From an uncultured bacterium (GTDB lineage Bacteria > Verrucomicrobiota > Verrucomicrobiia > Verrucomicrobiales > Akkermansiaceae), in assembly GCA_945831585.1 (NCBI GenBank), contig CAMACY010000014.1, forward strand, positions 1 through 34,060: DNA of 34,060 nt. Direction: 5' to 3'. The notes under the pieces were generated by a model, which was given only the letters and a program-made list of their open reading frames with translations, searched no databases and had not been told where the DNA came from. Shown here piece after piece: positions 1 to 34,060 of this stretch; position 1 is the first letter of the stretch; each line of letters starts with the position of its first letter. The position numbers were made by a program, and so were the translations under genes.

Positions 1-188
1 CGAAAGCTCGGGCGTACACAAGAGAAACGTGGTTTGAGCCCATCATCAGAATGGGGCGCTTTACGCGTAACAACGGAATCACGGAGGGCTTCCATCGCAA
101 CATGAAGTTGATTCAGAGACGCGCGTACGGATTTCGGAACTTTGAGAACGATCGCCTACGCGACCTCGTTGAATGTGGCCACAGATGA
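1..188 (+). mobile_element. ISL3-family transposase, C-terminal fragment (cut by window edge)
   Basis: Reading frame 3 is open from the window edge to the TGA at 186-188 and encodes about 61 residues. It contains the block RFTRNNGITEGFHRNMKLIQ followed by RRAYGFRNFEN. This matches the C-terminal signature of ISL3 (IS204/IS1001/IS1165-type) DDE transposases, T-E-G-x-x-x-x-x-K-x-x-x-R-x-x-Y-G-F-R, in which the glutamate of TEG is the third catalytic acidic residue. The frame has no internal start and simply enters from the left, so the rest of the gene lies outside the window or is missing. The terminal inverted repeat of the element was not identified. The enzyme would cut and rejoin IS ends during transposition. 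Base composition is lower in GC than the region after 1800, in line with acquired DNA. Confidence 0.82.
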
Positions 189-223
189 ACTTTTTGCGCA
201 AACCACAAAAATGGGTGTTGACA

Positions 224-250
224 CAAGTTGTTGCCCCGGGCAACAACTTG
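224..250. repeat. 27-bp near-perfect palindrome
   Basis: The arms CAAGTTGTTGCCC (224-236) and GGGCAACAACTTG (238-250) are exact reverse complements around a single central C. The element lies 36 bases after the transposase stop. It has no T tract, so it is not a typical intrinsic terminator. A protein-binding site, a cruciform, or part of an IS end are all possible. Confidence 0.8.
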
Positions 251-320
251 CGGGACGCACACGCACGGCAGCGGACGCCGTGAGACGAAAACGGACACGG
301 CAAAAACGATCAACAAAACA

Positions 321-359
321 GGCAGCCCCGCAGGGCTGATTTTTCCCTGCGGGGCTGCC
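321..359 (-). terminator. Strong hairpin, possible minus-strand terminator
   Basis: The arms GGCAGCCCCGCAGGG (321-335) and CCCTGCGGGGCTGCC (345-359) pair perfectly over 15 bp with a 9-base loop. On the minus strand the stem is followed by TGTTTTGTTG, an imperfect U-rich tail. It could therefore terminate leftward transcripts coming through the metK fragment, about 220 bases upstream. No T tract follows on the plus strand. Confidence 0.5.
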
Positions 360-580
360 GCGCTCATTGAGCTGCGACGTCGGCGCGATGTGTTGATTCT
401 TAGGGTCCTTCAAGGGGGTCAAACTCACAGGGACTCTGCCATCATTTTTGGCGGTATTAAAAACAGAAACATTGATATATCAACGTTTTTATTTTGCCAA
501 AACTGCAAAAAATGCCATTTTGGGCAGTTGACCGCTCCGTTCGACCTACAACTCAGACAAATTGCGTTTTAATGCTTGGT

Positions 581-1453
581 TTAGGCTTTTTGTAACATAT
601 CAATACGACTAGAATCGAGTTTCTCCCAAGGCAGGTCGGCTTTGTCAAAGTGGCCGTAATTCGTCGTAGCCGAGAATATCGGATTCTTCAGCCCCGGGGC
701 TTCGATAATATCAGCGGGCTTGAATGAGAATGTTTCCTTTACTCGCCTTGCCAATTCATCAGAGGTCAGGAAGCTGCAATCGCTCAGCACCTCCACGGAA
801 ACTGGCTCAGCCTTACCTATCGTATAGCTCACCTGAACCTCGCAATGCTTGGCCAGCCCAGAAGCCACGATGTGCTTGGCAACCCATCTGCACATGTAAG
901 CTGCGCTGCGGTCAACCTTGCTGGCGTCTTTTCCCGAGAAAACGCCCCCACCATGCCGCCCTACGCCGCCGTAGGTATCGGCGATAATCTTACGGCCTGT
1001 CAGACAGCAATCGGCCCGTGGGCCGCCTGTGACGAAGCGTCCGATGGGGTTGATATGGAATTGAGTATAGGAGGTCAGAAGTGAGGCTGGGAGGGAAGCC
1101 TTGATGACTTCGATGCAAGCTTTCTCAATTTCTTCCCGCGATGCGTCTGGGGCATGCTGGGTGCTGAGCACGACCGCGCTTATATGACAAGGCATCCCTT
1201 CGTAACCATACTCAACTGTCACTTGGCATTTCCCATCGGGGCGAAGCCAAGAAATCTTGCCGCTCTTCCTGACCTCCTCAAGCTTCCGCATGATTCGATG
1301 GGCGAACATAATAGGGGCTGGCATCAGCTCCGGCGTTTCATTGCAAGCGAAGCCGAACATCATGCCTTGGTTGCCAGCGTCACCCGTACCCTGATGATCG
1401 GTAAAGACAATTACGGCATTTGGAACTTCGGCGATGAAGATCGAATCAAAACT
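581..1453 (-). pseudogene. metK: metK (S-adenosylmethionine synthetase) fragment, N-terminus missing
   Basis: The frame is open from just after an in-frame TAA (1456-1454) to the stop at 581, about 290 codons, against roughly 380-400 in intact MetK. What remains covers the central and C-terminal domains: [10 protein letters not shown], the RPDGK block, the DTYGG and RHGGG blocks, SGKD and KVDRSAAY, and the normal C-terminal block NYGHF-x-PWE. Two signatures are altered. The GAGDQG loop region reads GTGDAGNQG, and the usual GD(C/A)GLTGRK reads ADCCLTGRK. The ATP-binding N-terminal third and the start codon are absent, so this should not make active S-adenosylmethionine synthetase. GC content is clearly below that of genes after 1885. 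An intact metK is expected elsewhere. The abrupt loss at about 1455 coincides with the truncated PEP-CTERM tail on the other strand. Confidence 0.85.
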
Positions 1454-1455
1454 TT

Positions 1456-1665
1456 AGCATTAACAACTTGGAGGGTTATGATTACGTAGGCGGAGTAGCG
1501 AGTGCCGAGGCTCTGCAGGCCGGACAGTTCGGGTACATTTACACTAACGAGTATGCCGACTCCGTCGCATTAGTTGTAAAGGGGCTTAGCACCCCCGAAC
1601 CCACCACGGCAACCCTGTCGATGCTGGCGCTCGCCGGTTTGGCTGCCCGCCGCCGCCGAGCCTAA
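1456..1665 (+). pseudogene. PEP-CTERM sorting-domain protein, 3' fragment
   Basis: Only the last 70 or so codons remain. The C-terminus is a canonical exosortase-type sorting signal: a PEPTTA motif, a hydrophobic segment (LSMLALAGLAA) and a terminal arginine cluster (RRRRA). In intact proteins this anchors a secreted protein in the inner membrane until it is processed and passed on to the cell surface. The preceding residues (YIYTNEYADSVALVVKGL) resemble the end of a surface or autotransporter-like repeat domain. There is no proper start: a TTG at 1468 is possible, but the frame is already open from 1438 and no signal peptide is present. The frame begins at the same point where metK is cut on the other strand. 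An intrinsic terminator follows at 1732. Confidence 0.75.
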
Positions 1666-1731
1666 GGCTTCGCCCGCACCCCTTGGGGAGGAACGTCGTT
1701 TTGTTTTTTTCTGCGTTCGTTTCCCCGCTCC

Positions 1732-1769
1732 GGCGCTCCCCCACGCGACTTTAGGGGGAGCGCCTTTTT
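1732..1769 (+). terminator. Intrinsic terminator after the PEP-CTERM fragment
   Basis: The arms GGCGCTCCCCC (1732-1742) and GGGGGAGCGCC (1754-1764) form a perfect 11-bp stem with an 11-base loop. TTTTT (1765-1769) follows at once. This is a textbook Rho-independent terminator 67 bases beyond the stop at 1665, and it suggests the tail derives from a once-transcribed gene. Confidence 0.88.
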
Positions 1770-1834
1770 GTCGCTCGGGTAGAGATACTTCATCGACGAC
1801 GCGCTCGATAAGGCGCACGCGGCACCAAGAGAAA

Positions 1835-1860
1835 CCGCGCTCCCCACCCGGGGAGCGCGG
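1835..1860 (-). terminator. Probable glnN terminator
   Basis: The arms CCGCGCTCCCC and GGGGAGCGCGG pair perfectly over 11 bp around a 4-base loop. On the minus strand TTTCTCTT follows. The hairpin begins 24 bases after the glnN stop, so it is well placed to end that transcript, although the U tract is interrupted. Confidence 0.65.
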
Positions 1861-1884
1861 CCAGAGTACAGAGCTCTGATTCGA

Positions 1885-3990
<2,106 letters not shown>

Positions 3991-4045
3991 AGTGATGTGT
4001 GGTTGGAATCTGCGGAGCGGCAAGAAGCGCTCTCACCTTTCTATT

Positions 4046-4062
4046 TGCAAATAGCGTGCCAA
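4046..4062 (-). promoter_or_regulatory. Sigma-54 promoter of glnN
   Basis: The minus strand reads TTGGCACGCTATTTGCA. This fits the -24/-12 consensus TGGCAC-N5-TTGC at every defined position, with GG at 4060-4059 and GC at 4048-4047. Transcription should start near 4035, giving a leader of about 45 nt before the ATG at 3990. RNA polymerase with RpoN needs an enhancer-binding activator; the repeats at 4141-4194 are candidate sites. Confidence 0.87.
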
Positions 4063-4140
4063 CTTTTTCAACACCTTGTTTAGAGATTGAAGAACAGGCA
4101 CTTATGACTGATAAGGCGAAAAAAACGCCCACACAAATTG

Positions 4141-4194
4141 TACATTTTTGTAAAACCAACAAAAAGCTTTTACATTTTTGTTGAACATTTTTGT
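4141..4194. repeat. Three ACAAAAATGT repeats, candidate activator sites for glnN
   Basis: On the plus strand, TACATTTTTGT occurs at 4141-4151 and 4171-4181, and AACATTTTTGT at 4184-4194. On the minus strand (the glnN sense) they read ACAAAAATGT(A/T). They lie about 80-135 bp upstream of the -24 element, the usual distance for sites bound by sigma-54 activators. The third copy runs into a perfect palindrome, TTTTGTACAAAA (4189-4200). The sequence does not resemble the NtrC site, so the cognate regulator is unknown. Confidence 0.6.
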
Positions 4195-4209
4195 ACAAAA
4201 CCGCCTGCC

Positions 4210-5175
4210 TTAGCAGGGCCACTCACCCCGTGCACGCACATCGCGCTCGATGGCGGCAAGAATCTCCGGAGGCGGGGGGAAATTGGCATCGTGGTGCGAG
4301 GAGCGGATCAACGGACCAGCGGCGACACCCGCAAAGCCGCGCGCCAGCGCGATGCCGCGCAGCTCCTCGAACTCGGCGGGGCGCAGGTAGCGGATGACGG
4401 GCAGGTGGCGGGGCGAGGGGCGCAGGTACTGCCCGAGCGTGAGGATACTGACCCCTTGCTCCAGCAGGTCGTCCATACTGCGCAGCAGCTCCTCGCGCTG
4501 CTCGCCCAGCCCGAGCATGAGACCGCTCTTGGTGACGACGAGCCCGGGTGCGAGCTCGCGGGCGCGGCGCAGCACGTCCAACGAGCGGCGGTAGCGGGCG
4601 CGGAAGCGCACGATGGGGGTCAGGCGCTCGACCGTCTCGAGGTTGTGCCCAAAGATGTGGGGGCGCGCGTCCATGACAGCGGCGAGCGCCTCGGCATTGC
4701 CGTTGAAGTCGGAGGTCAGCACCTCGATGATGCAGGAGGGGGCGGCGCGGCGCACGGCGCGGATGGTGGCGGCCACGTGCGCTGCGGCGCCATCGGGCAG
4801 GTCGTCGCGCGTGACCATGGTGATGACGCTGTGGCGCAGCTGCATGTCGGCCACGGCGGCGGCCACGCGCTCGGGTTCTCCGGGGTCGAGGGGGGCGGGC
4901 TTGGCGGTGCGGGTGGCGCAAAAGCCGCAGGCGCGCGTGCAGAGCTCGCCACCGAGCATGAAGGTGGCGCTGCCGTGGCTCCAGCATTCGCCGCGGTTGG
5001 GGCACTGCGCCTCCTCGCAGACGGTGACGAGCCGCTCGCCCGCCACCCGCTGCTGCACGCGGCGAAAGACGGCGCCGCCCGGCCCGCGCACCTTGAGCCA
5101 GGCGGGGAGGTGTTTTTTTTCCGGGGGCTCAGACGGAGCCCCCTCTGTGTTGTTATTCGGATGATTCGGAGGCAC
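4210..5175 (-). CDS. lipA: Lipoyl synthase (radical SAM)
   Basis: LipA inserts two sulfur atoms into protein-bound octanoyl groups to make the lipoyl cofactor of 2-oxoacid dehydrogenases and the glycine cleavage system. Both iron-sulfur motifs are present. The auxiliary cluster motif C-x4-C-x5-C is CEEAQCPNRGEC (Cys53, 58 and 64), and the radical-SAM motif C-x3-C-x2-C is CTRACGFC (Cys79, 83 and 86). A conserved R-S-S near residue 292 supplies the family's serine ligand, although the usual RSSY continues as RSSHH. A GTG at 5175 gives 321 residues, a normal length, and overlaps the end of the hexosaminidase gene by 23 bases. No ATG exists before the conserved region, so the start is uncertain. 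Extending to 5490 would run deep through the hexosaminidase gene and is rejected. Translation is probably coupled to the upstream gene. Confidence 0.92.
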   Translation of the reverse strand: MPPNHPNNNTEGAPSEPPEKKHLPAWLKVRGPGGAVFRRVQQRVAGERLVTVCEEAQCPNRGECWSHGSATFMLGGELCTRACGFCATRTAKPAPLDPGEPERVAAAVADMQLRHSVITMVTRDDLPDGAAAHVAATIRAVRRAAPSCIIEVLTSDFNGNAEALAAVMDARPHIFGHNLETVERLTPIVRFRARYRRSLDVLRRARELAPGLVVTKSGLMLGLGEQREELLRSMDDLLEQGVSILTLGQYLRPSPRHLPVIRYLRPAEFEELRGIALARGFAGVAAGPLIRSSHHDANFPPPPEILAAIERDVRARGEWPC

Positions 5176-7201
5176 GGAACAGGGGAACGAGGTTGATTTC
5201 CCAGGACTGAAAATCGCCGATGTAGGGCTGTTCGACCACGATGGTGTTGTCCCCCCGGCGCAGGGGCAGCAGGGTGGGTTCGTGCGCCCACCACACTTCT
5301 TCGTCATCCAGCGGGTTTTCGTTCGCCGGGGCAAACCAGGTGTCGCGCACGCAACGCCCCTGCCCCGCCAGGCGGTAGGTCTGCGGGTTCTTGAGCTCTT
5401 GCCCGTTGACCCAGATGCGCGTGCCGCAGGAGGACCACTCGCCGCGGGGTGCCACGCCCGACCAGCGGCGCGAGGAGCGGGCGGGAGCATCGAAACCGAT
5501 GAGGAAGGGCTGCATGCCCTCCTTGGGCGAGCGGATGGTGGTCTGCGCCCAGACGGTCACGCCCGGTTTCGTCTCGCGGAACACGCCGATGTTGGCGGTG
5601 GCGGGGCGGGTGCGCAGGTAGAGGCAGGCGCCGCGACGCGTCAGCCCGCTTCGCTTGTCCCAGGTGCCGGCGAGCACCTGCTGCCGCATGGCTTCGGCCT
5701 GCTCGGTGGGGACGGGTTGCGTCAGCGTCCACTCCACGCCGTATTCAGGATGGAAGGGAAAGTCCGTGCCGCGAAAGAGCGTGCGGCGCAGCTTGTCCAA
5801 CCGCTGCTCAAAGAGGCTGTAGGCGCGCCCGGCCGCCGTGTCATAGCGCGGCAGGGTGAGGGCGAGGGCATCGCCGTCCGGCGGAGCTCCGCACCACGAG
5901 CGCTCCGCCGCCGCGCAGAGCACGGGCCATACGCCGTTGTGGCGCTCGATTTTGCTCTTGTCGTCCACGCGAGTATCCGGCCAGATGCAGGCGATGAGCC
6001 CCAGGCGCAGCTCGTCCCCGCGCTCGACGCCGCAGGGGCGCATGAAGAAGTAGCGGCGCACGAGCAGCGAGGGCTCGAAGAGGTTGCTGTAGCCCATGGA
6101 GGAATCCACGGTGCGGCAATGAATACTCTCGGGGCGGAGCGAGCGCTCGGCAGAAGCGGCGCCCTCGGCCCAGCGCTGGGCGATGGAGTCCTCGCCTACG
6201 GGGAGGTCGTGCGGTCCGCCCCACTGCATGGGGCGGCGCCCCAGCGAGATGAGCTTGTCGCTCATGCGCTTCACGAAGGCCTTGGCGTTGGGGATACGCA
6301 CCTCATCGGCGCCCAAGTGGACAATGGGGCAGTCCTCGGCGGGGATTTCGGCGCAAAACTCCTCCAGCAGTTTTTCCAGAATCTCCTGCCCCTGCTCCGA
6401 GGCCATGTCGAAGCCAAAGGCTCGCTTGAAGTAGGCGCTGTGCCCGGGCATGTCGAGCTCGGGGATGATGCGGATGTGGCGCTTGCGGGCGTAGTCGATG
6501 AGCTCGCGGATATCCTTGTAGCTGTAGGTGCCCTGCAGGTCGCGCGTGCGGTGCTTGGGGTCGTTGAGCTCGGGGTAGGCGCGACACTCGACGCGCCAGC
6601 CGGGGTGGTCAGTCAGATGCCATTGGAAGGTGTTGAGCTTGAGCTGCGCCGCGAGGTCGAGCTGGCGCTTGAGGCTGTCGATGCTCTGAAAATTGCGCCC
6701 GCAGTCGTGCATGAAGCCGCGCAAGGCAAAGGCGGGGGCATCCTCGATGCGACCGTGGGGAAGCGAGCCGCCGACCGCCAGTTGACGCAGGGTTTGCAGA
6801 CCGTAGAAGAGCCCCGCAGGCGCGGCGGCGCGGATGTCGATGCCCGCTGACCCGATGCTCAGGCAATAGCCCTCGGCCGAGCGGATGGCATCGCCGCTCC
6901 ACAGGCTCTTGTCGAGCGTGAGGGTGCAGCGCAGGGTGCCGCTCCCCTTGCCCTCCGCCGCGCGCACCAGAGCTTTCCACGCCGTGCGCACCATGGGGTC
7001 CGACACGGCATCGCCCGCGAGCGCCCACCCCGAGGCAGCGGGCAGCTCCGTGCGCCCCTTGCCCCACTGCACCTGAGCGGGGAAAGGCAACAGCGCGGCC
7101 GGCGCCTGTTGTTCCGTTTCCGTCGGATGGGGCGAGACCCATTCCGCCGAAGCCCATGCGCCCGCCAACAGCGTCGCCATCATTAGCAAGTGTTTCAACA
7201 T
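5153..7201 (-). CDS. Secreted beta-N-acetylhexosaminidase, GH20
   Basis: A 682-residue glycoside hydrolase of family 20, which releases terminal GlcNAc or GalNAc from glycans such as mucin O-glycans. The N-terminus (MLKHLLMMATLLAGAWASA) is a signal peptide, so the enzyme works outside the cytoplasm. A GH20b-like N-terminal domain spans about 30-150. The (beta/alpha)8 catalytic domain begins near RGFMHDCGRNF and carries LNTFQWHLTDHPGWR and the catalytic D-E pair in HLGADEV (Asp299, Glu300), the substrate-assisted retaining mechanism of the family. The last 180 residues or so contain WANGQ-like binding-domain features (RIWVNGQEL, NTIVVEQPYIGDF), probably a beta-sandwich module. The start lies 12 bases after the recQ stop and the end overlaps lipA, so the three genes look co-transcribed. 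The pairing with housekeeping genes tells little about substrate. Confidence 0.92.
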   Translation of the reverse strand: MLKHLLMMATLLAGAWASAEWVSPHPTETEQQAPAALLPFPAQVQWGKGRTELPAASGWALAGDAVSDPMVRTAWKALVRAAEGKGSGTLRCTLTLDKSLWSGDAIRSAEGYCLSIGSAGIDIRAAAPAGLFYGLQTLRQLAVGGSLPHGRIEDAPAFALRGFMHDCGRNFQSIDSLKRQLDLAAQLKLNTFQWHLTDHPGWRVECRAYPELNDPKHRTRDLQGTYSYKDIRELIDYARKRHIRIIPELDMPGHSAYFKRAFGFDMASEQGQEILEKLLEEFCAEIPAEDCPIVHLGADEVRIPNAKAFVKRMSDKLISLGRRPMQWGGPHDLPVGEDSIAQRWAEGAASAERSLRPESIHCRTVDSSMGYSNLFEPSLLVRRYFFMRPCGVERGDELRLGLIACIWPDTRVDDKSKIERHNGVWPVLCAAAERSWCGAPPDGDALALTLPRYDTAAGRAYSLFEQRLDKLRRTLFRGTDFPFHPEYGVEWTLTQPVPTEQAEAMRQQVLAGTWDKRSGLTRRGACLYLRTRPATANIGVFRETKPGVTVWAQTTIRSPKEGMQPFLIGFDAPARSSRRWSGVAPRGEWSSCGTRIWVNGQELKNPQTYRLAGQGRCVRDTWFAPANENPLDDEEVWWAHEPTLLPLRRGDNTIVVEQPYIGDFQSWEINLVPLFRASESSE

Positions 7202-7213
7202 ATTCGTCGTAAC

Positions 7214-9358
7214 TTAAAGCCCTTCGTGTTCCTGTATCAATTCCAAAAATACCTGCAACCAGCGGCGGTTGACGCGCGCGCCAATCCCCTTGAGCCGCAT
7301 GGCCGCCTCGATAGTGGTGGGTTTGACCGTGGCCAGAGCCCGCAGCGCCTCGGTGTGCAGCACGCGGTAGGCCGGCACGCGGTGTTCGGCGGCGATGTCG
7401 CGGCGCTGCTCGCTCAGGCGCTCGAACAGCTCTTTGTCGAGCTTGCCCGTCATGCACGCCACGAGGGCTTGCGCCCGCTTGAGTCGCTCGTCGGGGTTGC
7501 GCAGGGCTCGCGACCAACCACGGCGCGAGAGTTTGGCCTCGGCGCGCCCCATCATCACCGCCTCGCCCGCCGCGCTCAACGCCAGCAGGGGGTACTCCTC
7601 GCCCGTGGTCATCACCAGCCCGCCCTTGTGCAGAGCGCGGAAGAGCGCTTTTACCTTGGTCTCGCTCATCTCACGCAGCAGGCCGAAGGTGGAGAGTGCG
7701 GAAAGGTGCGGGTGCGCTGCCACATTCGGCGCCGCGCGCAGCATGTCGATGATTTTTCCGCGCCCGTAAATCCCCTCCCACGCGCCGTCGGCGCGGCGGC
7801 GCCCGGCGCGAGCCACACCCGAGAGCGCCTTGCGCACCGTCAACAGCTCCGCCTCCGTCAACGACACCGCCTCCTCATCCTCCTCCGGGCAGCAGCCGTC
7901 GCAATGGCCGCAGGGCTCGCTGCCCGTCTCGCCGAAGTAGTTGAGAATCCACTGCTGGCGGCAGCCGCAGGAATAGGCGTAGCGCGTGATGGCCTCGATT
8001 TTGCAATGGTCGCGGCGCGCCTTCTCCTCCAGCGCTTCCCAATCGATCTGCAGCTCATCGAAGCTGAGCTCCGGGTGCCGCACCCGCGTGCCCTTGACCA
8101 AGCTGCCCGCGACATCAAAGCGCTCGATGGCCCCCGCATGCACCAAGACAGTCAGCCCCGTGCTCACCGCCATGGGATTGGCGTCCTTGCCCAGCGCATC
8201 GGTCATGGCGTCGGCCGAGAGCTGCAACTCGTGCGTGCCGAAGCTGCAATTGCGGCAGAGGAAGGCGTAGAGCGCACGCAGCAGCGGCCGCGGCGGGTTG
8301 CTGCCCTCGTAAAAAAATTCCTGCGTCTTGAGGTCGGCGTGATTGAAGAGCAGCTCGCAGACGGCGGGCTCGCCGTCGCGCCCCGCGCGCCCCGCCTCCT
8401 GATAATACGCCTCCACACTGCCGGGAATCTCAAAATGGATGACAAAGCGGACATCGGCGCGGTCAATGCCCATGCCGAAAGCATTGGTCGCCACCGCCAC
8501 ATCTGCTCGGCGCGAGATAAAGTCCTCCTGCGATTGGGTGCGCTCCTCGTCTGTCATCCCGGCGTGGTAGGCCACCGCCCGGATGCCGCGGCGCTGCAGC
8601 TCCTCGTACACCAGCATGACATTTTTGCGCGTGGAGCAGTAGATGATGCCCTGCTTCCACTGCGCCACGGTCTTGGCGATGCGCTCGAACTTGTCGGCAC
8701 GCTTCGCGCAGGGCACCACGCGGAAATCGAGGTTGTCGCGCCCGAAGCCGCTGATAATCACGGCGGGCTCGCGCAACTGCAAGGTGCTCACAATATCCTG
8801 CCGCACGGCATCGGTGGCGGTGGCTGTCAGCGCCATGGTCTGCGGAAAGCCCAGCGCCTCCCGTGCGCGCCCCAGCCGCAGGTAATCGGGGCGGAAATCG
8901 TGTCCCCACTGGCTCAGGCAGTGCGCTTCATCCACCGCCAACAGGGAGATGGGCCACTCGCTCAGCGTGCGCATGAAGCCCTCCTGCGCAAAGCGCTCGG
9001 GCGCCACATAGATAATCTTCAGCTCGCCCGCGCGCAGCGCGTCCATCACCTGCCGATACTCCTCCGCCCCCAGCGAGGAATTGATGGCTGCGGCGGGAAT
9101 GCCGCGCGCCTGCAGAGCATCCACCTGGTCCTTCATCAGCGCAATGAGGGGCGACACCACCACCGTCAACCCCGCGCGACAGAGCGCCGGCAGCTGGTAG
9201 CAGAGCGATTTGCCGCCGCCCGTGGGCATGATGGCCAGCGTGTCGCGCCCCTCCATCACGGCGCGCACCACCTCCTCCTGCCCCGGGCGCAGGCGCTCGA
9301 AGCCGAAGAAGTTGTGCAGCGCCTGCTGCAGCTCGGGAAAGGACGGGGGCTCAGGCAT
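7214..9358 (-). CDS. recQ: ATP-dependent DNA helicase RecQ
   Basis: A 714-residue RecQ-type 3'-to-5' DNA helicase involved in recombination and replication-fork repair. Helicase motifs appear in order: the Q-motif region FGFERLRPGQEEVV, Walker A MPTGGGKS (Lys50), Walker B DEAH (143-146) followed by the RecQ-specific aromatic loop HCLSQWGHDFRPDY, then TATA, GMGIDRADVRFVIH and the arginine-finger block YQEAGRAGRDGE. A zinc-binding cysteine cluster follows (CGCRQQWILNYFGE, then CGHCDGC), then an RQC winged-helix region and a C-terminal HRDC domain (AYRVLHTEALRALA, IKGIGA-like). The ATG at 9358 is preceded by a good promoter that leaves only about 2 nt of leader. It is first in the apparent run with the GH20 gene and lipA. 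Confidence 0.96.
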   Translation of the reverse strand: MPEPPSFPELQQALHNFFGFERLRPGQEEVVRAVMEGRDTLAIMPTGGGKSLCYQLPALCRAGLTVVVSPLIALMKDQVDALQARGIPAAAINSSLGAEEYRQVMDALRAGELKIIYVAPERFAQEGFMRTLSEWPISLLAVDEAHCLSQWGHDFRPDYLRLGRAREALGFPQTMALTATATDAVRQDIVSTLQLREPAVIISGFGRDNLDFRVVPCAKRADKFERIAKTVAQWKQGIIYCSTRKNVMLVYEELQRRGIRAVAYHAGMTDEERTQSQEDFISRRADVAVATNAFGMGIDRADVRFVIHFEIPGSVEAYYQEAGRAGRDGEPAVCELLFNHADLKTQEFFYEGSNPPRPLLRALYAFLCRNCSFGTHELQLSADAMTDALGKDANPMAVSTGLTVLVHAGAIERFDVAGSLVKGTRVRHPELSFDELQIDWEALEEKARRDHCKIEAITRYAYSCGCRQQWILNYFGETGSEPCGHCDGCCPEEDEEAVSLTEAELLTVRKALSGVARAGRRRADGAWEGIYGRGKIIDMLRAAPNVAAHPHLSALSTFGLLREMSETKVKALFRALHKGGLVMTTGEEYPLLALSAAGEAVMMGRAEAKLSRRGWSRALRNPDERLKRAQALVACMTGKLDKELFERLSEQRRDIAAEHRVPAYRVLHTEALRALATVKPTTIEAAMRLKGIGARVNRRWLQVFLELIQEHEGL

Positions 9359-9366
9359 GTGCTGCT

Positions 9367-9395
9367 ATTTTAGCGCATACGCCCCCGCACGGCAA
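9367..9395 (-). promoter_or_regulatory. recQ promoter, nearly leaderless
   Basis: On the minus strand, TTGCCG (9395-9390) and TAAAAT (9372-9367) are separated by 17 bp. The expected start of transcription is near 9360, two bases before the ATG at 9358. No Shine-Dalgarno sequence could fit. Confidence 0.72.
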
Positions 9396-9420
9396 GCTTG
9401 GATTGCCACGCTAACACAAC

Positions 9421-9451
9421 GCGCCGCCCGGCGGCTAGCGACGGGCGGCGC
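9421..9451 (-). terminator. Hairpin after the ankyrin gene, weak terminator candidate
   Basis: The arms GCGCCGCCCG (9421-9430) and CGGGCGGCGC (9442-9451) pair over 10 bp. The hairpin sits 25 bases beyond the stop of the ankyrin gene and before the recQ promoter. No U tract follows on the minus strand, so intrinsic termination is uncertain. Confidence 0.4.
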
Positions 9452-9475
9452 GCGTAGGCATATGGGATGCAGGGC

Positions 9476-10363
9476 TCAGGGCTGCTCGGAAGATTCCCCG
9501 GCAGGCAGCGCGGCCTCTTTTTCAGCCGTGTCGGCGGCGGCATCCTCGGGCGTCTCCTCCTCCTCGGAGGGCGCAGCGGCGGCCTCCTTGGCAGCCTGCG
9601 CTTCAGCCGTTTCCTCGCTCAGCAGCTCGCTGAGTTCGCAGCGAGCGGGAGGCTCGGCCATGAGCGCCAGCGTGTTGCGATAGGCTTTCAGGCGTTCCTC
9701 GGAGAAAATGAGGGTGTAGACGCGGCTTTCGCGCTTGGCATAGGCGGCGGCGGCCGTCTCTGCCAGTTGCTGCGCGGTCTTGCCCTTGGCTTGGGGGGCG
9801 GTGTCGGCACCGAGCCGCAGCAGCAAGCGCACCACCTCGTCGTTGCCGCGCTGGGCGGCAAGCATCAGTGGGGTATACCCGGCATTCTCACGGCTGTTGA
9901 GCTCGGCGCCGGCCTGCACCAGCAGGGTGGCCGAGAGGGGCAAGCCGCTCCACGCCGCCCAGTGCAGAGCGGTGAAGCCGTCCTTGTCCCGGGCATTGAC
10001 CGCCACGCCCGGCACGGCCAGCAGCTTGCGGAGGAAGTGGGCGCGGTCGGCGTCCTTGGCGCGAGCGAGCTCGGGGTTGTTGTAGTGGGCGTACACGGTC
10101 CACATGAGCGGGGTGCGCCCCTCCTTGTCGGCGGCGTTGATAAAGTCGGCATCGGCCGCCAGCCCCTCGCGGAGGGATTTGTCAAAGGTCGGGGCATCGT
10201 TATTGCGCACGAGCGAGACGAGCGTTTCGATGGGCGAGACGGCCTCAAAGGGCTTCATGGCAATCTTGCAGAGGGCGCCCAGACCACCCATCACCACAAT
10301 GAGTTTGAGCATATCGGCGATGATGGGCCACCAGCGCGTTGGGTTCTGTTGTTGTTCAGACAT
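9476..10363 (-). CDS. Membrane-anchored ankyrin-repeat protein
   Basis: 295 residues. A hydrophobic segment at about 14-36 (IIADMLKLIVVMGGLGALC) should anchor the protein in the inner membrane. Three to four ankyrin repeats follow, visible as DKEGRTPLMWTVYAH, DKDGFTALHWAAWSG with LLVQAGAELNSREN, and AGYTPLMLAAQRGN with EVVRLLLRLGAD. The last 50 residues are an acidic Ala/Glu-rich, probably unstructured tail. Ankyrin repeats bind protein partners; the partner here is unknown. The ATG at 10363 is 18 bases after the stop of the transporter gene, with no Shine-Dalgarno sequence, so the gene likely shares its transcript with ilvD and the transporter. A role beside the transporter is possible but unproven. 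Confidence 0.85.
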   Translation of the reverse strand: MSEQQQNPTRWWPIIADMLKLIVVMGGLGALCKIAMKPFEAVSPIETLVSLVRNNDAPTFDKSLREGLAADADFINAADKEGRTPLMWTVYAHYNNPELARAKDADRAHFLRKLLAVPGVAVNARDKDGFTALHWAAWSGLPLSATLLVQAGAELNSRENAGYTPLMLAAQRGNDEVVRLLLRLGADTAPQAKGKTAQQLAETAAAAYAKRESRVYTLIFSEERLKAYRNTLALMAEPPARCELSELLSEETAEAQAAKEAAAAPSEEEETPEDAAADTAEKEAALPAGESSEQP

Positions 10364-10381
10364 CGTGAGCTCAGGGGGGGG

Positions 10382-11875
10382 TTAGGAGTGTTCTTCGGTC
10401 AGTTCGTCCATCCGGGCTGCTTCCTCGGCTTCTTCCTCGGCCTGTTCATCGGCAGCGGCGGCTTCCTCCGGGTGGTCGGAGACGAAGGAATCCTTGGTCA
10501 GGATGATGGCGAGCGGCGAGATGACGGCCATGATGAGGTAGATGGTCCACATGCCCTCGGGGCTGCCCCAAAAGGCGACATGGCCGGTGTCCATCTTGGC
10601 GGCGATGCCGTCGTAGCACATGTAGGAGACAAGCAGGCCGCCGATGACGCCGTTGATGGGTTTGGCAATGAACATGGGCAGAGCCGAGAGGCTCATGTAG
10701 GAGGCGACCTTGTCCTTGGGCGCCACGCGCGCCACGTACTCGGAGAAGCGCGGGCTGAAGAGCAGCTCGCCGAAGGCAAAGATGACGATTTGCAGGAAGA
10801 TGGCGACGAAATAGGCCTGCCCCAGGGTGTCGATGCCGGGGAAGATGAAGTACCACTCGGCCGGCACAGCCATGAGGATGAGCGAACAGGCAGAGATGGA
10901 CATGCCGACAATCATGAGCTTGACGGTGCTGAAGCGCGTGACGATGGGGATGAGCACGATGAGCCCCGTGATGATGATGAAGGGGTTGAGGCTGTTCATG
11001 AAGCCCAGCTGGAAGTCATCGCCGATGGTGCGCGTGTAGTACTGCGGCATGACGAGGAATTGCAGCGTGAACACCAAGCGCACGCCGAGCGTGAGCACGA
11101 GGAAGACGATGAGCTTTTGGAACGCGCGCTCGCGGGCGACCTGGCCGATGAGCTCCAGCGGGCGGCGCACGCTCTGCTTGCTGCGGTCGATGCGCTCCTC
11201 GGGCACGGCGTAGGCGTCTTCATTCACCAGGCGCGTGAAGATGAAGGCTACCACTTCGTAGGCAGTGCCGAGGTTGACGACCCAGTAGAGCCCCTCCACA
11301 TCGCCCTTCCACGCCATGATGTTGTCCACGATACCCACCCCGGCGAGCAGGGCGCCGATGTTCATGAACAGGTAGTAGAAGTTGAAGCCCGTGGGGCGGG
11401 CGCGCAGGGTGGTAAAACGGCGGATGGAGGTGGAGATGCAAGGGCCCATGAAGGCCGAGCCGAAGGCCATGGTGCCGATGCCGAGCATGACGATAACCTG
11501 CGCCCACTCGGGGTTGAGCCCGAGGACGGAGACGCCGAAGTCGCGCCCCAGCCCCATGAGCAGGCGCCCCGCGATGAGGACGCCGAAGCCGATGGTGTAG
11601 GTCTTGCGCAGGCCGATGATGTCGCAGATGGTTCCCACCGCAAAGGCAAAGAGCGAGAGGAAGAGCGTGTACATGCCGACCCAGTAGGCGGCGTTGGCAT
11701 CACTGAACCCGCAGTATTTGCCCAGGAAGAGGGTGAAGACGATGATGAGGGTGAAGTAGGCGAGCCCGTCGAAGAACTGGATAAAATTGGTGAACCAGAA
11801 GTCGCGCCCGCACTCGCGCAGCACCCCGAACTCGGAAAAGTAGCGGAGAATGGGATTTTGTGTGCTCTTGCTCAT
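10382..11875 (-). CDS. POT/MFS-type transporter (possible peptide transporter)
   Basis: A 497-residue protein with about 12 hydrophobic helices spread over the whole length, as in the major facilitator superfamily. The loop between helices 2 and 3 carries DIIGLRKTYTIG, comparable to the MFS loop signature. The segment FNFYYLFMNIGALLAG resembles the POT (proton-dependent oligopeptide transporter) F-Y-x-x-x-N-x-G motif, so oligopeptide uptake is a reasonable guess; other substrates cannot be excluded. The C-terminal 35 residues are strongly acidic (EEAAAADEQAEEEAEEAAR). The gene starts 24 bases after the ilvD stop and precedes the ankyrin gene, which suggests an ilvD-transporter-ankyrin operon. 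The first step of peptide or amino-acid supply next to branched-chain amino-acid synthesis would make sense, but this is inference. Confidence 0.8.
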   Translation of the reverse strand: MSKSTQNPILRYFSEFGVLRECGRDFWFTNFIQFFDGLAYFTLIIVFTLFLGKYCGFSDANAAYWVGMYTLFLSLFAFAVGTICDIIGLRKTYTIGFGVLIAGRLLMGLGRDFGVSVLGLNPEWAQVIVMLGIGTMAFGSAFMGPCISTSIRRFTTLRARPTGFNFYYLFMNIGALLAGVGIVDNIMAWKGDVEGLYWVVNLGTAYEVVAFIFTRLVNEDAYAVPEERIDRSKQSVRRPLELIGQVARERAFQKLIVFLVLTLGVRLVFTLQFLVMPQYYTRTIGDDFQLGFMNSLNPFIIITGLIVLIPIVTRFSTVKLMIVGMSISACSLILMAVPAEWYFIFPGIDTLGQAYFVAIFLQIVIFAFGELLFSPRFSEYVARVAPKDKVASYMSLSALPMFIAKPINGVIGGLLVSYMCYDGIAAKMDTGHVAFWGSPEGMWTIYLIMAVISPLAIILTKDSFVSDHPEEAAAADEQAEEEAEEAARMDELTEEHS

Positions 11876-11899
11876 GTATCCGTCGTGTCCGGGGGTGAA

Positions 11900-13570
11900 T
11901 CAGGCTTCGAGCACCGCGCCCTTGGCGGCGTTGGCGGCGAGCTTGCGATAGCGCTTGAGCCACTTGCCGGCGATGTCCTGCATGGTGGGTTTCCAGACGG
12001 CGCGGCGGGCGGCGATTTCCTCGTCGCTCAGCTCGGCGCAGATGCGGCGGGCGGGGATGTCGATGCTGATGATGTCGCCGTCGCGCAGCAGACCGATGAG
12101 CCCGCCCTCGGCGGCCTCGGGCGAGACGTGGCCGATGCAGGCGCCGTGCGTGGCTCCGGAGAAGCGGCCGTCGGTGATGAGCGCCACGCTGCTGCCCAGC
12201 CCCTTGCCCATGATGTAGCTGGTGGGGGCGAGCATTTCCTGCATGCCGGGACCGCCCTTGGGGCCTTCGTTGCGGATGACGACCACATCGCCCGCTTTCA
12301 CCTTGTCGGCCAGAATGCCCTCGCAGGCGGCTTCCTGGCTCTCGAAGATGACGGCGGGACCGCGGTGCACCATCATCTCGGGCAGCACGCCGGCTTTCTT
12401 GACGATGGCGCCCTGCTCCGCCAGATTGCCGAAGAGGACAGCCAGCCCGCCATCGGGGGAGTAAGGCTTGTCAACGGTGCGGATGACGCGCTCGTCCTGC
12501 GTGTGCAGCCCCTCGATCTGCTGCCCGAGGGTTTTGCCGCTGACGGTGGGGGTATCGGTGTTGAGCGCGCCGGGGATGCGGTTGATTTCCGCGAGGATGG
12601 TCATGATGCCGCCCGCACGCAGCACATCGTGCATGTGCCAGTGCGAGCTGGGCGCCACCTTACAAATGTTGGGGGTGCGCTTGGAGATGTCGTCGATGCG
12701 GTGCAGGTCGTAGTTGAGCCCGGCCTCGGCGGCAAAGGCGAGGGTGTGCAACACGGTGTTGCTGGAGCCGCCCATGGCCATGTCGCAGGCGAACACGTTG
12801 TCGATGCTCTTCTGCGTGACGAGGTCGCGGGGCAGCGGACCGCCCTGCAGCGCCATCTCAACCGCGCGGCGGGCGGCGGCGCGCCAGAGCTCCTTGCGCT
12901 CTTCGGAGAGGGCGAGCAGCGTGCCGTTGCCGGGCAGCGCGAGCCCGAGCACCTCGCAGAGGCAGTTCATGGAATTGGCGGTGAACATGCCCGAGCAGGA
13001 GCCGGCGCCGGGGCAGGCGCGGCACTCAACCTCGTGCAGCTCCTCCTCCGTGATTTTGCCGGCCGTGCAGGCGGCAACGGCTTCAAAGACGCTGTTGAGG
13101 TCCAAATCCTCACCGTGAATCCCCTTGCCGACCGCCATGGGACCGCCGCTGCAGAAGATGGTGGGGATGTTGCAGCGCAGCGCGCCCATGACCATACCCG
13201 GCACAATTTTATCGCAGTTGGGGATGCAGATGCAGGCGTCGAAGGCGTGGGCGGAGAGCATGGTCTCCACGCTGTCGGCAATGAGCTCGCGGCTGGCCAG
13301 CGAGTATTTCATACCCTGGTGTGCCATGGCGATGCCGTCGCAGACGCCGATGAGGTTGAACTCGATGGGAGTACCCCCGGCTTTGCGGACTTCCTCTTTG
13401 ATGAGCTGCGCGACCTTGTTGAGGTGCACATGCCCCGGAATCACCTCGTTGAACGAGTTGCAGATGGCGATGAAAGGCTTTCTGATGTCTTCATCCGTCA
13501 TCCCCGTTGCGCGCATGAGACTGCGATGCGGTGCGCGCTGGATGCCGGCTTTGGTACGATCCGATAACAT
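11900..13570 (-). CDS. ilvD: Dihydroxy-acid dehydratase
   Basis: A 556-residue IlvD. It dehydrates 2,3-dihydroxy-isovalerate and 2,3-dihydroxy-3-methylvalerate in valine, leucine and isoleucine synthesis and uses an iron-sulfur cluster. The cluster cysteines are in the expected blocks: AICNSFNEV (Cys37), [11 protein letters not shown] (Cys119) and [19 protein letters not shown]. The C-terminal blocks [14 protein letters not shown] and [11 protein letters not shown] are typical. I chose the ATG at 13570 (MLSDRTKAG), because upstream extension to 14356 is antisense to the GNAT gene. The promoter at 13580-13608 leaves only about 3 nt of leader. No ilvBNC or leu genes are in the window; the gene is instead followed by a transporter and an ankyrin protein. 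Confidence 0.96.
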
Positions 13571-13579
13571 AGCGCGCGC

Positions 13580-13608
13580 AGTATAGCACAAGCACCGGTG
13601 CAAAGCGA
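13580..13608 (-). promoter_or_regulatory. ilvD promoter, extended -10, nearly leaderless
   Basis: TATACT (13585-13580) is preceded by TGC (extended -10). At 17 bp a weak -35, TCGCTT, is present (13608-13603). Transcription should begin near 13573, about 3 bases before the ATG at 13570. Confidence 0.6.
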
Positions 13609-13760
13609 GCAGAAAAATTTGCCGCCCGGCCGCGTCATCGCACCCCTGCCTACGCCCCCGGTGAAGGCTAGGCTGGTTGAACACCGGGTGGTTGGCAACG
13701 GCTTTTCGGCGTCGCCTTTGATGGTGCCCCCCGGTCTGCTGCTGCACACGGGGTTTCCCG

Positions 13761-13789
13761 TTGACGCGGCGCTGCCGCGACGCCATAAT
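13761..13789 (+). promoter_or_regulatory. GNAT gene promoter, leaderless
   Basis: TTGACG (13761-13766), a 17-bp spacer, and CATAAT (13784-13789) match the sigma-70 consensus at 10 of 12 positions. The expected start is near 13796, which is the A of the ATG itself. Confidence 0.72.
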
Positions 13790-13795
13790 GGTGCC

Positions 13796-14335
13796 ATGAG
13801 CACCATGGTGACGGAATGTCTGAGGGATATGGAACACCCGCGCGTGCGTCGCGCGCTGGAGGTCTACCGCCGCAGTTTTCCCTACAGTGAGCAGCGGGAG
13901 CCCGCCGCGCAGGAGCGTATGATGCGCGATGAGGCCTACCGCTTCGAGCTGCTGCGCGCGCAGGAGCGCGATGTGGGGGCGCTCCTGTGGTGGGAGCATG
14001 CGGATTTTCTCTATTTGGAGCATTTTTTTGTGTACCCCGAGGAGCGCAATCGCGGATGGGGCGCGGCGGCGCTGCGCTGCCTGCAGGCGCTCGGCAAACC
14101 CATTGTGCTGGAGATTGAGCCCCCGCAGGACGACATCTCGCGGCGGCGACGCGCCTTTTACGAGCGCTGCGGCTTTTGCACCACGGAGCACGCGCACTTG
14201 CAGCCGCCCTACCACGCCGGGCAGGCCGAGCTGCCGCTCGTGGTGATGAGTTACCCGCGCGCCATCGATGCGGCGGAATACGCCGCGTTCAATCGCTTCC
14301 TGCGCGGCTATGTGATGCGCGCCTCGCGCGACTGA
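13796..14335 (+). CDS. GNAT-family N-acetyltransferase
   Basis: A 179-residue protein of the GNAT fold. The acetyl-CoA pyrophosphate-binding block is [18 protein letters not shown], with the R-x-x-G-x-G/A pattern. The beta4 strand before it reads [12 protein letters not shown] later FYERCGF block is typical of the C-terminal part of GNAT enzymes. The family transfers acetyl groups from acetyl-CoA to amines on small molecules or proteins. Nothing in the sequence or neighbourhood names the acceptor. I chose the ATG at 13796 (MSTMVTECL) because the promoter places the start there; longer frames extend into the promoter. The gene is divergent from ilvD and convergent with the DEAD helicase gene, so it stands alone. 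Confidence 0.82.
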
Positions 14336-14373
14336 GCCGACGCGCGACATGCGCAAGCAGCTTCGGCAAGGCC

Positions 14374-16161
14374 TCAGCGGTAGCGGCGGCGGCGCTCAAA
14401 ACGGCTGAAGGGGTGTTCCTCGCGCTCGCGACGCCCGGCGTAGCGCTCCTCGCGGTAGCCGCTGCGTTTTTCGCGCGGGCGGCGGGGGCGGTAGTCCGTG
14501 CTCTCGTTCTCGCGGTAGCCGCGACGGCGGTGCTCACCGGGCAGTTCGGGGCTTTCAACATAGCCGCGATCCTCGCGCAGGTTCACCTCGTAGCCGCAGA
14601 TGCGGCAGGTGGCCAGGCGCTCGCAGAGCATGGGCGCGACCTCCGGCGACACCTCGATGAGGCTGTGCTTGGCAAAGATGCGGATGTCGCCCACGCTGCC
14701 CTTGGGGGCGCCGCCCTCGTTGTAGAGCAGCCCGGCGATGTCCTTGGGGCGAATGTGCAGCAGCTTGCCGCCGTTGAGGAAGAGACGCACGCTCTCTTGC
14801 AGGCGCGGCGCCTGCTCGCGCGGGCTATCGGTGCTCTTGGGGGCAGCAGCGACGCGAGCGGGGCGATCCTCGGGGATGGGCTGCAGCTCGCGGTGCCCCT
14901 TGTCCACCAGCAGGTGGAACATCGCGCAGAGCAGTTTATCAGGCTCCACCTCCAAATCGCGCAGCTCCTCCGGCAGCTCATGCGCAGCGGCGGCCTTGTC
15001 CAGAATCTCGTCCACCAGAGCTTCGCGACGCGCGGTCTCCACCTGCTCGGCCGTCATCACTTTCTCGCGCGTCAAGCGGGTGCCGACAAAGCGTTCGATG
15101 CGCGCCAACAGCGAGAAATCGCGGCGCCCGATGAAAGTGACGGCGCGCCCCTTGCGCCCCGCACGCGCCGTGCGACCAATGCGGTGCACGTAGTCCTCGG
15201 GGTCGCGGGGCAGCTCGAAGTTCACCACGGTGTCCACATCGTCGATGTCGAGCCCGCGCGCGGCGATGTCGGTGGCGACGAGCACATGCAGGTTGCCGCG
15301 ACGGAAGGAGTCCATGACACGCTCGCGCAGGGTCTGCGGCATGTCGCCGTGCAGGCGATCCACGGCATAGCCGCGCGCCAGCATGCCGTCCACCACGTCG
15401 TCCACCACGCGCTTGGTGTTGGCAAAGACCAGCCCGCGGCGCATGCGCCCCATCTCGATGAGGCGGCTGAGCACCTCGATGCGCGAGGAGAAAATCACAT
15501 CATACACCACCTGCTCGCAGGTGGGCACGGTCATCACGGGGCGCTCAATCTCGATGGTCTGCGGCTCCGTGGCCAGCTCCTCAATGAGCGCATGAATCGG
15601 CGCGCTCATGGTGGCGGAGAAGAAGAGGGTGCGGCGCGAGGCGGGCAGCTGTGCGACCACCCGCTCGATGTCCTCTTGGAAGCCCATGTCGAGCATCTCG
15701 TCGGCCTCGTCGAGAATCAATGTGTTCACCTGCTCCGTGCGCAGCTCGCCCTGCTCCATGAGGTCGATGACGCGCCCCGGCGTGCCGATGACGAACTGAA
15801 CCCCGCGGTGCAGCGCCGCCAGCTGCGGTCCGAAGGAGGCACCGCCGTAGATGGCCACCGCCGAAACGCCGTCCAAGAAGAGCGCCAGCTTCTCCACCTC
15901 GCGGCAAATCTGCACCGCCAGCTCGCGCGTGGGCACCAGGCAGAGCACCTGCACCGACGCCAGCCCGGGGTCTATCCCCTCCAGCGCGGGGATGGAGAAA
16001 GCCAGTGTTTTGCCCGAGCCCGTGTGGGACAGCCCCACGACATCGCGCCCCGCCAGCGCCGGGGGAATCGCCTGCTCCTGAATGGGCGAGGGGGACTCAA
16101 AGCCGAGCACATCGATGGCTTCCAAAATTTCCGGGCAAATGCCGAGCTCTGAAAAGGTCAT
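14374..16161 (-). CDS. DEAD-box ATP-dependent RNA helicase (CsdA/DeaD type)
   Basis: A 595-residue RNA helicase that remodels RNA, typically in ribosome assembly and cold adaptation. Motifs in order: Q motif ([13 protein letters not shown]), Walker A HTGSGKT (Lys51), PTRELA, GTPGR, DEAD (151-154), SAT, and [13 protein letters not shown]. After the two RecA domains, a region at about 360-450 precedes a DbpA-type RNA-binding domain ([20 protein letters not shown], then [20 protein letters not shown]). An arginine/tyrosine-rich tail ends the protein (RRRGYRE and RFERRRRYR), suited to RNA binding. That arrangement is CsdA/DeaD-like rather than RhlE-like. The ATG at 16161 (MTFSELGI) fits the family N-terminus. 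The gene is 65 bases downstream of the J-domain gene, with a hairpin between them, so independent expression is possible. Confidence 0.93.
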
Positions 16162-16197
16162 GACGGCAGGCAGATTGCCCGAAAGTACACCGTATGT

Positions 16198-16226
16198 AAA
16201 GCGCAAAGGCTGACAGCCCGCGCTTT
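16198..16226 (-). terminator. Hairpin between the J-domain gene and the DEAD helicase gene
   Basis: AAAGCGC and GCGCTTT enclose an inner stem, GGCT/AGCC. The structure begins immediately after the stop codon of the J-domain gene. It is symmetrical and lacks a separate U tract, so it may act as a partial terminator or as an RNA-stability hairpin. Confidence 0.35.
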
Positions 16227-17039
16227 TCACGGTTCCGCACCGTCCGCAGCGCCCTCGGGGGCGGGAACGGGCGGCTCAGCGGCCTGCCCAGCGGACTCCG
16301 CAACAGGCTCCTCGGCGGGGCAGTGCGCCAGATAATACTGCGCAGCGGCATTGCCCTGCGCGGCAGCGCGGCGCCACCAGGCGCGCGCCTCCTGCCGATT
16401 CTCCGCGATGCCCGCACCGCGGTAGAGCAGCAGACCGTAGCGCATCTGCGCCACGGCATCGCCCGCGCGTGCCTGCGCCAGCAGCTCGGCATTCATCGCC
16501 GCCAGCCGCTCGCGCACCTGCTCGGCGGTTGGGGTGGGTCCCTTGGGCACAAAGGCTGCTCGCGGCGGACGCGCCGCCGCCCCCAGCGAACGGATGAGCA
16601 CCGGAAGCACCAGAAAGGCGCCCATGGCATACACCGCCACCATCACCCAGCCGGCGGGCGAGCGCTGCGTGCGCAGCAGAAAGGGGCGAATCCGCCGCCG
16701 CGCCGCTGTGCCCTCGCCACCCGTATGCCCACGGCGCGCGCGGCGGCGCGCGGCTCCCCGGCGGCTCGACACGCGCACGCGGTGCGGCATGCTCTCCAGC
16801 TCCGGAGCGCAGGACAAGCGGCGGTGGCGCTCCAGCCAGCCGTCGTAGTGGTAGCGCTGCTCCTCATCGCCGAGCACGCGGTAGGCCTCTGCCACCAGCT
16901 TGAAGCGTTCCTCGGCGGCGGCATTGCCCGGGTTCAGGTCGGGGTGGAAGCGCCGTGCCTGACGGTGGTACGCCGCCTTGAGCTCCGCCGGCGAGACCGT
17001 GGGAGCAACATCCAGCAACTCGTAGTAGTCAGTGCGCAT
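16227..17039 (-). CDS. J-domain / Sel1-repeat membrane protein
   Basis: 270 residues with an uncommon domain order. Residues 3-65 are a J domain with the diagnostic HPD (32-34), the contact that stimulates DnaK ATPase. A basic Arg-rich linker follows (about 85-125). One transmembrane helix lies at about 131-153 (VMVAVYAMGAFLVLPVLIRS). One Sel1-type repeat then follows (AQMRYGLLLYRGAGI, ARAWWRRAAAQGN, AAQYYLAHC), and a Pro/Glu/Ala-rich tail. There is no zinc domain or DnaJ C-terminal domain, so this is a class III J protein that may recruit DnaK to the inner membrane. The client is unknown. The start overlaps the upstream gene by 11 bases, which implies coupling. Confidence 0.83.
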   Translation of the reverse strand: MRTDYYELLDVAPTVSPAELKAAYHRQARRFHPDLNPGNAAAEERFKLVAEAYRVLGDEEQRYHYDGWLERHRRLSCAPELESMPHRVRVSSRRGAARRRARRGHTGGEGTAARRRIRPFLLRTQRSPAGWVMVAVYAMGAFLVLPVLIRSLGAAARPPRAAFVPKGPTPTAEQVRERLAAMNAELLAQARAGDAVAQMRYGLLLYRGAGIAENRQEARAWWRRAAAQGNAAAQYYLAHCPAEEPVAESAGQAAEPPVPAPEGAADGAEP

Positions 17040-17748
17040 GGTTCCCGCAAAGCTCCTTGAGCTGATGCTGCGGCTGCCAGCCGAGCGCGCGCAGGGCTGC
17101 CGTGTCGGGCAGCGCCGAGCTGCGCCCGCGGTGCCCGGCGGCGCTCTCCTGCGCCTCTGCCGGGATTCCCGTGAGCTCCTCCAGCATGGCGTAGGCCTCA
17201 GCATGGGTCAGGGACTCGCCGCAGACATCGTAGCAGCCGCTCGGCGCTTCCGCCAGCAGCAGCAGCGCCCGCGCCGCATCGTCTGCATGCACGTAGTTCA
17301 GGCGCCGCTGCGGAGGGCCGGGCAGGCGCGGCTCCCCCGCGCAATGGCGGCGCAGGAGTTCGCAGCGCCCCTCGCCCCAGAGCGCCGCCAGACGCGCCAC
17401 GACCCCGCCGCGCGCCAGCACACCCTGCTCCGCCGTGCGCAGCACCTCGGCGCGAGCGCCCTCAGCTGCACCCGCTGACAGTGCGGAACACCAGATGACC
17501 CGCGCTGTGCGCGGCAGGGCGCCCAACACCCCGAGGTAGGCGCGGCGGTAGGCTGCGGCATCGCCTCCGCGCGTGGACTGGCAGCAGAACATCCGCTCAG
17601 GCAGCGGATGCCCCTCCCAAACGGCGGGGTCAGCGGCATCCTCCCCACGGCGCAGCTCCACGCCGCGCGCGCCCGGCAGCAGCGCCAGCAGGCGCGAGCC
17701 CAGAAAGCCCACGCCCACCACCGCGCAAAGCCGAGGGTCGATGCTCAT
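17029..17748 (-). CDS. NAD(P)-binding Rossmann / epimerase-like protein
   Basis: 239 residues. The N-terminus has a dinucleotide-binding fingerprint G-x-G-x-x-G in VVGVGFLGSRL (Gly12, 14 and 17). NYVHADDAARALLLLAE and CYDVCGES are typical of the C-terminal half of atypical SDR (YeeZ/YbjT-type) proteins. The usual YxxxK catalytic pair of true epimerases is not evident, so it may be a redox sensor or a divergent reductase. The ATG at 17748 overlaps the ispD stop as ATGA, and its own stop overlaps the next start by 11 bases, so it is tightly coupled in the run yqeY-ispD-this-J protein. Its function cannot be named from the sequence. Confidence 0.72.
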   Translation of the reverse strand: MSIDPRLCAVVGVGFLGSRLLALLPGARGVELRRGEDAADPAVWEGHPLPERMFCCQSTRGGDAAAYRRAYLGVLGALPRTARVIWCSALSAGAAEGARAEVLRTAEQGVLARGGVVARLAALWGEGRCELLRRHCAGEPRLPGPPQRRLNYVHADDAARALLLLAEAPSGCYDVCGESLTHAEAYAMLEELTGIPAEAQESAAGHRGRSSALPDTAALRALGWQPQHQLKELCGNHAH

Positions 17749-18413
17749 GAGCGCTGCTCCCAAATCAGCTCCGCCAAGGCCAAATCCCCCGGCAGCGTGA
17801 TTTTCAGATTCACCCCGCCCGTGACCAACTGCGTGGCATGCCCCAGCGTCTCCAGCGCCGACACCTCATCCGTCACGCAGAGCCCGAGCGCGCGCACGCG
17901 CTCGTAGGCAGCACGCAGCAGCTCCGTGCGGAACACCTGCGGCGTTTCCATGCCCCAGAGGTGCTCGCGGCTCACGGGCTCGGCCAGCGTATGCCCCTGC
18001 GCATCCGCACGCTTGAGGGTGTCAACCACGGGGTGGGCGCAGGCTGCAGCGCCGCTGCGCCGCGCCGCCGCCACACAGGCGAGAATCCCCTCCGGCGTCA
18101 CCAGCGGGCGCGCGCCATCGTGCACCGCCACCAGCTCCGTCCCCTCGGGCAGCGCCGCCAGCCCCGCCGCCACGGAGTCGCAGCGCTCCGCGCCGCCGTC
18201 GACGCGGCACACGGGAAGGGGGAAGGCCGCCTCGGCCAGCCCCGTCTGCACCCAGCGGGACTCCGGGCACACCACCACGATGGCCGCCGCCCCGGCACGC
18301 ACAAAGGCATCGACACTGCGGCGCAGCACCGGCTGCCCCGCCAGCGGTGCCGCCAGCTTGTCGAACCCGGCGCGGCGGGAGCTGCCCGCCGCCACAATCA
18401 CCGCCGCCCACAT
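17745..18413 (-). CDS. ispD: 2-C-methyl-D-erythritol 4-phosphate cytidylyltransferase
   Basis: A 222-residue IspD, the third step of the non-mevalonate (MEP) isoprenoid pathway. It joins CTP and MEP to make CDP-methylerythritol. The nucleotide-binding signature AAGSSRRAGFDKL is at the N-terminus (usual form AAGxGxRxGxxxPK). VHDGARPLV and a later TDEVSALE block, both strongly conserved in the family, are present. The length is normal. No ispF follows; instead the gene overlaps the Rossmann-fold gene by ATGA. It begins 5 bases after the yqeY-like gene. Confidence 0.92.
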   Translation of the reverse strand: MWAAVIVAAGSSRRAGFDKLAAPLAGQPVLRRSVDAFVRAGAAAIVVVCPESRWVQTGLAEAAFPLPVCRVDGGAERCDSVAAGLAALPEGTELVAVHDGARPLVTPEGILACVAAARRSGAAACAHPVVDTLKRADAQGHTLAEPVSREHLWGMETPQVFRTELLRAAYERVRALGLCVTDEVSALETLGHATQLVTGGVNLKITLPGDLALAELIWEQRS

Positions 18414-18418
18414 AAGCC

Positions 18419-18874
18419 TCAGCTCAAGCGCTTGCTCACCAGGGCGGAAAGGAGCTTGCCCGGCGCGCGCCCCTCGGTGCGGCTCTGCATCTCCTTCATC
18501 ACGCGCCCCATGTCCTTCTTCGTGCTCGCGCCCAGCTCCGCGACCACGGTCTCGAGAATCGGCGCAATCTCGTCCTCCGTCAGCTCCTTGGGCAGGAAGG
18601 CCGCCAAAATCGCCATCTCGGCGCGCTCCTTGGCCACGGACTCGGGGCGCTCGGCCTTTTCGTAGAGCGCGATGGCGTCCTCGTGCTGCTTGATGAGCTT
18701 GCGCACCACGTTCTGCGCCTCGTTGGGCGACAGCTCATCGTGCACGTTGCCCTTGGCCACCTGCGCGTTCATCAGAGCGGCCTTCAACCCTCGCAGCGCG
18801 CCCAGCGCCACCGTGTCCTTGGCGCGCATGGCGCTCTTCATCCCCTCGGTAATTTCTTGGTAAATCGTTGCCAT
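18419..18874 (-). CDS. GatB/YqeY-domain protein
   Basis: 151 residues, helical throughout, matching the YqeY family: DTVALGALRGLKAALMNAQVAKG at the start, then KQHEDAIALYEKAERPE and the C-terminal domain KKDMGRVMKEMQSRTEGRAPGKLLSALV. This C-terminal fold is shared with the tail of GatB, the amidotransferase that makes Gln-tRNA, so a tRNA-related role is commonly suggested but unproven. The ATG at 18874 is preceded by GAGGGAG with only 2 bases between, which is too close for an ordinary Shine-Dalgarno sequence. It leads the run with ispD, 5 bases away. Confidence 0.88.
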   Translation of the reverse strand: MATIYQEITEGMKSAMRAKDTVALGALRGLKAALMNAQVAKGNVHDELSPNEAQNVVRKLIKQHEDAIALYEKAERPESVAKERAEMAILAAFLPKELTEDEIAPILETVVAELGASTKKDMGRVMKEMQSRTEGRAPGKLLSALVSKRLS

Positions 18875-18883
18875 AACTCCCTC

Positions 18884-18911
18884 ATTAAAACACGAAGCAG
18901 GCGCACGACAA
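18884..18911 (-). promoter_or_regulatory. yqeY-ispD operon promoter
   Basis: TTGTCG (18911-18906) and TTTAAT (18889-18884) are 16 bp apart. Transcription would start near 18877, about 3 bases before the ATG. It is arranged back to back with the bioB promoter. Confidence 0.6.
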
Positions 18912-18960
18912 GCCGGAAATACGTCACCCGCCCGCCTTCGCGCGCACACGCGCCGCGAGC

Positions 18961-18989
18961 TTGACATCGCAGCGCGCGCGCGATAGGCT
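18961..18989 (+). promoter_or_regulatory. bioB promoter, short leader
   Basis: TTGACA (18961-18966), a perfect -35, lies 17 bp from TAGGCT (18984-18989). Transcription should begin near 18996, about 6 bases before the ATG at 19002. Confidence 0.7.
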
Positions 18990-19001
18990 GGAGACCGATT
19001 T

Positions 19002-19967
19002 ATGATGCACGCATTTGCCCGAAAAGCCTTGGAACAGGGCGGACTGAGCCGCGAGGAGGCTCACGCCCTGCTCGACCTGCCCGAAAACGAACTGTTTGCC
19101 TCTGCCACCGCTCTGCGCGAGCACTACTTCGGCAACAGGGTCGAAGCCTGCTTTATCATCAACGCCAAGAGCGGCGACTGCAACATGAACTGCCGCTTCT
19201 GCTCCCAAAGCCGCTTCAACAGCACCGCCATTGAGCACTACCCCTTCAAGAGCGGCGAGGAGCTCGAGCGCATCGTCGAGGGCTGGGAGCCCTACCCCGT
19301 GGGTCGCTGCGGCATTGTCACCAGCGGCGGGGCGCTGACCGATGAGGACGTGGAAAAACTCGCCCGCTTCATCGAGAGCCGCCGCGAAGCCGGCAAAAAA
19401 GCCCCCCGCATCTGCGGCAGTCTCGGGCGACTCAAACACCGAGCCATCGAACGGCTCAAGCAGGCCGGGCTCACCCGCCTGCACCACAATCTGGAAAGCA
19501 GTGAGCAGTTTTACCCCAACATCTGCACCACCCAAAAGTGGCGCGACCGCCTCGACACCATCCGCCAGGCGCGCGAGCACGGGCTCGATGTCTGCGTGGG
19601 CGGACTCTTCGGGCTGGGGGAAAGCACGGACGACCGCATCGACTTTGCCCTACAGCTCAAGGAAGAGGGCATCCGCAACATCCCGATGAACTTCCTCTAC
19701 CCCCACCCCGGCACCCCCATGGCGCAGCAGCCCGTGCTCGCGCCCGAGGAGGCGCTGCGCATCATCGCCCTCTTCCGCCACCTCATCCCCGATGCCACGC
19801 TGCGCATCTGCGGCGGTCGCGTCAGCGTGCTGCGCGAGCGGCAGTACGAGATGTTTACCGCCGGAGCCAACGCCTTCATGACCGGCAACTACCTCACCAT
19901 CGCCGGTGCGGGGGTAGAGACCGACCTCGCCAAGCTCCGCGAACTCGGGCTGGACATTGCCGACTAA
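19002..19967 (+). CDS. bioB: Biotin synthase (radical SAM)
   Basis: 321 residues. BioB inserts sulfur into dethiobiotin, the last step of biotin synthesis. The radical-SAM motif is CNMNCRFC (Cys60, 64 and 67). The ligands of the second, [2Fe-2S] cluster can be placed at Cys103, Cys138, Cys198 and Arg268, with spacing close to that of E. coli (97, 128, 188, 260). HNLESSEQFYPNICTT and GGLFGLGES are family blocks. The middle motif ICGSLGRL and C-terminal LRICGGRVS differ in detail from proteobacterial BioB, so a BioB-like paralogue is a less likely alternative. Other bio genes are not adjacent. The M16 peptidase gene begins 16 bases later and probably shares this transcript. Confidence 0.87.
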   Translation: MMHAFARKALEQGGLSREEAHALLDLPENELFASATALREHYFGNRVEACFIINAKSGDCNMNCRFCSQSRFNSTAIEHYPFKSGEELERIVEGWEPYPVGRCGIVTSGGALTDEDVEKLARFIESRREAGKKAPRICGSLGRLKHRAIERLKQAGLTRLHHNLESSEQFYPNICTTQKWRDRLDTIRQAREHGLDVCVGGLFGLGESTDDRIDFALQLKEEGIRNIPMNFLYPHPGTPMAQQPVLAPEEALRIIALFRHLIPDATLRICGGRVSVLRERQYEMFTAGANAFMTGNYLTIAGAGVETDLAKLRELGLDIAD

Positions 19968-19983
19968 GACACCCTCGACTGCC

Positions 19984-22900
19984 ATGCACACCCCTCACCC
20001 AACCCTTGCCCTGCTCCTGTTTCTCGGTCTGCTGTCGCCGCTGGCGGCGCAGGATGCCCCTGCCCCCACCCCCGCGCAGGGACAAACCGAGGCGCCGCTC
20101 ATGCAAGACCCCGAGCTGCTCTGCGGGCGCCTGCCCAACGGGCTGAGCTACATCATCCGACACACCGCCGAACCTGCCGGTCGCGGCAGCCTGCGGCTCT
20201 TTGTCAACACGGGCTCGCTCAACGAGGACGAGAGCAACCAAGGCATCTCGCACTTCCTCGAGCACATGGTCTTTAACGGCAGCCGCCACTTCAAGCGCGG
20301 CGAGCTCATCCCCGCCATGCAGCGACTGGGGCTGGGCTTCGGCGGCGATGCCAACGCCTACACCAGCCTGCTGCGCACGGTCTACCAGCTCGACCTGCCC
20401 AAACTCGACGAACCCACCCTCGACTTCGCCTTCACCATCCTGCGCGACTTTGCGGACGGTGCCACGCTGGAGGACGAGGCGATTGACCACGAGCGCGGCA
20501 TTGTCATCAGCGAGCTGAAGGTGCGCGACTCAGCCTCCTACCGCGCGGGCATCGCAGCGCTGCGCCAGCTCTGCGAGGGCACGCGCGTGCCCGACTACCT
20601 GCCCATCGGCAAGGAGGAAATCATCCGCAACGCCCCCTACGAGGTCGTGCGCCGCTACTACCGCGACAACTACCTGCCGCAGCGCATGACCGTCATCGTC
20701 ACGGGTGATTTCGACCCCGCCGCCATGGAGGAGCGCGTGCGGCGGCACTTTGCGGACATGGAGGATCGCGGCAACCCGCCCCGCCCCGCCATCGGCACGC
20801 CGAGCCAACTCGGCAGCACCGTGCTCATCACCCCCAACAACGAGCAGGCCGATCTGCGCCTGAATCTCAGCATCGTCGACCCGTGGACGCCGGAGGAGGA
20901 CAGTCTGGAGCAGCGGGTGCGCCATCTGCCCCTGCAGATGGCCTGCGCCATGCTTAACCGCCGCCTGCAGCGCATGAGCAAGCAGGCCAACTGCCCCTTC
21001 AACAGCGCGTCGGTGGGGCGCGAGGATGTGTTTGAATGCGCCCGCGTGTTCTCCCTGAACATCGCCGCCGAGCCCGAGCGCTGGCAGGAGGCGCTCGCCG
21101 CGGCAGAGCAGGAACTGCGCCGCGCCGCTCGCTACGGCTTCACTGCCGCCGAGCTGCGCGAGCTCGCCGACAGTCTCTTGGCCGCCTCAAAGCAGTCGGA
21201 GGAGACATGGGGCGGTGTGAGCAGCGACGAGATGGCCGACCTGCTGGTGGATACCCTGGCCGACCATATGATTCCCACCGCCCCTGCCGAGGATGCGCGG
21301 GCGCTGCGCGCGGGGCTGGCCGTCATCATGCAGATGCCCGACATCTGCCGTCGCGCTTTGGAAGAATATGTGTCGCAGAGCGAGCGCTTCAAGCTCACCA
21401 TGAGCGGTGCCGTCCCCGAGGGAACGGACGAAGGCGCGTTCCGCCGGGCGCTCGCCGCCGCGCAAGCGGTCGAGGTGCAGCCCGCCGAGGAGGACGAGCT
21501 CAAACCCTTTGCCTATGAGACGCTCGGGGAGCCGGGGCACGTTCTTGCCCGCGAGGAGCTGCCCGAGCTGGGGGTCACCACCCTGCGGCTCTCCAACGGC
21601 GTGCGCGTCAACCTCAAGCCCACGGATTTTTCGCGGGGCTCCGTCGCTGTGCGCGCGGCGGTGGACGGCGGCAAGCTGCGGCTCCTCACTCCGGGGCTGG
21701 CCACCATGGCGCAGTCCGTCATGGCGCAGGGCGGGCTGGAAGCGCACAGCACGGAGGAGCTCCGGCGCCTGCTGGCGGGGCATCGGGTGCAGCTCAATGT
21801 CTCTCTGGCAGCCGAGCGCTTCCTTTTTGACGGCACGGCGAGCTGCGACGACCTCGACTTGCAGTGCAAGCTGCTGGCCGCCGCCATTGCCCACCCCGGC
21901 TTCCGCCCCGAGGGCGAGCAAAGCCTGCGCCGCCAGCTCGACGCCGTCTACACCAAGCTGCGCACCACCCCGCAGGGCGTGCAGAGCCTGCAGGGCAACC
22001 GCGTGCTCTTCGGACGCGACCCCCGGCTGACCATGCCCGACCAAGAGGAGGTGGAGGCGCGCAGCACCGCCGAGGTGCGCGCCGCCGTGGAGCCCTGGCT
22101 GCGCGACGGTGCTGTGGAGGTCACGCTCGTGGGCGATTTCCGCACGGAGGAGGTGCTGCCCATTCTGGAGCGCAGTTTCGGCGCGCTGCCGCCGCGCCGT
22201 GCCGAGTTCACCCCGCTGACGGAGCAGGAGCGCCGGGTGGAGCTTTCCCCAACGGCGCAGCGGGTGTTCCTCCGCTACCCCACGGAGTTGGATAAGACCA
22301 TCGTGAGTCAGGTGCGTGCAGCGGGCAACGGCCGCGACCACCGCCGCAATCGGCGGCTCAGCGTGCTCGCCTCCATCGTGCGTGAAAAGTTGTTCGACGG
22401 ACTGCGCGCCGAGCTGGGCGAGAGCTATTCCCCCTCGGCCCGCCTGAGCACCAACAGCGAGCTGGACAACGCCGCCCTCATCACCACCTCGAGCGCGGGT
22501 GTGCGCGGCAACCGCATTCGCGTCAACAGCGCCATGGATGCCATCTTGGCCGACATCGGTCGCGGGCAGCTCACGCAGGACGATTTGGACTGTGCCCTGC
22601 GCCCCTTTGTGGCTTCGATGGACAAGACCGAGCGCGACACGGGCTTCTGGCTCGCCGGGCTGACCGACCTGCAGAGCGAGCCCGAGCGCCGCGCCCTGCT
22701 GGCCGACCGCTGCAGCGACGCCCGCAGCATCACGCTGGAGGAAATCAACGCGCTGGCGCGCGACATTTTCGGGCACGAGCGCGCCGTCTACCTCTTCACC
22801 GTGCCCGAGGGCACGAGCGAGACGGAGGAGGATACCCCCGCCGCCGAGCCGCAGCAACCCGCGGCAACTCAGGAGCCCGCGACCGAGCCGAAACAACCCT

Positions 22901-24294
22901 ACGCCGTCCTCATCAGCGAGGCCTGCGCCGCCGATGCCGAGTGGATGGCCGTGGCTCAAAGCCTTCTGCACAAACACCCGCAGGCGCAGCTCTGCCCCCT
23001 GAGCGAGCTGAGCGAGGCGGCGTTCACAGCGGCGCTGCGGCGCAGCGGCGCGCGAATGGCTGCCCTGGTGGCGCAGCCGCAGGAGCTGCGGCGCGAAGTG
23101 GTCACCGCCCTCAACCGCGCGGCGCGTGCGGTGGACGATGACCCCTGGGGCGACTGCCTGACGGGGATCATCACCGGGGAACATGCAGCAGCGGCGCAGC
23201 GCCTGGCTGCCGATGCCGCCCCCCTGCACATCCTGCGTCTGCTGGCCACGACGAATGTGGATGCGGCGCGCTTTGAGCACAGCTGCTGCATCACCGACTG
23301 GGAGGGCAGCCCCGTGCGCGAGCAGAGCGGTTGGCAGGAGCCCGTGAGCACGCCCTGCCCGGAGGATGCTCTGCGCGTCTTCACCGAGCAAATGGAGCAG
23401 CAACGCCCGCAGTTACTCATCACCTCCTCGCACGCCACACAGTTCAACCTCGAAATGCCCTTCGGCAAGGGGTTGCTCTTCTCCTCGGGAGGGCAACTGC
23501 ACGCGCTGCCGCGCGCGGATATGGACGCGTTCCGCGAAACCGCGCTTCCCAAGGCAATGGAGGGCGACACGACCGCGCTGCAAGCCATGGAGGCGCAGCA
23601 CCCCGCATTGAACGCGGATGACGAGCCGCGCGTGTGGCTGGCGGCGGGCAACTGCCTGCTGGGCGATGCCGCCGGGAGCGCGGAGAGCATGGCGGTGACG
23701 GCGCTGAGCCGCTACGGCTGCCGCCAGCTTGCGGGCTACACGGTTCCCTCTTGGTACGGGCGCAGCGGCTGGGGCTCGATGGGGATGTTTTTCGGCAACA
23801 CAGAGGGCACCGACCTGGCCGAGGCGGTCTTTCTCAACAACCAATTCCTGCTCTACGACACCCGGCAGATTGACCCCAAGCTGCTGGACATCTCCTTTGA
23901 CGGTGCGGTCATCAATCTGCCCGAAATGCTGCAAGGCTTCGCCAAACTGGGCGTGCAGGTGACGCAGGAAAACGTCAAGGATGCCGTGGGGCTGGTACAC
24001 GATCGCGATGTACTGGCGTTCTACGGCGACCCCGCCTACCGCGCCGAGCTCGACAACAGCCACGCACGCGCGCCCTTCCGCATCGAATGGCAGGGGTCGC
24101 GCCGCTTTACCCTCACCGCCAACGCTGATGTGCAGGGCGAGCGCTGCGCCGTACTCTTCCCCGCCTCTCTGCCGCGCGAGGCCGCCAGCGGCTGCGACGC
24201 GCCCGATGCCGTGTTCACCAACGACTTCATCCTCTTCCCCGCGCTGAACCTTCGCAAGGGCGAGAGCCGCAGCGTCACCATCCTCGGGGACTGA
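19984..24294 (+). CDS. Secreted tandem M16 metallopeptidase fused to a caspase/gingipain-like domain
   Basis: 1436 residues, far longer than PqqL/pitrilysin-type M16 proteins (about 900-960). A signal peptide (TLALLLFLGLLSPLAAQ) precedes the first M16 domain, whose zinc site is inverted: HFLEH (His90, Glu93, His94), with the distal ligand most likely Glu177 in ERGIVISE. A second, inactive-looking M16 half starts near residue 530 (LRLSNGVRVNLKP) and contains no HxxEH. After a Glu/Pro/Gln linker (about 940-975), a further 450-residue domain begins at PYAVLISEACAADAEW. It has a S-x-H (SSHATQ, His1150) and a G-N-C (AAGNCLLG, Cys1224), plus GYTVPSWYG, WGSMGMFF and DDDPWGDCLTGI blocks. I recognise this pattern as that of clan CD/C25-like proteins of Planctomycetes and Verrucomicrobiota; the His-Cys dyad is inferred. 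The protein is probably periplasmic or exported. Confidence 0.86.
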   Translation: MHTPHPTLALLLFLGLLSPLAAQDAPAPTPAQGQTEAPLMQDPELLCGRLPNGLSYIIRHTAEPAGRGSLRLFVNTGSLNEDESNQGISHFLEHMVFNGSRHFKRGELIPAMQRLGLGFGGDANAYTSLLRTVYQLDLPKLDEPTLDFAFTILRDFADGATLEDEAIDHERGIVISELKVRDSASYRAGIAALRQLCEGTRVPDYLPIGKEEIIRNAPYEVVRRYYRDNYLPQRMTVIVTGDFDPAAMEERVRRHFADMEDRGNPPRPAIGTPSQLGSTVLITPNNEQADLRLNLSIVDPWTPEEDSLEQRVRHLPLQMACAMLNRRLQRMSKQANCPFNSASVGREDVFECARVFSLNIAAEPERWQEALAAAEQELRRAARYGFTAAELRELADSLLAASKQSEETWGGVSSDEMADLLVDTLADHMIPTAPAEDARALRAGLAVIMQMPDICRRALEEYVSQSERFKLTMSGAVPEGTDEGAFRRALAAAQAVEVQPAEEDELKPFAYETLGEPGHVLAREELPELGVTTLRLSNGVRVNLKPTDFSRGSVAVRAAVDGGKLRLLTPGLATMAQSVMAQGGLEAHSTEELRRLLAGHRVQLNVSLAAERFLFDGTASCDDLDLQCKLLAAAIAHPGFRPEGEQSLRRQLDAVYTKLRTTPQGVQSLQGNRVLFGRDPRLTMPDQEEVEARSTAEVRAAVEPWLRDGAVEVTLVGDFRTEEVLPILERSFGALPPRRAEFTPLTEQERRVELSPTAQRVFLRYPTELDKTIVSQVRAAGNGRDHRRNRRLSVLASIVREKLFDGLRAELGESYSPSARLSTNSELDNAALITTSSAGVRGNRIRVNSAMDAILADIGRGQLTQDDLDCALRPFVASMDKTERDTGFWLAGLTDLQSEPERRALLADRCSDARSITLEEINALARDIFGHERAVYLFTVPEGTSETEEDTPAAEPQQPAATQEPATEPKQPYAVLISEACAADAEWMAVAQSLLHKHPQAQLCPLSELSEAAFTAALRRSGARMAALVAQPQELRREVVTALNRAARAVDDDPWGDCLTGIITGEHAAAAQRLAADAAPLHILRLLATTNVDAARFEHSCCITDWEGSPVREQSGWQEPVSTPCPEDALRVFTEQMEQQRPQLLITSSHATQFNLEMPFGKGLLFSSGGQLHALPRADMDAFRETALPKAMEGDTTALQAMEAQHPALNADDEPRVWLAAGNCLLGDAAGSAESMAVTALSRYGCRQLAGYTVPSWYGRSGWGSMGMFFGNTEGTDLAEAVFLNNQFLLYDTRQIDPKLLDISFDGAVINLPEMLQGFAKLGVQVTQENVKDAVGLVHDRDVLAFYGDPAYRAELDNSHARAPFRIEWQGSRRFTLTANADVQGERCAVLFPASLPREAASGCDAPDAVFTNDFILFPALNLRKGESRSVTILGD

Positions 24295-24352
24295 GCCCGA
24301 CACCGGCAGACGGTCAATGGCTCCCCATCGGCGCCCCTCCGGGCGCGCTCAG

Positions 24353-24389
24353 ACAAAACGGCACTGTCCCGCGCGGAGGGACAGTGCCG
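24353..24389 (-). terminator. Terminator of the 34-codon ribosomal protein gene
   Basis: The arms CGGCACTGTCCC (24359-24370) and GGGACAGTGCCG (24378-24389) form a perfect 12-bp stem. On the minus strand it is followed by TTTTGTCTG. It lies about 50 bases after the TAA of the small gene. It may also affect the convergent M16 transcript, but there the downstream sequence has no T run. Confidence 0.8.
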
Positions 24390-24437
24390 TGAGGAAAAAC
24401 TCAGCGTCGCTTTGCGGACGTGGCCTAAGCGCGCAGC

Positions 24438-24542
24438 TTAGGACTTGTAACGCAAACGCTTCTTGTGGCGGTTCTGGCGCATGCGCTTGCTGCGCTTGTG
24501 CTTGTTGATCTTGGCCTTACGTCTTTTCTTAAGCGATCCCAT
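24438..24542 (-). CDS. Small basic ribosomal protein, AURKAIP1/COX24 (bS22-like) type
   Basis: A 34-residue protein with the sequence start MGSLKKRRKAKINKHKRSKR and end KRLRYKS; about half of the residues are Lys or Arg. It matches the AURKAIP1/COX24 domain family (DUF1713), which includes tiny ribosomal proteins of Bacteroidetes and mycobacterial bS22. It probably binds rRNA of the small subunit. It is too short for usual ORF cut-offs, but the codon pattern, start, stop, promoter (24637-24665) and terminator (24353-24389) together make a complete unit. The 5' leader of about 88 nt is the only long structured leader found in the window. Confidence 0.88.
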   Translation of the reverse strand: MGSLKKRRKAKINKHKRSKRMRQNRHKKRLRYKS

Positions 24543-24568
24543 AATCGGTGATGATGTCGTTTGTTGTT

Positions 24569-24606
24569 CCTCCACCCGGGGAGGGAGACGGTGTGCCGAA
24601 AGGCAC
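24569..24606 (-). promoter_or_regulatory. Structured leader of the small ribosomal protein gene
   Basis: The leader contains GGAGG (24573-24569), the only strong Shine-Dalgarno-like motif there, and it pairs with CCTCC (24584-24580) in a hairpin with a 6-base loop. A second hairpin, GTGCC/GGCAC with a 4-base loop, lies at 24593-24606. GGAGG is 26 nt from the ATG, too far for ordinary initiation. Autoregulation by the ribosomal protein is an inference. Confidence 0.4.
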
Positions 24607-24636
24607 CTGTTCGGCGCTTGCGCGCCGCGGGTGTGT

Positions 24637-24665
24637 ATTTAATCCTTTTCGCCCCCCAAAGTCAA
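24637..24665 (-). promoter_or_regulatory. Promoter of the small ribosomal protein gene
   Basis: TTGACT (24665-24660), a 17-bp spacer and TTAAAT (24642-24637). Transcription should start near 24630, leaving an 88-nt leader. The -35 lies at the very end of the HAD gene (stop at 24662), so it overlaps the end of that gene. Confidence 0.75.
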
Positions 24666-25537
24666 GCCGAAACGCTGTTTAGCATGTCATGAGCCGCGAT
24701 TTTCTGCGCGGGCAGCACCCGCTGCGCAAACCAGGAGTGCAACAACTCCGCAACGCCGCAGTCGGGCGAGACATGCCCGCCGTGCGCGCGCAGCCAGGCT
24801 CGCACCTCGGGATGCGCATCGGCCGGGCAGGCGCAGAAGGCCTCGGGAAAATGGCGGAAGGCGTCCAAATCGTTGTGCCCATCGCCCGCAATCAGCAGCC
24901 TCGCCGCCGGAACCACCCACGCGCGCGCAACGAGCGCCAGCGCCGTGCCCTTGTGGTAGCGCGCATCGGACAGGCGCATGTAGCGCCCCGCGCGCTGGGT
25001 GGCCACCCCGGTCCATGTCGCCGTCACGGGCTGCAGCAGCTCGGCAATGCGCCCCAGCGTAGCGGCATCCTCCGCCTCGATGGAGAGCGGGTCGCGCGCG
25101 GCAAATTGCCAACGCAGCTCGGGGTACTGCGCGGCCAGCGTGCTCATGGCGCGCTGCAGGAGCGGCGCCAGACGGGTGCGCAGGCGCAGGTTGGCCTCGC
25201 GCGCCTCGGCATTGGGACCGGCGAGGGGGCGCAGGCAGCCCTCGGCATCGCTCACATAGGCGTAGCGCTCGGTCGTGCAGAGAAAATCCGGCAAACAGGG
25301 AGCGGCGGGCAGAAGCTCCTCACACAGGTAGGGCAGGCTGCGCCCGGTGTTGATGCCCCAGCGCACGCCGTAGGGGCGCCACGCGCGCATCAACTCCCAA
25401 AACGACGGGTCGATGGGGGGCTCCGCCTCCCGCCGCAGGGTGCCATCGTAGTCCAACGCAATGAGCCAGCGGCAGGGGGCGCTGCCGCCCGCTGTGCGCC
25501 CCGGCGGCACCGAACCTTCTTCTACCCGAGCGCTCAT
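24662..25537 (-). CDS. HAD-superfamily phosphatase (Cof/SPP-like)
   Basis: A 291-residue HAD hydrolase. Motif I is ALDYDGTLRR (Asp29 nucleophile, Asp31 acid/base), and motif IV is GDGHNDLDAF, as in type IIB (Cof/sucrose-phosphate phosphatase-like) enzymes. The INTGRS block is motif II (the Thr). A cap domain fills the middle. These enzymes remove phosphate from sugars or cofactors; the substrate cannot be told. The ATG at 25537 overlaps the OmpA-like stop as ATGA. It is the last gene of the run alpha/beta-hydrolase, OmpA-like, HAD. Confidence 0.84.
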   Translation of the reverse strand: MSARVEEGSVPPGRTAGGSAPCRWLIALDYDGTLRREAEPPIDPSFWELMRAWRPYGVRWGINTGRSLPYLCEELLPAAPCLPDFLCTTERYAYVSDAEGCLRPLAGPNAEAREANLRLRTRLAPLLQRAMSTLAAQYPELRWQFAARDPLSIEAEDAATLGRIAELLQPVTATWTGVATQRAGRYMRLSDARYHKGTALALVARAWVVPAARLLIAGDGHNDLDAFRHFPEAFCACPADAHPEVRAWLRAHGGHVSPDCGVAELLHSWFAQRVLPAQKIAAHDMLNSVSA

Positions 25538-26934
25538 TTCTTCCTCGGAGCGGGGGCTTTCGTTGCCGGCTGCTTGCCGCGAATCGCGCTGCGCTTGCCG
25601 CCGTCTGCCGATTTGGAGGCGGACTTAGCGGCGGGCTTGGCGGCGGGCTTCGGAGCCGATGCAGGGGCTGTTGCGCCGCGCGGAATCTGCTTTTTCTCAA
25701 TCACCTTGAGGGAAAAAGCCTGTTTCTGCGGTGCGCGCACCCCCGCCGCCAGCTGCTCCGACACCTTCTTCTTGGTGTCGACCTTATAACTACTGTCAAC
25801 CGCATCGGCGGGCATCTGCTCGCCCCCGCGGCGCATGTGAATCTCCACGCGGCGGTTGAGTGCCTGCTGCTCCTTGGGCAGCGTGTTCTCGGCCAGCGGC
25901 TGGCTGTTGCCGCAAGAACGGATGTAGACGTACTGCACGGGAATGTTGTTCTCCATCAGCCACGCACGCACAGCCGCCGCGCGTTGCAAGCCCAGCAGAG
26001 CATTGTATTCCGGCGAGCCCAGGCTGTCGGTGTGCCCCTCGATGAGAAAGTAGGTCTCGGGGTTCTTGCGGATGAGCGCCGCAAGTTGCAGCATGGTGAT
26101 GCGCGCCGAGTTGCGCAGCTGACACTCGTCGAAGCCGAAGAGCAGATCCGCCCCCAGGCGCGCCACCCCCGAGCTCGAGCCCAGATTTTCCTCGCCCATG
26201 AGCTGCGCAAGGCTGCGCGTGTCGGCGGGCATCTCGCGCCCCTGTTCGGCGGCGTTGCGGCGCAGCTCCTGCTCCACCGTGTCGGTCGCCTCGGCCAGCT
26301 CATCGGGCGGAGCCTCGCTCTGCACAATGACATCGTTGGTGTTGAGCGGTGCCGGCTCGGCCACCGCCATTTCCTGCACATCAAGCGGGTCGGCGTGGAA
26401 CACCTCCGCATCGAGCTGCGCGGGCTTCATCTCGATCGCTTCCGCACTCTCGGTCTGTTCGTACACGGGGCGCGGCGCGGGCAGCTCCGTCTTGCCGGGC
26501 GCCATGTCCATCTCCGGCACATCGACATCGAGCAGGTCAATCTCCTGCGGCTCGTGCACAATCTCCTGCGGCTCCGGCGGGGTTTCAGGCGGCTCGGGCT
26601 CGGCCTGCTCCACCTCCACCTCGCGCGGTTTGATGAACACGCGCTTTTCCTCGTTGAGCACGCGCTCCGGGTTGAGCAGCTTGTCGAGCTCCAAATGGAA
26701 GAGCGAAGGCGCCCAGAAATAGAGCAGCAGGTGCACCACGGCGGCAATCGCCCCGGCAGCCACGGCGATGGGCGTCATATCGCGCTGGCTGGTCAGCTCG
26801 TAGCCATGGCGGCGGCGGTTGCTCACCTTGGGCAAGACCACCCGCTCGGAAATCGGTTTCCGCGTGAGATGCAGGGCAGCGAGCGTGATGCGCGCGGCTC
26901 CTCGCGGGGAAAGCTGGTCTCGGGAATGATGCAC
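25534..26934 (-). CDS. OmpA-like peptidoglycan-binding protein with single N-terminal TM helix
   Basis: 466 residues from a GTG at 26934; there is no ATG until residue 53. A basic N-terminal region (about 52 residues) is followed by one TM helix at about 53-75 (TPIAVAAGAIAAVVHLLLYF). A long Pro/Glu-rich segment (about 95-240) looks TonB-like. The OmpA domain (about 265-385) has the peptidoglycan-binding signature: FLIEGHTDSLGSPEYNALLG, RAAAVRAWL and NRRVEIH. The C-terminal 40 residues are Ala/Lys/Pro-rich. The protein should span from the inner membrane to the peptidoglycan, like TolR/MotB-type anchors. It begins 5 bases after the alpha/beta-hydrolase-like gene and overlaps the HAD gene by ATGA. 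No ExbB/D or Tol partner is adjacent. The start codon is uncertain; MTPIAVAAG would remove the basic N-terminus. Confidence 0.82.
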   Translation of the reverse strand: MHHSRDQLSPRGAARITLAALHLTRKPISERVVLPKVSNRRRHGYELTSQRDMTPIAVAAGAIAAVVHLLLYFWAPSLFHLELDKLLNPERVLNEEKRVFIKPREVEVEQAEPEPPETPPEPQEIVHEPQEIDLLDVDVPEMDMAPGKTELPAPRPVYEQTESAEAIEMKPAQLDAEVFHADPLDVQEMAVAEPAPLNTNDVIVQSEAPPDELAEATDTVEQELRRNAAEQGREMPADTRSLAQLMGEENLGSSSGVARLGADLLFGFDECQLRNSARITMLQLAALIRKNPETYFLIEGHTDSLGSPEYNALLGLQRAAAVRAWLMENNIPVQYVYIRSCGNSQPLAENTLPKEQQALNRRVEIHMRRGGEQMPADAVDSSYKVDTKKKVSEQLAAGVRAPQKQAFSLKVIEKKQIPRGATAPASAPKPAAKPAAKSASKSADGGKRSAIRGKQPATKAPAPRKK

Positions 26935-26939
26935 GGCGG

Positions 26940-28076
26940 TCAGAGATGAAGATGAGCTCCTAATTTCGGGCGGTCGGGATCCTCCACACGAGGAGCCAAC
27001 ACCGCATCGACCACGCAGCGATCGAGCCAGTGCACCACACCGGCCAGCGCCGCATCCTCGTCGCGGCAGAGCCGCAGCTCCACAGGCACACGGCGACCCT
27101 TGCCCGGTCCACCCTCCGCATCACGCCCCAAGCGCCGGTACACAGTGCGCGTCTCCGCCCCCGGCGGGTCGGACTCATCGCGCAGTGTCCATACCTCGTG
27201 GTGCTCCGTGCGCAGCTGGGCATCGATATTCAGAGCATCCGCCAGCGTGCTCACGGGGGAGTTCTGCGCCAGCTGCAACACCAGCACCGGAACGCCCCGG
27301 CGAATATCAGCCGCGCACTCCACCGGAGCCACGTCAAAGCACTCCATCCCCACCGTGCGCTTGATGCGCAGATCCATCAGCATCAGCGTCACTGGCGACA
27401 ATAGCGACTCGGGCAAGGTGCGCAGCACCGACTGCTGCAGGGAAGCGTAGGCATCGATGGATACCAGTCCGCGCAGCCGAGATTCGCGCGACGCCGCGCG
27501 CAGCAGCAGCCCGGCACCATAGCCCTGCCCCACCGCCACCACCACGGGCTCCTCCTTCTCCGAAAGCTCGCACAGGCTGTCAATCAGCAGGGGCACATCG
27601 CGGTATTCCCGCAGCCCGTGCGTGCAATAGGGGCGGCGCGCCTCCGCCCCCCGAGGCTCCCAGAGCACGCAGGTAAGCCCCGCCGCCGTCAGCGACTCCG
27701 CCAAGGGCAACGCCGAGCGGATACCGTGATCCCAATCGACACAGACCAGCACGTAATCCAGCGCTTGCAGCCGCTCGGCGGGAGCCGCCGCCAGGTTGCC
27801 CAGAATCGAGAGCTGGCGCGAGGATTCCTCGCCCTCGCGACGGGCGATAACCGCCTGCACCGGAGCATCGTCCCAACCGGTGAAGGTAAAGGGCTCCAGC
27901 CGCAGCCCCGCCGCCTTCTTGGGTAGAACGGAAGAGCCGCGATACGACGCATTGGTCGGCACGAGAATCGGCTGCGTCAGATCGTCCACCTCATTCCACA
28001 GCGCCACCCCGGCTGCCGCCGCCGTTGCCAGCAGCAGAGCCGGGAAGAACAGCCTGCGTATCAGGTGGGATTTCAT
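26940..28076 (-). CDS. Alpha/beta-hydrolase-fold protein lacking the nucleophile serine
   Basis: 378 residues with an N-terminal TM or signal anchor (RLFFPALLLATAAAAGVAL). The rest reads as an alpha/beta-hydrolase: YVLVCVDWDHG, the strand VLWEPRGAEARRPYC, then the nucleophile-elbow position VAVGQGYGAGLLLRAA. There the usual G-x-S-x-G is G-Q-G-Y-G, so residue 185 is Gly in place of Ser, Cys or Asp. A possible acid (LVSIDAYAS) and later histidines remain. It may be a non-catalytic, membrane-tethered scaffold or use a different chemistry. The start at 28076 is supported by an extended -10 promoter (28089-28117) with about 6 nt of leader. It leads the run with the OmpA-like and HAD genes. I do not recognise a specific family. 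Confidence 0.68.
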   Translation of the reverse strand: MKSHLIRRLFFPALLLATAAAAGVALWNEVDDLTQPILVPTNASYRGSSVLPKKAAGLRLEPFTFTGWDDAPVQAVIARREGEESSRQLSILGNLAAAPAERLQALDYVLVCVDWDHGIRSALPLAESLTAAGLTCVLWEPRGAEARRPYCTHGLREYRDVPLLIDSLCELSEKEEPVVVAVGQGYGAGLLLRAASRESRLRGLVSIDAYASLQQSVLRTLPESLLSPVTLMLMDLRIKRTVGMECFDVAPVECAADIRRGVPVLVLQLAQNSPVSTLADALNIDAQLRTEHHEVWTLRDESDPPGAETRTVYRRLGRDAEGGPGKGRRVPVELRLCRDEDAALAGVVHWLDRCVVDAVLAPRVEDPDRPKLGAHLHL

Positions 28077-28088
28077 GAGAGCGCGCTG

Positions 28089-28117
28089 ATTGTAGCAGAG
28101 GCTCCCGCCCCGAGCAA
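28089..28117 (-). promoter_or_regulatory. Promoter of the hydrolase-OmpA-HAD run
   Basis: TTGCTC (28117-28112), 17 bp, TGC-TACAAT with TACAAT at 28094-28089. Expected start near 28082, about 6 nt before the ATG at 28076. Confidence 0.7.
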
Positions 28118-28150
28118 CGGCAAACTGAGACAGCTCCCCTACCGGAGCGC

Positions 28151-29422
28151 TCAGTGCGTCAGTCCGTCCTGCTTGGCCTGATTCCAATAGGCGTACTCGG
28201 AGCGGTTGAAATCCACGTACTCCGGCGAGAGATCGGTCGTGTAGATGACATACTCCGAGCTGCCGAGGTTGAGGTTGATGGCGATGTCAAACTCCGGCGC
28301 CTGCACACGCTCGCGCAGGTCATCGCTCTTGGTGGTGGTCTGCATGCCGCCTCGGCAGGCGGGCAGACCCGCGATGTCGATGTCGACTTTTTCCTCGCGC
28401 ACGCGGGTGCCGGCATAGCCAACCGCGTGGATGATGCGCCCCCAGTTCGGGTCGCCGCCGTTCCAGGAGCTCTTGACGAGGTTCGACTTGGCCACGCCCT
28501 CAGCCACGCGCTTGGCCTCGGCGGCGGTCGGCGCACCGCTCACGCGTACGGTGACAAACTTGGTCACGCGCTCGCCGTCGCGCACGATGTGCTTGGCCTG
28601 CTCCAGCATGACGTAGTGCAGCGCAGCGGTGAAAGCCGTCCACTCGGGCGTCCCCGGAGTCACGGTGACGCCCGAGGCGCCGTTGGCCATGACGAGGCAG
28701 GTGTCGTTGGTGCTCATGTCGCCGTCGATGGTGATGCGGTTGAAGCTGTGCTCCACGCCCTCGCGCACGGTGCGCTCCAAATCGGGTCGCGCCACGGCCG
28801 CGTCGGTGCAGATGAGGCAAATCATCGTGGCCATGCAGGGCGAAATCATCCCGGCACCCTTGCAGCAGGAACCGATGCGCACCGTCTTGCCGCCGAGCTC
28901 CAGCTCCACCGCCACTTCCTTCTCGCGCGTGTCGCTGGTGATGATGGCGGAGGCCACATCATGCCCCTTGGCGGCAGAAAGATTGCGGCAGAGCTCAGGC
29001 AGGCGCGGCTCGATGCGCATCATGGGCATGGGAAGCCCGATGACCCCCGTGGAGCAGACGGCGACCTCGCCCGCGCGCAGCCCCAGCTCCTTGGCGACGA
29101 TGGTGCATTCCTTGCGCGCCACGGCCACCCCGGCCGCGCCCGTGCAGGCGTTGGCGTTGCCGCTGTTGGCCACGATGGCGCGCACATTGCCGCGACGCAG
29201 GTGGTTTTGGCTCACGCGCACGCAGGCGGCGCGCACGCGGTTGGTCGTGAACGTGCCTGCCGAGGTCGTCGGCAGCTCAGAGTACACCAAGGCAAGGTCG
29301 AGACGCGTGGCCTCCGGCTTCTTGATGCCGCAGCTGAGGGCATTGGCGACAAAACCGCGGGCAACCGTCACCCCACCGTCAATCGGTCGAAAGAGAGAAG
29401 AAGTAGGCATAGCAGAAAACAT
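28151..29422 (-). CDS. argJ: Bifunctional glutamate N-acetyltransferase / amino-acid acetyltransferase
   Basis: A 423-residue ArgJ. It moves acetyl from N-acetylornithine to glutamate (and can make N-acetylglutamate from acetyl-CoA) in arginine synthesis. The precursor cleaves itself at the A-T of CMATMI; Thr199 is the new N-terminal nucleophile of the beta chain. The surrounding KGAGMI-S-PCMATMICLICTDA departs from the usual PNMATML (Cys for Asn), but the Thr and the KGxGMI block are kept. Other blocks: DLALVYS, NSGNANACTG, TIDGDMSTNDT and the C-terminal YVDFNRSEYAY-type end. Start: ATG at 29422 (MFSAMPTSS) or the second ATG at 29410; the promoter at 29435-29463 leaves about 6 or 18 nt of leader. 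It is divergent from the Sel1 gene. Confidence 0.95.
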   Translation of the reverse strand: MFSAMPTSSLFRPIDGGVTVARGFVANALSCGIKKPEATRLDLALVYSELPTTSAGTFTTNRVRAACVRVSQNHLRRGNVRAIVANSGNANACTGAAGVAVARKECTIVAKELGLRAGEVAVCSTGVIGLPMPMMRIEPRLPELCRNLSAAKGHDVASAIITSDTREKEVAVELELGGKTVRIGSCCKGAGMISPCMATMICLICTDAAVARPDLERTVREGVEHSFNRITIDGDMSTNDTCLVMANGASGVTVTPGTPEWTAFTAALHYVMLEQAKHIVRDGERVTKFVTVRVSGAPTAAEAKRVAEGVAKSNLVKSSWNGGDPNWGRIIHAVGYAGTRVREEKVDIDIAGLPACRGGMQTTTKSDDLRERVQAPEFDIAINLNLGSSEYVIYTTDLSPEYVDFNRSEYAYWNQAKQDGLTH

Positions 29423-29434
29423 TCGGTCAGGTGA

Positions 29435-29463
29435 TTGATAGCACAGACACCGCAGCGCTTCAA
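29435..29463 (-). promoter_or_regulatory. argJ promoter
   Basis: TTGAAG (29463-29458), 17 bp, TGC-TATCAA with TATCAA at 29440-29435. Expected start near 29428. It is divergent from the Sel1-gene promoter 34 bp away. Confidence 0.7.
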
Positions 29464-29496
29464 GCCCAAAGCGCGCCGCAGCGCTCTGCTTTTTCA

Positions 29497-29525
29497 TGGA
29501 CAAGGAAGCAGCGGCATGCTATAGA
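29497..29525 (+). promoter_or_regulatory. Promoter of the Sel1-queG pair, leaderless
   Basis: TGGACA (29497-29502), 17 bp, TGC-TATAGA with TATAGA at 29520-29525. Expected start near 29532, one base before the ATG at 29533. Confidence 0.72.
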
Positions 29526-29532
29526 TAAGCGC

Positions 29533-30504
29533 ATGAACGGGTGGGTGCTCATCCCCATGCTTGCCTGGGTCGCGGCCGCTGAGGCGGGGGCGCAGCAGCG
29601 CCACACGCTCACGCGCTGGGATGTGGAGGGCATGTATGCCCAAGCCAAGGCCACCCTCGAAGACGCCTCCCAACTCAACATGGAGGGTGTTCCCATCATG
29701 CTGGAGGCCTGTGTACGCAACGGCTATACCCCCGCAGCCCGACTGCTGCTCGCCGTGTACGAGGGGCGCTACAAGGGGCTGCCGGCCAAGCCAAACGAGG
29801 CCTGTGCGCTGGCGCGCTCGCTGGCGGAAGGTCACGCAACAGCATCGCAGAACCCCTCGTGGCATGCGTTTTGTGCCGAGGCGATGCTGCATCTGGCGCG
29901 CTATGCGGAGCGGGGCTACGGCTGCACGCCCGATGACGCCGAGGCCTACAGATGGTACAGCCGCGCAGCGGATGCAGGGCTTCCGGAGGCGCGCGCCGAG
30001 CAGGCGCGGCTGCTGATGCTGGGGCGCGGGGTGAAGCGCGATGAACGCGTGGCCTGGCAGTATCTGCACCATTTGGCGCAGACCCATCCGCACACCCCGC
30101 ACATCTTTTTCTACATGTCCTCCATCTGCTACAGCCACAACGCCCGCACCAAGGCGGCCAAGCTGCTTTACATGGGAGCGCTGCAACACGATGCGGACTG
30201 CCTCAACAATCTGGCTTCCCTCTACGAGAGCGGCACGGTGGTGGCGAAAGATACGGCCGTGGCGCTCTCGCTCTACCGCAAAGCCGCCGCTCTGGGCAAC
30301 AAGCAGGCCTCCGCCAACATGCAACGCCTGGCTTACAAAGAGGGCATGGCGGCCACCGCGCCGGAGGAGACGCCCGCGCACACCCGCCTGGCCAACGCCG
30401 TGCGCCGTGTGGTGGAAATCCTGCCCATCAATGAGCATTCCAAGGAGCGTCTGTTACTGTGGCTGCGCGGCGGGAGGCTGCCCATCCGGGTGAATCCACG
30501 CTGA
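29533..30504 (+). CDS. Secreted Sel1-repeat (TPR-like) protein
   Basis: 323 residues. The N-terminus is a signal peptide (WVLIPMLAWVAAAEAGAQ), so the protein is exported. Sel1-type repeats are visible at about 130-215 (DDAEAYRWYSRAADAGLPEARAEQARLLMLGRGV) and 225-290 (KAAKLLYMGALQHDADCLNNLASLYESGT, then ALSLYRKAAALGNKQASANM). Such repeats bind proteins or act as scaffolds in the periplasm. I chose the ATG at 29533 because the promoter starts transcription there and a signal peptide follows at once; a longer frame from 29431 would run through the promoter. The stop overlaps the queG start as TGATG. The pairing with queG has no obvious functional reason. Confidence 0.82.
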   Translation: MNGWVLIPMLAWVAAAEAGAQQRHTLTRWDVEGMYAQAKATLEDASQLNMEGVPIMLEACVRNGYTPAARLLLAVYEGRYKGLPAKPNEACALARSLAEGHATASQNPSWHAFCAEAMLHLARYAERGYGCTPDDAEAYRWYSRAADAGLPEARAEQARLLMLGRGVKRDERVAWQYLHHLAQTHPHTPHIFFYMSSICYSHNARTKAAKLLYMGALQHDADCLNNLASLYESGTVVAKDTAVALSLYRKAAALGNKQASANMQRLAYKEGMAATAPEETPAHTRLANAVRRVVEILPINEHSKERLLLWLRGGRLPIRVNPR

Positions 30505-31424
30505 TGCACGCTGCCCGACAGGCTCTGGAGTATGCGGCGCGCGCCTTGGGCTTCTCGGCGCTGGGGGTGGCGCGCGCCGATGCGAACCAAGGCACGCAGT
30601 TGCAGGACTGGCTGGCGGCGGGCGAGCACGCGGGCATGCGCTGGATGGAGCGCCACCTGCCGGCGAGGCTCTGCCCCGAGTTGGTGCTGCCGGGGGTGCA
30701 GCGCGTGGTCATGCTGACCTACGAATACGCGCGCCGGGACGCTCGGCGCGTGCGGGGGCGCGTGGCGCGCTATGCCCAGGGCGAGGACTACCACAAGCTG
30801 CTGGCGGGCAAGTTGGCCGATTTGGACGAAACGCTCTCCTTCTACGGCGGGCAGCAGCGCTGCTTCAGCGATTCCGGCCCCGTCAGCGAGCGATTCTTCG
30901 CCCAAGAGGCCGGGCTTGGCTGGCGCGGGCGCAACGGTCTGCTCATCCGCCCGCAGCGGGGGAGTTACTGTTTTCTAGCGTGCATCCTCACCACGCTGGA
31001 GCTGCCCTGCGACACACCGCAGCCCGCGCGCTGCGGCAACTGCCGGCGCTGCGAAGAAGCCTGCCCCACCCACGCCCTGCACGACGGACAGTGCGATGCC
31101 CGCCGCTGCCTCTCCTACTGGAGCATCGAGGCGCGCGGCGAGGCCATGCCCCCCGAGCAGGCGGCGGCGGCGGGCGATCGTCTCTACGGCTGCGACATTT
31201 GCCAGGAGGTCTGCCCTTGGAACCGTCCCCGCCCGGAGCCGACCATCGACCTACACCTGCTCATGCCCGCTATGCTGCGCGATCTGACGACCGAGCAGAT
31301 GGAGCAACTCGACGCGGAAACGTTCAACGACCTGTTTGCCGGCAGTCCCCTGCGCCGCATCGGCGCGGAGCACCTGCGGCGCAACGCGGCGCGCGTGGCG
31401 GCAGCCGGCAACGAAACGGATTGA
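30504..31424 (+). CDS. queG: Epoxyqueuosine reductase
   Basis: A 306-residue QueG, the last step of queuosine synthesis, reducing epoxyqueuosine in the wobble position of GUN-anticodon tRNAs with cobalamin and two [4Fe-4S] clusters. The catalytic Asp of CFSDSGPVSER (Asp123) and the block EAGLGWRGRNGLLI are typical. Cluster cysteines: CGNCRRCEEACP (177, 180, 183, 187), then Cys230, Cys233 and Cys237 in CDICQEVCPWN. The usual additional HEAT-like C-terminal domain is short here. The ATG at 30504 overlaps the Sel1 stop (TGATG). Confidence 0.94.
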   Translation: MHAARQALEYAARALGFSALGVARADANQGTQLQDWLAAGEHAGMRWMERHLPARLCPELVLPGVQRVVMLTYEYARRDARRVRGRVARYAQGEDYHKLLAGKLADLDETLSFYGGQQRCFSDSGPVSERFFAQEAGLGWRGRNGLLIRPQRGSYCFLACILTTLELPCDTPQPARCGNCRRCEEACPTHALHDGQCDARRCLSYWSIEARGEAMPPEQAAAAGDRLYGCDICQEVCPWNRPRPEPTIDLHLLMPAMLRDLTTEQMEQLDAETFNDLFAGSPLRRIGAEHLRRNAARVAAAGNETD

Positions 31425-31450
31425 TTTGCCGAACTTTTTGCGAATCGGCA

Positions 31451-31479
31451 TTGACAGGAGGGTGGCTTTTTGTTAGCAT
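31451..31479 (+). promoter_or_regulatory. Promoter of the yugP-DegT run
   Basis: TTGACA (31451-31456), 17 bp, TAGCAT (31474-31479). Expected start near 31486, about 53 nt before the ATG at 31539. Unlike most promoters here it leaves a real leader, but no Shine-Dalgarno sequence is apparent. Confidence 0.65.
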
Positions 31480-31538
31480 GCGCCGCCCCCAGCCCTCCCA
31501 TGGTTGAACAGAGCAGCTCGCCGCACCATCTAAACAAC

Positions 31539-32318
31539 ATGATATCTTTCTTCCCCTACTTAGCTCAGTACGGCTATTCCGACTACGGCTACGCTGCCCC
31601 CGGCGGCGAGGCGCTGCTTGGTAGCGGCGCCACGATGATCGGGTTGATGCTCATCCTCGGCGCAGGGCTCATCGGCTTCATTGTGCAGCAGAACATGCGC
31701 GCCAGTTTCGCCAAATACTCCGCCGAGCGTGCGCCGCTGACGGGGGCCGAGGCCGCCGAGCTCATGCTGCGGGAGCACGGGCTGGGCGATGTGCGCGTCA
31801 TCAGCACCCCCGGTCGGCTCACCGACCATTACAACCCGCTCGATCGCACCGTCAACCTCAGCGAAGATGTGTACCACAACGCCACGGTCGCGGCCATGGC
31901 CGTGGCGGCACATGAGTGCGGCCACGCTGTGCAGCACGCGCAGGCCTACCCCTGGCTCTCGCTGCGCTCCTCGCTCGTGCCCATGGTCAACATCGGTTCG
32001 CGGCTGGGGCAGTTCGTGCTCATGCTTGGTCTCGTGTTGGCCGCCATGGGCAGCGGCACCACGGTGGCGTGGGTAGGGCTGGCGCTCTTTGCCACCACCA
32101 CGCTGTTTGCGTTTGTCACCCTGCCGGTTGAGTTCGATGCCTCGCGCCGCGCGCTGGCGTGGCTGGAAAGCCGCAGCGAGGGACGCGCCTTGCGTGGCGA
32201 GGCGGCGACGGCTCTGCGATGGGCCGCCATGACCTACGTTGCCGCCGCCCTCTCCTCACTGGCCATGCTGGCCTACTACGCGCTGCTGCTGCTCAGCCGC
32301 AGCGGACGACGCGATTAA
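31539..32318 (+). CDS. Membrane zinc metallopeptidase, YugP family
   Basis: 259 residues, of the YugP (neutral zinc metallopeptidase 2) family, usually about 225-235. The zinc motif HECGH (His125-Glu126-His129) lies in AVAAHECGHAVQHAQ. A membrane segment precedes it (about 32-50) and two follow (about 165-205), with a last one at the end (TYVAAALSSLAMLAYYALLL). The blocks YNPLDRTVNLSEDVYHNATVAA and VPMVNIGSRLGQ are family blocks. It probably cuts membrane or periplasmic substrates. I chose the ATG at 31539 (MISFFPYLAQYG), which fits the family; a TTG at 31470 lies inside the promoter. It leads the run with the small secreted protein, HU-like and DegT-like genes. Confidence 0.88.
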   Translation: MISFFPYLAQYGYSDYGYAAPGGEALLGSGATMIGLMLILGAGLIGFIVQQNMRASFAKYSAERAPLTGAEAAELMLREHGLGDVRVISTPGRLTDHYNPLDRTVNLSEDVYHNATVAAMAVAAHECGHAVQHAQAYPWLSLRSSLVPMVNIGSRLGQFVLMLGLVLAAMGSGTTVAWVGLALFATTTLFAFVTLPVEFDASRRALAWLESRSEGRALRGEAATALRWAAMTYVAAALSSLAMLAYYALLLLSRSGRRD

Positions 32319-32342
32319 CCCCTGACCTTCTGTTCTGTTACC

Positions 32343-32699
32343 ATGCGACACTCCGCCATCCTCATCCCCGCCGTTGCCGCCTTGTTGCTGAGCCCCGTCT
32401 CTGCCGACATTTCCTCCCTGCCTCCCGGCGATGTCCGCCCCGAGGAGGTATACACCCCCGAGCAGTTAGCCGAGCAGACACTCCGCTCGCTGGAGGATGC
32501 CCTGCAGCGCCTCAGCCAAGCGACTGATCCCGAGCAGCGCCGCACCGCCGAGCAGTGTGTCAGCGGGCTGATGAGCCACATTTGCGCCGACCCCGACCTC
32601 AATACCAACGTGCATCAACTGCTGCGGATGAACCCCGACCGCGCGCAGCAACTGCACCAACTGCTCGAACGCGCCGGGCAGGCGCTGCCGCATGAATAA
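32343..32699 (+). CDS. Small secreted helical protein of unknown function
   Basis: 118 residues. A signal peptide (SAILIPAVAALLLSPVSA) is followed by a mature chain that looks all-helical, rich in Gln, Leu and Glu (LAEQTLRSLEDALQRLSQATD, then NVHQLLRMNPDRAQQLHQLLE). I do not recognise a family. It starts 24 bases after yugP, and its stop overlaps the HU-like start by 8 bases, so it is co-transcribed. A periplasmic role linked to the YugP peptidase is only a guess. Confidence 0.72.
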   Translation: MRHSAILIPAVAALLLSPVSADISSLPPGDVRPEEVYTPEQLAEQTLRSLEDALQRLSQATDPEQRRTAEQCVSGLMSHICADPDLNTNVHQLLRMNPDRAQQLHQLLERAGQALPHE

Positions 32700-32973
32700 G
32701 CGGCAACTGGAGGAGCACATCCGCCGGGCGCTGGGCGGCACCGCCACCCACTACGCCGCCCGGCTGGCGCTCGATGCCGTCGTCACCGCCCTGAGCGAGG
32801 GGCTGCGCCGCGATGGCGAGGTGCGACTCGCCGGCTTCGGCAGCTTTCGGATGGTGACGCGCCGCCCTCGCCGCCTGCTGCTGCCCCGCACGGGTGCGGA
32901 GCACCAACTGCCGGAGCGGCGGGTGCTTGTGTTTCACCCCTCCCCGCAGTTTCCGGATCGTCCCTCGGCATGA
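32692..32973 (+). CDS. HU/IHF-family DNA-binding protein
   Basis: 93 residues, normal HU length. MNKRQLEEHI at the start, the helical hairpin, GEVRLAGFGSFRMVTRRPRR (the family's V-x-L-x-GFG-x-F-x-x-x-x-R-x-x-R), and a PRTGAE block followed by VLVFHPSPQF are the HU pattern. The usual NPxTG is LPRTG. It probably bends DNA and organises the nucleoid. It is divergent, so likely a secondary HU paralogue. It overlaps the upstream gene by 8 bases and the DegT-like gene by ATGA. Confidence 0.86.
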   Translation: MNKRQLEEHIRRALGGTATHYAARLALDAVVTALSEGLRRDGEVRLAGFGSFRMVTRRPRRLLLPRTGAEHQLPERRVLVFHPSPQFPDRPSA

Positions 32974-33956
32974 GCCACCGCGCGTGCAGCGACCTCATGG
33001 GAGGCGCCTTCGGGCTGGAGCTGCCGCTTTGCGACTGTTTCCCCCACCCCGAATCGCCCTGCTGTGCCTATGTGGACAGCGGGCGCGCTGCGCTGCAGTT
33101 GCTGCTCCAGGCGCTGCCACAGCGCCCGCGCCGCGTGTGGGTGCCACGCTTTGCCTGCGACACCCTGCTGCAGCCGCTGCGACGCCTGCGCCTGCCCGTC
33201 TGCCGCTACGAGATTGCCGAGGAGGACCTGAGCCCCCTGCTGCCCGATGAGGCCGGGGAGGACGATGCCGCCGTGTTCATCAACTACTTCGGACTCGCGG
33301 GCGCGGCCTGGCAGCAGGCGGTCGCGGACTTCCCCGGTGCAGCGCTCGCGGATGCCACCACGGCGCTCTACGCCCCGCCCCTGCCCCAAGCCGCCGGCAG
33401 CTTCTACAGCCCGCGCAAGTTCGGCGGTTTGTGCGACGGCGGTGTGGCCGTGGCTCCCTATCCGCTCGCCCTGCCGACACGCACAGACCGCAGCAGCACG
33501 GCCGCCCGAGCCCTGCTGCTCCGCACGGAATCCGGCGCCGCCGCCGCCCTGCCCGCCACCGAACGCGCCGAGGCTCGGCTGAACCGGGAGCCGCGCCGCA
33601 TGTCGCCCCTGAGCCGCCGCCTGCTGCGCAGCATCGACTGGGTCGCAGCCGCGCGGCGCCGCTGCGCCAACTACCGCGTGCTGCACGCCGCGCTCCGCGA
33701 GCTCAATCACCTGCGCTTGCCGGAAGAGCCCCCGAGCGCCCCTCAGTGCTACCCCTTGGTCACGGCCATTCCGGGTCTGCGCGACAGCCTGGTGGATGTC
33801 GGCGTGGCGCTGCCACTCTACTGGCCCGAAGTCATCGCCGACAGCGATGCGAGCGACAGCGCCAATCGGCTGGCGCGCCGCCTGCTTCCCCTGCCGCTCG
33901 ACCAGCGTTATGACACGCATGACATGGAGCGCTTGCTGCGCCTCATCCGGGGATAA
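32970..33956 (+). CDS. DegT/DnrJ/EryC1-type PLP-dependent aminotransferase (short)
   Basis: 328 residues, somewhat shorter than typical DegT/ArnB enzymes (370-400). The fold-type I pattern is present: YVDSGRAALQLLLQAL (phosphate-binding region), VWVPRFACDTLLQPL, Asp128 in LADATTALYAP (the PLP N1 contact), and the Schiff-base lysine in SPRKFGGLCDGG (Lys150). It most likely aminates a keto-sugar or related substrate for surface glycans. No sugar-nucleotide genes accompany it in the window; it is the last gene of the run. Stop codon TAA at 33954-33956. Confidence 0.82.
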   Translation: MSHRACSDLMGGAFGLELPLCDCFPHPESPCCAYVDSGRAALQLLLQALPQRPRRVWVPRFACDTLLQPLRRLRLPVCRYEIAEEDLSPLLPDEAGEDDAAVFINYFGLAGAAWQQAVADFPGAALADATTALYAPPLPQAAGSFYSPRKFGGLCDGGVAVAPYPLALPTRTDRSSTAARALLLRTESGAAAALPATERAEARLNREPRRMSPLSRRLLRSIDWVAAARRRCANYRVLHAALRELNHLRLPEEPPSAPQCYPLVTAIPGLRDSLVDVGVALPLYWPEVIADSDASDSANRLARRLLPLPLDQRYDTHDMERLLRLIRG

Positions 33957-34060
33957 GGCGCTGTTGCCCGAGCGAAATCATGCTTTTTTGCGAAAAAAAA
34001 TCCCGATAGCTGAATTGCAAGACTAAATGCGACAAAGCGAAAACAACTTCATTTTAGGCA

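Follow-up and report, generated by a model that had tools for sequence, protein, structure and literature searches.

In the enterobacterial NtrC-glnAp2 system, a glutamine synthetase gene is controlled by sigma-54 and by upstream enhancer sites, and the same appears to hold for glnN at the locus described here; however, NtrC sites do not exceed chance level across the 19 homologous promoters compared here, the glutamine synthetase is of type III, a search of the genus for PII gave no hit, and the candidate activator, which we refer to as EBPa, has a GAF domain and lacks a receiver domain. The glnN product of cyanobacteria is also a type III glutamine synthetase (GSIII) and is regulated by nitrogen, but its regulator NtcA is a CRP-type protein acting on sigma-70 promoters, whereas here we find a sigma-54 promoter together with an AAA+ activator. 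The upstream site of NifA is TGT-N10-ACA, whereas the box found here is ACA-N4-TGT; sites of the NifA type are missing from 15 of 19 homologous promoters, including the one studied here. NifA (NCBIfam TIGR01817; PDB 9qq6) is otherwise like EBPa in its GAF, AAA+ and Fis HTH domains, its GAFTGA loop, its sigma-54 targets and its nitrogen theme, but EBPa homologues score below the curated nifA cut-off and leave the C-terminal part of the model unmatched, and the predicted targets of EBPa are GSIII and glutamate synthase.

Our main reading, to which we give a probability of about 0.8, is that glnN is transcribed from a sigma-54 promoter under a dedicated NifA-like activator, EBPa, which would act through three phased boxes when nitrogen is short and would sense the nitrogen status with its GAF domain. 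The promoter and the boxes, their conserved geometry, the presence of rpoN and EBPa, the gene order and the co-occurrence are observed; that EBPa occupies the boxes, which way the promoter responds and what is sensed are what we infer.

The window (the whole stretch of 34,060 bp that was analysed, contig C14) comes from a 1.92-Mb assembly that is 97% complete and has its close relatives within one genus, Akkermansia. Its glnN gene (1885..3990, minus strand) encodes a protein with both domains expected of a type III glutamine synthetase (Pfam GSIII_N, 258.6 bits; Gln-synt_C-ter, 135.6 bits), and the closest named relative of this gene is found in 'Akkermansia sp. RGIG5191' (82% identity). The start codon is likely the ATG at 3990 rather than the TTG at 4023, where the open frame begins. 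Upstream lies a lipA-like (lipoyl synthase) gene (4210..5490, minus strand; NCBIfam lipoyl synthase, 371.8 bits), and the intergenic control region between its end and glnN spans 4209-3991.

Within this region, TTGGCACGCTATTTGCA (4062-4046, minus strand) matches the -24/-12 consensus YTGGCACGN4TTGCW with no mismatch, confirming both the coordinates and the sequence of the exact consensus element reported in the preliminary description. It is the sole such site in the window, where the remaining three matches carry two mismatches each (the chance level), and the only zero-mismatch match to TTGGCAYGNNNTTTGCW in the whole genome is again the glnN promoter. Transcription is predicted to start near 4036, which together with the ATG at 3990 gives a leader of about 45 nt. 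A sigma-54-like site with one mismatch on another contig (C23) was rejected as a further target, as the boxes are absent there.

The three boxes are exact copies of ACAAAAATGT on the minus strand (box 1, 4194-4185; box 2, 4181-4172; box 3, 4151-4142), with 13 bp from box 1 to box 2 and 30 bp from box 2 to box 3. Their starts lie 132, 119 and 89 bp upstream, counted from the first T of the promoter element; the three repeats described earlier are thus all present and exact, while their distance, put at 80-150 bp, is corrected to these values. Genome-wide, the motif class ACAWWWWTGT (its own reverse complement, with 12 rows listed per strand) occurs at about 10-12 places, three of which are the glnN boxes within 53 bp, and the tandem pair ACAAAWWTGT-N2-6-ACAAAWWTGT occurs once in the genome. 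The palindrome TTTTGTACAAAA (4189..4200, minus strand), which had also been proposed as a functional element, is present as described but occurs in only one of the 19 homologous promoters, the window's included in that number, so we consider it incidental and rule it out as an operator.

We collected glnN genes across the genus and compared their upstream regions. In 19 orthologous glnN1 genes (the window's and 18 others), the sigma-54 element is kept and is preceded by three boxes, so both motifs, whose loss in close relatives would have spoken against the preliminary description, are retained. The spacing between boxes 1 and 2 is 13 bp in 19/19 promoters. Between boxes 2 and 3 it is 29-30 bp in 18/19, and only G013 differs, with 41 bp and thus an additional helical turn; since box triples were chosen by a best-score search across a range of spacings, this uniformity is a result and not an input. 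Base counts over the 19 promoters extend the box to TTTACA-N4-TGTAAA, with a near invariant ACA...TGT core and flanks that lengthen the dyad; as an inverted repeat, it has the form expected for a dimer. The spacing is kept even though the glnN proteins are down to about 63% identical and the spacers have diverged. The boxes seem to be confined to the genus, as glnN loci from further afield (79 in all) gave five sigma-54-like sites but no box.

Many genomes of the genus have a glnN1 gene without either motif, and most of these either lack EBPa or have EBPa together with a second, promoter-bearing gene, glnN2. The glnN1 genes without a sigma-54 promoter mostly have sigma-70-like promoters, many of them TTGACA-17-TAAAAT or near it (mean best sigma-70 score 9.1 vs 7.9 in shuffled sequences, and 7.6 in the sigma-54 glnN1 genes); the glnN1 genes of G004 and its lineage did not yield a clear sigma-70 site either. 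Several genomes of the G004 lineage (G017, G068, G070, G074 and G075) have one internal TAA in the glnN1 frame, possibly a sign of glnN1 decay where glnN2 holds the sigma-54 promoter. One genome (G080) contains two glnN1 copies (L278 and L288), one with the promoter and three boxes and the other without.

The gene rpoN, on which the promoter claim of the preliminary description had been made to depend, is found in 57 of 59 genus genomes, that of the window included, and its product has the AID, core-binding and DNA-binding domains. The window's genome encodes two sigma-54 activators, EBPa (contig C86) and EBPb (contig C57), and hence holds both rpoN and an AAA+ activator, as a sigma-54 system requires. 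EBPa, present in 38 of the 59 genomes, is made up of GAF, AAA+ and Fis-type HTH (HTH_8) domains, with NCBIfam nifA and PDB 9qq6 (Nif-specific regulator) as best matches; the two homologues scanned reach 481.8 and 455.4 bits with the nifA model (cut-off 528.85), and the match ends short of the model's C-terminal part. The GAF domain is complete in the homologues of G015 and G007 and partial in the EBPa of the window's genome, where contig C86 begins inside the gene so that the first ~90 residues are missing in the assembly; its GAFTGA motif is intact. In the G004 lineage (L264-L271, L154, L159), the sigma-54 contact loop of EBPa has GSFTGA instead of GAFTGA, as does that of EBPb where it was read (G004 and G036), and the altered loop may have co-evolved with the RpoN of the G004 lineage.

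The glnN gene could be assessed in 53 genomes. EBPa and a sigma-54 gln promoter are found together in 33 of them and are both missing in 17, the exceptions being two genomes with the promoter only (G008 and G024) and one with EBPa only (G079) (Fisher 9e-11, uncorrected and ignoring relatedness). On the RpoN protein tree, EBPa switches between present and absent about 10 times, and about five of seven supported independent contrasts are concordant with none opposed (sign test p = 0.06). In genomes without a linked glnN2 system the counts are 18/0/1/15 (both/EBPa only/promoter only/neither), with few supported contrasts and relatedness uncorrected. The contig of G024 ends inside gltB and that of G079 starts inside gltB, which makes missing neighbors plausible, so these exceptions may be assembly limits; in G008 (94% complete), the promoter is present and EBPa was not found. 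EBPa also goes together with gltB (both present in 37 of 59 genomes, both absent in 19, with 3 exceptions; about 7/8 independent pairs agree, p = 0.016), and this agreement is partly linkage where the two genes adjoin. The gene for the large glutamate synthase subunit is missing in 20 of the 59 genomes, nearly all of which are also without EBPa.

Linkage is seen in several relatives. In G015 the order is sigma-54 promoter-glnN1-gltB-EBPa-nadE, and glnN1 and gltB adjoin on the same strand in G013 and G028. In G007, G011 and G062 glnN2 is divergent from gltB and EBPa follows gltB (the coordinates in G034 are compatible with this order), while G004, G017 and their relatives have the same divergent pair but with EBPa at a distance of about 10-15 kb past gltB. 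Sigma-54 elements point in both directions in eleven of the regions between glnN2 and gltB, with at least one shared box between them, one or two in most of these loci; as read by eye, the box of G070 is slightly altered (ACGGAAATGT) and those of G062 have a 5-bp centre. The divergent nitrogen activator, distinct from one acting at NtrC sites, that had been predicted for this lineage thus has a candidate in EBPa, which co-occurs with the promoter and in relatives is encoded beside promoter-bearing genes.

EBPa lies apart from glnN and gltB in the window's own lineage, whose gltB genes have neither boxes nor a sigma-54 site (that of the window's genome has a weak sigma-70-like promoter only), so glnN is the sole target visible in its own genome. 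A wider regulon there was considered and rejected, as most of the other ACAWWWWTGT places are in or at the edge of coding frames or have no good sigma-54 element; autoregulation of EBPa in this lineage was likewise discarded, since in the relatives inspected the surroundings of EBPa show no sigma-54 site accompanied by boxes. In the window's genome and several others, the gene after EBPa is nadE-like, with an NAD synthase domain at its C-terminal end (e.g. L222:1289-2869; L211:11032-12366), which hints that nitrogen control and NAD synthesis may be connected.

No PII (GlnB/GlnK) homologue was found in any of the 59 genus genomes (13 of 14 controls were positive), so the genus seems to lack the usual relay from PII through NtrB to NtrC, in keeping with an activator that carries a sensory GAF domain itself. 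This absence is not a trait of the phylum, since the verrucomicrobial methanotroph SolV has both glnB and glnK (PMC3404531). In our model, EBPa would bind the three TTTACA-N4-TGTAAA boxes, which lie at fixed spacing 89-132 bp upstream, and reach the RNA polymerase-sigma-54 complex by DNA looping, through its GAFTGA loop. When nitrogen is short, EBPa would open the glnN promoter and more glutamine synthetase would be made for ammonium assimilation. As the search for PII in the genus was negative, the metabolic signal (2-oxoglutarate or glutamine) is probably sensed directly by the N-terminal GAF domain; Azotobacter NifA is the basis for suggesting that it would bind 2-oxoglutarate.

We considered whether the boxes could instead be bound by EBPb, a response-regulator, NtrC-like protein, as in the classical NtrC-glnA system. 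EBPb does have the receiver, AAA+ and Fis-type domains of such a sigma-54 activator, resembles NtrC/AtoC and scores 423.7 bits with NCBIfam ntrC (below the cut-off of 558.6), but almost every genome of the genus has it, even where glnN has neither promoter nor boxes, and its presence does not track the sigma-54 gln promoter. Its upstream neighbor looks, from the translated sequence alone, like argC and not like a gln or glt gene, and no PII was found that could feed an NtrB. Also, NtrC-like sites in the 19 promoters are no better than those in shuffled sequence (best site with 3.7 mismatches on average, against 3.9 after shuffling), in agreement with the earlier remark that the repeats are unlike the NtrC site; the best such site of the window promoter (2/10 mismatches) is not conserved. 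We therefore regard EBPb as an unlikely owner of the boxes.

We are equally doubtful that some unrelated dimeric repressor, or a different activator, binds the boxes, with the sigma-54 dependence real and EBPa acting elsewhere. The 89-132 bp distance and the one-turn indel fit an enhancer, both glnN and gltB have boxes in the loci that also contain EBPa, and EBPa co-occurs with the promoter; on the other hand, many regulators could use inverted repeats that are short and AT-rich, the window's own lineage shows no linkage of EBPa with glnN, and the recognition helix of EBPa differs between lineages (TTxRKLxYRI in the window's own, SPRMMNYKI and SPRVLHYKM in the glnN2/gltB lineages) while the boxes are alike. 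A chance resemblance without regulatory role is conceivable, since the intergenic region is AT-rich and the genome around it GC-rich (66% GC in the window), but it is contradicted by the spacing conserved in 19 genes with diverged spacers and by the window count itself (five matches to ACAAAAATGT with at most one mismatch vs 0.37 expected; five or more in 0/100 shuffles), and we consider it extremely improbable. Control by EBPa is the reading we prefer. A broader version of it, for which we see about even odds, is that PII-less Akkermansia control nitrogen through a one-component NifA-like activator that senses the nitrogen/carbon signal directly with its GAF domain and uses this new box code at glnN and, in relatives, at gltB, and that the lineages without glutamate synthase, having lost it, also lost the activator, with glnN mostly passing to sigma-70.

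The sigma-54 promoter, the NifA-like activator and GSIII are known kinds of parts, but the literature searched gave no description of their combination, of the box with its spacing or of the apparent lack of PII: no paper turned up that treats sigma-54 and glutamine synthetase together in Akkermansia, and a 2025 survey of sigma-54 regulons (PMC12316311) does not mention Akkermansia. We describe the putative control of glnN as a one-component sigma-54 circuit of NifA-like type whose dedicated role would be ammonium assimilation. The proposal gives Akkermansia, a much-studied gut genus, a specific candidate regulator, site and target for ammonium assimilation, and offers a testable case of PII-less nitrogen control in which a NifA-like activator would serve ammonium assimilation from a strictly spaced enhancer. 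The way in which the activator, glutamate synthase and the type of promoter vary together across the genus provides natural experiments in regulatory rewiring.
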